A stretch of 64,000 bases of DNA, taken from assembly GCF_000013045.1 (NCBI RefSeq), contig NC_007677.1, positions 2,170,001 through 2,234,000 on the forward strand. Direction: 5' to 3'. Position 1 is the first letter of the stretch; each line of letters begins with the position of its first letter. Shown in pieces: positions 1 to 64,000 of the stretch. This DNA is from Salinibacter ruber DSM 13855. GTDB taxonomy: Bacteria; Bacteroidota; Rhodothermia; Rhodothermales; Salinibacteraceae. The notes beneath the pieces are model-generated. The model was not told the DNA's origin, did not search any database, and saw nothing but the letters and a program-made list of their open reading frames with translations. A program made the translations under genes and the position numbers.

Positions 1-3335
<3,335 letters not shown>

Positions 3336-3363
3336 ATGCGGTTTTTAAATCTAGAATGGATCG

Positions 3364-3445
3364 TGCGGAGTGGGAGGGGGGGAGCGAACGAAGTGACGAA
3401 CACGGCCCGCAGACCGAGTCGCCGGTTCGCACTTCGCACTCCGCA
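3364..3445. repeat. Heptamer-repeat inverted repeat between rpoB and rpoC
   Basis: On the plus strand three heptamers run in tandem at 3425-3445 (GTTCGCA, CTTCGCA, CTCCGCA). The outer nine bases CACTCCGCA (3437-3445) are the perfect reverse complement of TGCGGAGTG at 3364-3372. An inner pair, CGAAGTG (3389-3395) and CACTTCG (3430-3436), can also anneal. The element fills most of the rpoB-rpoC spacer and would form a hairpin in the transcript. It lacks a T-tract, so it is probably not a terminator. A similar element lies between mutA and mutB. Confidence 0.6.
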
Positions 3446-3446
3446 A

Positions 3447-7310
<3,864 letters not shown>

Positions 7311-7889
7311 AGGCTGTAGGTATCGCTCGCGTGAATATACTGCGTTCGCAAAACATCCGACACGCCGGACGGCACGGGTGCGAATACCGTGCGTGGGGCC
7401 TCGGAAGCAGGGGGATCCATGTCTGTCGTCGGGGGGCGCAGGCCCATGAGCCATCGGTCAAGCCACAAGCCGCCGTCCCGGTGCCTCGGTACGTCAGATG
7501 CGCAGCGCCCTTCTGCGCCCGGCCTTGCAGGCTCATTCGCGACAGTCCACGAGTCGGGCTCAAAGATGGAGAAGGCGACCGCCGGAACCACCGCTTCCGG
7601 CATGAGACATAGGCCCTGACTGAGCAAGAGGCCCCGCGGGCAAGGTTCACCCGAGAAAGTACACTCAGACAGGACGGCATCTACGGTCGTCCGTGACGGC
7701 TTGTTTCAGGACCGCCCTTCGGGTTTCGGGGGGATTCCCCCCAAAGAAGCCAAAGGCCAATCCCGAGCACGTTCGGGACGGAACCCGAATCGTCCAGGAT
7801 CGGCCTTCGCGGGCAAGAAGCCTCTCACCGGCGCGACAGGGCTCGTCTCCGCCCTGTCTTGGCTTTCTCATTCATATGGAGGCAGGCGC
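7311..7889 (-). other. Long structured rplL-rpoB spacer, no gene
   Basis: This 579-bp spacer has no convincing coding frame on either strand; the open frames lack the acidic composition and GC-rich third positions of the neighbours. It holds three clear hairpins. GACAGGGC (7835-7842) pairs with GCCCTGTC (7851-7858). TCCCGA (7761-7766) pairs with TCGGGA (7773-7778). A run of six G (7728-7733) pairs with six C (7737-7742) across an ATT loop. None is followed by a T-tract on the minus strand. In E. coli this spacer holds an attenuator and an RNase III site; a similar role here is inference. Confidence 0.55.
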
Positions 7890-8273
7890 CTACTGGAGCT
7901 CAACCTCGCCCCCGGCGTCTTCAATCTGCGCCTTGAGGTCGTCGGCCTCCTCACGGGAGACGCCTTCGCTCACCGGATTCGGTGCCTCGTCCACGAGCGA
8001 CTTGGCCTCCTTGAGACCCATGCCCGTGATGGAGCGGACCTCTTTGATAACCTGAATCTTGTTGCCCCCAATGCCGGTGAGCACAACGTCGAATGCCGTC
8101 TGCTCTTCCTCCTCGGCGTCTCCGTCGGCACCGCCTCCGCCGTCGGCCGCCACGGCAACGCCCGCCGAGGCCGGCTGGATGTCGTATTCCTCTTCAAGAT
8201 GATTCGCGAGCTCGTTGGCTTCCTGGATGGTAAGCCCAACGAGCTGTTCGGCAAGTTCTTCGATGTCAGCCAT
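7890..8273 (-). CDS. rplL: 50S ribosomal protein L7/L12
   Basis: Stalk protein that recruits translational GTPases, present as multiple dimers bound to L10. It has 127 aa, about the family length. The N-terminal dimerisation helix ([16 protein letters not shown]) is followed by an Ala/Gly hinge with an acidic run (residues ~40-57). The C-terminal domain carries the conserved factor-binding signature [20 protein letters not shown]. It lies 138 bp downstream of rplJ in the usual order and is followed by the long structured spacer before rpoB. Confidence 0.97.
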
Positions 8274-8411
8274 AGGTTTGGTTGTGTAGTTGGTCCTGCG
8301 GCGGTCTTGGCACCGACCACAATCGGCGCTGCGCCGCGAATTAAGGCGAGTGTGGATGGTCGGGACGCCGGTGGCTTGGACCTCGTTCGTGAGGCCGGAA
8401 CGCCACCTGCG

Positions 8412-8948
8412 CTACTCGTCTTCCTCTTCGTCCGCGAGGGACTGGAGCAGGCCGGACAGACGCTGACCGGGCCCCTGAAGGCCGCCCACCAGATTCTGGG
8501 CCGGCGCCAGCAGGCGACCGATGACCTCCCCAATGAGCTCCTCGCGCGACTTCAGCTCCGCAAGCGTATCGAGCGCCTCCGGATCGTCGTACATGTCGCC
8601 CTCAATCCAGGCGACCTTCAATTCCGGGCGGCCCAGCTCTTCCTCCTCCAAAAAGTCTTGGAGAACCCGAGCGGGCTTGGCCGGGTCTTCGCTGAAGGCG
8701 ATGGCCGTAGGCCCCGCAAAAAACTCTTCCAGGGCGTCCTTCCCCTCGATGCGATCGAGGGCGAGGCGGGCCAGGGTGTTCTTGGTGACCTGATACTCGA
8801 CGCCCGCCTCCCGAAAGCGCCCCCGGAGGTCGTTCGACTGGGCGACGGTCAAGCCCTCAAAGTTGGTCAGGTAGATAATCGGGTACTCGTTGAGCTTCTC
8901 CCCGATCTCTTCGATGATTTCGGCTTTCTCGGCTCGGTTCTTCGACAT
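8412..8948 (-). CDS. rplJ: 50S ribosomal protein L10
   Basis: Base of the ribosomal stalk; binds 23S rRNA and carries L7/L12 dimers. It has 178 aa from the ATG at 8948 (MSKNRAEKAEII). An in-frame ATG nine codons earlier would overlap upstream spacer and is less likely. Typical L10 features are the N-terminal EGLTVAQSNDLRGRFR segment and VTKNTLARLAL. The C-terminal helix ends in the acidic tail SLADEEEDE. It lies between rplA and rplL. The leader is only about 51 bp, shorter than the L10-binding leader known in E. coli. Confidence 0.97.
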   Translation of the reverse strand: MSKNRAEKAEIIEEIGEKLNEYPIIYLTNFEGLTVAQSNDLRGRFREAGVEYQVTKNTLARLALDRIEGKDALEEFFAGPTAIAFSEDPAKPARVLQDFLEEEELGRPELKVAWIEGDMYDDPEALDTLAELKSREELIGEVIGRLLAPAQNLVGGLQGPGQRLSGLLQSLADEEEDE

Positions 8949-8999
8949 GGAATGGGCAAGTTGGTCGGTGTGCAACGACGACGGCCAGGGGCGACGGGG

Positions 9000-9713
9000 C
9001 TACCGGGCTTCACTGAGCACGGAGCTCCGATCCACGCGCACCGGCGGCCCCATCGTGGCCGACAGCGTGATCGAGCGCAGGTAGAGCCCGCCCGCCGAGG
9101 CCGGCCGGAGCCGAATGACCTCGCGGAGGAGCGCCTGGGCGTTCTCGTACAGCTCGTCGGGGGAAAAGGACGCCTTTCCGATGGGGGTGTGCAGGTTGCC
9201 ACTCTGATCGACGCGGAACTCAATCTTTCCGGCCTTAATCTCTTCGATCGCGTCGGCCACGTCCATCGTGACGGTCCCGCTTTTCGGGTTCGGCATGAGG
9301 CCGCGCGGGCCCAGAATGCGCCCGAGCTGCCCCACCTGCCCCATGACGTCCGGCGTGGCGATGGCCACGTCAAAGTCGAGCCAGTTTTCCTCTTCGATGC
9401 GCTCGATGTATTCGTCGAGCCCCACGTAGTCGGCGCCTGCCTCCTCGGCCTCCTGCTGCTTGCCCTCACTGGCCAACACCAGCACGGTGACTTCTCGACC
9501 GGTGCCATTGGGAAGGGTGATCGACCCTCGCACCATCTGGTCGGCGTGCTGCGGGTCGACGCCGAGACGAAGGTCGAGGTCAATCGACTCGTCGAAATTG
9601 GCGGTTGCGGTGTCTTTCGCCAACCCTGCGGCCTCTCGCAGCTTCACAGGCTCGTCCTGCTCCTCCACGAGCTCGTTGGCGTCTTGGTATCGTTTGCCTT
9701 CAATGTTTGCCAT
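9000..9713 (-). CDS. rplA: 50S ribosomal protein L1
   Basis: Binds 23S rRNA at the E-site L1 stalk and is often an autogenous translational repressor. It has 237 aa from the ATG at 9713 ([12 protein letters not shown]). Conserved motifs are [19 protein letters not shown] and the C-terminal [15 protein letters not shown]. The last ten residues (RSSVLSEAR and the residue before it) extend slightly past the usual family end. It lies in the rplK-rplA-rplJ-rplL order expected for this operon. Confidence 0.97.
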
Positions 9714-9833
9714 AACAGATGCGGTTGTGTGGTACGAGCGTCCCCTCGATCGGTACCGAGACGACTCCCACGTGAACAACGAATGCGGCGACAATACGGA
9801 TCTGAGCGGTCGTCCCCCAAAAGGACGGGGGAC

Positions 9834-10274
9834 CTACTCGTGGGCCGGCTTGCCCTCTACGGTAATTCCCATGGACCGGGCCGTGCCCGCCACCATGCTC
9901 GCCCCCTTCTCCACGGTGTGGGCATTCAGGTCCTGAAGCTTCTGGTCGGCAATGTCCAGGCAATCGTCCCAAGTGACCGTGCCGGCATCGTCCCGAAGCG
10001 GGTCGCCCGCGGCGGTTTCGATGTCGGCCTTCTGCTTCAGAAGAACGGATGCCGGCGGGCTCTTGACGATGAAGTCAAAGGAGCGGTCGGCGTACACCGT
10101 AATCTCGACCGGGAGGAGCGTCCCCATCCGGTCTTCGGTGCGGGAGTTGAATGCCTTGCAGAACTCCATGATGTTCACGCCGTGCTGCCCGAGGGCCGGG
10201 CCGATGGGCGGGGCGGGATTGGCCTGTCCGCCCTTGATTTGAAGCTTGATGGTTTGTTCGACCGGTGCTGCCAT
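9834..10274 (-). CDS. rplK: 50S ribosomal protein L11
   Basis: Binds the GTPase-associated region of 23S rRNA and is needed for stringent-factor activation. It has 146 aa from the ATG at 10274 ([16 protein letters not shown]). The proline-rich N-terminal signature [18 protein letters not shown], the site linked to thiopeptide interaction, is intact. The C-terminal rRNA-binding half contains [10 protein letters not shown]. The open frame extends upstream but the sequence there is not L11. It sits 118 bp downstream of nusG, and that gap contains a short GACGGC/GCCGTC hairpin (10356-10376). Confidence 0.97.
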
Positions 10275-10392
10275 GTGCGTATGGGCGGTACAAACGTTGC
10301 CCGATGGGAGTCGGGCCCACTTCCGCCGGTTTGTTCGAGAAACACGAGAAAGGGCGACGGCCCCAGTGGCGCCGTCATTGCGAAGTGTGCAT

Positions 10393-10950
10393 TTACTCTT
10401 CGTGCTCGACCTGGAGGTAGTCGAGCTCAACAGGGGTCTTTCGCCCGAAGATGGAGACCATCACCTTGACCTTCATCTGGTCGGGGTAGACGTCCTCTAC
10501 AATCCCATTGAAGCTGTCGAAGGGCCCGTCCACCACCTTCACCGGGTCGCCCACCTTGAACGGCATTTCGGGCTGCTCCCCCATCTCCTCCGCACGATCC
10601 ATCTTGCCGAGGATGCGCTTGATCTCCTCCTCGCGGAGCTGGGTCGGTTCGTCTCCGGTCCCCGTCGTCAAGAACCCGATCACCGACGGAAGGTCCTCGG
10701 CGAGGTCGCGGAGGTCGGACGTGAGGGTGCAGTTGAGGAGGATGTATCCGGGAAAGAATGTTTTCTCCTTTGTCTTCTTCTCTCCCCCTTTCATTTCGAA
10801 GACCGTTTCCGTGGGAATCAGGATTTCCTCCACCTGGTCCTCAAGCCCAATTCGCTCGATCTCACTTTCCAGGTACCGACGCACCTTTTTCTCATGGTTC
10901 GAGAACGTGCGGAGCACGTACCACGTGTCTGTCTCTGTGTCTTCAGCCAT
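10393..10950 (-). CDS. nusG: Transcription termination/antitermination factor NusG
   Basis: RNA-polymerase clamp-binding factor that couples transcription with Rho or the ribosome. It has 185 aa from the ATG at 10950 ([15 protein letters not shown]). The NGN domain contains [14 protein letters not shown] and FFPGYILL. The C-terminal KOW domain contains [21 protein letters not shown] charged linker between them ([19 protein letters not shown]) is moderately extended. It is followed by rplK and preceded by secE, the standard arrangement. Confidence 0.97.
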
Positions 10951-10999
10951 AGCGGATGTCAAATGCCTGCAGCAGTCGATGCGCGGCCCACCTCTCGGG

Positions 11000-11185
11000 T
11001 TATACCCGGTAGAGGATCTCCAGGATTCGCTGGATGACCTGGTCGGCCAGAAATATAAATCCGGAGACGATCAGTGTGGCGACGATCGTGATGAGCGTGC
11101 TACTGATCAGTTCGTCACGGCCGGGCCAGTTCACCTTCTCCATCTCCGCAACGACGTTTTCCAGGTACTCACGTATCCAGGTCAT
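11000..11185 (-). CDS. secE: Preprotein translocase subunit SecE
   Basis: Essential small membrane subunit of the SecYEG channel. It has 61 aa from the ATG at 11185 (MTWIREYLENVVAEMEKVNWPGRDE). The amphipathic helix with the VNWPGRDEL signature precedes a single transmembrane segment (about residues 31-50, LITIVATLIVSGFIFLA). This is the short single-TM form usual outside enterobacteria. Its place between tRNA-Trp and nusG is characteristic. Upstream in-frame codons read into the spacer and are rejected. Confidence 0.95.
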   Translation of the reverse strand: MTWIREYLENVVAEMEKVNWPGRDELISSTLITIVATLIVSGFIFLADQVIQRILEILYRV

Positions 11186-11296
11186 GGGCAAAGAGTCAGA
11201 TGAGCAGACCGTGGCCTGCGACAGAACGCGCTCGTCGGAGCGGCTCGCCAGCACGAGAAAGGCCGATTCGAACGGGCATTCACCCGGCCCGTAGTG

Positions 11297-11372
11297 TGGC
11301 ACGGACGGGAGGACTCGAACCCCCAACCGGCGGATTTGGAGTCCGCTGCTCTCCCAGTTGAGCTACGTCCGC
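11297..11372 (-). tRNA. trnW: tRNA-Trp (anticodon CCA)
   Basis: On the minus strand the 76-nt cloverleaf begins GCGGACG and ends CGTCCGT-G-CCA, giving a 7-bp acceptor stem with a G-U closing pair. The discriminator base is G, as usual for bacterial tRNA-Trp, and the CCA end is encoded. The D arm contains AGCTCAACTGGGAGAGC. The anticodon arm reads CGGACTCCAAATCCG, with CCA in the loop. The T arm contains GGTTCGAGTCC. It lies between tuf and secE, its common location in bacteria. Confidence 0.97.
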
Positions 11373-11390
11373 GAATGCGGTGTGGGGAAC

Positions 11391-11430
11391 GCCTCGTCAG
11401 CGCGGCCCGCACAGGGGTGGCGGACGAGGC
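11391..11430 (-). other. Inverted repeat between tuf and tRNA-Trp
   Basis: GCCTCGTC at 11391-11398 is the exact reverse complement of GACGAGGC at 11423-11430, with a 24-base loop. It lies in the 90-bp tuf to tRNA-Trp spacer. No T-tract follows on the minus strand. It may be a processing structure in a tuf-tRNA-secE co-transcript; that role is inference. Confidence 0.3.
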
Positions 11431-11462
11431 GCATCGAGGACCGCCCCGACACCGAAAGTGTC

Positions 11463-12653
11463 CTAGTCCAGGATGTCGGTCACCACCCCGGCGCCGACCG
11501 TGTGCCCCCCCTCCCGAATCGCAAACCGCAGGCCCTCCTCCAGCGCCACCGGCTCAATCAAGCTCCCCTCAAACGTCGCGTTATCCCCCGGCATCACCAT
11601 CTCTACCCCCTCGGGCAGCTCAATCGACCCGGTCACATCGGTCGTCCGAAAGTAAAACTGCGGCTGGTACCCGTCGAAAAACGGCGTGTGACGACCCCCC
11701 TCCTCCTTGCTGAGCACGTACACCTCGCACTCAAACTCCTTGTGCGGCGTCACCGTCCCCGGCTCCGCCAGTACCATCCCCCGCTTGACCTCCTCCTTCT
11801 CAATCCCCCGAAGCAAAATGCCTGCGTTGTCCCCTGCCTCCCCCTCCTCCAAGGTCTTGTTGAACATCTCAATGCCGGTGACCACCGAGTCCATCTTCTC
11901 CTCCTGCATCCCGACAATCTCAATCTCGTCCTGCAGCTGCACCCGGCCCCGCTCAATCCGACCGGTCACCACCGTCCCCCGGCCCGTGATCGAAAAGATA
12001 TCCTCCACCGGCATCAAAAACGGCTTCTCCACGTCCCGCTCCGGCGTCGGAATGTACTCGTCGACCGCCTCCATCAGCTCCATGATCTTCTCCTCGTGCT
12101 CCTCGCTGGACTCGAGGGCCTGCAGCGCCGACCCCCGCACCACCGGCACCTCGTCGCCCGGGAACTCGTACTCGGTCAAAAGCTCCCGGACCTCCATCTC
12201 CACCAGCTCCAACAGCTCCGCGTCGTCGACCAGATCGGTCTTGTTCATGAACACCACCAGGTAGGGCACCCCCACCTGACGGGCCAAAAGAATGTGCTCT
12301 CGGGTCTGGGGCATCGGGCCGTCGTCCGACCCCACAACGAGAATGGCTCCGTCCATCTGCGCCGCCCCCGTCACCATGTTCTTGACGTAGTCCGCGTGCC
12401 CCGGGCAGTCGACATGAGCGTAGTGCCGGTTCTCCGTCTCGTACTCGACGTGGCTCGTGGCAATCGTAATGCCGCGCTCCCGCTCCTCCGGCGCGTTGTC
12501 GATCGCCTCAAAGGTCTGCTCCGCCGCCCCGCCGACGCGCTCGGCCAGTACCTTCGTGATCGCCGCCGTCAAGGTCGTCTTCCCGTGGTCGACGTGTCCG
12601 ATCGTTCCTACGTTCACATGCGGCTTCTCCCGCGCAAACTCTTCCTTGGCCAT
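11463..12653 (-). CDS. tuf: Translation elongation factor Tu
   Basis: GTPase delivering aminoacyl-tRNA to the ribosome. It has 396 aa from the ATG at 12653 ([17 protein letters not shown]). The G1 motif GHVDHGKT is at residues 19-26; the effector segment [20 protein letters not shown] and the NKTD motif are intact. Domains II and III follow, with [13 protein letters not shown]. The only extra open frame upstream (39 codons) falls in a structured leader and is not EF-Tu. Only one tuf copy is visible in the window. Confidence 0.98.
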
Positions 12654-13100
12654 AACGTCTATGTGGTGGTCGTATTCAGGGTGAATCGGAGTGGATGCAG
12701 GACATCCGCCGTGGTCCGGCGGAAGGGGCCTTCGCCTCAGGGGCGTCCGCAGCAGACGCCCCCGGATCATTTGCTGTGCAGTCTGAGAAAACCTTCCATG
12801 TCACGCAGGGTTCCGGCGCGACACTGACTTCACTGGCTTTCCAACTCTGACGTTTTCGTCTCCGCGGTCTGCGTCCGGGTGCCTAGCGCCACGTAGAGAG
12901 ACTTCGGGGCCCAACGTTTGGTTCCGGCTCCCGACAGACGCAGAGGGGACTCGTGCCGTGTAGCCCCTGTGTCCCACCAGTATTCGCACACTTCTTCCCG
13001 TTTTCCGGCGCGCATTCAGACCAATGCCGCCGTGTACCGGTTGCAGCGAAGGCAGATTCACGTACACCTTCTCCCCTCCGGTAGTCCGCTTCTCCGTCGT
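12654..13100. other. Divergent tuf / permease intergenic region with tuf-leader hairpins
   Basis: This 447-bp region has no supported gene. Near tuf, on the minus-strand transcript, two strong hairpins occur. GGGGCGTC (12740-12747) pairs with GACGCCCC (12755-12762), and CCGCCG (12706-12711) pairs with CGGCGG (12717-12722). Farther out, TCTGCGTC (12868-12875) and GACGCAGA (12937-12944) are inverted repeats. I looked for tRNA genes, which often precede tuf, and found no T-arm. The plus strand must also hold the promoter of the permease gene; no clear box was recognised. Confidence 0.45.
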
Positions 13101-14885
13101 ATGGACCCACAGTTGCTAATTGTATTTGCGATCCTAGGGCTCACTGTCACCCTGATTGTGACCGAGGCATTTCGGATTGACGTGGTGGCAATCCTGGCCA
13201 TGCTCTCGCTGGTCTGGGCCGGCAGCATCACACCGGAGCAGGCACGGTCGGGCTTCTCAAGCAATGCTGTCTTCGCCATCATTGCGGTCATGATTATGGG
13301 GCGGGGCCTTTACAAATCGGGCATCACCGAGAGGATTGCCAGTTTCATTCTGCAGATTGCAGGGGCGGGGCGGCGTCAAATCATCTCCACAGTATCGGTC
13401 ACCGTCGGGCTGATGTCCGGCCTCATGCAGAACCTGGGGGCCGCCGCTCTCTTCCTTCCCGTCATGACCGGCATCTCGAAGCGGGAACAGATTTCCATCT
13501 CTAGCCTCCTGATGCCGATGGGCTTCGCCGCCCTGCTCGGGGGCACCCTGACGATGGTCGGAACGAGTTCGCTGATCGTTCTCAACGACCTCCTCACGGC
13601 CCGGGGCCTCTCGACGTTTGGCCTCTTCAGCGTCTTCCCCATCGGGCTCGTCCTGCTGATCGTGGGCGTCGGGTACTTTTCTCTTCTCGGTCCGTACGTG
13701 CTTCCCTCCAAGCGCGAGGAGAGCGACACTACCTCCCCCGGCCAAAAGCTGCTGAACGTATGGGGCCTCTCGGACAGCATCTATACCTTCCAGATTCCTG
13801 GCGGCAGCGACCTCATCGGGAAATCCGCCGAGGAGTCCCGAATGGGCGCCAACTACAATATCAACCTGTTGGAGGTGTACGACGACGAGCAGTCGGACTA
13901 CGACATTTGGCGGGAGATTCGGTTCCAGAAGCAGCAGAAGATTGTGGTCCAGGGCCAGGAGGGGGACGTCGAGGCCTTCAAAAGCACCTACGGCCTCGAA
14001 CTTACAGAAGAAGAAGACAAGTCGGATCTTGGATCAAGCGGCGGGTACATAGAGGTTGTCATTCCGGCCCGGTCCAGTCTCGTGGGCAAAACCCTGCGGG
14101 ACGTGCCGCTCCGCGACACCTACAACGCGCAGGTGGTGCTCTTTTTCAGTGAAAGCGAGGTGGTGGAGAAGGGCTGGGCCGACCGGGTCATTCAGGCCGG
14201 AGACACGATGGTCCTGCACGCGAAGTGGGAGAGCCTGGAGTTCTTCAGGCAGAGCGAGAACTTTATCACCGTGACCCCACTGGAGTATGAGCCCAAACAT
14301 CCCGAGAAGGCCTGGCTGTCGGTGGGCAGCTTCGCCGGAGCGATCGGGCTGGTCCTCGCCCTCGACCTTTCCATCTCCATCGGCTTTCTTACCGGGGCCA
14401 TCGCCATGATTCTTGGCGGCGTACTGACGATCGAAGAGGCCTATCGCTCGGTCGAATGGAAAGTCGTCTTTCTGATCGCGGGCCTCATCCCCATCGGCAT
14501 CGCCATGGAGGAATCGGGGGCCGCCTCGGTCATTGCCCAAACCCTGGCGGCCCTGGTCCAGGGCGTCCATCCGTTCCTAATCTTGTTTTCCCTGGGCCTG
14601 TTGATGACCTTCTTCTCCCTGGTCATGTCCAACGTGGCGGCCACCGTTCTCATGGCGCCCCTCGTGCTTGAGATGGCCGGCACCATCGACCTCACGGCAC
14701 AGGTGTTGGTCCTTCAGGTGGGGCTCTGTGCGGCAAACTCGTTCATTCTGCCTACCCACCACGTGAACGCCCTCCTCATGACGCCGGGCGGCTACCGCGT
14801 CCCGGACTACCTCCGTGCCGGGAGCGCTCTGTCGCTCATCTTCGTGCTCGTCACCACCACAATGCTTTATCTGTTCTACCTGTAA
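13101..14885 (+). CDS. SLC13-family (DASS/ArsB-like) permease with two RCK_C domains
   Basis: Predicted inner-membrane anion or Na+-coupled transporter of 594 aa. An N-terminal hydrophobic half (residues ~1-200, several TM segments) includes a glycine-rich LMPMGFAALLGGTLTMVGTS hairpin typical of the ion-transporter superfamily. Two TrkA-C/RCK_C modules follow at about 227-300 and 315-390 (SSLVGKTLRDVPLRDTYNAQ). The second hydrophobic half contains the twin motif MSNVAATVLMAPL. The start is the ATG at 13101; the open frame extends upstream but is not membrane-like. Substrate cannot be assigned; sulfate or a dicarboxylate is plausible by family. RCK_C domains usually bind a small ligand and could gate the transporter. 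Confidence 0.85.
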   Translation: MDPQLLIVFAILGLTVTLIVTEAFRIDVVAILAMLSLVWAGSITPEQARSGFSSNAVFAIIAVMIMGRGLYKSGITERIASFILQIAGAGRRQIISTVSVTVGLMSGLMQNLGAAALFLPVMTGISKREQISISSLLMPMGFAALLGGTLTMVGTSSLIVLNDLLTARGLSTFGLFSVFPIGLVLLIVGVGYFSLLGPYVLPSKREESDTTSPGQKLLNVWGLSDSIYTFQIPGGSDLIGKSAEESRMGANYNINLLEVYDDEQSDYDIWREIRFQKQQKIVVQGQEGDVEAFKSTYGLELTEEEDKSDLGSSGGYIEVVIPARSSLVGKTLRDVPLRDTYNAQVVLFFSESEVVEKGWADRVIQAGDTMVLHAKWESLEFFRQSENFITVTPLEYEPKHPEKAWLSVGSFAGAIGLVLALDLSISIGFLTGAIAMILGGVLTIEEAYRSVEWKVVFLIAGLIPIGIAMEESGAASVIAQTLAALVQGVHPFLILFSLGLLMTFFSLVMSNVAATVLMAPLVLEMAGTIDLTAQVLVLQVGLCAANSFILPTHHVNALLMTPGGYRVPDYLRAGSALSLIFVLVTTTMLYLFYL

Positions 14886-15056
14886 GCGCCTGTACCGAAG
14901 GGGCTCGTCTCGGGACGTGCGCCTGCTTCACACAATGCGCACAGAGAAACCCGAGGGCTCTTCCACTGGTACCTTTTTGTCCGTACTGCAGGGGTTTGCT
15001 TGCGCCCGCAGTGTCAACTTGACCCGCCGTCTTTCTTTTGACGACTCCGTTCATCC

Positions 15057-15368
15057 ATGAGGTCCCGTTCCGCTAGAAGTCAGAAGGTACAACCTCATAC
15101 CCGAAGTGGAGAGCTTACCTCCCAGTCCGGCATCATCACTGGACGCCTGGCCGACTGGGCCGATGCCTTGGAGACGACGAGCTCCGAGCTGCTGGACGCC
15201 ATGGACCGCGCCGGCATCGAGCCACTTATCGACACGGGGGCGTCCAAGGACGGAGAAGGCCACGACCGCCCGACCAACCCTGAGCTCCGCTGCATCGCGA
15301 TGACGGAGGCGGACGTGGGTCGCGTAAGCGCCGAGCTGCTCGAAATTTCTCCTGTGGCGCGCGAGTAG
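15057..15368 (+). CDS. Small acidic orphan protein
   Basis: 103 aa, function not recognised. Codon use is strongly GC3-biased with Asp/Glu/Ala codons like neighbouring real genes, especially from codon 25 onward (GRLADWADALETTSSELLDAMDRAGIE), so I believe it is coded. The N-terminal 20 residues are basic and have less typical codons, so a later start is possible. No signal peptide or TM segment is seen. It is separated by 171 bp from the permease and converges on the small minus-strand gene at 15493. Confidence 0.55.
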   Translation: MRSRSARSQKVQPHTRSGELTSQSGIITGRLADWADALETTSSELLDAMDRAGIEPLIDTGASKDGEGHDRPTNPELRCIAMTEADVGRVSAELLEISPVARE

Positions 15369-15492
15369 GAAGTGCCCCCGCTCTCCCCGATGCCCGTGCC
15401 CACCGCCGCGTTCAGGGGACACGGCCGGCTTGGGCTGGCATTACTACGAGCCCACACGCGTCCCCGGAATGGGGAGGCGGGGCCCGGGCTGC

Positions 15493-15735
15493 CTATCCGG
15501 GGACCTTTTGCCCCACGAGGTTTGCGGCCTCGTCCATCAGGCGTTTGAAGCGGTGGGCGGTCGACACGCTCTCGAACGAGAGCTCCCACTGATTCATCTC
15601 CACGCGGGTCAGCGTGAAATCCGACGGATCGAATCCTGCCGGTACGGCAAGGTGAATGACCGCGTACATGCGTTTCTTGCTGTCGGTCGTCACGGTTACA
15701 ACGGCTCCGTGACGCTCGACATCGATCGGTATCAT
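15493..15735 (-). CDS. Small conserved-looking hypothetical protein
   Basis: 80 aa, function not recognised. The sequence looks like one compact alpha/beta domain: a beta-rich start (MIPIDVERHGAVVTVTT), a hydrophobic strand (MYAVIHLAV) and a helical end (HRFKRLMDEAANLVGQKV). A longer plus-strand frame overlaps it but is rich in Arg and Pro and lacks halophile composition. It lies 88 bp downstream of the Big_1-type lipoprotein and on the same strand, so co-transcription is possible. Confidence 0.6.
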   Translation of the reverse strand: MIPIDVERHGAVVTVTTDSKKRMYAVIHLAVPAGFDPSDFTLTRVEMNQWELSFESVSTAHRFKRLMDEAANLVGQKVPG

Positions 15736-15823
15736 TGCCTTAACTGCTTTTGGGGGAATCGCGGGGATGTCACCGCCCCAACAAGGCCCTCAGGCCTCCG
15801 GAGGCGACGTAGGGATGGGTGTC

Positions 15824-17425
15824 TTACTCCTGCGGCGCACGAACCACCACCCCACCCGAAGCCGCCCGGTGCACGGTTGCCCCCTGGGTGGGCGTCAAGG
15901 ACTGCAACGAGGAGTTGGTCTTCGGGCTGGACTGAGTAAGAACCGTCTCTACACTTCCGTTGGGCCCATCTACGGTAATCGTCACGGCCCGAACCTCGGG
16001 CGGTTCGGGATTGTCTTTCCCCTCCACATCTTTGACGACTCGGAAGGTGAAGAGGGTGAGGTCCTCTCTGTTCTGGATGTCTTCCTTGCCGTAGCCATCT
16101 CCGTTTTCGTCTTTAAGTGCTGTATCGCCGAGAGTGACTGCGGTGCTGCCCACTGCCTTCACGTTCGTTCCCTCGGCTGTTACCTGGATGGACGTGCCCG
16201 GAGCCAGCGGATTCTTATTCTGCACGTCTTGCACCGTCAGTTCATAGGTCTGAGGCAGATCCGTCGGACTCGGCTCGATCTTCATGGGATCCACCTTTAC
16301 CTCCGGCCGCCCCGAGAAGACAACGGGAATCGTCTCGACGATCGTGTTCTCGTTGCCCGTCTCCGCCGGGTCGGGGCAGTTGTCAGGGTCCACGATCGTA
16401 TTGACGTCGTCGGTCCCCACCGTACTGGCTTGCACGGTAGCAACCCCATCGAGCGGCAACGGATTTGCGGACGTGAGTGTGACAGATCCCTGTCCCTGAT
16501 CGTCGGTCTGGACAGAGCCCCCGATGAGCCCCGCGTTCGTACTGAAGGAAACGGAGGTGCCCGGCACCACGGGATTCCCGTACTTGTCTCCCACGAACAC
16601 CTGGACCGGAGTCGTTACACCAGGATTCTCGAAACCAGGGAAGTTTGTCCGTTCCGGGGCGAGGCTGAAGTGACATTTATTGGGGAGGCCCCCATGGATG
16701 GAGAGCCCGACCGGCTTGGACTGGAAGGTCGTCTCGTCGGGCCGTTCGGTCTGGGCCACCACCTGTATCACGCCCGCCTCCTTTCCGCTCGATACATTCA
16801 CGGTGGCCTGCCCCTGCCCGTTGGTCTCCACGGTGCTCGGGGTCAGGCTGGCCCCTTCGGGCCGCTGCCCGAATCGGAAGTCTACGTCCACGGCCTGGTC
16901 CGCCTCGATGGCCTTCCCGGTCGAGTCGACGACCTGGAACGTCAACCGCGCGATGCTCGTCCCCCCGCTCTCCTGCACGCGGATCGAACTGGCCGATTGG
17001 TCCTGCAACACAATGTCGGTGGGACGTCCGGGCTCTCGGTTTTCTTCCCCCCCAATCTCGAGCGTGAAGCTCAGGTCGGACGCGCCCGCATCGGGCGATG
17101 CCTGCCGCGTCTGCTGAGCATCCACCCCCTTTTTCGACACCGTGATGACAACCTCCGTCGGATCGCCGATATCAATTCTCTCGTTGAAGCGGCCCGTCGA
17201 ATCGGTCGTGGCCGTCTCTTCAACCTGCTCGCCTGCGTCGTCCGTGAACTGAATGACGACCTGCGCACCCACCACGGGGTCAGAGGCGGCGTTGAGCACT
17301 TGGCCGGCCACGGTCGCGTCGCCGGAGCCGCCCCCGCCGAGGTCACAGCCAAGTCCAACAGTCAAAAGAAGAGCGGTCGCCAGGACGAGGGACAGCGGTC
17401 GACCGGCGCGAAGAGAACAGAACAT
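15824..17425 (-). CDS. Lipoprotein with carboxypeptidase-regulatory-like and Big_1 (invasin Ig-like) domains
   Basis: Predicted surface or periplasmic lipoprotein of 533 aa. The ATG at 17425 gives a clean lipoprotein signal: Arg-containing n-region, hydrophobic core, lipobox VGLGC with Cys27, then a Gly/Ser linker. Residues ~35-120 resemble a carboxypeptidase-regulatory-like fold (VAGQVLNAASDPVVGAQVVI). At least two Ig-like Big_1 repeats follow, marked by 'VSGKAIEA...VNGQGQATVNVSS' and 'DKYGNPVVPGTSVSFSTNAG...TDDQGQGSVTLTS'. A calcium-loop-like DENGDGYGKEDI lies near the C-terminus. Adhesion or cell-surface structure is plausible. It is followed by the small gene at 15493 and preceded by a long spacer. 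Confidence 0.8.
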   Translation of the reverse strand: MFCSLRAGRPLSLVLATALLLTVGLGCDLGGGGSGDATVAGQVLNAASDPVVGAQVVIQFTDDAGEQVEETATTDSTGRFNERIDIGDPTEVVITVSKKGVDAQQTRQASPDAGASDLSFTLEIGGEENREPGRPTDIVLQDQSASSIRVQESGGTSIARLTFQVVDSTGKAIEADQAVDVDFRFGQRPEGASLTPSTVETNGQGQATVNVSSGKEAGVIQVVAQTERPDETTFQSKPVGLSIHGGLPNKCHFSLAPERTNFPGFENPGVTTPVQVFVGDKYGNPVVPGTSVSFSTNAGLIGGSVQTDDQGQGSVTLTSANPLPLDGVATVQASTVGTDDVNTIVDPDNCPDPAETGNENTIVETIPVVFSGRPEVKVDPMKIEPSPTDLPQTYELTVQDVQNKNPLAPGTSIQVTAEGTNVKAVGSTAVTLGDTALKDENGDGYGKEDIQNREDLTLFTFRVVKDVEGKDNPEPPEVRAVTITVDGPNGSVETVLTQSSPKTNSSLQSLTPTQGATVHRAASGGVVVRAPQE

Positions 17426-17959
17426 GGAACCGGAACGGGAGTCGGAAGCCAGCGCATCATCATGATGCGGCAAGAAGCATTCCGGAATCTGCCTGCCCCT
17501 CGTGGGGCGCCACACAAACCGACTGGGCACCGGCGGTTTCTCGGGCCGTCTCTGAGTTCAGTGCGGCCTAAAAACAACAAACAGAAGGGCAATGCGACTG
17601 AAGGAAAGCAGATTTTGCCCCGTGTCGCCGTAGAGACGGGTCCCCGGCCCGATTTTTGTGTACTTTTGGAGTATTATTATGGACTCTTGTTCATCCAAAA
17701 GATGACAATTAGGTCAGGCCCAACCGGGAGGGTGCCTTTCGTAACGGCAGAGCTGGTGTTTTTACACTCCGGTCCTTTCACGGCCTCGGGGCCTTGCGCC
17801 ATCGGCCGCTCTCCCCCGGTCGGAGGCCGCCCGTTGGGAGGAGGGGTGAACCAGAAAGCAGCGTCGGGATCCGGAGGGTGGGCGCCTGTGGTGGGCCCGG
17901 ACTGGGAGGGCCTGGCAGCGGACCGCCCGGCGCACATTAGAGCCCCCCCTGTCCCCTCC
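17426..17959. other. Non-coding spacer with AT-rich patch upstream of the lipoprotein
   Basis: This 534-bp spacer lies between the scpA stop and the lipoprotein start, both on the minus strand. A 108-aa frame at 17677-18003 is Pro/Gly-rich, lacks the acidic bias and overlaps scpA, so I do not call it. The segment 17652-17712 is unusually AT-rich. It contains inverted repeats CTTTTGGA (17663-17670) and TCCAAAAG (17694-17701), 23 bp apart, around a TAATAATAC-like string on the minus strand. This is the most likely promoter/operator region for the lipoprotein gene; no exact consensus is claimed. Confidence 0.4.
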
Positions 17960-18781
17960 TCAGGGTTCGTCGGAGTCCCCTGAGCCTCCCCCGACGGCCC
18001 CATCTCCTTGGGGCCGAGAGAGGTTTTGCTGGGCCGGATCGTCGGCCCGAAGCGACGTGTCGCCTCGTGCTTCCACGGAGAAGTCCGAGGCTCGCTCCTC
18101 GATTCGAAGCCGGAGATGTTGCTGTCGCGTCAGTTCCAGAAGCGCCAGGAAGGTCGCAATGACGAAGCCGCGCGATTCTCCCTGAATCAGGGCCCGAAAG
18201 GAGACCTGTGGCTCGCGACGCAGGCGCTCAATCACGTACTGCTGCTGTTCCTCGACGGTGTATTCGAGCGGCTCGACCTCATGGATGGGCTCGTCGTCCT
18301 CGTCCTCCTCGTCGGCCTCGAGGACTCGTCCGAGCGCCTCGACCAACTCGTAGACGGACGCATCCACCTCTACTTCGTGGGATTCTTCGATGCGCTCCCG
18401 GTCCGAGGACGCGTCCCCCCGCACGAAGTGCTCGCGGCGTCGCTCCCGACGGGTGGACAGTTGGTCGGCCGCCTCTTTGAACCGCACGTACTCCAGAAGG
18501 CGCTCCACCAGCTCGCGGCGCGGATCGACGGATTCTCCGTCCTCGTCGGCCTCCTGTGAGGGCAGGAGCATGCGGGCCTTGATGTTGATGAGGAGGGCCG
18601 CCATGTAGATAAAGTCGCCCACCCCGTCGAGGTCGATTTCCTCCATTACACGGACGTACGCGAGGTATTCGTCCGCGATGCGGGCGATGGGGATGTCGTA
18701 TATGTCGATCTCGTCCCGCTTGATGAAAAACAGGAGGAGGTCCATCGGGCCCTCAAATTGCTCCAGCTCAACGCGGTACAT
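17960..18781 (-). CDS. scpA: Segregation and condensation protein A
   Basis: Kleisin subunit that bridges SMC heads in bacterial condensin. It has 273 aa, about family length. The N-terminal SMC-binding part is classical: MYRVELEQFEGPMDLLLFFI and KRDEIDIYDIPIARI, then FIYMAALLINIKARMLLP. A highly acidic linker (EADEEDEDDEPI) precedes the C-terminal winged-helix part (VIATFLALLELTRQQHLRL). The last ~35 residues are low-complexity. The usual partner scpB is not adjacent. It sits 260 bp downstream of galE on the same strand. Confidence 0.95.
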   Translation of the reverse strand: MYRVELEQFEGPMDLLLFFIKRDEIDIYDIPIARIADEYLAYVRVMEEIDLDGVGDFIYMAALLINIKARMLLPSQEADEDGESVDPRRELVERLLEYVRFKEAADQLSTRRERRREHFVRGDASSDRERIEESHEVEVDASVYELVEALGRVLEADEEDEDDEPIHEVEPLEYTVEEQQQYVIERLRREPQVSFRALIQGESRGFVIATFLALLELTRQQHLRLRIEERASDFSVEARGDTSLRADDPAQQNLSRPQGDGAVGGGSGDSDEP

Positions 18782-19041
18782 GTCCGCTCGTGCCGTTGTG
18801 GAAAGGACGACGGCGCTTGTTTGGCCCTCAGAGTCTGTTTTGGTTTATCTCTCGGGCTGCGAGCGGCCTTGACGGACTGCACATCGCCCCTTCACTCAAC
18901 CGGCAGCACTCTGAAAGCACTTCTTCGCTGTACTCAGGGCGCACCGCTACAGGCTTCGTTCAGGGTGCGATTTTCGTTCCGTCAATTCTCGCTCTCGCAA
19001 TCCGACCCAAAATCAAATCAGGCTCTCGGTGGCGGAGCCGT

Positions 19042-20028
19042 TCACTGTAGTCCATCATACCCGTTCGGGTGGCGCCGGTGCCATTCCCAAGCGGAGCCGA
19101 TGATGTCGTCGAGGGCGCTGTGTTCCGGGGCCCATCCGAGCTCTTCCCGGATCTTGTCGCTGCTTGCGATGAGGACCGGCGGGTCTCCGGGGCGGGGAGC
19201 GCCCTCCTCGGCGGGAATCTCGTGGCCTGTAACGCGGCGGGCCGTCTCGATGACCTCCCGCACGCTGTATCCCTTCCCGTTGCCCAGGTTATACACGCGG
19301 CTTCCATCGTCCAGGGCGTTCAGGGCCAGAACGTGCGCCTGCGCGAGGTCGAGCACATGGACGTAGTCCCGCACACACGTGCCGTCGGGGGTGTCGTAGT
19401 CGTCCCCGAAGATGACGATCTTATCGCGCTGACCGAGTGCGACTTCCAGCACGATGGGGATGAGGTGCGTCTCGGGGGCATGGTCCTCGCCCTGATTGGG
19501 CCCGGCGGCCCCGGCCGCGTTAAAGTAGCGGAGCGCGGCGTAGGAGAGGTCCTCGGTCTCATCGAGCCAGTGGAGGGTCCGCTCCAGAATAAACTTTGAC
19601 TCGCCGTAGGGGCTTCCCGGGTCGACCGTCACGTCTTCGTCGATGGGAATGCGCTCCGGGGTGCCGAACAGGTTCGCGGTTGAGGACAGGATGAAGCGAT
19701 CCACGTCGTGCTCCACGGCGGACTTCATCAGGTTCATTCCGCACCGCACATTTTCGTCGAGATAGAGGAACGGCTCTTCCATCGACTCCCCGACCAGGGT
19801 ATGCGACGCGAAGTGCATGATCGCCTCGGGTCGATGCTCGGCGAGGGTGCGATCAATCAGTCCACGGTCGTTCAGGTCCCCGTGAACGAAGGCCGCATCG
19901 TCCGGCACCGCCGCCCGGTGCCCCTGCGACAAGTTGTCGAGCACGATCACGTCGTCTCCGGTCTCGACGAGTTGGCGGGCGACGGTGCTTCCGATGTACC
20001 CGGCCCCTCCAGTAACAAGAACGCGCAT
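19042..20028 (-). CDS. galE: UDP-glucose 4-epimerase
   Basis: NAD-dependent short-chain dehydrogenase interconverting UDP-glucose and UDP-galactose. It has 328 aa from the ATG at 20028 ([17 protein letters not shown]). The Rossmann GGAGYIG is at the N-terminus, and catalytic Tyr141 and Lys145 form the YxxxK motif in [10 protein letters not shown]. The Ser of SSTANLFG completes the triad. The GalE-specific [10 protein letters not shown] segment and [18 protein letters not shown] are present, favouring GalE over related epimerases. It is separated from pnp by a strong terminator, so it starts its own transcript. Confidence 0.93.
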
Positions 20029-20093
20029 GAACGTCGGCTCGGTGGTGTGATTCATTGCAACGGCGAACGGCCCCGATACACTCCGGGCCTATA

Positions 20094-20127
20094 CAAAAGG
20101 CGAGAGCCCAGGGGCCCTCGCCTTTTG
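20094..20127 (-). terminator. Intrinsic terminator of the rimP-pnp operon
   Basis: An 11-bp perfect stem, CAAAAGGCGAG (20094-20104) with CTCGCCTTTTG (20117-20127), extends inward with GCCC/GGGC. The minus-strand transcript ends in a run of U. It lies 50 bp past the pnp stop codon. The A/T symmetry means it could also work on the plus strand, where no gene needs it. Confidence 0.85.
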
Positions 20128-20177
20128 TGCAATCGCATGTGCCTTCGGGCCCCGGGCAGGAGCCGGGGCCGTCTCGG

Positions 20178-22316
20178 CTACTCGTTCTGCTCTCCATTTT
20201 CTTCGGAGACGAACGGCTTTCGCGTGAGGCGCATCTTGCCATCGTCGTGGACCTCAAGGAGATGAACCTTCACCTTGTCGCCCACCTCAAGGTAGTCCTC
20301 AACGTTCTCGACGTAGTCGTAGTCGATCTCGGAGACATGGAGCAGGCCCGTCTTCTCGGGCATGATCTCGACGAAGGCCCCGAAGTCGCGGATGCCCTTG
20401 ACGGTGCCGACGTAGTCCTCGCCCTCCTCCGGCACGGCCACGATTTGCTTGATCCGCTCGATGGCCGCCTCGGCATCGCGCTGGTTGGTGGCCGCGATCG
20501 TCACGATGCCCACGCCTTCTTCCTCCTCGACCGTGATCTCGGTGTTCGTCTCTTCCTGAACACTCTTGACGACCTTGCCCCCCGGGCCAATGACGGCCCC
20601 AATCCGGTCGGGGTCGATCGTAAGCTTGGTGAGGCGCGGGGCGTGGCTGGACAGCTCCGCCCGCGGCTCGGCAATGGTCTCCTCCATGCGGTCGAGAATG
20701 TGGTGGCGCGCGTCTCGGGACTGCTTCAGGGCCTTCAGCATGACGTCGCGGGACAGGCCTTCAATCTTCATGTCCATCTGACAGGCCGTGATGCCGTCCC
20801 GGGTGCCCGTGAGCTTGAAGTCCATGTCGCCCAGGTGGTCCTCCTGGCCGAGGATGTCGGTGAGGACGGTGGTCTCGTCGTCCTCCTGCACGAGTCCCAT
20901 CGCGATGCCGGCCACCGGCTTCTCGATGGGCACCCCGGCATCCATGAGGGCCAGGCTGCCGGCGCAGACGCTGGCCATTGAGGAGGAGCCGTTCGACTCC
21001 ATGACGTCGGCGTTGATGCGGATCGTATACGGGAACTCGTCCTGCTCCGGGATGACCGGCCGCAGGGCCCGCTCCGCAAGCATGCTGTGGCCGATTTCGC
21101 GGCGCTTGGGCCCACGCAGGTAACTGGCCTCGCCCACCGAGAACGGCGGGAAGCGGTAGTGGAGGTAGAACGACTTGTCCGTGTCGGCGAAGACCTCGTC
21201 GACCGGCTGTACGTCGTCCGACGTGCCGAGCGTAATGGAGCCGAGCACCTGCGTCTCGCCCCGTGTGAAGATAGCGGACCCGTGGACACGCGGCAGATAA
21301 CCGACCTCCATCCAAAGATCCCGAACGTCGGTCTGGTCGCGTCCGTCGATGCGCTTGCCCTCCTCGACGATCATGTTGCGCATCTCGCCCTTCTCCACCT
21401 CCCCAATGGCGTCGCGAATGTCCGAGGCGGTGTAGCCCTCCGGGGTTTCGGACGCATCGCCGAGCACGTCGTCGACGGCCTGGTCCTTGAGGTCTCCGAT
21501 CCCGCCGTGAAACGTCTCTTTGCTGTACGGCCCGTGGATGTGGTCGGCCACCTTCGGTCCGTACTCCTCTCGCATGCGCTGCACCAGTTGCTCCGGCACG
21601 CGGTCCGCCTCCCACTCAAACGGATCGGGCTCGCCCGCCTGCTCCACGAGGCGGTGTTGTCCCTCACAGAGCCGACGAATCGACCGGTGGGCCACGTCGA
21701 GGGCCTCGATCATGCTCTCCTCGCTGATCTCTTCGGCCTCCCCCTCCACCATGACGAGGGCGTCTTCCTTCCCCGCCACCACGAGGTCGATGTCGCTCTC
21801 TTCGGTCTGCTGCATCGTGGGGTTTACGATGTAGTCCCCATCCACACGGCCCACGCGAACCTCCGCGAAGGGCCCCGCGAAGGGCGCCCCCGACAGCATG
21901 AGGGCCGCGGACGATCCCACCCCGGCAATCACGTCGGCGTCGAAGTCCTGGCCGGCCGAGATGACGAAGTTCACGACGTGGACGTCGTGGTAGAAGCCGT
22001 CCGGAAAGAGCGGCCGGATCGCGCGATCAATGAGCCGTGAGGTGAGCGTCTCCTTGTCGGTGGGACGCCCCTCGCGCTTGATAAACCCGCCCGGCACCTT
22101 CCCCCCGGCCGCAAACTTTTCCCGGTAGTCAACGGTGAGCGGGAAGAAGTTCGACTCGTTAACGGAGTCGCTGAGTGTGGCGGTGGAGAGCACCATCGTG
22201 TCGCCCAGCCGGGCCACGACGGACCCGTCGGCCTGCTTGGCGATGCGGCCTGTCTCCAGCGACAGCGATCGGTCGGGAACGAACTCGATGTCTTCAATAT
22301 GGGCTTCAGGCTTCAT
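20178..22316 (-). CDS. pnp: Polyribonucleotide nucleotidyltransferase (PNPase)
   Basis: 3'-5' phosphorolytic exoribonuclease of RNA decay, 712 aa from the ATG at 22316 (MKPEAHIEDIEFVPDRSLS). Two RNase PH domains are visible, the first with REGRPTDKETLTSRLIDR, the second with RGETQVLGSITLGT and the active-site region TDILGQEDHLGDMDFK. A KH domain (PDRIGAVIGPGGKVVKS) and a C-terminal S1 domain (YVGTVKGIRDFGAFVEI) follow. The upstream in-frame extension is not PNPase. Last gene of the ribosome-maturation operon, directly after rpsO as in many bacteria; a hairpin lies between them. Confidence 0.97.
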   Translation of the reverse strand: MKPEAHIEDIEFVPDRSLSLETGRIAKQADGSVVARLGDTMVLSTATLSDSVNESNFFPLTVDYREKFAAGGKVPGGFIKREGRPTDKETLTSRLIDRAIRPLFPDGFYHDVHVVNFVISAGQDFDADVIAGVGSSAALMLSGAPFAGPFAEVRVGRVDGDYIVNPTMQQTEESDIDLVVAGKEDALVMVEGEAEEISEESMIEALDVAHRSIRRLCEGQHRLVEQAGEPDPFEWEADRVPEQLVQRMREEYGPKVADHIHGPYSKETFHGGIGDLKDQAVDDVLGDASETPEGYTASDIRDAIGEVEKGEMRNMIVEEGKRIDGRDQTDVRDLWMEVGYLPRVHGSAIFTRGETQVLGSITLGTSDDVQPVDEVFADTDKSFYLHYRFPPFSVGEASYLRGPKRREIGHSMLAERALRPVIPEQDEFPYTIRINADVMESNGSSSMASVCAGSLALMDAGVPIEKPVAGIAMGLVQEDDETTVLTDILGQEDHLGDMDFKLTGTRDGITACQMDMKIEGLSRDVMLKALKQSRDARHHILDRMEETIAEPRAELSSHAPRLTKLTIDPDRIGAVIGPGGKVVKSVQEETNTEITVEEEEGVGIVTIAATNQRDAEAAIERIKQIVAVPEEGEDYVGTVKGIRDFGAFVEIMPEKTGLLHVSEIDYDYVENVEDYLEVGDKVKVHLLEVHDDGKMRLTRKPFVSEENGEQNE

Positions 22317-22421
22317 ACGTCTCAATCTGCTACTCTCATAAGTCAACAAAAGGCGAAAGGGGTTCCGACGCGGGGCCCGTCGGCCAGGGCACTCCGTATG
22401 CCCCCCGTACAGCAAACGGCC

Positions 22422-22438
22422 TCCCGGCGAGGCCGGGA
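22422..22438 (-). other. Hairpin in the rpsO-pnp spacer
   Basis: TCCCGGC (22422-22428) pairs with GCCGGGA (22432-22438) across a 3-base loop, just downstream of rpsO. No strong U-run follows. In E. coli this spacer carries a leaky terminator and RNase III sites controlling pnp; an equivalent role here is inference from position. Confidence 0.4.
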
Positions 22439-22457
22439 CGCCGCATTGCGGAACAGA

Positions 22458-22724
22458 CTACTTTCGGAGCTCCAGTTCATCTCGGATGGTACGGTACCGC
22501 TCGATCTCGTTTTCCTGAAGGTAATTCAGCAACCGTCGGCGCTTTCCGACGAGATCAAGGAGTCCCTGCCGGGTGGAATTGTCATTGGGGTGGTCTTCGA
22601 GGTGCTCCGTGAGGTGTTCGATCCGCTTCGTGAAGATCGCAATTTGCACCTCCGGGGTCCCTGTGTCGTTCGGTCCGTTGCCGAACCGGTCTATGATTTT
22701 CTGTTGCTCTTCTTGTGTAATCAT
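22458..22724 (-). CDS. rpsO: 30S ribosomal protein S15
   Basis: Primary 16S rRNA-binding protein of the small subunit platform, 88 aa, exactly family length. The sequence is typical: [23 protein letters not shown], then the rRNA-contact loop [22 protein letters not shown]. It lies between ribF and pnp on the minus strand. S15 often represses its own translation through a leader structure. The 125-bp leader here has no structure I could firmly match to that. Confidence 0.97.
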
Positions 22725-22849
22725 CGTGCGGTGAAATACCTCTTTAGATTATGCCATGCTAAAGAAGAAACCGCGACTCCAGCGTGGGTTCGCGGGCGAA
22801 CGTGCCGAACACCATCTTCGTCCCGGGACACCGGAACAGCAAACAGCCG

Positions 22850-23785
22850 TCAGGCCTGTGTTCGAATAACGGTTCTGCAACGCTCTTCGTCTTCAGAAAG
22901 TTGCGCCGCCAGTGCCTCCGCGGATTCAAACTTCTGTTCGGCCCGCAATCTTTGCAGGAACTCAACAGAGAGGGACGCCCCGTATAGGTCGCCCTCATAG
23001 TCGAGGAGATGCACCTCGACGGTGACGTCCATTTCGTCGAACGTGGGCCTGCTTCCGATATTCATCATGCCCCCCCGACGGTCCCCATTCGGCAGTGTGA
23101 CCGCAGTGGCGTAGACCCCTTGCTTCGGGACCAACTTGCGGGCGTCCCCGAGGGCAAGGTTCGCGGTGGGGTAGCCGAGCTTGCGTCCGCGCCCTTGGCC
23201 CCTCGAAACGACGCCCTGGAGCTGGTAAGGGCGTCCGAGCCGGTCGGTCGCCTGCTCAACGCGCCCCTCCTCTACCAGCAAGGATCGGATGGTACGGGAC
23301 GATACAACGTCGTGGTCGACTTCCTGCGGGGGGATGACGTCGACCGAAAACCCGTATTCCCCCCCGAGCTCCCGAAGGGCCTCCACGTCGCCAGCCCGGT
23401 CTTTCCCGAATCGATGGTCGTACCCGACCGTGATCTCCTGGACGCCGATCCGGTCCACGAGCACCTCTTCGACGTAGGCCGTGGGGCTGAGCTGCGCAAA
23501 GTCGTCCGAGAACGGAACAACCACAAACCGGTCGAGGCCAAGGCGTTCGAGCAGGTCCGCCCGCTCGGCCACGGTCGTCAGGAGCGGGACCTCTTCGTCG
23601 TGCACTACGGCTCGCGGGTGGGGATCAAACGACACGAGCGTGCTGGGTCCGTTCTGGGCCTCGGCTCGGTCCTGCAGGTACTCGATGATCGCTTGGTGGC
23701 CACGGTGCACGCCGTCAAATGTCCCAACGGTGACAACCGATTGGGGGTCGCGGCTGATGGCATCCCATCCAATTTCACGCTTCAT
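22850..23785 (-). CDS. ribF: Bifunctional riboflavin kinase / FAD synthetase
   Basis: Makes FMN from riboflavin and FAD from FMN. It has 311 aa, the normal length. The N-terminal nucleotidyltransferase domain has VGTFDGVHRGHQ and the VSSRTIRSLL segment; the C-terminal flavokinase has GRKLGYPTANL and GVYATAV. It occupies the place after rbfA where truB usually stands; no truB is found between them. A 266-bp spacer without a gene separates it from rbfA. Confidence 0.95.
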   Translation of the reverse strand: MKREIGWDAISRDPQSVVTVGTFDGVHRGHQAIIEYLQDRAEAQNGPSTLVSFDPHPRAVVHDEEVPLLTTVAERADLLERLGLDRFVVVPFSDDFAQLSPTAYVEEVLVDRIGVQEITVGYDHRFGKDRAGDVEALRELGGEYGFSVDVIPPQEVDHDVVSSRTIRSLLVEEGRVEQATDRLGRPYQLQGVVSRGQGRGRKLGYPTANLALGDARKLVPKQGVYATAVTLPNGDRRGGMMNIGSRPTFDEMDVTVEVHLLDYEGDLYGASLSVEFLQRLRAEQKFESAEALAAQLSEDEERCRTVIRTQA

Positions 23786-24051
23786 AGGGAATCGGCTCGT
23801 CCTTGGTCAGCGGATCCGGCAGGGGCCCCTGAGGTTCAGTCCCATGCTCTGGCAGACCGCCCGGTGGCGCCATGCTGTGCGGGTTCCTTCAGGCCACGGG
23901 CGCGGTCTCAAGGGGGGCTCTTTCACCGAGGGGCCCTTGCAGGCGCCGGAGGGGGCGTGCAGACGGCTTCGAAGTGGACGTAGGCCCCAAAAGCAGAGAA
24001 CAACGGTTGGCGAGAGGGGAACGCGTCTTTCCGTCTTTCCGGCCGGCATGC

Positions 24052-24450
24052 TCATTCACGGGCATCAGCGGAATCCTCTCCGTCCTCGAGCCGCCGCTCC
24101 CGCTCCTCGCGGATGCGGTCAAACAGGTTCTCCATCCGCTTGGCTTCTTCCAGCGACTCGTCGTGGAAAAATTTGAGCTCCGGAATTTCTCGGACTTTGT
24201 GCCGGATGCGAGACGCCAGTTGGTTCCGAATTTCGTCCGCGAGGCTCTCCAGCTGCCGGAAGGTGGCCTCCCGTTCTTCGGCGGTGTCCCCCATCACACT
24301 CGCATACAGGTACGCGATGGAGAGGTCGCCGGTTACTCGGGCTCGGGTGATCGTCACCATCGGCTGGAGCCGGTCTGCGTACTCGCGCTGCAGAATGCGG
24401 GCAACCTCGCGCTGGACGAGCTCCGCGACGCGTTCGGTATATACACTCAT
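24052..24450 (-). CDS. rbfA: 30S ribosome-binding factor A
   Basis: Assembly factor for late 30S maturation and cold adaptation. It has 132 aa. The KH-like core is recognisable: [20 protein letters not shown], then [21 protein letters not shown] and the conserved helix LRH-type stretch [17 protein letters not shown]. The C-terminal tail ([13 protein letters not shown]) is acidic. It follows infB by 76 bp, in the standard nusA-infB-rbfA order. Confidence 0.94.
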
Positions 24451-24526
24451 GGTAGGCGGGAGGTAGGGGTGAAACCATCAGAGGACGAGGCCGAGCCAGA
24501 AACGGCGTCGGCGTGGCGGAGCGAGG

Positions 24527-27500
24527 TTAGACCTCAAGCTCCCGTGCCTCCTCAACAATTACGTAGGTTTCGAGCTCGTCCCCAACCTTCAGGTCGTCGA
24601 AGTTTTCGATCGAGAGCCCACACTCGTACCCGCTCTGGACCTCACTGACGTCCTCCTCAAAGCGCTTGAGCGAACTAATCTCTCCCTCGTACTGCACCAC
24701 GCCATCCCGCACAAGACGCACCTTTTGGTTTCGCCCCACGGTGCCCTCGTTGACGTAGCACCCCGCCACCATTCCCACGTCGGGGACGCTGAAGGTGTCT
24801 CGGACCTCGGCCCGGCCCTTCGTCTCTTCGCGGCGCTCGGGGGAGAGCAGTCCCTCCAGCGCATCGCGGACATCCTCGATGGCCGCGTAGATGACCGAGT
24901 AGGTCCGAATGTCGACCTCTTCTCGTTGGGACGCCTCACGGGCCCCGGACGTGGGACGCACCTGGAAGCCAAGGATGATGGCGTCCGAGGCGCGGGCCAG
25001 CATCACGTCGCTCTCGGTGATGGCCCCCACGCCGCTGTGGATCACATTGACGGCCACCTCGTCGGTCTTCAGCTTCAGGAGGGCATCGGAGAGTGCCTCG
25101 ACAGAACCGCCCACGTCGGCCTTGATGATAAGGTTGAGCTCGTGGAACTCGCCCTCGGCCATCTGGCGGCTGACCTGATCGAGCGAAACCTGGCTCTGTC
25201 GCCGGAGCTCCTGCTCGCGGTGGATCCGCTGGCGCTCCTGGGCCACGTCTCGGGCCTCGCCCTCGCTGTCCATGACGACGAATTGGTCGCCGACCTCCGG
25301 CGATCCGTCGCACCCGAGAACCAGAGCCGGTTGGGACGGCCCCACGGACTCAATGCGGTTGTCCCGCTCATTGAACATGGCACGGACGCTTCCGCTGTGA
25401 ATCCCGGCCAGGAAGGGATCGCCCGTCTCGAGGGTACCGTTTTGCACAAGGACAGTGATCACGTTCCCGCGGCCCTTTTCCAGCCGGCTTTCGATGATGA
25501 CGCCGGAGGCTTCCCGGTTGGGGTTGGCCTTCAGCTCCATGATCTCGGACTGCAGAAGGACCTTGTCGAGCAGCTCGTTGATGCCGTCCCCCGTCTTCGC
25601 GGACACCTCGGCGGACTGCACGTCCCCGCCGTACTCCTCCACGAGCACGTTCTGGTCGGCAAGCTCGGCCCGCACTTTCTCGGCGTCCGCCTCGCGCTTG
25701 TCCATCTTGTTGATGGCCACCACGATGGGCACGTCGGCGGCCTGAGCGTGGTTAATCGCCTCCTTCGTCCGCGGCATGACGGAATCGTCCGCGGCGACGA
25801 CCAGGATCACGATGTCGGTGGCCTTGGCCCCACGGGCACGCATGGCGGTGAAGGCCTCGTGGCCCGGCGTGTCAAGGAAGGCAATCGCCTCGTTGTCGTG
25901 GTCGGTGAGCTCTACGTAGTGGGCCCCCACGTGCTGCGTGATGCCTCCCTCTTCCCCGGCCACCACGTTGGCGTTTCGGACGTAGTCGAGCAGGGAGGTT
26001 TTGCCGTGGTCGACGTGCCCCATCACCGTCACGACCGGGGCGCGCGGCTCGAGGTCTTCCGGGTCGTCCTCCTCAACCTCGACGGCCTGCGTGTCCCGCT
26101 CCGCGACAAACTCAACCTCGTAGCCGTACTCGTCGGCGACGAACTCGATCGTCTCCGTGTCGAGACGCTGGTTGATGGACACCATCATGCCCGCGTCGAA
26201 CAACGTGTCGATCACGTCGCTCACCGGCTCCCCAATCAGGTTTGCGAGCTCGCCGGTCGTGACGAACTCGGTCACTTCGAGAATATTCTCCTGCTCGCGC
26301 TTGCGCTCTCGGCGGCGCTGTCGCTCCTCCTCGTGTCGCTTGCGCCGACGGCGCCGGCGGCGCTGGCGTTCGCGGCTGGCGCCCTGTTCCAGCTCCTGGA
26401 GCGTCTCTTGAAGCGTCTGCTCAATGTCTTCCTCGTCGGGGCCCCCACCGCCGCCGCCCTTCTGCTTCTTCCCTTTGCTCTTACTCTTCTTGTTACTCTT
26501 ATCCTTTTTGTCCTTTTTACTGCTCTTGTCTTTGTCCTTGTCTTTATCTTTCCGCTTGCGCTTGCGATCCGGACGCTGAAGTTGATCGCTGTCCATCTTG
26601 CCGACCACGCTGGGCCCCTTGAGACGGTAGCGCCCGGCCTTAAGCGTCTCCCCCTCTTCGTCCGCCTCGTCGTCCGCCGCATCGTCAGCACCTTCAGCCG
26701 GGGTCTCTTCCTCCGTCGTGTCGTCGGCCTCGCCTTCGGCCTCCGTGGGCTCTTCCGGCGCCTCCGCGTCTTCATCGGGAGCGTGTTCGTCGGAGGCGTG
26801 ATCGTCCGCCTCCTCGGCCGACGCTGTCTCCTTATCAGCCGACACGTCTTCCGCCTCCGTCTCGTCGGCGGGCGTCTCGGGCTCCGCCTCGGTCGGTTCG
26901 GGCGCGGCGGATTCGGCCTCGGCGTCGTCTGTAGCGTCCGCCTCCGTGGCCGCGTCCGTGTCGGAGGTCTCCTCGCCCGTGTCTTGGCCCGAAGCGTCCG
27001 CCTCGGCGTCTGGTTCTTGCGCGGCCTGCTTCTGCTCGTCCGCAATCGCCGCGGCGTCCTTGTCGGCCGCGTCGACAGGGGCCGTCTCGGCTTCGTCCGT
27101 GGGCGCTTCGTCCGCCGGTGCGTCGTCGGCGGACGCCTCGGCCGAGGCCTCGTCCCCGGAAGGCTCTGCCTCTGCGTCCGCGGGGGCCGTTGCATCCGAG
27201 GTGTCCTCTTCTGCCGGGGCCGCTTCCGGCGCTGCGTCGCCTGAGGCACGTGGCTCCTCCTCGTCGTCCGCGACAGCGGGCTCCGCCGCCTCTTCTGCCG
27301 TCTCGGTGGCAGACTCCGGCTCGGCCGCCTGTTCCTCATCAAGGGTGGCCACCTCGTCCCGCTCCGGGCCGCCGTCGTCCTCCTCTGAGCGGAGCTCCCG
27401 AATGCGGGCCGCCACTTCTGCGTCGTCGGCGTACTCCTCCCGCAGGACGAGGTACGCCTCCTCGTCGACAATCTTCGCGTTGAGACCAGAACCGGAGAGG

Positions 27501-27616
27501 GCCTCTTCGTAGCCCTCCTCTTCCAGAAACTCTACCACGCGGTCCTCGGAAACATTCAGCTCCCGAACGACCTGAAAGAGCTTCTTCTCTTGAAAGTCTT
27601 TCGTCTTGGTTGCCAT
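24527..27616 (-). CDS. infB: Translation initiation factor IF-2 with long acidic N-terminal region
   Basis: GTPase placing initiator fMet-tRNA on the 30S subunit. It has 1029 aa, longer than E. coli IF2 (890). Residues 1-80 form an IF2_N domain. Residues ~85-315 are almost entirely Asp, Glu, Ala, Thr and Pro, followed by a Lys-rich segment (~335-375, KDKDKDKDK and KKSKSKGKK). A second IF2_N-like domain precedes the G domain, whose G1 motif GHVDHGKT begins near residue 532, with DTPGHEAF and NKMD. IF2 domains II-IV follow. The length gain is all in the disordered N-terminal part. It is co-directional with nusA, 70 bp away. Confidence 0.96.
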
Positions 27617-27686
27617 ATGGCAATCGGTTGTTGCTCAGACTCACTACAAAAGCGACCGCCGAAGTCGTTTTCGGCGGCATGCGCAG

Positions 27687-29327
27687 CTAAGATCGAACCT
27701 CAGGCTCTTCGGGGGTCGACTCCGCTTCCTGCTGCTCTTCGGAGGGGCTTTGGGGAATCTCGTCCTGTTCTTCGACCTCTTCGTCACCGCCTTCTTCTGT
27801 TGCCTCGCTGTCTCCGTCGGCCTGCTCGGGCTCGTTCGGGGCCGGCCCGTCGACGACCGTCTCCTCCCCGTCCGCGTCGGGGGCCGGTGCGCCGGCCTCG
27901 GGCGGCTCCTCGTCCGCATCGCCCGGGCCCTTCGAATCGGCGGACTCGGTCGCGCCGGCAGAAGACGCGGAGGACTCGGTCGACGCCTCGCTGGGGGTGG
28001 TGCCGTCCGTGTCGGCCGCCTCCGCCGTCTGCACAGACTCCACCGTGAATCGCCCCTGTCGGATCGACTCGATGATGCCCGGCCCCTTCTCGAATTCAGT
28101 CTCGATGATCTCCAGCACCTGCTTGGCGGTGTCGCGGTCGAGGTCGGCACGCCGGGCCAGGGCGTCCGCCGACAGTTCGAGCACGGCCTTTCCGGTGTCG
28201 CACCCGATCCGCTTCAGCTTCCCGATGGTTTCTTCCGTAAGTTCATCGCCAAACTGCTCGATGTCAATGTCTTCCTCGTCCGCCGGGATTTCGCGGTAGA
28301 CATCGATTTCGTATCCGGTCAACTGCGAGGCAAGCTTAATGTTGACGCCGCGCTTGCCGATGGCCTGGCTGACCTCGTCGGCCGGCACCTCCACGCGGGC
28401 CCGTGGCGGGTCCTCGTCCTGATTCAACGAAACGTTCGTCGGCTCGGCCGGCGACAGTGCCCGAGCAATCAGCTCCTGGGGGTCGTCGGACCACTGCATC
28501 ACGTCGATGTTCTCGTCGGAGAGCTCCCGGACGACGGCGTTGATCCGGACGCCCTTGACGCCCACGCATGCCCCTACCGGATCCACCTTCTCGTCGTGAC
28601 TCTCGACCGCCACCTTGGCGCGGTCGCCAGGAATCCGGGCCACCTTCTTGATCTCGACGATGCCGTCGTGCACCTCCGGCACCTCGACTTCGAAGAGGCG
28701 CTCCATGAACACCGGGGAGGTGCGGCTGACCACCACCTGCGGGTCGCTCCCCGCATCGCGCCGCACTTCCTTGACGACGGTCCGAAGCATGTTGCCCTTC
28801 CGGTAGTGATCCCCCGGAATTTGTTCGTCGCGGGGCAGCACGAGTTCGGTGTCCTCGTGCATCAGGAGCGTCTCGTGGCGACGGACCTGGTAAATCTCCC
28901 CGACGACGATGTCCCCAATGAGCTCCGTGTACTCCTGGTAGACCTGCTCCTTCTCGATGTCACGGATCCGCTGGCGAAAGGTCTGCCGCGCAGTCATCAC
29001 GGCCCGGCGCCCAAACTCGCTGACGTCCAGCCCCCCCGCCACCTCGTCGCCAACCGCAAAGCCGTCGTCAATCTTCTTGGCCTCGGACTCCTTAATCTCG
29101 GTCACCGGGTCTTCCACCTCCCAGTCCCCAACGACCTCTTGAATGTGGAGAATCTGGATGTCCCCCTGCTTCGGATTGAAAATGATCTCGAAGGCCTCGT
29201 CCGACCCGTACCGCTTGCGAAGCATCGCGCGGAACACGTCCTCCACGATAATCTGGAGCGTGTCCCGGTCCATGTCTTTGGACCGGGCTATTTCCCCAAA
29301 TGAGGAGATCAGGTCTTCGCTTCGCAT
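27687..29327 (-). CDS. nusA: Transcription termination/antitermination factor NusA with acidic tail
   Basis: RNA-polymerase-associated elongation factor, 546 aa from the ATG at 29327 (MRSEDLISSFGEIARSKDMD). The NusA N-terminal domain is followed by an S1 domain (~135-200) and two KH domains with IGACVGVKGVRINAVVREL and IGKRGVNIKLASQLTGYEID. A helix-hairpin-helix-like segment (SADALARRADLDRDTAKQVL) follows. The last ~120 residues are low-complexity acidic (PEQADGDSEATEEGGDEE). Second gene of the rimP operon, 63 bp after rimP. Confidence 0.96.
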   Translation of the reverse strand: MRSEDLISSFGEIARSKDMDRDTLQIIVEDVFRAMLRKRYGSDEAFEIIFNPKQGDIQILHIQEVVGDWEVEDPVTEIKESEAKKIDDGFAVGDEVAGGLDVSEFGRRAVMTARQTFRQRIRDIEKEQVYQEYTELIGDIVVGEIYQVRRHETLLMHEDTELVLPRDEQIPGDHYRKGNMLRTVVKEVRRDAGSDPQVVVSRTSPVFMERLFEVEVPEVHDGIVEIKKVARIPGDRAKVAVESHDEKVDPVGACVGVKGVRINAVVRELSDENIDVMQWSDDPQELIARALSPAEPTNVSLNQDEDPPRARVEVPADEVSQAIGKRGVNIKLASQLTGYEIDVYREIPADEEDIDIEQFGDELTEETIGKLKRIGCDTGKAVLELSADALARRADLDRDTAKQVLEIIETEFEKGPGIIESIRQGRFTVESVQTAEAADTDGTTPSEASTESSASSAGATESADSKGPGDADEEPPEAGAPAPDADGEETVVDGPAPNEPEQADGDSEATEEGGDEEVEEQDEIPQSPSEEQQEAESTPEEPEVRS

Positions 29328-29390
29328 AATCCGTCTCGTCCTGTGAAGAAGTAAGTTCCGCGTGGCCCGCCGCGTGTGTCCCAATTCCCC

Positions 29391-29858
29391 TTACCAGGGC
29401 AGCTCGATCCGAGCCTGGGTGATTGTCGTGTATGGCAGCTGAAGGCGCTCCGCAGAGGGCAGCTCCAGTTCAATCTCTTCGTCGTCCGCGTCGGTCAAGT
29501 CCCCCACCACGATCTCCTCGTCGCCGTCGCTTTCAAATCGTACACGCAAGGTGCGGCCAACGTTCTTCCGATACTGCGCCGGCATCGTCAAAGGACGCTT
29601 AATCCCGGGCGAGGAAAGCTCCAGCTTGTAGCTTCCATCCACCACGTCCTCCACGTCAAGCAGAAACCCGATCTCTTTGCTAATGAGGGCGAGGTCATCG
29701 TGGCCCACCTCCTCCTCGGAGTCAATGTACACTTCCACGACCCGTGTCCCCTTGTGCCCCCGCACCTCCACGTCCACCAGAAAGTAGTCGGTTCCGACGA
29801 TCACCTCTTCGGTCAGTCCGGAAACCCGGTCGGCAAGATGTTGTTGCGTGGGGTTCAC
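29391..29858 (-). CDS. rimP: Ribosome maturation factor RimP (non-ATG start)
   Basis: Assembly factor for the 30S subunit. It has 155 aa if started at the GTG at 29858 (NPTQQHLADRVSGL). A TTG at 29873 would add five residues (MTTAF); the nearest in-frame ATG is far upstream at 30044 and codes a Cys/Arg-rich, non-RimP stretch. Family motifs are YFLVDVEVRGHKGTRVVEVYID and the C-terminal SSPGIKRPL. First gene of the rimP-nusA-infB-rbfA-ribF-rpsO-pnp operon. Its promoter should lie between the prfB terminator (29993) and the start codon. Confidence 0.88.
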   Translation of the reverse strand: MNPTQQHLADRVSGLTEEVIVGTDYFLVDVEVRGHKGTRVVEVYIDSEEEVGHDDLALISKEIGFLLDVEDVVDGSYKLELSSPGIKRPLTMPAQYRKNVGRTLRVRFESDGDEEIVVGDLTDADDEEIELELPSAERLQLPYTTITQARIELPW

Positions 29859-29992
29859 AAATGCAGTTGTCAAGCGTCCAGAAGCACCTAGTGCAAAAAA
29901 GCGCCCGGCCCGACAGGCGGGACGAACGCCATGTGCGGCCCGGGATCGCCGAACCGCCTCTCCAATTCTCGGATGCCCGCAGGCATCAGTAC

Positions 29993-30018
29993 AAAAAGGT
30001 GGCGTCGGAGGCCACCTT
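29993..30018 (-). terminator. Intrinsic terminator of prfB
   Basis: On the minus strand AAGGTGGC, a 7-base loop and GCCACCTT form a perfect 8-bp stem (30011-30018 with 29996-30003), followed at once by a run of T. It lies 113 bp after the prfB stop and separates prfB from the rimP operon. Confidence 0.85.
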
Positions 30019-30130
30019 CTCGCGCTGTTTTCCCAGCGGACCACGAAATACGCGTGTCAAAACGGTGTAACGTTGGGCCCCGCCCGATGTTTCTACGCGT
30101 CCGCCCCTCCAGCAGCTGCGCTGCGCGCCC

Positions 30131-31268
30131 CTACACTGGAGACGTGTCCCGGTCTTTCTTGCCTTTGAGGAGATAGGCCTTGATGAACGGGTCCAGCTCC
30201 CCTTCCAGCACGGCCTCCGCGTCGTTCCGCTTGGTGTCCGTCCGGTGGTCGTTCACCATCTTGTAGGGGTGGAGCACGTACGAGCGGATCTGACTCCCCC
30301 ATTCGATGCTTTTCTTCGAACTCTCAAGCCGCTCTTTTTCTTCTTCTTTGAGCTCCCGCTCCGCCTGGTAGATGCGGCTCTTGAGCATCTCTCGGGCGCG
30401 ACGACGGTTCTGGTGCTGGCTCCGCTCCTGGGTGCACGCGGCCCGGACGGTGGTCTCCTCGCCGTTGGACAGGGTGCCGGTCCAGATCAAACGGACGCCC
30501 GTTTCCACCTTGTTGACGTGCTGCCCCCCCTTGCCGCCGGACCGGAAGGTCTGGAGTTCTATTTCGCCCTCACTCAAGTCCACCCCAATGCTGTCGTCAA
30601 CCTCGGGGTAGACAAAGACGCTCGCGAACGAGGTGTGGCGGCGGCTGTCGGCGTCGAACGGGGAGATGCGGACCAGTCGGTGCACGCCGGTTTCGCTTTT
30701 GAGGCGGCCGTAGGCGTGCCGTCCCTGCACATTCAGGGTTGCGCTCTTGATGCCGGCCTCCTCTCCAGGCTGCTGGTGGACGAGTTCCACGTCGTAGTCT
30801 TGGTCCTCGGCCCACCGCATGTACATGCGGAGCAGCATTTCTGCCCAGTCTTGGCTTTCGGTGCCCCCGGCACCCGGGTTGATTTCGACGATGGCGTCTC
30901 GCTCGTCGTCGGGGTCGTCGAGAAGACTTTCCAACTCCAACCGATCGAGCTTCTGTTCGAGCTTTCGCGCCTCCGCGTCGATCTCGTCCGACATGTCTTC
31001 CCCCTCCTCTTCGGAGAGAAGCTGAAGGGTCTCAATGTCCTCGGCCTGCTCCTTGACGTCCTCCCACGCCTCGATCCATTCTTCTTCGCGGGCAATTCGC
31101 TTTTCGATCTCGCGGGCCCGATCCGGGTCGTCCCAAAAGTCGGGGTCCATCCGCTCCTGGTTGAGCTCTTCGACGGTCATGCGGCGACCGTCTACGTCAA
31201 AGATAGCCCCCGAGCGCCTCCACGCGCTCAGCGAGCTGTTCGAGGTCCTCGTCCGAGTACGACTTCAT
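30131..31268 (-). CDS. prfB: Peptide chain release factor 2, with programmed +1 frameshift
   Basis: RF2 releases peptides at UGA and UAA. The coding sequence is join(31268..31200, then 31198..30131) on the minus strand. The 0-frame reads ATG at 31268 for 23 codons to CTT and meets TGA at 31199-31197. Slipping one base continues into the 355-codon frame, 378 aa in total. The site is canonical: an SD-like GGGGGC, then TAT CTT TGA C. In the main frame the RF2 tRNA-mimic SPFDADSRRHTSFASV and the GGQ motif (SGGKGGQHVNKVETG, near residue 247) are intact. Calling the gene from the ATG at 31180 alone loses about 29 N-terminal residues. Its level is likely autoregulated by RF2. Confidence 0.96.
31196..31211 (-). 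promoter_or_regulatory. prfB +1 recoding site
   Basis: Minus-strand GGGGGCTATCTTTGAC. The G-run acts as an internal Shine-Dalgarno three bases before the slippery CTT; the TGA followed by C is a weak stop. This matches the known RF2 autoregulatory site of many bacteria, in which low RF2 causes pausing at UGA and slippage into the full-length frame. Confidence 0.93.
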
Positions 31269-31375
31269 GGTAGAAGAGAGGATTTTGGTGAGGGGAGACC
31301 GGAGCCAAAACTTTGTGGCGGCAGAAACTACGGCCCGAAGCGGGATGTTTCTCCGGACCGATTGGGAGCGGGCCT

Positions 31376-32578
31376 TCAGGACTGGTGCCGCGACACAAAC
31401 CGGTCAATGCGGGTGAGCGCCTCCGTGATGTCGTCCAGGCCGGTGGCGTAGGAGCACCGCACGTACCCTTCTCCACTTGGGCCGAAGGCGGTTCCCGGGA
31501 CGCACGCCACCTTCTCTTCTTCCAGGAGCCGCTGGGCAAATTCCTCGGACGTCATCCCCGTAGAAGTCACGTCGGGAAAGCAGTAAAAGGCGCCCTCCGG
31601 CTCGAAGGTGGGAAGGCCCGCGTCGTTCAGCCCCGACACGATGGTGCGGCGGCGCTCGTCGTAGCTCTGCCGCATCTTCTCCACGTCGCCCCTGGCCTCA
31701 CGCAGCGCAGCGATGGCCCCTTCCTGGGCCATCGTCGGCGCGCTCATAATCATGTACTGGTGCACCTTGAGCATCGCCTGCGAGAGCGGTTTCGGCGCGC
31801 AGGCAAACCCGATTCGCCATCCCGTCATCGCGTAGTTCTTCGAGAAGCCCCCCAGCAGCACCGTCCGTTCGCGTAGTCCCTCAACGGTGGGGACGCACAC
31901 GTGCCCCCGGTCGTGGGCGGTGCCGTAGATCAACTGGTCGTAGATCTCGTCAGAGACGACCAGCAGGTCGTTGTCGACCACGAGCTGGGCAATCTCTTGA
32001 AGCGTGTCGCGCCGCAGCACCGCCCCGGTCGGGTTGTTCGGGTATCCCAGGAAGAGCACCTTGGACCGGTCACTAAGGTGCGGCTCAATGTCGGCGGCCG
32101 TCACCTGAAAGTCGTTCTCGACGTGGGTCGGGACATGCACCACCTCCCCCCCTGCAAATCGGGCGGACGGGCCGTAGGACACGAAGCAGGGCTCAGGGAT
32201 CAGCACTTCGTCCCCCGGCTCGAGAAAAGCCTGCATGGCCAGCTGCATCGCCTCGCTGCACCCCACCGTGGCGACGATTTCGCTCTCCGGGTCGTACGAG
32301 AGGCCGTGTCGCTCCTCGTAGTCCTCCGCGATGAGCTCGCGGAGCTCCTCCATGCCGGCATTGGAGGTGTAGCTCGTGCGCCCGTTCTCCAGCGCGTCGA
32401 CGCCGGCCTCCAGCGCCGCGTCCGGCGAGTTGAAGTCCGGCTCCCCGATGCCAAGCGAGATGACGTTGTCCATCGTGGCGGCAATGTCGAAGAACCGGCG
32501 GATGCCGCTCGGGGGCGTCTCACGCACGCGATCTGAGACGTACGTATCGAGATCGGGGGCGGTGGCAGGAGCGGCCAT
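31376..32578 (-). CDS. Class I/II PLP-dependent aminotransferase
   Basis: Fold-type I aminotransferase, 400 aa from the ATG at 32578 (MAAPATAPDLDTYV). Visible features are ISLGIGEPDF near the N-terminus, the PNNPTGA motif, SDEIYDQLIY, and the PLP-lysine K247 in GGFSKNYAMTGWRIGF. Arg in the C-terminal VRCSYAT would bind the substrate carboxylate. It resembles the aspartate/PatA-like group, but the substrate cannot be fixed from sequence alone. It lies 107 bp upstream of prfB on the same strand and divergently from the aldehyde dehydrogenase. Confidence 0.9.
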   Translation of the reverse strand: MAAPATAPDLDTYVSDRVRETPPSGIRRFFDIAATMDNVISLGIGEPDFNSPDAALEAGVDALENGRTSYTSNAGMEELRELIAEDYEERHGLSYDPESEIVATVGCSEAMQLAMQAFLEPGDEVLIPEPCFVSYGPSARFAGGEVVHVPTHVENDFQVTAADIEPHLSDRSKVLFLGYPNNPTGAVLRRDTLQEIAQLVVDNDLLVVSDEIYDQLIYGTAHDRGHVCVPTVEGLRERTVLLGGFSKNYAMTGWRIGFACAPKPLSQAMLKVHQYMIMSAPTMAQEGAIAALREARGDVEKMRQSYDERRRTIVSGLNDAGLPTFEPEGAFYCFPDVTSTGMTSEEFAQRLLEEEKVACVPGTAFGPSGEGYVRCSYATGLDDITEALTRIDRFVSRHQS

Positions 32579-32767
32579 AGAACAGGTTTTGGGTCTGAGG
32601 TCAAGCAAGCAGTTGGTGTAGGCGCGTACTCTGTCCCTCCCGGGAGGTTCAATTCGTCCCCGGCGGTGCCGACCGGACGCCGGACAACGGATTGTACTTT
32701 GAAGTTCTCGGCACCTAGGTTTGGGAAAGCACTGTTCCCCTCCAAATTGTCTCTCTTTGTGTCTGGT

Positions 32768-34255
32768 ATGCCCGATACGTTCGAAAACTACATTGGCGGC
32801 CGCTGGACCGGCGCCGCCTCACAGGCCACCTTCGACAACCGAAACCCGGCCGACCCCGACGACCACATCGGCGACTTTCCGGATTCGGCCCCCGCCGACG
32901 TTGACGCCGCCGTGCAGGCGGCCCAAGACGCCTTCTCGGACTGGGGCAGCACCCCCGCTCCGGACCGCGGGAAGATTCTGAAAGCCTCCGGCGACCTGCT
33001 AGCGGAGCGAAAAGACGAAATCGCCCGCTCGATGACCCGCGAGATGGGCAAGCCCTTCTTCGAGACGAAGGGCGATGTGCAGGAGGCCATCGACACGGCC
33101 TACTACGCGGCCAGCGAAACGCGACGGCTGTTCGGCACCACGGTCCCGAGTGAGCTGCCCGACAAGATGAACATGGCCATCCGTCGCCCGCTCGGGGTGT
33201 GTGGCATCATCACGGCCTGGAATTTTCCCGTCGCCGTGCCGTCCTGGAAGATCTTCCCGGCCCTCGCCGCCGGCAATACGATCGTCTTTAAGCCGAGCGA
33301 GGACGCCCCGCACAGCGGCCTGCGCTTCGTGCAGACGCTGATCGACGCGGGCATTCCGGATGGGGTGATCAACGTGGTGCACGGCGCGGACGAGGCGGGG
33401 CAGGCGCTCGTGGAGCACCCGGAGGTCGACGCCATCGGCTTCACCGGGTCCTACGAGGTCGGCACCGCGATTGCCGAAACCTGCGGCCGCCTCAACACGC
33501 CGGTGTCCCTGGAGATGGGCGGCAAGAACCCGATGATCGTGATGGACGACGCCGACCTCGACCTCGCGCTGGAGGGCGCCATCTGGGGCGCCTACGGCAC
33601 CACGGGCCAGCGGTGCACGGCCACCAGCCGCCTCATCTGTCACGAATCGGTGCACGACGAGCTCGTGGCGATGATTCGGGACGAGGCAGAAGCGCTCGTC
33701 CTTGGTGATGGAAACGACGCGGACACCGACGTGGGGCCCCTCATCAATCAGGCCGCCGCGGAAACGGTGCACCGGTACGTCGAGATCGGACAGGAGGAGG
33801 GCGCCACCCTGGAGATGGGCGGCGCGCCTGCGTCGGTTGACGGCCTCGACGGTCACTTCTACGAGCCGACCCTCTTCACGGACGTGACGCCCGACATGAC
33901 GATTGCCCAAGAAGAAATCTTTGGGCCGGTGCTCGCGACGTTTGAGGTCGGGTCCTACGACGAGGCCGTGACGGTGGCCAACGATACCCAGTACGGGCTC
34001 TCCTCTTCCATCTACACCCAGGACGTGAACAAGAGCTTCCGGGCGATGCGGGACCTGGAGGCCGGCATCACCTACGTCAACGGCCCCACGATCGGGGCCG
34101 AGGCGCACATGCCCTTCGGGGGGGTAAAGGACACCGGCAACGGCCAACGGGACGGGGGCTACGCGGCCTTCGAGTTCTGGACGGAGCACAAAACCCTCTA
34201 CGTTGACTACTCCGGCCAGCTACAAAAAGCCCAGATGGACTCGGTGGAAGACTAA
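32768..34255 (+). CDS. NAD(P)-dependent aldehyde dehydrogenase
   Basis: Oxidises an aldehyde to the acid, 495 aa from the ATG at 32768 (MPDTFENYIGGRWTGAA). The catalytic Cys283 is in TTGQRCTATSRL and the general base Glu249 in LEMGGKNP. The cofactor site shows TAWNFPVAVPSWKIFPALA and GFTGS. The C-terminal NGPTIGAEAHMPFGGVKDTG is most like alpha-ketoglutarate-semialdehyde dehydrogenases, which is my best guess. Single-gene transcript: divergent from the aminotransferase and closed by its own terminator. Confidence 0.9.
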   Translation: MPDTFENYIGGRWTGAASQATFDNRNPADPDDHIGDFPDSAPADVDAAVQAAQDAFSDWGSTPAPDRGKILKASGDLLAERKDEIARSMTREMGKPFFETKGDVQEAIDTAYYAASETRRLFGTTVPSELPDKMNMAIRRPLGVCGIITAWNFPVAVPSWKIFPALAAGNTIVFKPSEDAPHSGLRFVQTLIDAGIPDGVINVVHGADEAGQALVEHPEVDAIGFTGSYEVGTAIAETCGRLNTPVSLEMGGKNPMIVMDDADLDLALEGAIWGAYGTTGQRCTATSRLICHESVHDELVAMIRDEAEALVLGDGNDADTDVGPLINQAAAETVHRYVEIGQEEGATLEMGGAPASVDGLDGHFYEPTLFTDVTPDMTIAQEEIFGPVLATFEVGSYDEAVTVANDTQYGLSSSIYTQDVNKSFRAMRDLEAGITYVNGPTIGAEAHMPFGGVKDTGNGQRDGGYAAFEFWTEHKTLYVDYSGQLQKAQMDSVED

Positions 34256-34290
34256 AGTAGAAGTGGTCTTCTCTTTTGTGCATCTCGCTC

Positions 34291-34330
34291 TGCAATGCGG
34301 GTGGTGATGGAGCGCATCACCACCCGTTTT
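34291..34330 (+). terminator. Intrinsic terminator of the aldehyde dehydrogenase gene
   Basis: CGGGTGGTGATG (34298-34309) and CATCACCACCCG (34315-34326) form a perfect 12-bp stem with a GAGCG loop, followed by TTTT. It lies 42 bp past the stop codon. Flanking TGCAAT/ATTGCA can extend the structure. Confidence 0.9.
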
Positions 34331-34393
34331 GTATTGCAGAAACGAGGATCCCTGGTGGAAGGGCCTCCCGCGTGCACGGGACGCCTCTCTCAG

Positions 34394-34702
34394 TTACTCG
34401 TCATTTCGGAGGTACTCATCGTCTTCCCGGGCCCGGACGACGGCTTTGTAACTTTCGTCCTCCTGCTGGGCCGAACGCACAATGACGTTCTCCTTGCCGA
34501 AGCGGCGATACAGAAGGTTGCGAAGGTTTTGAATGTCGTTCTGCTCAAGATCCGAGAGCACAATTGCCTCGTCGTCGCCAACGTCACTCCACTTCTGGGC
34601 AATCGGCTCGTACTTGGACGTACGGCCGCGTCCCCCGCTCGCCCCGAGTTCACGTTCGGCGTCCTGCTGATCCATGACTTCCATCTGAAAATCTGCGTTC
34701 AT
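34394..34702 (-). CDS. Small acidic orphan protein
   Basis: 102 aa, function not recognised. Coding character is good: Asp/Glu-rich with an ordered middle (KYEPIAQKWSDVGDDEAIVLSDLE), then a helix-strand-helix like NLRNLLYRRFGKENVIVRSAQQ. The start is either the ATG at 34702 or an ATG six codons in. No signal or TM segment. An AT-rich stretch with TATATTTTG on the minus strand lies directly upstream and probably holds the promoter. It converges on the aldehyde dehydrogenase terminator. Confidence 0.65.
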   Translation of the reverse strand: MNADFQMEVMDQQDAERELGASGGRGRTSKYEPIAQKWSDVGDDEAIVLSDLEQNDIQNLRNLLYRRFGKENVIVRSAQQEDESYKAVVRAREDDEYLRNDE

Positions 34703-34880
34703 AATTCAAAATATAATCGTTACTGAGATCCGCATGGATATAGAATTTGAAATCAAGGGTATGGTTCCCTTCTTCTTTCGGCTTCATTTAATGTCTACAC
34801 CTATCATTTCGAATCCAAACGTACTTCATCGTACGCATCCGTGGGATTGAAAACAGGCTCGTCAATACCCAAGGTGCGAC
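34703..34880. other. AT-rich intergenic patch
   Basis: This 178-bp spacer is clearly AT-richer than its surroundings (for example 34703-34725 and 34740-34800). It separates two minus-strand orphan genes. I see no gene, repeat or hairpin of note in it. Only the TATATTTTG string next to the 34702 start is suggestive of a promoter. Confidence 0.4.
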
Positions 34881-35231
34881 TCATGTGCCGACATTAAACA
34901 CATATCCATGCTCGATATGTCCTGCCCGTTTCCCACCGATAAAGACGACGGATCGGAGGTGTTCAACGTGATCGAATCGTTCTTCCACTTCACAGTACGT
35001 GACCGTTGCCTCCGGGAACGCCTCCGAGAGTTGTCGGCAGGGGGATTCCAGGTCGGCACGGTCTTCTAGGGCGCTCGTCGCCGCAAATTTGAGGGCCGGG
35101 CACGTTTCTTCGGTCTCGTCGTCCTCAATCGGTCGCTCTTCGAGCTCGTGTTCGTCGATGAGCGCGTGGGAGCGGACGGCCTCGGGGTCTTCCGGGTTGG
35201 AAACGAGCAGGTATGTGACGACAGTCGCCAT
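34881..35231 (-). CDS. Small acidic hypothetical protein
   Basis: 116 aa, function not recognised. Starts MATVVTYLLVSNPEDPEAV. It is very acidic in the middle (EERPIEDDETEETCP), with a second strand-helix pattern at the end (HLRSVVFIGGKRAGHIEHGYVF). Three Cys (in TCPALKF, SPCRQL and TYCEVEE) could be metal ligands, but spacing matches no motif I know. It lies 79 bp downstream of the DUF434 gene, and the orphan at 34394 follows on the same strand. Confidence 0.65.
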   Translation of the reverse strand: MATVVTYLLVSNPEDPEAVRSHALIDEHELEERPIEDDETEETCPALKFAATSALEDRADLESPCRQLSEAFPEATVTYCEVEERFDHVEHLRSVVFIGGKRAGHIEHGYVFNVGT

Positions 35232-35310
35232 CGGGACACTCTGAAGAATTTATTTTCAAGTCACTACGGAATTCAGGGGCGGCGCCGTTCCCCATCTGGG
35301 GGCCCGCTTC

Positions 35311-36048
35311 CTACCGAGTCTCCCGAGAGCACTCCCCATCGGGTCGGAGATCAACGACGTGCGCATCGGGCACGTGGCGGGCATGAACGAGCCCCTCCAA
35401 CGGCAACCACGCGTCGCTTGCGTCGAGCACCGCGCTGTCGCTGTTCACAACGGGGGCGGATGCCTCCTTCAATGTGGCGTCCACCCCCGCGTGCGCGTTA
35501 AGGGACCAGGGGCGCTCCGTCTCGGCGGAGACGTCCGCAATCCGATCCGTCACGCGCCCGACGTTTGAGACCGAGCGATCGAGGTGCCACGTGACCCGCG
35601 CTGGGCGCAAGGCCTGCAGGGTGTCCGCAAGGCGCCGCAGGGCAGGCGTGGTCTGGTGGGCAATGCGGTAGGTGCCTTGCACGGGATCTACGTCGCGGTA
35701 GGCGGCATCGCGCCCCACAAACGCGTACGCCCCACCGATCATCGCCTCGATGGTAATGAGCACGTTGAAGCCGTCGAGGTGAAGCTCCTGTCCCGCGATG
35801 GCGTCCGGGGGCAGACGCCCCTGAAGCCGGTGCGCTCGCTCGGCGTCGCTGCAGGACGATCGTGCGACCGCGTCGCGCTGGCGGCGCTTCAGTTGGTACC
35901 GGTTTCCCACGAGCTCCGGGGCACTGTCCCCACTGTAGCCCCGGGTGCGAAGCCACGACAGATCCCGCACAGCGGCCCGGAGCCGATCACGCTGGTCGTC
36001 CCCGAACAGTCCGGGGTCCTCCGGATGGGCCCCACGATTCACAGGCAT
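35311..36048 (-). CDS. DUF434-family protein
   Basis: 245 aa of unknown function. The pattern recalls DUF434 proteins: RDLSWLRTRGYSGDSAPELVG, NRYQLKRRQRDAVARSSCSD, then the DGFNVLITIEAMIGG strand and GRDAAYRDVDPVQGTY. A pair of acidic residues in LHLDGFN and the RDVD segment suggest a metal- or nucleotide-binding site, which is inference. The start at 36048 (ATG) gives a normal N-terminus. It lies 57 bp downstream of the malic enzyme gene and on the same strand, so co-transcription is likely. Confidence 0.7.
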   Translation of the reverse strand: MPVNRGAHPEDPGLFGDDQRDRLRAAVRDLSWLRTRGYSGDSAPELVGNRYQLKRRQRDAVARSSCSDAERAHRLQGRLPPDAIAGQELHLDGFNVLITIEAMIGGAYAFVGRDAAYRDVDPVQGTYRIAHQTTPALRRLADTLQALRPARVTWHLDRSVSNVGRVTDRIADVSAETERPWSLNAHAGVDATLKEASAPVVNSDSAVLDASDAWLPLEGLVHARHVPDAHVVDLRPDGECSRETR

Positions 36049-36105
36049 GCGGACGAAGCAGATCTCAATGCGGGGGACGCACGGCGGAGTGGGCCTTGCC
36101 GGACT

Positions 36106-37527
36106 CTATGTACGCTTCCGGGCCAGCCCCTGCTTCTGGGCCGTCTGGGACACGGCGCTTGACACCTGAGCCACCACGTTCTCGTCAAACACACTGGGAA
36201 TGATGTAGTCCGGCGTCAGGCTCTGATCATCGATTGCATTGGCAATCGCCTCGGCCGCCGCAATTTTCATTTCACTGGTAATGCCCTTCGCGCGGCAGTC
36301 GAGCGCCCCCTTAAAGAGGCCCGGGAAGCACAGCACGTTGTTAATCTGGTTCGGGTAGTCGCTCCGGCCGGTGGCCATTACGGCCACGTGTGGGTAGGCC
36401 ACCTCCGGCATGATCTCCGGACGGGGATTGGCCATCGCGAAGACGATGGGGTCGCGAGCCATGCGGTTCAGGTCCTCCACGTCGAGGATGTCCGGAACGC
36501 TCAACCCGATGAACACATCGGCGCCCTCCATGACCGCCGACAGCGTATCCCCGGTCACGGACGGGTCCGTCATCTCCGCGTACTGCCGCTTTGCGTCGTT
36601 CAGGTCATCGCGTTCCGGGGTCACCGGCCCGTGGCTGTCCACCCCGACGATGTTCTCAACCCCCATCTCCATGAACATCTCCGTCACCGCGGTGCCCGCC
36701 GCCCCAATGCCGACCGTCACGACCTTGATCTCGTCGAGGTCCTTCTCCACAATCTTCAGTGCGTTGAGGAGGGCGGCGGCCGTCACGACCGCCGTGCCGT
36801 GTTGGTCGTCGTGAAAGACCGGGATGTCGAGCTCGTCCTTGAGGCGCTCCTCCACGGCAAAGCAGCGCGGGGCCGCAATGTCCTCCAGGTTGATCCCCCC
36901 GAAGACCGGCGCGATACGGCGGACCGTGTTGACGATCTCGTCGACGTCGGTCGTGTCGAGGCAGATGGGAAATCCGTTTACGTTCGCAAACTCCTTGAGG
37001 AGCTGCGCCTTGCCCTCCATCACCGGAAGCGCGGCGCCCGACCCAATGTCGCCCAGTCCCAGGACGGCCGTGCCGTCAGAGACGACCGCAACCGTGTTGC
37101 TCTTGATCGTGAGTCGGTGCGTGTCCTCGGGCGTCTCGTGGATCGCCTCACACACGCGGGCCACCCCGGGCGTGTACGCCATCGAGAGCTGATCGCGCGT
37201 GCGGAGCGGGGACTTGCTCTCCACTTCCACCTTCCCTCCAAGGTGCAACAGGAAGGTGCGGTCCGAGATGTTGACCACCTCGACGCCGTCGAGGTCGCGC
37301 AGCGCCTGAACGATCGATTCGGCGTGGTCGTCGCTCCGGGTGTTGATGGTAATGTCGCGGGTCAGCTCGTCCTTCTCGGCCCGGACAATGTCGATGGCCC
37401 CGATGTTGCCGCCGTGCTCCCCAATCACGGACGTCACTTTTGCAAGCATGCCGGGGCGGTTGGAAATGACCACCCGGACGGTGATGGAGTTGCTGGCACT
37501 TGGCAGGTACTCTTCGGTCTCTTCCAT
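36106..37527 (-). CDS. NAD(P)-dependent malic enzyme with N-terminal ACT domain
   Basis: Oxidatively decarboxylates malate to pyruvate. It has 473 aa from the ATG at 37527 (MEETEEYLPSASNSITVRVV). Residues ~14-90 form an ACT domain (SNRPGMLAKVTSVIGEHGGNIGAIDI), a ligand-sensing module that may make the enzyme allosteric. The catalytic part has MAYTPGVARVC, the metal-ligand segment GINLEDIAAPRCF with VFHDDQHGTA, and the Rossmann VTVGIGAAGTAV. This is the short bacterial malic enzyme. It follows the rpsA terminator, so it has its own promoter. Confidence 0.95.
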   Translation of the reverse strand: MEETEEYLPSASNSITVRVVISNRPGMLAKVTSVIGEHGGNIGAIDIVRAEKDELTRDITINTRSDDHAESIVQALRDLDGVEVVNISDRTFLLHLGGKVEVESKSPLRTRDQLSMAYTPGVARVCEAIHETPEDTHRLTIKSNTVAVVSDGTAVLGLGDIGSGAALPVMEGKAQLLKEFANVNGFPICLDTTDVDEIVNTVRRIAPVFGGINLEDIAAPRCFAVEERLKDELDIPVFHDDQHGTAVVTAAALLNALKIVEKDLDEIKVVTVGIGAAGTAVTEMFMEMGVENIVGVDSHGPVTPERDDLNDAKRQYAEMTDPSVTGDTLSAVMEGADVFIGLSVPDILDVEDLNRMARDPIVFAMANPRPEIMPEVAYPHVAVMATGRSDYPNQINNVLCFPGLFKGALDCRAKGITSEMKIAAAEAIANAIDDQSLTPDYIIPSVFDENVVAQVSSAVSQTAQKQGLARKRT

Positions 37528-37619
37528 AGGATGGCGCGTCGTGGTGGGAGTCGTGGTGCAAACGAAAAGGAATTGTGGAAGCGACAAGTACGGACCGTCC
37601 GCTCCCGAACCCCAAAGAA

Positions 37620-37652
37620 AAAGGACGGCTTCCGACAGGGAAGCCGCCCTTT
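37620..37652 (-). terminator. Intrinsic terminator of rpsA
   Basis: A 14-bp stem with one A/C mismatch forms between 37620-37633 (AAAGGACGGCTTCC) and 37639-37652 (GGAAGCCGCCCTTT), loop of five. On the minus strand the transcript ends in a U-run of five. It lies 35 bp after the rpsA stop. Confidence 0.9.
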
Positions 37653-37687
37653 GTGCGTCAGGAATACGTCGTCGTAGCCCGGGAGGA

Positions 37688-40303
37688 CTAGCTGCTTACA
37701 GAGCCCGTCTCGTCGAACTCATCGAGGGCGTCGGAGATCTCCTCCGCGTAGGCAGACCCAATGCCGTCGAGGTCGGTGAGGTCGTCCACCTCACGGGCAT
37801 CCGCAAGGGAGGTCACGCCCGCATTCTCAAGTCGCGAGACGCGTGGGAAGTTCTCCGGAAAGCCGGCCGTTTCGTCGAAGGTGGACGCATCGTCGTCCTC
37901 CGACGGCGCCTCGGCGTCGGGCTCGTCGCCCGCCTCGCCCTCAGACGCAGCCTCCTCCTCGTCGGGGGTTTCGGCCTGAGCATCGTCGGCTTCGGCGTCG
38001 TCGTCCTCCGCGGCAGTCTCTTCCTCGGCCTCCTCTTCCTCCATCTCACGGCGCAGGTCAGCCAGGCCGGAAAGCTCACCGAGCGTGGTGGGTCCGGTCG
38101 TCGGCTCGTCCGGCTCGGGCTCCGGCTCGTCCTTGAAGTCGCGCACGGCCTCTTCCCGCTCGCGCTCTTCTCGGCGGGACTCGCGCTCTTGTTCGTCCTG
38201 CTCCTCTTGGCGTTCGGCCTCTTCCTTGGCCGTCTCGCTGAGGACGATGTCCTTCTGGTCCTTGTCGAACCGAATGACCTGCAGTTCGAGCTCGTCGCCT
38301 TCGTGGTAGTGGTTTTTGAAGGCCTTCGGGCCGTTCTTCAGCTCACTGCCCGGGACAAAGGCCTCCACGTCCAGCGGCAACTGGACGACGAGGCCCTTGT
38401 CCTCCACGCGGACGACCTCGCCGGTTGTGTCGTTGCCCTCCTCGTAGGCGTCGGCAAACTGGTCCCACGGGTTGGTCTTCACCTGCTTGTGGCCCAGCGA
38501 GATCCGACGCCGCTCCTCGTCGATATTGAGGATCACGACATCGAGCTCCTGTTCCTCATCGACCATGTCGCCCGGGTGGCGAATCTTCTTGGTCCAGGAG
38601 AGGTCCGAGACGTGCACCAGCCCGTCGATGCCGGGCTCGATCTCGACGAAGACGCCGAAGTTGGTGATGTTGCGCACCGTGCCGGTAAGCACCGTGCCCG
38701 CCGGGTAGCGGTCGCTGATGCCTTCCCAGGGATCGGGCTCCAGCTGCTTCATCCCGAGCGAGATCTTCCGCTCCTCCTGATCGATGTTGAGAATCTTGAC
38801 ATCGACCACCTGGCCGAGCGACACCATTTGACTGGGGTGCTCGATGTGGCGCGTCCACGACATCTCACTGATGTGGACGAGCCCCTCGATGCCCTTCTCA
38901 ATTTCGACGAAGGCCCCGTAGTTCGTGATCGAGACGACCTTCCCCTCCACCACGTCGCCCTCGTCGTACTTGTTGCCGATCTGATCCCAGGGATGGTCCC
39001 GAAGCTGCTTCAGGCCGAGGGAAATGCGCTGGCGCTCCTCCTCGTAGTCGAGGACCACAACTTCGAGCTCCTGGTCGAGCTCCACGACCTCGCTCGGGTG
39101 CGAGACGCGGCCCCAGGACAGATCCGTAATGTGCAGAAGCCCGTCGACGCCCCCCAGGTCGATGAAGACCCCAAAGTCGACGATGTTCTTGACGGTGCCC
39201 TCAAGCACCTGACCAACCTCGAGCTGCTCAAGAATTTCTTGTCGCTGCTCCTCGAGCTCGTGCTCGATGAGCTCGCGGTGCGAGACGACGATGTTCTCGT
39301 TCTCGGGGTTGAGCTTGACGATCTTGAATTCCATCCGCGTCTCCAGGTAGGACTCGAAGTCCCGAACCGGGCGGACGTCGATCTGCGAGCCGGGCAGGAA
39401 GGCCTCCATTCCGTCGAAGAGCTCCACGATCATACCGCCCTTGATGCGGCGGATGATCGTGCCTTCGATGACCTCCTCGTTCTCGTAGATCTCTTCGACA
39501 CGCTGCCAGCGTCGGACCTTGTCGGCCTGCTCCTTCGAGAGCACGAGCTGCCCGTCGCGGTCTTCCTTCCGCTCCAGGTACACCTCCACGGTGTCTCCGG
39601 GGTGGATCTCCTCCTCCCCGAACTCGTCCCGGGAGACAATCCCGTCGCTCTTGTAGCCGATGTCGATCACCACGTAGTCTTCGTTGACCCGAAGCACGCG
39701 GCCTTCCACGATGTCCTGTTCGCGGACATCGATGGAGGTCTCGTCGACGACATCGCGGAACTGGTCGTACACCGAGGTGTCGGCCGGGGCCTGCTCCTCG
39801 GTCTCCAGCTCGTCGAGCGAAACCGTCTCTCCATAGGTCTCGCCCGTGAAGCCCTGTGCCTCTTCCGTCCGTTCGAGCTCGTCGGGCGAGACGGTCTCCG
39901 TTGGCTCATCAAACTCGGACACGTCGACCGAAGCCTCGTCGCCCGACGGCATCGGGAGGTCCTGGGAAGCTTCCTCGACGGCCTCCTCGAGAATGCGGCT
40001 CACGAAGCCGGGCTCCGGCGGGGGATCCGCAGGGGCCCCGTCGCCGCTCTCGTCCGCAGCATCCGCCGGGGCGTCCTCGGCGGGCGCCGGCTCTTCGGCG
40101 GCGGGCTCGTCGACGTCTTCGCCCCCCGCGTCCGGGGTCGACGGGGCCTCGGGGTCCGCGGCCTCCACGTCGTCCCCCGAATCCGCAGCGTCGGCGGGCG
40201 GCGCTTCGGCCTCGGCCGCCTCCTCTGCCTCGGCGGGAGCGGGCTGAGCGTCAGCAGTATCTTGAGTGTCGTCCTTGGAAGCTACTTGTTCTTGTTCTGC
40301 CAT
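37688..40303 (-). CDS. rpsA: 30S ribosomal protein S1, extended, with C-terminal helix-hairpin-helix
   Basis: mRNA-binding protein of the small subunit. It has 871 aa against ~557 in E. coli. Residues 1-180 are acidic low-complexity (Glu/Asp/Ala/Pro). Six S1 domains follow at about 190-260, 275-345, 358-430, 445-515, 530-600 and 615-690; repeats 3-5 are the best conserved (GVFIDLGGVDGLLHITDLSW). Then come a charged coiled-coil-like stretch (AKEEAERQEEQDEQERES), a second acidic run, and a C-terminal HhH-like module (ENAGVTSLADAREVDDLTDL plus DGIGSAYAEEISDAL). The HhH tail is unusual for S1. It follows cmk, its common partner, and ends at a terminator. Confidence 0.95.
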   Translation of the reverse strand: MAEQEQVASKDDTQDTADAQPAPAEAEEAAEAEAPPADAADSGDDVEAADPEAPSTPDAGGEDVDEPAAEEPAPAEDAPADAADESGDGAPADPPPEPGFVSRILEEAVEEASQDLPMPSGDEASVDVSEFDEPTETVSPDELERTEEAQGFTGETYGETVSLDELETEEQAPADTSVYDQFRDVVDETSIDVREQDIVEGRVLRVNEDYVVIDIGYKSDGIVSRDEFGEEEIHPGDTVEVYLERKEDRDGQLVLSKEQADKVRRWQRVEEIYENEEVIEGTIIRRIKGGMIVELFDGMEAFLPGSQIDVRPVRDFESYLETRMEFKIVKLNPENENIVVSHRELIEHELEEQRQEILEQLEVGQVLEGTVKNIVDFGVFIDLGGVDGLLHITDLSWGRVSHPSEVVELDQELEVVVLDYEEERQRISLGLKQLRDHPWDQIGNKYDEGDVVEGKVVSITNYGAFVEIEKGIEGLVHISEMSWTRHIEHPSQMVSLGQVVDVKILNIDQEERKISLGMKQLEPDPWEGISDRYPAGTVLTGTVRNITNFGVFVEIEPGIDGLVHVSDLSWTKKIRHPGDMVDEEQELDVVILNIDEERRRISLGHKQVKTNPWDQFADAYEEGNDTTGEVVRVEDKGLVVQLPLDVEAFVPGSELKNGPKAFKNHYHEGDELELQVIRFDKDQKDIVLSETAKEEAERQEEQDEQERESRREEREREEAVRDFKDEPEPEPDEPTTGPTTLGELSGLADLRREMEEEEAEEETAAEDDDAEADDAQAETPDEEEAASEGEAGDEPDAEAPSEDDDASTFDETAGFPENFPRVSRLENAGVTSLADAREVDDLTDLDGIGSAYAEEISDALDEFDETGSVSS

Positions 40304-40525
40304 ATACGGTGTGGTAGGTTTGCGCGGCGCTGGCCCTCTCGCCGGCCAGCGACAAGTGCAATTTGTACCTGCCTGGTCCTGACAGTCCAGGAGGGAAGGT
40401 GAAGAGGGTGAAGGAAGCCTGCGGACGGATCCGTCCGCATCAAAGCACAGGTTTGAATGTCAGGCGGGCCCGTAGTGAGCACGAGTGACTCACTGATAGG
40501 CGACAGTTGTATCATGCCCGGACCT
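40304..40525 (-). promoter_or_regulatory. Structured rpsA 5' leader
   Basis: The 222-bp cmk-rpsA spacer has three hairpin-forming repeats. A perfect 20-bp palindrome lies at 40420-40439 (TGCGGACG, GATC, CGTCCGCA). CGCTGGCC (40328-40335) pairs with GGCCAGCG (40344-40351). AGTGAG (40474-40479) pairs with CTCACT (40489-40494). No T-run makes any of them a good terminator. S1 is known to repress its own translation in E. coli; leader-based control here is inference. Confidence 0.5.
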
Positions 40526-41209
40526 CTACGTTCCACGGCCGTCCTGAGCTTTAACGCGATCTACGACAAAGTCAACCTGCTCCGCAATGGTACAGTCGGT
40601 CGTGTCGAAGACGATGGCGTCGTCGGCACGCCGAAGGGGGGCGATGTCCCGGGTCCGGTCCTGCTGGTCCCGCTGTTCGATCTCGGCGCGGACCTCTTCG
40701 AAGGTCACCTCCTCCCCTGCTGCCTCGTATTCCTGAAGCCGGCGCCGGGCCCGCTCGTCGATGTCGGCCACCATGAAAATCTTGACCGGGGCCTTCGGGA
40801 AGACGACCGTGCCGGTGTCGCGTCCGTCCAGCACCACGCCGCCGTGTCGGTCGGCCTGGGCGCGCCCAATCCGACGCTGCTGCTCCACCATGTACTCACG
40901 AACCGGCGCCAGGGTCGAGATGTCGCTCACGACGCGTCCCACTTCCGCGCTTCGGATGCGGTCGGTCACGGCGTCGTCGCCGAGGAAGACCTGCATCGTG
41001 TCGCCCCGGTACTCCACGTCGACCGTCAGGGACGGGAGCACGGCCTCCGCCCCCGAGCGGGTGGCGGGCGCCTCGGCCCGCAGAAAGCCGAGGGCCACGG
41101 CCCGGTACATGGCCCCCGTGTCCAGATATACGTATTCGAGCCGGGCGGCGGCGCGTTGGGCCGTGGTGCTCTTGCCGGAGCCGGCAGGACCGTCAATGGT
41201 GACAATCAC
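40526..41209 (-). CDS. cmk: Cytidylate kinase
   Basis: Phosphorylates CMP/dCMP with ATP. It has 227 aa. Walker A GPAGSGKST is at residues 7-15, then YLDTGAMYRAVALG, the CMP-site VVLDGRDTGTVVFP, and FMVADIDERARRR. DNA position directly before rpsA is a widely conserved pair. The lipoprotein gene upstream ends 47 bp before this start, so all three minus-strand genes may be one transcript. Confidence 0.96.
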   Translation of the reverse strand: MIVTIDGPAGSGKSTTAQRAAARLEYVYLDTGAMYRAVALGFLRAEAPATRSGAEAVLPSLTVDVEYRGDTMQVFLGDDAVTDRIRSAEVGRVVSDISTLAPVREYMVEQQRRIGRAQADRHGGVVLDGRDTGTVVFPKAPVKIFMVADIDERARRRLQEYEAAGEEVTFEEVRAEIEQRDQQDRTRDIAPLRRADDAIVFDTTDCTIAEQVDFVVDRVKAQDGRGT

Positions 41210-41256
41210 GTCGAAAGACTCTCAATGAACATAACGGACGCAACGAGGAGGCCCGG

Positions 41257-41871
41257 CTAGGGCGTCTGGGCGCCGTCCCCCACGCGCCTGCTCACGACCG
41301 TGATGGGGGACGGGTATTGGAGCGGCCCGAGCCTCGTGTCCACGGTCGGCTGCACGCGCAGTTTGAGGGTTTGCGGGGGCGCGTCGCCGTCGATGGCCGC
41401 GGCCAGGTCCACGAGGCCCTGTAGGTTGTCGTCAAAAAACCGGACGAGGTCGACCTCCACGTCGACCGGCACGTCCGTGGGCTCCCCGGGCGGCAGAACC
41501 ACCTCCCGCTCAAACCGACCCGACACTGTCTCCTTGTCTTCAAGCAGGAGGGTCCAGTCCATCTGAGTGAGCCGCGCATCGACACTGTTCGGCGACGGGT
41601 TCTCGGCATCCAGGTGGAGGGTGACGGACAAGGGAAGGGACCCGTTGGAGAGGGCCGAGCCAAGCCGAAGCACGTCGGTCGACCGGAGATCATCGTAGGA
41701 CTGCACCCTCGCCAGGTCCACCCCTGCCAGGCGGGGCTGCGCCACCCGATCGATCGAAAACTGGACCTTGCGCAGGTTGGCGACCTCCCGGAACGCCGTA
41801 CACCCGGTGGCGGCCAGGAGGAGAAGGCCGAGAACACACGGCAAGACCCATTGGGACCGGAGAACGAACAT
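41257..41871 (-). CDS. LEA14-like lipoprotein
   Basis: Predicted lipoprotein of 204 aa from the ATG at 41871. The signal is good: MFVLRSQWVLPCVLG then LLLLAATGC with lipobox Cys24. The mature part looks like a LEA_2/WHy (water-stress and hypersensitivity) beta-sandwich: LSVTLHLDAENPSPNSVDAR, then MDWTLLLEDKETVSGRF and a DVEVDLVRFFDD segment. Such proteins are linked to desiccation or envelope stress, which would suit a halophile; that role is inference. The long upstream open frame is not part of it. Confidence 0.75.
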   Translation of the reverse strand: MFVLRSQWVLPCVLGLLLLAATGCTAFREVANLRKVQFSIDRVAQPRLAGVDLARVQSYDDLRSTDVLRLGSALSNGSLPLSVTLHLDAENPSPNSVDARLTQMDWTLLLEDKETVSGRFEREVVLPPGEPTDVPVDVEVDLVRFFDDNLQGLVDLAAAIDGDAPPQTLKLRVQPTVDTRLGPLQYPSPITVVSRRVGDGAQTP

Positions 41872-41983
41872 GGCGCAGCGCCTACACGAGGAGCGCCCGG
41901 CAAGAAACAGGGCTTCGGAAAGCGAATTCAGGGGACGGATCAAGAACCCATCGCCTTTTACAAATCTCTCTACCAGTTGCCTC

Positions 41984-42547
41984 ATGCGCAAGCTTAGTTG
42001 GGATGAAATTGAGCGGCCGGCTCCCGAAGAGATCCCAACACTGCCAAAGCACCCCGTGCGGCTCGTCGTGCACAACGTGCGCTCGATCCACAACGTCGGA
42101 TCGATGTTTCGCACGTCCGACGCGGCCCGCATCGAGCACATTCACCTCACCGGCTTTACCGGCACCCCGGAGCACAAAGACCTTCACAAAACCGCCCTCG
42201 GCGCACAGGACGCCGTGGAGTGGAGCCAGCACGACGAGCCACGCCCCCTTCTCCGTGACCTGAAAGACGCCGGGTACACGATCGCGGCCCTTGAGCAGAC
42301 AGACCACACGCAGCGTCCCGACGCGGCCCCGGCCGATGCCTTTCCGATCGCGCTCGTGGTGGGCAACGAGGTGCGGGGAATCGAGCCGGATGTGCTAGAC
42401 GCGGTCGACCTCGCCCTCGAAATTCCTCAGTATGGCGCCAAGATTTCGCTGAACGTGGGCGTCGCCTACGGCATCGCGGTCTACGACCTGATCCGTCGCT
42501 CGCGGACCCTCCTCGGACCGCCTGGAGACGAAGATCGTATGGAGTAG
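41984..42547 (+). CDS. SPOUT-family RNA 2'-O-methyltransferase (TrmH/SpoU)
   Basis: S-adenosylmethionine-dependent RNA ribose methyltransferase, 187 aa from the ATG at 41984 (MRKLSWDEIERPAPEE). Motif 1 is NVRSIHNVGSMFRTSDA, motif 2 is IALVVGNEVRGIEPDVLD, and motif 3 is the knot ISLNVGVAYGIAVYDL. Length suits the short TrmH/TrmL group. The RNA target cannot be assigned. It is divergent from the lipoprotein gene with 112 bp between starts, and it ends 59 bp before mutA. Confidence 0.88.
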   Translation: MRKLSWDEIERPAPEEIPTLPKHPVRLVVHNVRSIHNVGSMFRTSDAARIEHIHLTGFTGTPEHKDLHKTALGAQDAVEWSQHDEPRPLLRDLKDAGYTIAALEQTDHTQRPDAAPADAFPIALVVGNEVRGIEPDVLDAVDLALEIPQYGAKISLNVGVAYGIAVYDLIRRSRTLLGPPGDEDRME

Positions 42548-42606
42548 ATCAGGGCGTTCTCCCCGCTCCTCCCCTCCCGCTTTCGGCAACCATCTCTCCT
42601 CCTTTC

Positions 42607-44628
42607 ATGTCCGAATCGGAAGCGTTTCCACCGCTCTTCGACGAGTTCGACGCGGTCGCTCCTGCGGAGTGGCACGAGCACGTGCGATCGGACCTCGGCG
42701 GCACGTCCCCGGAGGCGTTTCTGAGATGGTCGTCCCTCGAAGGGATGTCGCTCCCGGCGTACCTCGCCCCCGAGGCCCTGCGGGAGGCCCTACACACCGA
42801 CCCGGAAGGGGGCCATCCGCCGCTGGCCCACTCCGGGGACGGGCCGGCCAACACGTGGACCGTGTGCCAACCCATCGGACACCCCGACCCCGAGGTGGCG
42901 GGAGAGCACGCCCGGGCTGCCGTCGGCGGGGGGGCCGATGCCCTTCAACTTGCCCCCCCGTTCCTGCACGCCGGTGCCCCTGACACCGCGCCCCGCTCTG
43001 CGGACAATCTCGCTCCGATCCTCGACGGGATCGATCTGGCAGACACCCCCCTGCACCTCGGCGGGGGCTCGGCCGCCCCTCCGCTGTACGCACTGCTCCG
43101 TGAACACCTCTCGGGCACGCCGGCCGATCCCAGTGCCCCCAAGGGATCGCTTCTGTTTGATCCCGTGGCGGCGGTGGCGTCGGGCGCCGACCCGGCCCAG
43201 GCGTTCTCGCTCGCCGACGACCTTGCGGCGGACGCTGCAGAACTGCCGCACTTCCGCACGGTGACCGTCGATACCGGTCCGTACCACGACGCGGGGGCGT
43301 CGGCCGTTCAGGAATTGGCCGGCGCGCTCGGGGCCCTCGCCGAACGCCTCGCCCGAAGCACGGAACGAGGCCTCCCGCTTCCCGCCCTCCTCGACAACCT
43401 ACAGGTCCGCGTGCCCGTCTCGACCTCCTACTTCGTCGAGATGGCCAAGCTCCGCGCCCTCCGCCTTCTCGTGCCCCAGGTCGTCGACGCATTCGCTTCT
43501 GAGACTGGGGCGTCCCTCAGCGTGGCCCCCGCCGACGTTTTTGTCCACGCCACGACCTCTCGGCGTGTGGAGACGATCTACGACCCGTACGTGAACATGC
43601 TTCGGGCCACCACCGAGGCCATGGCCGCGGCGCTCGGGGGCTGCGATGCACTCACTATCCGGCCCTACGACGGCGCCGTGAGGCCCCCCGATGAGTTCGG
43701 CCTCCGCATTGCCCGCAACACACAACTCATCCTGCGCCACGAGGCGCATTTCGACCAGGTGGCCGATCCGGCCGCCGGGTCGTACTACATCGAGACCCTG
43801 ACCGACCGGCTCGCCCAACGGGCCTGGGCTCAGTTTCAGGACCTCGAGGCGGAGGGGGGGATTGTACAGGCCCTTCGCACCGGCACCCTGCAGACACAAA
43901 TTGCCGAGACGCGGACGGAACGGCGACGGGCCCTCGACGAGCGGGACCAGGTGCTCGTGGGCACCACGCACTATCCCGCCCTCGATGAACGGCGGCGGGA
44001 CGACCTCGTGGTACGCCGTGCCTCGTCGGCGAACGGAGACTCCCCCGCCTCCCTCGACGCCTCGTCCACCGATGCGCTCCGAACGGCCCTCCGCGACGGC
44101 CACGCGCCCCAGGACGTGGCCTCGGCCCTCCAGTCGGACTCGTCCGGAATCGACCCGTTGCCCCAGATCCGGCTTGCCGAGGAGCTCGAAGCCATCCGCC
44201 TCCGGACCGAGGCGCACGCCGAGTCCCACGACGGGCCGCCGCAGGTCTTGCTCGCCCCACTCGGCCCGCCCGCCGTCCGCAGCGCCCGTTCGAACTTCTG
44301 TCGCAACTTCCTCGGCGTGGCAGGGTTTGCGATTACGGAGCCCTTGAAGTTCGAGTCCGTCGACGCGGTGGCCGACGCCGCAGTCGAGAAGGACGCCGAC
44401 ACCGTGGTCCTCTGCAGCTCGAACGACAGCTACGCCGACCTGGCCCCTGCTCTCGCCGCGGCGCTTGCCGACCGCGACCGGGAGGCCCTCCTCGGGATCG
44501 CCGGTGCGCCCGACGACATCGACGTTGACAACGCCGCTGATTTCTTCGTCCACCAGGGCAGCCCCCTGAAAGAAACGCTCGAAATGCTCCAGGACCGCCT
44601 TGGCATCGATGTGATGAGTGATCCGTGA
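42607..44628 (+). CDS. mutA: Methylmalonyl-CoA mutase small subunit
   Basis: Beta subunit of the heterodimeric adenosylcobalamin mutase linking succinyl-CoA and methylmalonyl-CoA. It has 673 aa. The TIM-barrel part has [40 protein letters not shown] and [20 protein letters not shown]. The C-terminal cobalamin-fold domain lacks the DxHxxG axial-histidine motif (it reads [16 protein letters not shown]), as expected for the non-catalytic subunit. The 3' end is made of heptamer repeats that continue into the mutB leader. Confidence 0.93.
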
Positions 44629-44678
44629 TGCGTACGGACCCAGCCGCTCGCGCATCACGCGTCACGCCTCACTCACTC
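44612..44678. repeat. Heptamer-repeat hairpin at the mutA-mutB junction
   Basis: Three tandem heptamers TGATGAG, TGATCCG, TGATGCG (44612-44632) face three inverted heptamers CGCATCA, CGCGTCA, CGCCTCA (44651-44671). The inner pair is perfectly complementary and the outer two pairs match 5 of 7. The result is a ~21-bp imperfect stem over the mutA stop codon (44626-44628). No T-tract follows. Architecture parallels the rpoB-rpoC element. Confidence 0.6.
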
Positions 44679-44692
44679 AACCCCAAGAGCCT

Positions 44693-46846
44693 ATGCGTCC
44701 CGACTTCTCCGACATCCAGTACGACCCGCCCTCCAAGGCCGACGCCACGCCGACGGGGGACGCGACGTGGTCGACGCCCGAGCAGATTGACGTCGAACCG
44801 GTGTACGGGCCCGACGCGCTCGAGGACCTGGATCACCTTGACTTCGACGCGGGCCTCCCCCCTTACCTCCGCGGGCCGTACACGACCATGTACAAGTTTC
44901 GGCCGTGGACCATCCGGCAGTACGCGGGCTTTTCGACCGCGGAGGAGTCCAACAAGTTCTACCGCGAGGCCCTCGCGTCCGGCCAGAAGGGGCTCTCCGT
45001 GGCCTTCGACCTGGCCACACATCGGGGCTACGACTCCGACCACGATCGGGTGCGGGGCGACGTGGGCAAGGCCGGCGTGGCCATCGACACGGTTGAGGAC
45101 ATGAAGCGCCTGTTCGAGGGCATCCCGCTCGGCGACGTGTCGGTCTCGATGACGATGAACGGGGCGGTGCTTCCCGTGATGGCCTTCTACATCGCCGCCG
45201 CGGAGGAGCAGGGCGTCGCCCACGAAGAGCTGGCGGGCACCATCCAGAACGATGTCCTGAAGGAGTTCATGGTGCGCAACACGTACATCTACCCGCCGCA
45301 GCCCTCGATGCGGATCGTGGGGGAGATTTTCGCCTACTGCGCCGCGGAGATGCCGAGGTTCAACGCCATCTCCGTGAGCGGCTACCACATGCACGAGGCG
45401 GGGGCCCCGGCGGACCTTGAGCTGGCCTACACGCTGGCCGACGGCCTGGAGTACCTGCGCACTGGGCTCGACGCCGGGCTCGGCATCGACGACTTTGCAC
45501 CGCGGGTCTCCTTCTTCTGGGCGATCGGCATGAACCACTTCATGGAGATCGCGAAGATGCGGGCCGGGCGGATGCTGTGGGCCAAGCTCGTGAAGCAGTT
45601 CGACCCGGAGAACCCGAAGTCGATGGCCCTGCGGACCCACTGCCAGACCTCCGGCTACAGCCTCGCCGAGCAGGATCCGTTCAACAACGTGGCGCGCACA
45701 ACCATCGAGGCGATGGCCGCGGCGTTCGGTGGCACACAGTCGCTCCACACAAACGCGCTGGACGAGGCCATCGCGCTGCCCAGCGAGTTCGCCGCCCGAA
45801 TCGCCCGCAACACGCAGCTGTACCTGCAAGACGAGACCGACATCACGGAGGCCGTCGACCCGTGGGCCGGCTCCTACTACGTCGAGCACCTCACCGGCGC
45901 GCTGGCCCGGCGCGCGTGGACGCTAATCCAAGAAGTCGAAGAAAAGGGCGGCATGACACGCGCCATCGAGCAGGGCCTCCCCAAACGCAAGATTGAGGAG
46001 GCCGCCGCCCGCAAGCAGGCCCGCATCGACACCGGCGCCGAGACGATCGTGGGCGTCAACGCCCATCAGACGGAGGCCGACGAGCCCGTCGAACGGCTGG
46101 AGGTGGACAACGAGGCGGTCCGGTGCGCACAGCTCGAGCGCCTCGATCGCATCAAGGACGAGCGGGACGACGCTGCGGTCCGAAACGCGCTGAACGCCCT
46201 GACCGAAAGCGCCGAGACGGGCGACGGCAACCTGCTGGCTCGTGCCGTGGACGCGGCGCGCAAGCGGGCCACCCTGGGCGAAATCTCGTCGGCCCTCGAA
46301 GACGTGTTCGGCCGGCACACGGCGCGGACGGAAACCATCTCGGGGGTGTACGCCTCGGAAGCCGACCACAACGACCACTTCCACGCGGCCCGCGACCGGG
46401 CCGACCGCTTCGCACAGGCCGCCGGCCGACGCCCCCGCATCATGGTGGCCAAGATGGGCCAGGACGGGCACGACCGCGGGGCGAAGGTCATCGCGACCTC
46501 GTTTGCCGACGTGGGCTTCGACGTGGACGTCGGCCCGCTCTTTCAAACCCCGGACGAGGTGGCCCGCCAGGCCGTCGAGAACGACGTCCACATCCTCGGG
46601 ATCTCCAGCCTCGCCGGCGGCCACAAGACGCTCGTGCCGGAGGTCATCGACGCCCTGCAGCAGTACGGGCGGGACGATATTCTCGTGGTGGTAGGGGGCG
46701 TCATTCCGCACGACGACTACGAGACGCTCTACGACCAGGGCGTGGCCGCCATCTTTGGCCCCGGCACCAACATCGCGGAGGCCGCCACCCAGATCCTCGA
46801 CGTACTCCTCGACCGGTACGACGAGGAGGCGCCCATCGGGGCGTAA
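44693..46846 (+). CDS. mutB: Methylmalonyl-CoA mutase large (catalytic) subunit
   Basis: Catalytic alpha subunit, 717 aa from the ATG at 44693 ([17 protein letters not shown]). The substrate barrel shows [38 protein letters not shown] and [19 protein letters not shown]. The C-terminal B12 domain has the complete DxHxxG motif (D591, H593, G596 in [12 protein letters not shown]), His593 being the cobalt ligand, and a [20 protein letters not shown] end. It needs the small subunit at 42607 and is followed by its GTPase chaperone. Confidence 0.97.
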
Positions 46847-46890
46847 CCGACCGCACTTCTCCGCCGCAGGCACCTGCAGTTCCCTCAGTT

Positions 46891-47928
46891 GTGGCTCCCC
46901 TCAATCCCAACCTCGACCACCAGTCCCGGCCGTCCCGCTCGGATGCACGGTCGGCCGCCGACTACGTGACCGGCATTCTCGACGGGAACCGGGTCACCTT
47001 GAGCCAGGCCATTACCCTGCTGGAGAGCACCCGCCCGGACCACCGCGACACCGCCCGGACGGTCGTGGAGGAATGCCTCCCCCACAGTGGCGACTCGATT
47101 CGGGTGGCCGTCACCGGCGTCCCCGGCGTCGGCAAGAGCACGTTCATCGAAGCCCTCGGGCAGCGGCTCGTGGCGGCGGGCCGCCACCTCGCCGTCCTGA
47201 CGGTCGACCCCAGCAGCGAGCGGTCGAAGGGCAGCATTCTCGGGGACAAGACCCGGATGGGAACCCTGGCCTCCGAGGAGGACGCGTTTATTCGCCCGTC
47301 CCCCACCGCGGGCACCCTCGGGGGCGTGGCCCCCCGAACCCGCGAGGCCATTCTGTTGTGCGAGGCGGCCGGGTACGACACCGTGTTCGTCGAAACAGTG
47401 GGGGTCGGCCAGTCGGAGATCAGCGTGCGCTCGATGGTCGACTTTTTCCTGCTCCTCGCCCTGGCCGGCGCCGGCGACGAGCTGCAGGGCATCAAGCGAG
47501 GCATCGTGGAGGTCGCTGACGCCATCGCCATCACGAAGGCGGACGGGGACAACCGGGCCCCCGCCAAGGCGGCGCGCGCCGAGTACGAAAAGGCCCTGCG
47601 CCTCTTGTCGGACCCCGACTCCGGGTGGGAGCCCCCCGTGCTCACGTGTTCGTCGCAGACCGGCGCGGGCATCGACGAGGTGTGGGGCGCCGTGGAGCGC
47701 TACCGCGCCTACACGCAGGAGACCGGCTTCTTTGAAGAGCAGCGCCGCCGACAGGCGCAGCACTGGATGGAGCAGGCCATTGAGCAGCGGCTGCACGAGG
47801 AGTTTTTTTCCGATCCCGACGTCCAGGCGGCACGGGGGGACGTGGAGGAGGCCCTCCAGGACGGACGTCTCAGCTCGTTGGCCGCCGCCGAACGGCTCCT
47901 GTCCATCTACCGTGATTCAACGAGCTAG
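46891..47928 (+). CDS. meaB: Methylmalonyl-CoA mutase-associated GTPase (MeaB/ArgK)
   Basis: G3E GTPase that loads and protects the cobalamin cofactor of the mutase. It has 345 aa from the GTG at 46891; no in-frame ATG exists near the N-terminus and the frame further upstream is antisense to nothing useful and overlaps mutB. Motifs: Walker A GVPGVGKSTFIEALG, TVDPSSERSKGSILGDKTRM, the ETVGVGQSE switch, and the NKxD-equivalent ITKADGDN. The C-terminal helical dimerisation arm (FEEQRRRQAQHWMEQAIEQR) is present. Starts 44 bp after mutB; third gene of the operon. Confidence 0.93.
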   Translation: MAPLNPNLDHQSRPSRSDARSAADYVTGILDGNRVTLSQAITLLESTRPDHRDTARTVVEECLPHSGDSIRVAVTGVPGVGKSTFIEALGQRLVAAGRHLAVLTVDPSSERSKGSILGDKTRMGTLASEEDAFIRPSPTAGTLGGVAPRTREAILLCEAAGYDTVFVETVGVGQSEISVRSMVDFFLLLALAGAGDELQGIKRGIVEVADAIAITKADGDNRAPAKAARAEYEKALRLLSDPDSGWEPPVLTCSSQTGAGIDEVWGAVERYRAYTQETGFFEEQRRRQAQHWMEQAIEQRLHEEFFSDPDVQAARGDVEEALQDGRLSSLAAAERLLSIYRDSTS

Positions 47929-48017
47929 CGCCTCACGTCCCGGAACGCCCGACTCACTAAATTTTAACAATATTGCCCGACCTCCTTGGCCGCCCGGATA
48001 CGCTGTCTCCGCTCGCC

Positions 48018-48518
48018 ATGCTTCCTCCCCACCGCATTCGGCTCCTCCTTCTGCTCGTTCTCGGGGCGGGACTTCTAGGGGGGTGTGCCTCATCCCGGTC
48101 GGCGCAGGACGAAGTCGCGGCTCGGGCCGCGGCGGTGGGCACCTGGTCGTACGAGGTCGAGGACATTGCCCCCCTCGACCAGGGCCGCTTCCGCATCACC
48201 ATGCAGGACGGAGACCTGCGGGGCGTCGTGCGCGATCAGCGACTCGGTCGATTGCGCGCCAGCGTGAGGGTACGCGACTCTCGGTTGGAGATTGACCTCC
48301 GGGACCTCCGCATCTCCGGGTACATCGAAGACGGCCGGTTCACGGGGGTTCTCCGCCGGTCTCAGTGGGAGGTGACGACCCGGCGCCAGTCCCGCACCCG
48401 GTCGCAGTTCCGCTCGGCGTCGCTGTTTGCCCGTCGCGTTCGGAGTGCCACCGCGGTGGACAAACCAGGGGTTCTGGAGTGCCGCTCTCTCCTGCGGGAG
48501 GCTGGCGACTGCGACTGA
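48018..48518 (+). CDS. Small lipoprotein of unknown function
   Basis: 166 aa from the ATG at 48018. Lipoprotein signal MLPPHRIRLLLLLVLGAGLL followed by lipobox GGC with Cys23. The mature part starts with Ser/Ala, then a beta-rich domain (GTWSYEVEDIAPLDQGRFRI, GVVRDQRLGRLRASVRV) reminiscent of small extracytoplasmic beta-barrel folds. No family recognised. The C-terminal ~40 residues are Arg-rich, which is odd for a halophile, so a frameshift or a shorter real end is possible. An AT-rich TAAATTTT string at 47958-47965 may be its promoter. Confidence 0.6.
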   Translation: MLPPHRIRLLLLLVLGAGLLGGCASSRSAQDEVAARAAAVGTWSYEVEDIAPLDQGRFRITMQDGDLRGVVRDQRLGRLRASVRVRDSRLEIDLRDLRISGYIEDGRFTGVLRRSQWEVTTRRQSRTRSQFRSASLFARRVRSATAVDKPGVLECRSLLREAGDCD

Positions 48519-48610
48519 CCTGCGAGAACGGGCGGATCTTTCGGGAAGCCGCGGACTTTCAATAGTCTGACTGTTTTCGAAAAACGCCTCAACTCAAGCC
48601 TTTCCCCTTT

Positions 48611-50977
48611 GTGAGCACGTCGGACCCTTCGGCCGAGCGCCCGCGCGACAACTTTATTTACGACATCATCGACGAGGACCTGGAGCACGGAACGTACGAC
48701 GGCCGGGTCGTCACCCGGTTCCCGCCCGAGCCGAACGGCTATCTCCACATCGGGCACGCGAAGTCCATCGTCCTCAACTTTGGCATCAAGCACGACTACG
48801 CCGACCGGGCCGACACCCGCTGTCACCTCCGGTTCGACGACACAAACCCGGACACCGAGAGCACCGAGTACGTCGAGTCGATCAAGGAGGCGGTGCAGTG
48901 GTTGGGGTACGACTGGGAGGAGCACGAGTACCACGCCTCCGACTACTTCGAGCAGTTCTACCAGTACGCGGTGACGCTCATCGAGCAGGGCGACGCGTAC
49001 GTCGATAGCCTCAGCGAGGAAGAAATTCGGGAGTACCGCGGGACGGTGGACGAGCCCGGCACCCCGTCGCCGTACCGCGACCGATCCGTCGAGGAAAACC
49101 TGGAGCTGTTTCGCAAAATGAGGGACGGGGAGTTCGACGACGGCGAGCACGTGCTGCGGGCGAAGATCGACATGAGCTCCCCGCACATGATCATGCGGGA
49201 TCCCCTCCTCTTCCGCATCAAACACGCCCACCACTACCGGCGAGGGGACGAATGGTGCATCTACCCGATGTACGATTACGCCCACCCGCTGGAGGACGCC
49301 ATCGAGAACATCACCCATTCGCTCTGCACGCTGGAGTTCGACAACAACCGGCGCGTGTACGACTGGGTGATGGAGCACTGCCTGGACGAGAACGAACTCC
49401 CGTCCCGCCCCCGGCAGTACGAGTTCAACCGGCTCAACCTCGGCTACACGGTGATGAGCAAGACGAAGCTCCGTCACCTGATCGAGGAAGACCTCGTGGG
49501 GGGGTGGGACGACCCGCGCCTCCCCACGATCTCGGGCCTCCGCCGCCGGGGCGTGCCCCCGAGCGCCATCCGTTCGTTCTGCCGAACGGTGGGCGTGACC
49601 CGGTCGCAGAGCCGCGTCCAAATCGGCCACTTCGAGCACGCGCTCCGCGACGACCTGAACGCGAAGGCCCCCCGGGTGATGGCCGTGCTCGACCCGCTGA
49701 AGGTGGTGGCCACGAACGTGGACGCGGACGCGGTCGACTGGATCGACGCGAACCACTGGCCGCGCGACATCGACAAGGACGAGACGCGGCCGGTGCCCTT
49801 CACCCGCGAGTTCTACATTGAGCGGGACGACTTCCGGGAGGACCCGCCCGAGGACTTCATCCGGCTCGCCCCGGGTCGCGAGGTGCGCCTGCGCCACGCC
49901 TACTTCTTTACCTGTGAAGAGGTCGTGCGGGACGAGGACGGCGTCGTGACGGAGCTGCGCGGCACCATCGACCCCGAGACGCGCGACAGCACCGCCCCCG
50001 ATGGGCGCTCCCCGGAGGGCACGCTGCACTGGGTCTCCGCCGCCCACGGCCTTCCGTTCGAGGCGCGGCTCTACGACCGCCTCTTCGAGGTGCCCGACCC
50101 CGACGCCCGCGACGAGCACTTCACCGAGTTTCTCAACCCGGACTCGCTCAACGTCCGACAGGGCGTTCTGGAGCCGGCCGTGCGCGACCTGGAGGCCGAC
50201 CAGCGGGTGCAGTTTGAGCGGCAGGGCTACTTCTGGCCGGACCCGGAGGCGTCCCGCCCGGACGCGCTCGTGTACAACCAAATCGTGCCGCTCCGCGACA
50301 CGTGGGGCGAGGACGAAGACGGACTTACGCAGGAGGAGTTGGCGCGGCGACGGCGGGCCAAGGAGCAGCGCAAACAGGAGCAGAGACGGCGCTCGCTCGA
50401 CGGCAAGACCGACCCCGCCGAGCATCTGGACGACGCCCAACGGGACCGGTTCGACCGATTCCACGACGAGCTGGGCATCGACCGGGAAGACGCCGCCACC
50501 ATCGCCGGGAACGGCGCACTGGCGGGCTTCTTCGAACAGGCGCTGGCGCACTACGACGCCCCGGTGCCCGTCGCCAACTGGACCGTCAACGAGCTCCTCG
50601 GCCGGTTGCAGGACCAGACGGTAGCGGACCTTCCGTTCGGACCGGACGCGTTCGCGGAACTGGTGCGGCTCGTGGACACGGAGTTCATCTCCACCCGCGG
50701 GGGCGACGCGGTTCTAGACGCGCTCCTTGAAGACGGGGGGTCCCCTGAACGCATTGTGGACGACCGCGGCCTGCGCCAGGTGGACGACACCGAGGCCCTC
50801 CGCCCCACCGTTCAGTCCGTTCTCGACGACCACCCCGACGAGGTAAGCCGCTACCGCGACGGCAAGAAAGGACTGATCGGCTTCTTCATGGGGCAGGTGA
50901 TGGACGCCACCGACGGCGCCGCCAGTCCCGAGCTTGCCCGCGAGCTTCTGCAGCAGGAACTTGACCCCTCCGCCTGA
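48611..50977 (+). CDS. glnS: Glutaminyl-tRNA synthetase with C-terminal YqeY-like domain
   Basis: Charges tRNA-Gln directly. It has 788 aa from the GTG at 48611, against ~554 in E. coli. The class I signature is in FPPEPNGYLHIGHAKSIVLN, and the KMSKS-equivalent is VMSKTKLRHLI. The anticodon-binding beta-barrels follow (to ~residue 560). After a Lys/Arg/Gln-rich linker (RRRAKEQRKQEQRRRS), residues ~590-788 resemble the YqeY/GatB tail: NWTVNELLGRLQD, then FAELVRLVDTEFIS and GKKGLIGFFMGQVMDAT. Such a fusion is known in Deinococcus GlnRS. It converges on gltX with 33 bp between stops. Confidence 0.94.
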   Translation: MSTSDPSAERPRDNFIYDIIDEDLEHGTYDGRVVTRFPPEPNGYLHIGHAKSIVLNFGIKHDYADRADTRCHLRFDDTNPDTESTEYVESIKEAVQWLGYDWEEHEYHASDYFEQFYQYAVTLIEQGDAYVDSLSEEEIREYRGTVDEPGTPSPYRDRSVEENLELFRKMRDGEFDDGEHVLRAKIDMSSPHMIMRDPLLFRIKHAHHYRRGDEWCIYPMYDYAHPLEDAIENITHSLCTLEFDNNRRVYDWVMEHCLDENELPSRPRQYEFNRLNLGYTVMSKTKLRHLIEEDLVGGWDDPRLPTISGLRRRGVPPSAIRSFCRTVGVTRSQSRVQIGHFEHALRDDLNAKAPRVMAVLDPLKVVATNVDADAVDWIDANHWPRDIDKDETRPVPFTREFYIERDDFREDPPEDFIRLAPGREVRLRHAYFFTCEEVVRDEDGVVTELRGTIDPETRDSTAPDGRSPEGTLHWVSAAHGLPFEARLYDRLFEVPDPDARDEHFTEFLNPDSLNVRQGVLEPAVRDLEADQRVQFERQGYFWPDPEASRPDALVYNQIVPLRDTWGEDEDGLTQEELARRRRAKEQRKQEQRRRSLDGKTDPAEHLDDAQRDRFDRFHDELGIDREDAATIAGNGALAGFFEQALAHYDAPVPVANWTVNELLGRLQDQTVADLPFGPDAFAELVRLVDTEFISTRGGDAVLDALLEDGGSPERIVDDRGLRQVDDTEALRPTVQSVLDDHPDEVSRYRDGKKGLIGFFMGQVMDATDGAASPELARELLQQELDPSA

Positions 50978-51010
50978 GGCTGATCGGGCCGCGCGCCTCC
51001 CGACCGCTCC

Positions 51011-52477
51011 CTACCCGAGCGCCTCCACCGCCCGGTGCATCCGGCGAATGCAGGCCTCTTTCCCCACCGCGGCGAGCAGGCCGAACACGCCTGGCCCGTA
51101 GGATCGCCCACTCACGGCAAGGCGAGACGGGTGGATGATGGCGCCGGCCCCCACATCCTTCTCGTCGGCCAGGTCCCGGAGCTCCGTTTCCACCGTGTCC
51201 GTGTCGAAGGCATCGACCCCCTCCAGCCGATCGGCGTAGGCGAGCAGAAGGTCGGCGGATTCCTCGTTCCAGCGCTTCTCCACGCCCGCCTCCTCGTACG
51301 CCTCCGGGTCCTCGAAGAAGTAGCGGTTGTCGGTCACGACCTCCGGCACCACCTGGATGCGATCCTGGACCAGCCCGCAGATGGTCTGGAGGCGATCGTC
51401 ACTCACGTCGTAGCCGGCCGCCTCCACGTGGGGACGGGCCTTTTCCGCGAGCGCGTCGACCGAGAGGGCGCGGACGTAGTGCTCGTTGACCCAGCGCAGC
51501 TTGTCGAGGTCGAACTGCACGCCACTGGCCCCCACACGATCGAGACTGAATGTCTCGACCATCTCGTCGAGGGCGAAGAGCTCCTCCTCCGTCCCGGGGC
51601 TCCAGCCCAGGAGCGCGAGAAAGTTGAGGAGCGCCTCGGGCTCGTAGCCGGCCTCCCGGTAGTCCATGACGTAGACCGGAATGCCCAGCTCGTTGGCGTC
51701 CCGCTTCGAGAGCTTCCCGCCGTTCGGGCTCAGAATCAGCGGCAGGTGCGCAAAGGCGGGCGGCTCCCACCCTAGAGCATCGTACATGAGCACGTGCTTC
51801 GGGGTCGACGAGAGCCACTCCTCGCCCCGAATCACGTGCGAGATGTTCATGAGGTGATCGTCGACGATGTTGGCCAGGTGGTAGGTGGGCATGCCGTCGG
51901 ACTTCACCAACACCTGGTCGTCGATTTCCGAGGTGTCGAAGGACACGGTGCCGCGGATTTCGTCCTCGACCTGCACCGACTCCTGGCGCGGGACCTTGAG
52001 CCGAATGACGTAGTCGTCGCCCTCATCGATGCGCTGTTCGACCTTCTCGTCGGACAGGGTCAGCGAATTTCGCATCTGGCGACGCGTCGAGCCGTCGTAT
52101 GCCCCATGCTCTTCCCGTAGCTCTTCGAGCTCCTCTTCCGTGTCGAAGGCGTAGTACGCCCGGCCGGCCTCAACGAGCTTCTGGGCGTACTCGTGGTAGT
52201 GCTCCGAGCGCTCGGACTGCCGGTACGGGGCGTAGTCCCCGCCCTGCTCGGGGCCCTCGTCGTGCTCCAGCCCCGTCCAGGCGAGGGCCTCCCGAATGTC
52301 GTCTTCGGCCCCGGGTTCGTAGCGGGCCTGGTCGGTGTCCTCGATTCGCAGCACGAAATCGCCGTCGTGCTTGCGGGCGAAGAGATAGTTATACAGGGCC
52401 GTTCGCAGCCCACCGATGTGGAGGCGACCGGTCGGGCTTGGTGCGAAGCGAACACGAACAGGGGCGTCGGAAGCCAT
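51011..52477 (-). CDS. gltX: Glutamyl-tRNA synthetase
   Basis: Charges tRNA-Glu. It has 488 aa from the ATG at 52477 ([20 protein letters not shown]). The HIGH motif is in [18 protein letters not shown], and the KMSKS-equivalent is [27 protein letters not shown] marks the GluRS catalytic fold. The C-terminal anticodon domain is helical, ending with [17 protein letters not shown]. With GlnRS next door, this organism need not use the GluRS-plus-amidotransferase route for tRNA-Gln; whether GatCAB is also present cannot be seen here. Confidence 0.97.
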
Positions 52478-52835
52478 CGTGGACGAGATCGGTGCGTCAG
52501 AGAAAGAAGTCGAGACAGGGCACGGGCCCACCCGCCCTGGCGTGTCTGATCGAACAGCGCCGACCAAACAACACGCGGTGCGGAGTTATCAGACGGCACT
52601 TTGTAAAGTGGGGTCGCCCCCCGGTTCCCCCACGCACTGGAATTGGCGGGGGATTTGCGAAGCACAATTCCCACTGTCGCCGAGACCAGTCGAGCATGGC
52701 GACACGGCTTCGTATCAATCCCTGGTGCAGACGAGGGCTTTCGGTTGGAATCTGCGAGTCCGGGTCGGTAGCATGTAAATGTTTCTCCGGGCCTCTCGTC
52801 AAACCGGTGCCCCATTTGTGCGGCCTCCTCCCTCC
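52478..52835. other. Divergent gltX / PPIase promoter region
   Basis: This 358-bp region has no gene. It contains a perfect 14-bp palindrome CACTTTGTAAAGTG at 52597-52610, roughly midway between the two start codons and AT-rich at its centre, which is a plausible operator. I recognise no known binding consensus in it and no tRNA or small RNA. Confidence 0.4.
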
Positions 52836-54836
52836 ATGATTCGTCTCGGACGCACGGTCGGCGTTTTCTTCCTCGCCGTCCTCGGCATGGCCTGCAGTAG
52901 CGGCCCAGAGGCCACCGAAGTCCCCTCCAGCGCTCCGCCCCCCGACGACGCGATCGTCGCCCGCTACGCCGATACGACCCTCACGCTGGCTGAGTTGGAC
53001 TCGGCCTTCGTCGACGCCGCGGGTGGCCCCCAAGCTGCGGCCGATAGCTCCCTCCGGGCCTACCGGGACTTCCTCGATCGGTACCTCCACTTTCGCCTGA
53101 AGGTGCGTGCCGCCCGTGACGCCGGGCTGGACACCCTCCCACGCATCCGCCGGGAGGTCCACGACTACCGGCAGGAGCGGGCCCGGCCCCAACTTCTGCG
53201 GACGGAAGTGTACGCGCCCCTCGCGCGCACCCTGTACGAGCGCCGGACCCAGGCCGTGGACGTAAGCCACATCTTAATCCGCCCCGCCTCGTCCTCGGAC
53301 ACCCTCGCGGCCTACCGCGAAGCCCAGGCCATTGCCGACTCGGTCGGGCGGGGCGTCCCGTTCGGTGACCTGGCGCTACGAAACTCCGACGCCCCAGCGG
53401 CCCGCACGGAGGGGCGTCGCGGATACCGAGGCCGGCTCGGCTATCTCCAGGCCGGAGACATCGTGGAGCCGTTCGAGGATCGCATGTACGCGGTTCCGCC
53501 CGGCGGGACGAGCGACATCTTTCGGACCAAGTTTGGCTACCACATTCTCAAGGTCCACGACCGACGGCCCGCGGCGCAACCCGTCGAGCTGGCCCACATC
53601 CTGCGCCGCCCGCAGGGCGATAGCGCCACCTCCCGCCGCCTGCTCGACTCCCTCCGGACGGAAATTCGGGACGGCCCCCTGTCGTTCGCCGCGGCGGCCC
53701 GAGAGTACTCCCAGGACCGGCAGTCGGCCTCAAAGGGCGGGGCCCTCGGGGAGGTCACGCCCCGGGCGCTCCCACCGCCCCTCCGCAAAACCGTAGCGGC
53801 ACTCGACTCGGCCGGTGCGGTGTCGGGCATCGTTCAGACCCGCTTCGGATATCACCTTCTGAAGCTCATCGACCGGTCGGAGCGGCCCTCCTTCGACGAG
53901 GCGTACAGCGAACTGAAGGACCGCCTCGTCGGCCAGCCGCGGGCCGAGGAGCGCACGGCCGCCTTCGCCCGCACGGTTCGTGCGGAGGTGGGGGCCGCCG
54001 CGGACACCGCACGGCTTCTCACAATCGCACGGGCCGGCTCGGTGGATTCGCTCGCTCGCCCCCTCCTCACGCATGCCGATACTTTGTCGGGCGCTGCGCG
54101 CCCGGCGGCCACCCTGGGCGACTCGGTCTACACCGTCGACCAGATGGCCCGCCACCTCATGCAGACCGACGGGGGCGCCCAAACGACCGTCGCGGAGCTG
54201 ATGGAGTCGTTTCTAAACGAGAAGGCCCTCCAGTACGCCGCGACCCGCCGCGCCCAGACCGACCCGGCCCTCCGTCGTGAGGTTCAAAAGTACCGCAACG
54301 GCACGCTTCTTTTCCACTACGTGCAGGACTCGGTCTGGACGGCCGCGGCCCGGGACACGGCCGGCCTCCGCAAAACCTACCGGCAAAACCGCACGCAGTA
54401 TCAGTTTCCGGAGCGCGTCCGGACCCTCGTGCTCCGCACCCCCGCAGACTCGGTGCTCCGCCCCTACGCCACGCGTTACGAACGCGATTCGTCGATCACG
54501 GCCGTCCTCGATGCGGCCGCGACCGATTCCCTGGTCTCGACCGACACCGTATACGTCACCGACCGCTCCGCGGACGTCTACCGGTCGGCCCGCGCTGCTG
54601 CCGACGGGGAGGCCGTGGGCCCGCTGCCCCACGGCGAGGAGTGGCTATTCTTGATCCGGGACGCCCGCCTTCCGCCCCGTCCCATGCGGTTCGAGGAGGC
54701 CCGACGCCGCGTCGTCCAGGATCACCAGGACCGCCTTGAACGGCGGGTGCTGCGCCGGCTTCGGGAGCGCTACGACGCGGAGGCGTTCCCGGAACGCCTC
54801 CGCCCCCCAGTCAGTGACGCCCCCACCGCCCCTTGA
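52836..54836 (+). CDS. Peptidyl-prolyl isomerase lipoprotein with two parvulin domains
   Basis: Periplasmic folding factor, 666 aa from the ATG at 52836. Lipoprotein signal MIRLGRTVGVFFLAVLGMAC with Cys20, then a Ser/Pro linker. An N-terminal SurA_N-like helical part (~30-130) is followed by two parvulin domains, near residues 140-245 (VDVSHILIRPAS...FGYHILKVHDR) and 250-355 (VELAHILRRP...RFGYHLLKLIDR). The last ~300 residues are a second helical/beta chaperone-like region without a clear family. First of three consecutive PPIase-type genes; the next starts 22 bp later. Confidence 0.87.
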   Translation: MIRLGRTVGVFFLAVLGMACSSGPEATEVPSSAPPPDDAIVARYADTTLTLAELDSAFVDAAGGPQAAADSSLRAYRDFLDRYLHFRLKVRAARDAGLDTLPRIRREVHDYRQERARPQLLRTEVYAPLARTLYERRTQAVDVSHILIRPASSSDTLAAYREAQAIADSVGRGVPFGDLALRNSDAPAARTEGRRGYRGRLGYLQAGDIVEPFEDRMYAVPPGGTSDIFRTKFGYHILKVHDRRPAAQPVELAHILRRPQGDSATSRRLLDSLRTEIRDGPLSFAAAAREYSQDRQSASKGGALGEVTPRALPPPLRKTVAALDSAGAVSGIVQTRFGYHLLKLIDRSERPSFDEAYSELKDRLVGQPRAEERTAAFARTVRAEVGAAADTARLLTIARAGSVDSLARPLLTHADTLSGAARPAATLGDSVYTVDQMARHLMQTDGGAQTTVAELMESFLNEKALQYAATRRAQTDPALRREVQKYRNGTLLFHYVQDSVWTAAARDTAGLRKTYRQNRTQYQFPERVRTLVLRTPADSVLRPYATRYERDSSITAVLDAAATDSLVSTDTVYVTDRSADVYRSARAAADGEAVGPLPHGEEWLFLIRDARLPPRPMRFEEARRRVVQDHQDRLERRVLRRLRERYDAEAFPERLRPPVSDAPTAP

Positions 54837-54858
54837 TCGCACGGCTTTCTCTGCACCC

Positions 54859-55728
54859 ATGCCCGTCACCGCCCTCCACGCCACGCGCCTCCGTGTCCTC
54901 CTTGTGCTTCTTCTCAGCGCAGGGCTGGCCGGATGCCAGACCGAGGCCCCGCCCGACTCGTACGTGGCCCGCGTGGGGACCCACTACTTGACTGGGGCCG
55001 ACCTAGACCGGATGCTCGCCGGCATGGGCCCTGTTCGCGACTCCACCGAAGCCCGGAAACAGGCAGTCGACCAGTGGGTGACCCGCACGCTCCTGTACCG
55101 GGAGGCCGAGCGGCTGAACCTGAGCTCCAACGACGAGGTCCAGCAGCGGTTGCGGCGCCAGCGGCGCGCCGTTCTCGTGTCGGCCCTGCGCACACGGCTC
55201 GAAGAGGAGGCCGACGTGCGTCCCACACCGGAGAAAGTGCGCACCTACTTTGAGCGCCACAAGGAGCAGCTGCGTCTCCGGGAGCCGTACGTGCGGGTCC
55301 AGTACCTGGCCGCCCCGGACCGCCCCACGGCCCAGACCGCCCGGCAGGCCCTGCGCACGCCCCCCGCGCCGCCCGATACCACTTGGGCCCGCCTTGTTAC
55401 CGAGTACGCCACGGACACGACCCGGGCCCGCCGGCTGTCTCGCCGCTTCGTTCCGCAGAGTCGACTTGGCCAGCAGGTGCCCGCCCTTGCGGACCGGCTC
55501 GCGGATCTTCAGGAGGGGGAGACCACCCCGGTCGTCCAGGCCAGCGGGCGCTACCACGTGCTCCGTCTCGACCGGCGGCTCTCGGAGGGCACGCCGCCGG
55601 AGCTCGACTGGGTTGAGCCCAAAATCCGCCGGCGCCTCCGAATTCGCGCCCGGAAACAGATCCACGCAACCGAGGTTCAACGCCTGCGCAACAGAGCCCA
55701 GGCCGACGGGACCCTCGAATTGCCGTAG
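54859..55728 (+). CDS. SurA/PpiC-like lipoprotein, PPIase core degenerate
   Basis: 289 aa from the ATG at 54859. Lipobox LAGC with Cys26 follows the hydrophobic core VLLVLLLSAGLAGC. The mature part has a SurA_N-like helical domain (VDQWVTRTLLYREAERLNLS) and then a parvulin-like region with EPYVRVQYLAAPDRP and SGRYHVLRLDRRL. The usual parvulin His of the HILI motif reads QYLAA here, so catalysis is doubtful and a pure chaperone role is more likely. Codons and spacing (22 bp after the previous gene, 54 bp before the next) indicate an operon. Confidence 0.78.
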   Translation: MPVTALHATRLRVLLVLLLSAGLAGCQTEAPPDSYVARVGTHYLTGADLDRMLAGMGPVRDSTEARKQAVDQWVTRTLLYREAERLNLSSNDEVQQRLRRQRRAVLVSALRTRLEEEADVRPTPEKVRTYFERHKEQLRLREPYVRVQYLAAPDRPTAQTARQALRTPPAPPDTTWARLVTEYATDTTRARRLSRRFVPQSRLGQQVPALADRLADLQEGETTPVVQASGRYHVLRLDRRLSEGTPPELDWVEPKIRRRLRIRARKQIHATEVQRLRNRAQADGTLELP

Positions 55729-55782
55729 CATTTCCCCACTGCGCCCCGTCGTTCACCCCCTTCGAATACGAGCTGTACTTGC

Positions 55783-57177
55783 ATGCGTCACGTGTGCCGC
55801 GTTTTCTCATCTTCTTTCCGATACGGTGGAGGCATACTGCTCGGGGCCGCCCTGCTCCTCGCCAGCCTGTCGCCCGCTCCCGCCCACGGCCAGAACGCTC
55901 AGGTGGTGGACCGCATCGCCGCCGTCGTGGGGGATGAGATCGTCCTGAAATCCGAGGTCGACCAGCTCGTCCGCCGCCAAACCCGACAACAAAACGTCTC
56001 GTACTCCAACTCCCTCTGGATGGAGGCCCTTCGGCAACTGGTCGACCAGAAGCTTCTGGCGGAACAGGCGCGGCGCGACACGACCATCACGGTCTCGGAC
56101 CAGCAACTGAGCGATCAGCTCGACCGCCGGATCAGCCAGTACGTCGAGCGCGCGGGAAGCGAGGAGCGCCTGGAGCAGGCGTACGGCAAGAGCATCCTCG
56201 AAATCAAAGAACAGTTCCGGGAGGATCTCCGGGGTCAAATTTTGTCTCAGCAGCTGCGGCGGCGGCGCATGCAGAGCATCGACATCACCCCCAGTGAGGT
56301 GCGCCAGTGGTTCGAGCAGATCCCGCAGGACTCACTGCCGCAGCTGCCCAAGACCGTTCGCCTCTCGCACATCGTCCGGTACCCGAAGCCGACGGAGGCG
56401 TCTCGCCAGCAGGCGAAGTCGCTGATCACGTCCGTTCGGGACTCCATCGTCAACGGCGGCGCGTCCCTGGAGGCCATGGCCCGCCAGTTTTCCGCGCCGG
56501 ACGCCGCCGGCACCGCGTCCGGGGCCCTCACGGACGTCAACCTCAACGACCTTGTGCCCGAATTTGCCGCGGTCGCGTCCCGAACCCCTGTCGGCCAGAT
56601 CTCGCAGCCCTTCTACAACGAGAGTCAGAACGGCTTTCACATTCTCCGGATCGACGCCAAGGACGGAAGCACCGTGGACCTTCACCACGTGCTCATCAAG
56701 CCCAACGCCCCCACCGGCAAGCGTGCGAAGGAGTACCTGAGCGCCGTGCGCGACACCCTCGTCAACAACGAGGATGTCTCCTTCGAGCGCATGGCGCGGC
56801 GGCACTCCGAGGAGGACCGTACGGCCCAAAATGGCGGCCGCGTGACCGACCCGGAGTCTGGGGCGCGCGACCTGGTTCTGGATGCCCTCGGGCCCTCCTG
56901 GACCCGGACGATTCGGCCCCTGGAGGCCGGCGACATCAGCGAGCCCTCGCGCGTGCAACTCCTGAACGACGACGAGGCCTACCACATCGTCCGTCTTGAC
57001 CGCCGCGTGCCCGCCCACCGTGCCAGCCTCGAAACCGACTACGAGCAAATTCGCCAGCGGGCCCTTCAGGACAAGCGCAGTCGAAAGATGCGGGAATGGA
57101 CCGATCAGCTCCGAGAGAAAATCTACGTGGACATTCGCATCACGGAGTCGGAGCTGACGGCCATGCGCCGCCGCTAA
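55783..57177 (+). CDS. surA: SurA-type periplasmic peptidyl-prolyl isomerase
   Basis: Outer-membrane-protein chaperone, 464 aa. A Sec signal peptide (~residues 1-36) ends APAHG before QNAQVVDRIAAVVGDEIVLK, the typical SurA mature start. The N-domain (~37-180) is followed by two parvulin domains: ~190-300 (VRLSHIVRYP...NGFHILRID) and ~300-415 (VDLHHVLIKP...AYHIVRLDRR). A C-terminal helix ends the protein. Both parvulin copies keep the HxxI/L start. It completes the PPIase trio; moxR follows 74 bp later. Confidence 0.9.
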   Translation: MRHVCRVFSSSFRYGGGILLGAALLLASLSPAPAHGQNAQVVDRIAAVVGDEIVLKSEVDQLVRRQTRQQNVSYSNSLWMEALRQLVDQKLLAEQARRDTTITVSDQQLSDQLDRRISQYVERAGSEERLEQAYGKSILEIKEQFREDLRGQILSQQLRRRRMQSIDITPSEVRQWFEQIPQDSLPQLPKTVRLSHIVRYPKPTEASRQQAKSLITSVRDSIVNGGASLEAMARQFSAPDAAGTASGALTDVNLNDLVPEFAAVASRTPVGQISQPFYNESQNGFHILRIDAKDGSTVDLHHVLIKPNAPTGKRAKEYLSAVRDTLVNNEDVSFERMARRHSEEDRTAQNGGRVTDPESGARDLVLDALGPSWTRTIRPLEAGDISEPSRVQLLNDDEAYHIVRLDRRVPAHRASLETDYEQIRQRALQDKRSRKMREWTDQLREKIYVDIRITESELTAMRRR

Positions 57178-57251
57178 ACGGCCCCCGTCTGTCGCCGCTG
57201 TTCGTCCGGTCCGGTTGATGGGCCTTGCTCTGCTTCCGAGTCGATTTTCCT

Positions 57252-58247
57252 ATGCCTCCTTCCTCGTCCTCCCCTCCGCAGGACCCCGAGACGCTCGACG
57301 ACCTCAGCACGGCCTACGACCGCCTTCGGCAGGAGATCGGAAAGGTGATCGTGGGGCAGGAAGACATCATCGAGATGGTGGTGGTCTGCCTCATGGCCCG
57401 CGGGCACACCCTCCTGATCGGGGTGCCCGGCCTCGCCAAGACCCTCCTCGTGCGCACCCTCGCCGGGGCACTCGACCTGGACTTTAGCCGGATCCAGTTC
57501 ACGCCCGACCTCATGCCCAGTGACATCACGGGCACGGAGATCATTCAGGACACCCAGGACGGGCGTCACTTCGAGTTTGCGGCCGGGCCCGTCTTTGCAA
57601 ACGTGATCCTTGCGGACGAGATCAACCGCACCCCCCCCAAAACCCAGGCGGCCCTCCTGGAGGCCATGCAGGAGCAGCACGTCACCGCCGCGGGCGAGAC
57701 GCACACGCTGGACGATCCGTTCTTCGTTCTCGCCACGCAAAACCCCATCGAGCAGGAGGGCACCTATCCCCTGCCCGAGGCTCAGCTGGACCGGTTCATG
57801 CTCAACCTCTGGCTCGACTATCCCTCGTTCGACGAGGAGACCGAGGTGGTTCGGAGCACCACCGCCGGCCCCCAGTCGGAGGTGTCCCCCGTCATGAGCG
57901 CCGACGAGCTGCAGTCCTACCAGGAGTTTGTCCGGCAGATTCCGGTCGCCGACAACGTCATCGAGTACGCCGTACAGCTCGTGACCCGCACCCGCCCCGA
58001 CTCCGGAGAGGCCCCCGAGTTCATTCAGGACTACCTGAGCTACGGCGCCGGGCCCCGGGCCTCCCAGTACCTCGTCCTGGGGGCGAAGACCCTCTCCGCC
58101 CTGGACGGGCGAATGACCCCGGTGGAGGACGATGTGCGCCGGATGGCCGTGCCCGTTCTGCGGCACCGCATCGTTCCGAGCTTCAACGCGGAGGCGGACG
58201 ACGTGTCGTCGGTCGGCCTGATCGACCAGCTCCTCGACGAGATGTAA
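57252..58247 (+). CDS. MoxR-family AAA+ ATPase
   Basis: Chaperone-like ATPase of the MoxR class, 331 aa from the ATG at 57252. Walker A is GVPGLAKTLLVRTLA, followed by the MoxR-typical FTPDLMPSDITG. Walker B/sensor is VILADEINRTPPKTQAALLEAMQE, then FVLATQNPIEQEGTYPLPEAQLDRFM. The helical lid contains SYGAGPRASQYLVLGAK. MoxR ATPases usually activate a VWA-domain protein; no VWA gene is present in the window, so its client is unknown. Downstream of the PPIase genes and probably co-transcribed. Confidence 0.93.
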   Translation: MPPSSSSPPQDPETLDDLSTAYDRLRQEIGKVIVGQEDIIEMVVVCLMARGHTLLIGVPGLAKTLLVRTLAGALDLDFSRIQFTPDLMPSDITGTEIIQDTQDGRHFEFAAGPVFANVILADEINRTPPKTQAALLEAMQEQHVTAAGETHTLDDPFFVLATQNPIEQEGTYPLPEAQLDRFMLNLWLDYPSFDEETEVVRSTTAGPQSEVSPVMSADELQSYQEFVRQIPVADNVIEYAVQLVTRTRPDSGEAPEFIQDYLSYGAGPRASQYLVLGAKTLSALDGRMTPVEDDVRRMAVPVLRHRIVPSFNAEADDVSSVGLIDQLLDEM

Positions 58248-58346
58248 CGGCATCTTGAGGACGCGGGTCGGGCGGACGAAAACTCGACTCTCAACCGGCA
58301 GTAGCACTTCTACGGGGAAGAAAAGAAGGGGTGCTCTCTTGCGAAC

Positions 58347-58370
58347 GAGCGGGCCCGTCCCCGCCCGCTC
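58347..58370 (+). other. Hairpin after the MoxR gene
   Basis: GAGCGGGC (58347-58354) pairs perfectly with GCCCGCTC (58363-58370) across 8 bases, 100 bp past the MoxR stop and 35 bp before the next start. No clear T-run follows (CCGATGGTTTC), so it is at best a weak terminator or leader structure. Confidence 0.35.
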
Positions 58371-58404
58371 CCGATGGTTTCTTCACGACGCTGCCGAACG
58401 CAGA

Positions 58405-59175
58405 ATGGATGCTTCCCGGTACAGCCGGTTGACCTTTGTGGAACGGGTCGACTTTTCCGAAGAGCTTGCGGTGTTTCGTCTCCGTGCAGACACGCCTGTT
58501 GACTTCACGCCGGGCCAGTACGCCACCCTCGGGCTGATGAACGACGACCGCGACCGCCCACTGCTTCGCCCCTACTCGGTCGCCTCGGCCCCCGGAGAGA
58601 CGGAGCTCGAGTTCTTCATTGAGCGGGTGGACGACGGGGCGCTCACGCCGAAGCTCTGGGACCTCGACCGGGGGGCAGACGTGTGGATGCGGAACAAAAT
58701 CGTCGGCCGGTTCACCCTGGATCCGGATCGCACCCACCACCTCATGGCGGCGACGGTGACCGGCGTGGGGCCGTACGTCAGCATCATTCGGGATCAGCTC
58801 CAGAAACTTCGGGCCGGGGCCCTGGACACGCCGGACCCGATGCTCGTCCTGCACGGGGCGAGTCGATCCTGGGAATTGGGCACGTATCTCGACGAACTTC
58901 AGGCGCTCTCCGATCAGGTGGAGTGGTTCGAGTACGTTCCCACCGTCAGTCGTCCCTGGGAGGATCCGGAGTGGGACGGCGAGTACGGGCGGGTTGAGGA
59001 TGTCCTGCGGAAGCACCTGGACGCCACCTCGTTCGTCCCGTCCGACAGCGCTGCCTACACCTGTGGGCACCCAAAAATGATCGACAAGGCCCAGGGCATT
59101 CTCCAGCGGGCCGGCTTTGAGGAAGACGCAATCCACGAAGAGAAATACTTCGTGGAGCGTAACGGGGACGGATAG
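58405..59175 (+). CDS. fpr: Ferredoxin-NADP+ reductase-like flavoprotein
   Basis: FAD-dependent reductase, 256 aa from the ATG at 58405 (MDASRYSRLTFVERVDFSEE). The FAD-binding barrel has RPYSVASAPGETELEFFIERV. The nucleotide-binding domain reads AATVTGVGPYVSIIRDQL, a variant of the usual GTGIAPF loop. The C-terminal YTCGHPKMIDKAQGILQRAG and the end KYFVERNGDG are typical of bacterial Fpr. Symbol by family similarity only. It lies 157 bp after MoxR with a hairpin between, so it may be separately transcribed. Confidence 0.85.
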   Translation: MDASRYSRLTFVERVDFSEELAVFRLRADTPVDFTPGQYATLGLMNDDRDRPLLRPYSVASAPGETELEFFIERVDDGALTPKLWDLDRGADVWMRNKIVGRFTLDPDRTHHLMAATVTGVGPYVSIIRDQLQKLRAGALDTPDPMLVLHGASRSWELGTYLDELQALSDQVEWFEYVPTVSRPWEDPEWDGEYGRVEDVLRKHLDATSFVPSDSAAYTCGHPKMIDKAQGILQRAGFEEDAIHEEKYFVERNGDG

Positions 59176-59304
59176 TCCCCGCAACCGCGAGCAGAGGGCC
59201 CCGGTAGGGAACCGTACACCAGACGGTAGATTTGCCTGTGGTCCACCGAGGACGGAGGAAGAGTCCCTGCCTGCCCCTCACCAGCCCCCTCACGGGATTG
59301 CCCC

Positions 59305-59871
59305 ATGCTTGGTCGCCTGATTCTGCTCTTCTTGCTCACGCCCGCAGTGGAGTTGGCCCTCCTCATCCAGGTAGACCAGCTGATCGGGTTCTGGGCCACA
59401 ATCGCGCTGATCATCGTAACCGGCGTCGTGGGGAGTCACCTCGCCCGCCGAGAGGGACTGTCGACCTGGGGCCGCCTCAACCGCCGACTGCAGGCCGGAG
59501 ACCTGCCCGGGAAAGAACTCGCCGACGGCGTCATCATCCTGGTAGCGGGCGCCCTGCTCATCACACCCGGCATCCTGACCGACGTGATTGGGTTCTCCGG
59601 CCTGATTCCCGTCACCCGCACCCGCTTCCGCAACGTGCTGATGCGCTGGTTCCAGGGCAAGGTTGACCAAGGGACCATGCAGGTGCAGTTTGGCATGTTT
59701 GGGGGCCCTACCGCCTCCGATTCCAAGGGGGCGAATGTCCCCCCTCGTTCCCCCGATGGCCCCCGCCGGTCCGCCCCGGACGACACGTGGGAGGGGCGGC
59801 CTCAGGACCGACCCAACCACGCAGACGAACCGCAGGGAGACGGGAACGGAACGGCCTCGTCTTCCCCCTAG
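59305..59871 (+). CDS. fxsA: FxsA-family membrane protein
   Basis: Small integral membrane protein, 188 aa, starting MLGRLILLFLLTPAVELALL. It has the FxsA core: four hydrophobic segments (~residues 3-22, 26-46, 70-88 and 90-105) with VTGVVGSHLARREG and LVAGALLITPGILTDVIGFSG. The C-terminal ~60 residues are hydrophilic, Pro/Asp/Arg-rich and disordered, as in most FxsA. Its function is unknown beyond the phage-exclusion phenotype in E. coli. It converges with the TerB-like gene with 28 bp between stops. Confidence 0.88.
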   Translation: MLGRLILLFLLTPAVELALLIQVDQLIGFWATIALIIVTGVVGSHLARREGLSTWGRLNRRLQAGDLPGKELADGVIILVAGALLITPGILTDVIGFSGLIPVTRTRFRNVLMRWFQGKVDQGTMQVQFGMFGGPTASDSKGANVPPRSPDGPRRSAPDDTWEGRPQDRPNHADEPQGDGNGTASSSP

Positions 59872-59899
59872 CCCCAGGGCTCAGACCGCCCAACGACGC

Positions 59900-60703
59900 T
59901 CACCCGCCGTGCCCGTTCATGCGCACGTTCACGTCCCAGGCCTGTGCCAGGGACGAGATGAGATCCCGCTCGGTCCGGGTGAGGGGGCCGTCGGCCCGAG
60001 CCACGGTGTAGAGGTCGTCGAGGGCCGTCAGGCGATGCGTGCTTGACAGCGCTTCTTTCAGCGCCTCCACCGAGTCGTAAATGAGGTCTTCCCGGGGCTG
60101 CTCCGCGTACACCTGCAGCGCCCGCCGCACCACGTTGCGCAACTCCTCCAGCGACCGCTCGGGTTGCCACTCCTGCAGCCGCTCTACCATCACGTCTACC
60201 GTGCTCCCCGACAGATCCTCGTCGGCAGCGTGTCCCACGAGGATGTAGAGAAAGGCCAGCTCGTGAATGAGCCCCCAGTCCTCCCCCCTCCGCTGCACGA
60301 CGGCCGACGTATTTTCCAGAAGGTCCTCGCTGAGGGCCTTGAGCGACCACGCGTCCGCCAGTGTGTGGATGAGCCCCTGTTCTCGCTCCAAGAGCACCCC
60401 GTCGGCCTCCGCAATGCGAATCAAGTGCCGAATTGTGTCGCGCCGCTCCTCGGGAGAAAGGGCCGACCTGAGGTCCTGAACGGCCCGCCGGAACTCCGCC
60501 TCGGCCTCCCGCTCGGTAAACACCGTAGCGGCCTCCACGATCAGATCCTGGACGGCAGGCTCGTCCATCGACTCCCACGCCTGAAGGGCGTTTTTGAGGA
60601 CCCGGAGCTCCTCGTCGCTGAGCTCGTGGTCGGTGCCGTAGGCCAGGGCAATGTATACGACCGCCAGGTCGTGTGTCGTCGTCCAGTCGCTGGAAGCGTT
60701 CAT
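59900..60703 (-). CDS. Protein with two TerB-like domains
   Basis: 267 aa from the ATG at 60703 (MNASSDWTTTHDLAVVYIAL). Two similar all-helical halves are seen, ~residues 1-125 and ~135-267. The first has VVYIALAYGTDHELSDEEL and IRIAEADGVLLEREQGLIH, the second LAFLYILVGHAADEDLS and LYTVARADGPLTRTERDLI. Acidic ADG motifs (AEADG, ARADG) fit the TerB/DjlA-like metal-linked helical family, here as an internal duplication. Cytosolic; function unknown. A long upstream in-frame extension reads into Arg/Pro-rich spacer and is rejected. Confidence 0.75.
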   Translation of the reverse strand: MNASSDWTTTHDLAVVYIALAYGTDHELSDEELRVLKNALQAWESMDEPAVQDLIVEAATVFTEREAEAEFRRAVQDLRSALSPEERRDTIRHLIRIAEADGVLLEREQGLIHTLADAWSLKALSEDLLENTSAVVQRRGEDWGLIHELAFLYILVGHAADEDLSGSTVDVMVERLQEWQPERSLEELRNVVRRALQVYAEQPREDLIYDSVEALKEALSSTHRLTALDDLYTVARADGPLTRTERDLISSLAQAWDVNVRMNGHGG

Positions 60704-60868
60704 GGGAGCAAGGGCTGAATTCACAGGACGCCATGTCGCAAGTATACAGAACGACCGCCCCGAAACGCAACGGGGCCGGGACGGCCGCCCTGAAGCGGGA
60801 GGGCCGGCGCCGTCAAAGACAGCCAGACATCCGACGGTTTCCCTGTGAAACTGGTCGTGATCTATTCC

Positions 60869-60904
60869 CATCGGTGTTGCATTCGTCCAGATTTACCACC
60901 GATG
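60869..60904. promoter_or_regulatory. Inverted repeat in the divergent 60.7-60.96 kb spacer
   Basis: CATCGGTG (60869-60876) and CACCGATG (60897-60904) are perfect inverted repeats 20 bp apart. They lie 56 bp upstream of the ATG at 60960 and between two divergent genes. The spacing of two half-sites suggests an operator; the binding protein is unknown. Confidence 0.35.
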
Positions 60905-60959
60905 TTGAGTGTGTTGTTGCGTTCAGTTCCTGATGTCCTTTTCATCCGTCCCTTCTGCC

Positions 60960-61364
60960 ATGCCCGCCATTGACCCTGACGCCCTGGAGTCTCAGGTTGC
61001 CCAGCGGCTTGATCCCCACGGCAGCGACGGCGTCCAGTCGGCCCTTTCCGGGGTTGTGGACCTGGAGGCCCTGGAGGAACGCCGCTACGGCGAGGTGCTT
61101 GGCGCCATCGACCAGCGCCTGACTCAAAGTCGGTACTCACTGCTGTCGATGGTCGTTGCCGGGATTTATTTTGGGCTCCTCGTGGGGTTGTGGCTGGTCG
61201 ATGGGTCCACCTGGAGCCGCATCGCCCTCTGGCTCGCCCCCACACTCCTCGTGGCGGTGTATGGGCTGTACGCCACCCACCAGACCGTGCGCCAGATCCG
61301 CCACCTATCGGAAACGCGGGCCCTTCTCCAGATTCTGATGAACGGCCCGTCCGCAGACGGATGA
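60960..61364 (+). CDS. Small membrane protein of unknown function
   Basis: 134 aa from the ATG at 60960 (MPAIDPDALESQVAQRLDPH); an ATG 27 bp earlier is possible. A soluble N-terminal ~60 residues are followed by two TM segments, ~residues 63-81 (LLSMVVAGIYFGLLVGLWLV) and ~88-105 (IALWLAPTLLVAVYGLYA). The C-terminal helix is RQIRHLSETRALLQILMNG. No family recognised. It precedes the aminopeptidase gene on the same strand, 107 bp apart. Confidence 0.68.
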   Translation: MPAIDPDALESQVAQRLDPHGSDGVQSALSGVVDLEALEERRYGEVLGAIDQRLTQSRYSLLSMVVAGIYFGLLVGLWLVDGSTWSRIALWLAPTLLVAVYGLYATHQTVRQIRHLSETRALLQILMNGPSADG

Positions 61365-61471
61365 CTGGCATTTCCACGACGCGTTAGCTGGGGGAGAAAG
61401 GAGCCTAAACGCCGCTCCCACTCCACTCAGTGCCCCCGCCCAACGCCTTTCTCCTGAATTTCTCCTGGTTA

Positions 61472-62878
61472 ATGTTCCCCCCCGCCACCTATCGTTCGCG
61501 GCGTCGCACACTCGTTGAGCACGAGCGCCCGGACTCCGGCCTCGTACTGCTGCTCGGAAATCGGCGCTCGCCGCGCAACTACGTCGATAACCCCCACCCT
61601 TTCCGCCAGGACGGCACCTTTCTCTATTACTTTGGGCTCGACCGCCCCGACCTGTACGGCCTCATTAACCTCGACGCGGGCGCCTCGACCCTGTACGGCG
61701 AAGAGGCAACCCTCGACGACGTCGTGTGGGAAGGCGAGCAGACCGCCCTCCGGGAAGACGCCGCCGCGGTCGGCATCGACACGGTCGATCCGCCTTCTGC
61801 GCTCGATGCTCGAATCGCGCAGGCCCGCCAGCAGGGCCGCCCCGTTCACGTCCTTCCCCCGTACCGCGACGAGCACCGGCTCCGCCTGGAGACGCTGCTG
61901 GGCCGCCCACACACCCAACTCGACGACGCCGTCTCGGAGCCCCTGATTCGCGCCGTGGTCCGGCAGCGGTCGGTCAAATCCTCGGAGGAGGTGGCCGAAA
62001 TCGAAACGGCCCTCGAACGCACCGCCCAGGCCCACGCCTGTGCCCAGGAGCGTGCGATCCCTGGCGCGTCCGAGCAGGAAATCGTGGGCGCCATGACCGG
62101 CCTCCTGACGACCGAGGGGAGCACCTTCTCGTTCACACCGACCTGTTCGGTGCGGGGCGAGGTGCTACACAACCACTCGTACCCGAACACCCTTGAGGAG
62201 GGCGACCTTCTTCTGGTGGACGCCGGGGCCACCTCCCCATGTCACTACGCCGGCGACGTGACCCGCGTAACGCCGGTCGGAGGGGGCTTCACGCCGCAAC
62301 AGCGGGCCATCTACGACGCCGTGCTGTCGGCCCAGACCGCCGCCATCAACGCCGTTGCCCCCGACGTCCCTTTCATCGAGATCCACAAGCACGCCGCCCG
62401 CACCCTCACGGAGCACCTCATCGACCTGGGGCTCATGCAGGGCGCCGCCGACGAGGCGGTCGCGGCGGGGGCCCACGCCCTCTTCTTCCCGCACGGCCTG
62501 GGGCACATGATGGGCCTCGACGTCCACGACATGGAAAGCCTGGGGGAGACGTTTGTGGGGTACGCCGAGGACCAGACGCGGCCGGACCAGTTCGGCCTCC
62601 ACACCTTGCGCCTGGGGCGTCCCCTCCGGCCCGGATTTGTAATCACCGTGGAGCCGGGGTGTTACTTCATCCCGCCGCTCATCAAGCAGTGGCGGGAAGA
62701 GCGACGACACGAGCGGTTCATCAACTACGAGCGGGTGGAGGACTTCCTCGGATTCGGTGGGATCCGCATTGAGGACGACATGCTGGTGACCGAAGATGGG
62801 GCCCGGATCCTGGGGCCCGACATTCCGAAGGCGCCGGGCGAGGTGGCCGATCGGGCCGGTTCGTCCCGTGCCGCCTAG
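61472..62878 (+). CDS. pepP: Xaa-Pro aminopeptidase (M24B, aminopeptidase P)
   Basis: Dinuclear metallopeptidase removing an N-terminal residue before proline. It has 468 aa from the ATG at 61472 (MFPPATYRSRRRTLVEH); a GTG at 61430 would add 14 residues unlike the family. The N-terminal AMP_N domain (~1-170) precedes the pita-bread domain. Metal ligands are visible: two Asp in LLLVDAGATSPCHYAGDVTR, His in PHGLGHMMGLDVHD, Glu in TVEPGCYFI and Glu in GIRIEDDMLV. It converges with the helicase-nuclease gene with 35 bp between stops. Confidence 0.94.
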   Translation: MFPPATYRSRRRTLVEHERPDSGLVLLLGNRRSPRNYVDNPHPFRQDGTFLYYFGLDRPDLYGLINLDAGASTLYGEEATLDDVVWEGEQTALREDAAAVGIDTVDPPSALDARIAQARQQGRPVHVLPPYRDEHRLRLETLLGRPHTQLDDAVSEPLIRAVVRQRSVKSSEEVAEIETALERTAQAHACAQERAIPGASEQEIVGAMTGLLTTEGSTFSFTPTCSVRGEVLHNHSYPNTLEEGDLLLVDAGATSPCHYAGDVTRVTPVGGGFTPQQRAIYDAVLSAQTAAINAVAPDVPFIEIHKHAARTLTEHLIDLGLMQGAADEAVAAGAHALFFPHGLGHMMGLDVHDMESLGETFVGYAEDQTRPDQFGLHTLRLGRPLRPGFVITVEPGCYFIPPLIKQWREERRHERFINYERVEDFLGFGGIRIEDDMLVTEDGARILGPDIPKAPGEVADRAGSSRAA

Positions 62879-62913
62879 CGTCGAGGGGAGGGCGTGTCCG
62901 CGAGCACGGCCGA

Positions 62914-64000
62914 TCAGTCCGCAGCGCGACGGCCCAGGGACAGGGAGTGCTCCTCCCCCGTGGGTTCTCCGAACAGGTGCGTCCCGGCGTCCGCAAGCCA
63001 GAGCCCCACCTCCGCGACGGGCTCGTTGACCACGGCGGCCCAGGCCCGCGCGTACGCTTGGAGCTGTTGGACATAGGCATGGTCGGGGGACAGCGTCTCC
63101 GGCGGGCGCCCCTGGACACGATCGGTCTTGTGGTCGACGAGCGTCCAGCGGCCGTCCGCCCGCCAGGCCAGGTCGATCACCCCCCGACGCACCACGGGGG
63201 TCTCGCGCCGAACAGCGTGGGCGATCGGGTACTCGGCGTACACACGATCGGCGCCCTGCACCCGCCCCCACACACGGCTGTCCAAAAACCGCTGGACCAT
63301 CGTCGTGGCCCGCTCAACGGCGTCGGGCGTGTCCTCTGCTCCTGTGCGTTCGAGAACGGACGCCGCCACTGACTCGTCGGTCCACGGGGTGGGGCGGCCC
63401 GTGCGGACGCACTGCTCCAAGAGCTGGTGGATTGCTGAGCCAAACGCCTCTCCGTAGCCCTCCGACGCCAGAGACGAGCGCACGGGGGAGGCGCGGTCGC
63501 CGTCGGTGACGGACTCCGTCCGGTACGAAGGACGGGACTGCGCCTCAAGCTGAGCGTCTCGCCCGGCGCGCTGATCCGTCAGGGCAGGGGCGGGCGCCTC
63601 CGGCCGGTCGCTGGAGGGCTCCGCGTCCGGGCGCCCCAGTTCGGGAACGTCCGCCGCGTCCAGATGCGGGTAGAGGGGCGCCCAGGGGCCGTCGTCCGGT
63701 TTTTCCGGGTAGGTCGACACGACCAATAGATTCTGTGCCCGGGTGGCCGCCACGTACAGGAGGCGCCGCTCCTCGGCCGCCTCGTGGCGCTCTTCGCTCT
63801 CGCGGAAGCTCTCGTCCCGCCCGTCTACGGGCCTCTCCCACCCCAGCGGCGGGTGCGTCACCCGTTCGCGGTAGCCGCTTCCCTGCACGATTGGGGCGAC
63901 GAGCTCACCGGCCTCCCGGCGGAGGTGACGCCGCACCGACGGCCCGCCGCTCCGGCTGTACGGATCGGCCAGGAATACGACCGGCGCCTCCAGCCCCTTG
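62914..64000 (-). CDS. AddA/RecB-type helicase-nuclease, C-terminal part (5' end outside window)
   Basis: The frame runs from the stop at 62914 to the right edge (about 362 codons) with no start needed. At the very edge it reads KGLEAPVVFLADPYSRS, the superfamily 1 helicase motif V region. Next comes motif VI, YVAATRAQNLLVVS. After a disordered stretch the C-terminal PD-(D/E)xK nuclease is seen: an AIHQLLEQCVRTGRP helix, GVIDLAWRADGRWTLVDHKTDR (catalytic Asp and the DHK motif), then YVQQLQAYARAW. This is the layout of AddA/RecB double-strand-break repair subunits. The N-terminal Walker motifs are not in view. Confidence 0.88.
   Translation of the reverse strand, partial: KGLEAPVVFLADPYSRSGGPSVRRHLRREAGELVAPIVQGSGYRERVTHPPLGWERPVDGRDESFRESEERHEAAEERRLLYVAATRAQNLLVVSTYPEKPDDGPWAPLYPHLDAADVPELGRPDAEPSSDRPEAPAPALTDQRAGRDAQLEAQSRPSYRTESVTDGDRASPVRSSLASEGYGEAFGSAIHQLLEQCVRTGRPTPWTDESVAASVLERTGAEDTPDAVERATTMVQRFLDSRVWGRVQGADRVYAEYPIAHAVRRETPVVRRGVIDLAWRADGRWTLVDHKTDRVQGRPPETLSPDHAYVQQLQAYARAWAAVVNEPVAEVGLWLADAGTHLFGEPTGEEHSLSLGRRAAD

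Follow-up and report, generated by a model that had tools for sequence, protein, structure and literature searches.

In E. coli, the prfB gene for release factor 2 (RF2) is subject to a feedback in which a shortage of RF2 slows termination at UGA and so permits the peptidyl-tRNA to slip from CUU to UUU (PMC5009743, PMC13245932). The E. coli site reads AGGGGG UAU CUU UGA C, with an upstream reading frame (ORF0) of 24 or 25 codons before the stop and a CCUCC-pairing G-run that ends three nucleotides before CTT (TAT; CTTAGGGGGTATCTTTGACT). A domain-wide survey reports prfB frameshift motifs in 8,164 of 12,753 genomes and calls the three-nucleotide spacing almost universally conserved (PMC12421855). 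According to work on the Bacteroidia, 523 of 726 genomes of this class carry the prfB frameshift, although their ribosomes rarely use Shine-Dalgarno (SD) sequences, and the site of F. johnsoniae is AGGAGGUAUCUU UGA C (PMC8710568).

Here, we describe an analysis of prfB in Salinibacter ruber, in a 64,000-nucleotide stretch (the window) of the 3,551,823-base contig of a two-contig, 3,587,328-base genome. Almost certainly, the site is one of programmed +1 frameshifting in prfB, through which RF2 regulates its own synthesis. It shares with E. coli the gene, the N-terminal place, CTT, TGA, the following C, and a G-run capable of pairing with CCUCC; it differs in an ORF0 of 23 codons, in a G-run ending four nucleotides before CTT, and in the absence of SD enrichment at start codons of the sampled genome. 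All motif elements named in the domain-wide survey are present in S. ruber, the spacing departing by one nucleotide (PMC12421855). Like the Bacteroidia, S. ruber keeps a recoding site with an anti-SD-pairing element despite little SD initiation, but Salinibacter belongs to another class, its ribosomal protein bS21 lacks the tyrosine Y54, and its element is displaced by one nucleotide.

Results

A split prfB gene in the window

An initial annotation of this DNA had read RF2 as split by a canonical programmed +1 frameshift, in which an ATG at 31268 opens 23 codons, a TGA follows directly after TAT CTT, a GGGGG run stands just 5' of the site, and a slip past one T joins the long RF2 frame. Every one of these elements was found on the minus strand (Table 1), and the anatomy, the identity of the product and its conservation all agree with a programmed frameshift. 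Strictly, the site is not canonical, in that four nucleotides and not the three of E. coli separate the G-run from CTT. The 3' end of ORF0 reads GTG GAG GCG CTC GGG GGC TAT CTT TGA C, and the native slip site is GGGGGCTATCTTTGA.

Table 1. Features of the S. ruber prfB locus (window coordinates)
Feature	Position	Strand	Remarks
prfB ORF0	31197..31268	-	ATG (31268-31266) and 22 further sense codons, 23 in total, then TGA; peptide MKSYSDEDLEQLAERVEALGGYL
GGGGG, internal Shine-Dalgarno-like element	31207..31211	-	last G at -5 from CTT; spacer CTAT
TAT, E-site codon with CTT in the P site	31203..31205	-	read from sequence
CTT TGA C: slippery leucine codon, RF2-specific stop, then C	31196..31202	-	CTT 31202-31200; TGA 31199-31197; C 31196
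prfB +1-frame part	30131..31198	-	355 residues and stop; entry at GAC after slippage to TTT
ATG for a caller without recoding	31178..31180	-	349 residues, 29 short
Second GGAGG within ORF0, 5' of GGGGG	31217..31221	-	gene offset 47; in part of congeners only

When CTTT is read as one step, ORF0 is joined to the +1 frame and a 378-residue protein results. This product contains the PCRF and RF-1 domains and scores 473.7 bits against the RF2 model TIGR00020 (cut-off 370), and the RF1 models score under their cut-offs. Motif statistics in the window were rejected as proof of recoding, the short motif being too frequent by chance: GGNGGNNNNCTTTGA occurs once against 0.15 expected, with at least one occurrence in 15 of 100 shuffles, and for CTTTGA alone there are 26 occurrences where 16.8 would be expected. 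The case therefore rests on place in prfB, frame and conservation.

The second GGAGG of ORF0, ten nucleotides 5' of the G-run, is a possible competitor; a review describes competing SD-like elements as normally absent just upstream of the prfB G-run (PMC5009743). Downstream of prfB, two minus-strand open reading frames resemble, by eye, rimP (29391-30044) and nusA (27687-29384).

Conservation of the site and its loss in fused genes

In the order of S. ruber, 114 genomes were searched and 106 prfB 5' ends examined (one from each of 105 genomes, and that of an additional copy in genome G013), nine genomes being left out because no listed RF2 match reached the N-terminus. CTT-TGA with GG(A/G)GG is found in 90 of these 106 ends and the other 16 read in one frame; these figures count genomes and not independent events, and were obtained without a tree. 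A CTT requirement had reduced 97 candidate recoding sites to these 90 by dropping seven non-CTT candidates. GG(A/G)GG accompanies all 90, which read CTTTGAC in 89 cases and CTTTGAT in one; at a single locus (L134) the contig ends a little 5' of the recoding site. Across the phylum, 198 genomes were searched and 110 examined (18 in the order, 31 in the rest of the class, 61 elsewhere), and since these were mostly the better-scoring ones the phylum share is biased: outside the order, the site is present in all 31 genomes examined within the class, and CTT with a stop in 59 of the 61 examined elsewhere in the phylum.

Altogether 198 loci were aligned, with loose settings and a 35-bit floor, and CTT is followed by a stop in 180 of them (169 TGAC, 2 TGAT, 9 TAA). 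TAG was the recoding-site stop in none of these 180. In 153 heuristically chosen genes of S. ruber (304 kb; the window and loci L211-L222), the commonest stop is TAG (71), ahead of TGA (48) and TAA (34), a predominance that seems odd for a genome of 66% GC. In genome G013 a second RF2-like gene (L210, G013:C34:1049-1699), 45% identical to the query, has a site of its own, GGG AGG CAT CTT TGA C.

The ORF0 peptide is kept in all 22 same-family loci examined for it. Among 19 distinct 69-nucleotide ORF0s of the family, 9, 10 and 17 columns vary at codon positions 1, 2 and 3, respectively, and this third-position excess looks consistent with a translated ORF0. Pairwise codon differences are more often nonsynonymous (1,139) than synonymous (637), which argues against strong amino-acid constraint across its whole length.

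The one-frame genes provide a control. Eight belong to family f45 (all that were examined there), five to f5, two to f1, the family of the S. ruber genome, and one to f6. The stretch that they encode is similar (LRGYLD, LGTYLD or LATYLD, for instance), but in none of the 16 is the slip codon CTT (11 CTC, 3 CTG, 1 CTA, 1 TTA). GG(A/G)GG is present in three of the 16 versus 90 of 90 recoding genes (Fisher p = 3.5e-14, shared ancestry ignored). The slip codon is lost together with the fusion of the frames, and the G-run usually is too, so that it is recoding, and not the encoded residues, that the motif follows. The two fused genes of the S. ruber family (L132 and L133, in genomes G247 and G248) represent a local loss of the switch.

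The G-run in a genome with little Shine-Dalgarno initiation

SD use at start codons was scored in 304 kb of the 3.59 Mb S. ruber genome, on heuristically chosen genes with a GC3 filter that was applied to this genome only. An SD match of at least four bases precedes 7 of 50 unambiguous ATG starts versus 184 of 1,016 internal in-frame ATGs, and a five-base match 2 of 50 versus 65 of 1,016; when 100 kb of E. coli were tested identically, a match was found at 14 of 22 starts versus 35 of 601 internal ATGs. Since the rates at starts are not above those at internal ATGs, SD motifs are unenriched at the sampled S. ruber starts. The suspicion that SD use is sparse here was thus borne out in a partial genome sample, and published S. 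ruber start-site logos agree (PMC3155529). Of 88 recoding genes in the order, 9 have a four-base match at the ORF0 ATG itself, and that of S. ruber has none. The rpsU gene of S. ruber, encoding bS21, carries GGAGG shortly 5' of its TTG start (L122:1459-1491; G000:C1, about 1,478,430-1,478,460), and stands out against the absence of SD enrichment overall; SD autoregulation of rpsU is reported for Flavobacteriales and suggested for Chlorobia, and S. ruber rpsU is similar (PMC9976891).

A G-run kept for recoding in such a genome had been singled out as a contrast, and the contrast is real; it has already been published for the Bacteroidia (PMC8710568), so the observation is not new in kind. The anti-SD sequence of the 16S rRNA was read in a congener. 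The 16S gene of the S. ruber genome itself was not found by sequence queries, and that of a congener (G195) ends in GGATCACCTCCTAAAG, with CCUCC kept. This congener tail agrees with the description of the S. ruber tail, in which the last U is replaced by A and the core is kept (PMC3155529).

It is conceivable, though rather unlikely, that recoding is real and that the G-run is a remnant hardly contributing to it, CTT-TGA-C and TAT being sufficient and the tail of the 30S subunit perhaps unavailable. The lack of SD enrichment at starts is in keeping with this, as is the displacement of the element by one nucleotide in 55 of 90 sites. Work of Naeem and colleagues on F. johnsoniae prfB, which reportedly found that frameshifting was low and depended little on the element, points the same way. 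Low frameshifting efficiency in F. johnsoniae is likewise cited in the domain-wide survey (PMC12421855). Against a remnant stands the near-disappearance of GG(A/G)GG from the fused genes. In addition, S. ruber bS21 has no tyrosine after position 39 and so lacks the Y54 described in F. johnsoniae (PMC9976891), which makes tail sequestration of the exact F. johnsoniae type less likely.

A shifted spacing between the G-run and the slip codon

The register of each site was scored by its best helix, with approximate nearest-neighbour energies. For the GGGGGC of the window, the four-nucleotide register gives -10.2 kcal/mol and a five-pair helix in the usual register -8.5 (approximate energies); both are open to it, so that S. 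ruber itself may pair in either register. At GGAGGC sites the shifted register gives -11.1 versus -1.6 kcal/mol on the same approximate scale, the usual one being unavailable. Scored in this way, the 90 sites of the order divide into 55 shifted and 34 usual ones, plus one with six Gs that fits both. Families f1 (apart from the six-G site), f4, f7, f8, f41, f42, f44 and f46 have shifted sites only, f2 and f3 the usual spacing only, and f5, f40 and f43 are mixed. The six-G site (L138), which belongs to the S. ruber family, is plausibly an intermediate between the two spacings.

No shifted site was found among the 31 of the rest of the class. Elsewhere in the phylum, 17 of 59 sites are shifted by the same score, 13 of them being CGAGGTTAT and one very weak. 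A scan for CTNGGRGGCTATCTTTGAC across 84,980 species genomes returned 58 stretches, of which 49 were verified as RF2 sites; nine failed the check, at least one of them (L254) probably because the stretch stops at the site, its contig being as long as that of genome G249, in which the site was confirmed (L137). Thirteen of the verified sites come from genomes titled outside the Bacteroidota. Two of these encode an RF2 61-66% identical to that of S. ruber and may be misbinned, and the other 11 bear the titles Desulfarculales, Syntrophobacteraceae or Syntrophobacterales, Deltaproteobacteria, Gemmatimonadetes and Methylomirabilis.

Of the order's 90 sites, 73 have TAT before CTT (53 shifted, 19 usual and the six-G site), that is, in 53 of 55 shifted versus 19 of 34 usual sites (p = 3.8e-6, ancestry ignored). 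The four-nucleotide spacer is a lineage variant, a small trait that may or may not affect frameshifting.

The N-terminus of RF2

The ATG at 31180 is the first ATG, GTG or TTG after the upstream stop of the long +1 frame, so that a call without the frameshift yields 349 residues and loses the first 29, the short RF2 against which the initial annotation had warned. That RF2 is actually made from this ATG, the upstream frame being incidental and without recoding, is very improbable, even though the 349-residue frame is intact and has an ATG start. Such a protein would lack 29 residues that are filled in all 16 fused-frame relatives, each of which has an in-frame start upstream of the equivalent N-terminal segment. 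The best matches among solved RF2 chains in the PDB align from query residue 8-9 onward and thus cover the frameshift junction, and the 23-codon ORF0 and CTT-TGA are conserved. In none of the 106 5' ends of the order did a relative start at the downstream ATG without an upstream segment or G-run: the segment is conserved, with the site in 90 and an equivalent one-frame segment in the others. A sequencing error or a recent frameshift mutation, although a one-base difference would give the same split, has a negligible chance and is already refuted by the conserved site, which is present in all 13 same-genus prfB 5' ends fetched (the window counted), from independent assemblies, as well as in those 90 across the order.

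Discussion

The S. ruber prfB site is essentially an ordinary further case of a well-known recoding event, with a small variant in spacing. In the mechanism proposed here, translation would begin at the ATG at 31268 and run through 23 codons as far as CUU, UGA then occupying the A site. When RF2 is plentiful, termination at UGA would release a short peptide; when it is scarce, slow termination would create a pause in which the peptidyl-tRNA could slip from CUU to UUU, and the ribosome would go on to make RF2 from the +1 frame. Pairing of the GGGGG run with the CCUCC tail of 16S rRNA is probable and would strain P-site pairing. Slippage, feedback and pairing are drawn from other bacteria (see also PMC12421855, PMC8710568), and for S. 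ruber the anatomy and conservation of the site argue for the feedback. A role of the G-run in S. ruber frameshifting is likely, although less sure, and the best-pairing register, one nucleotide away from the usual spacing, counts against the standard mechanism, as does the second GGAGG. Removal of the switch is reported to have no obvious fitness cost in F. johnsoniae (PMC8710568) and likewise in P. fluorescens (PMC13245932), so that a benefit of the switch cannot be assumed.

It is possible, if doubtful, that in Salinibacter and related families the prfB element has moved stably to a place one nucleotide further 5' (GG(A/G)GG-N-TAT-CTT-TGA) in the absence of SD initiation, with the near-fixed TAT perhaps compensating and the spacing then being tunable. 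If so, the three-nucleotide spacing would be a tunable feature that sets a lower level of frameshifting, and not a fixed requirement.

For S. ruber, this sets the gene model: RF2 is predicted to be a protein of 378 residues made via recoding, not one of 349 residues from the ATG at 31180. The order to which it belongs, in which usual, shifted and fused prfB genes are mixed, offers a natural series on the weight of the element and of its spacing where SD initiation is absent.
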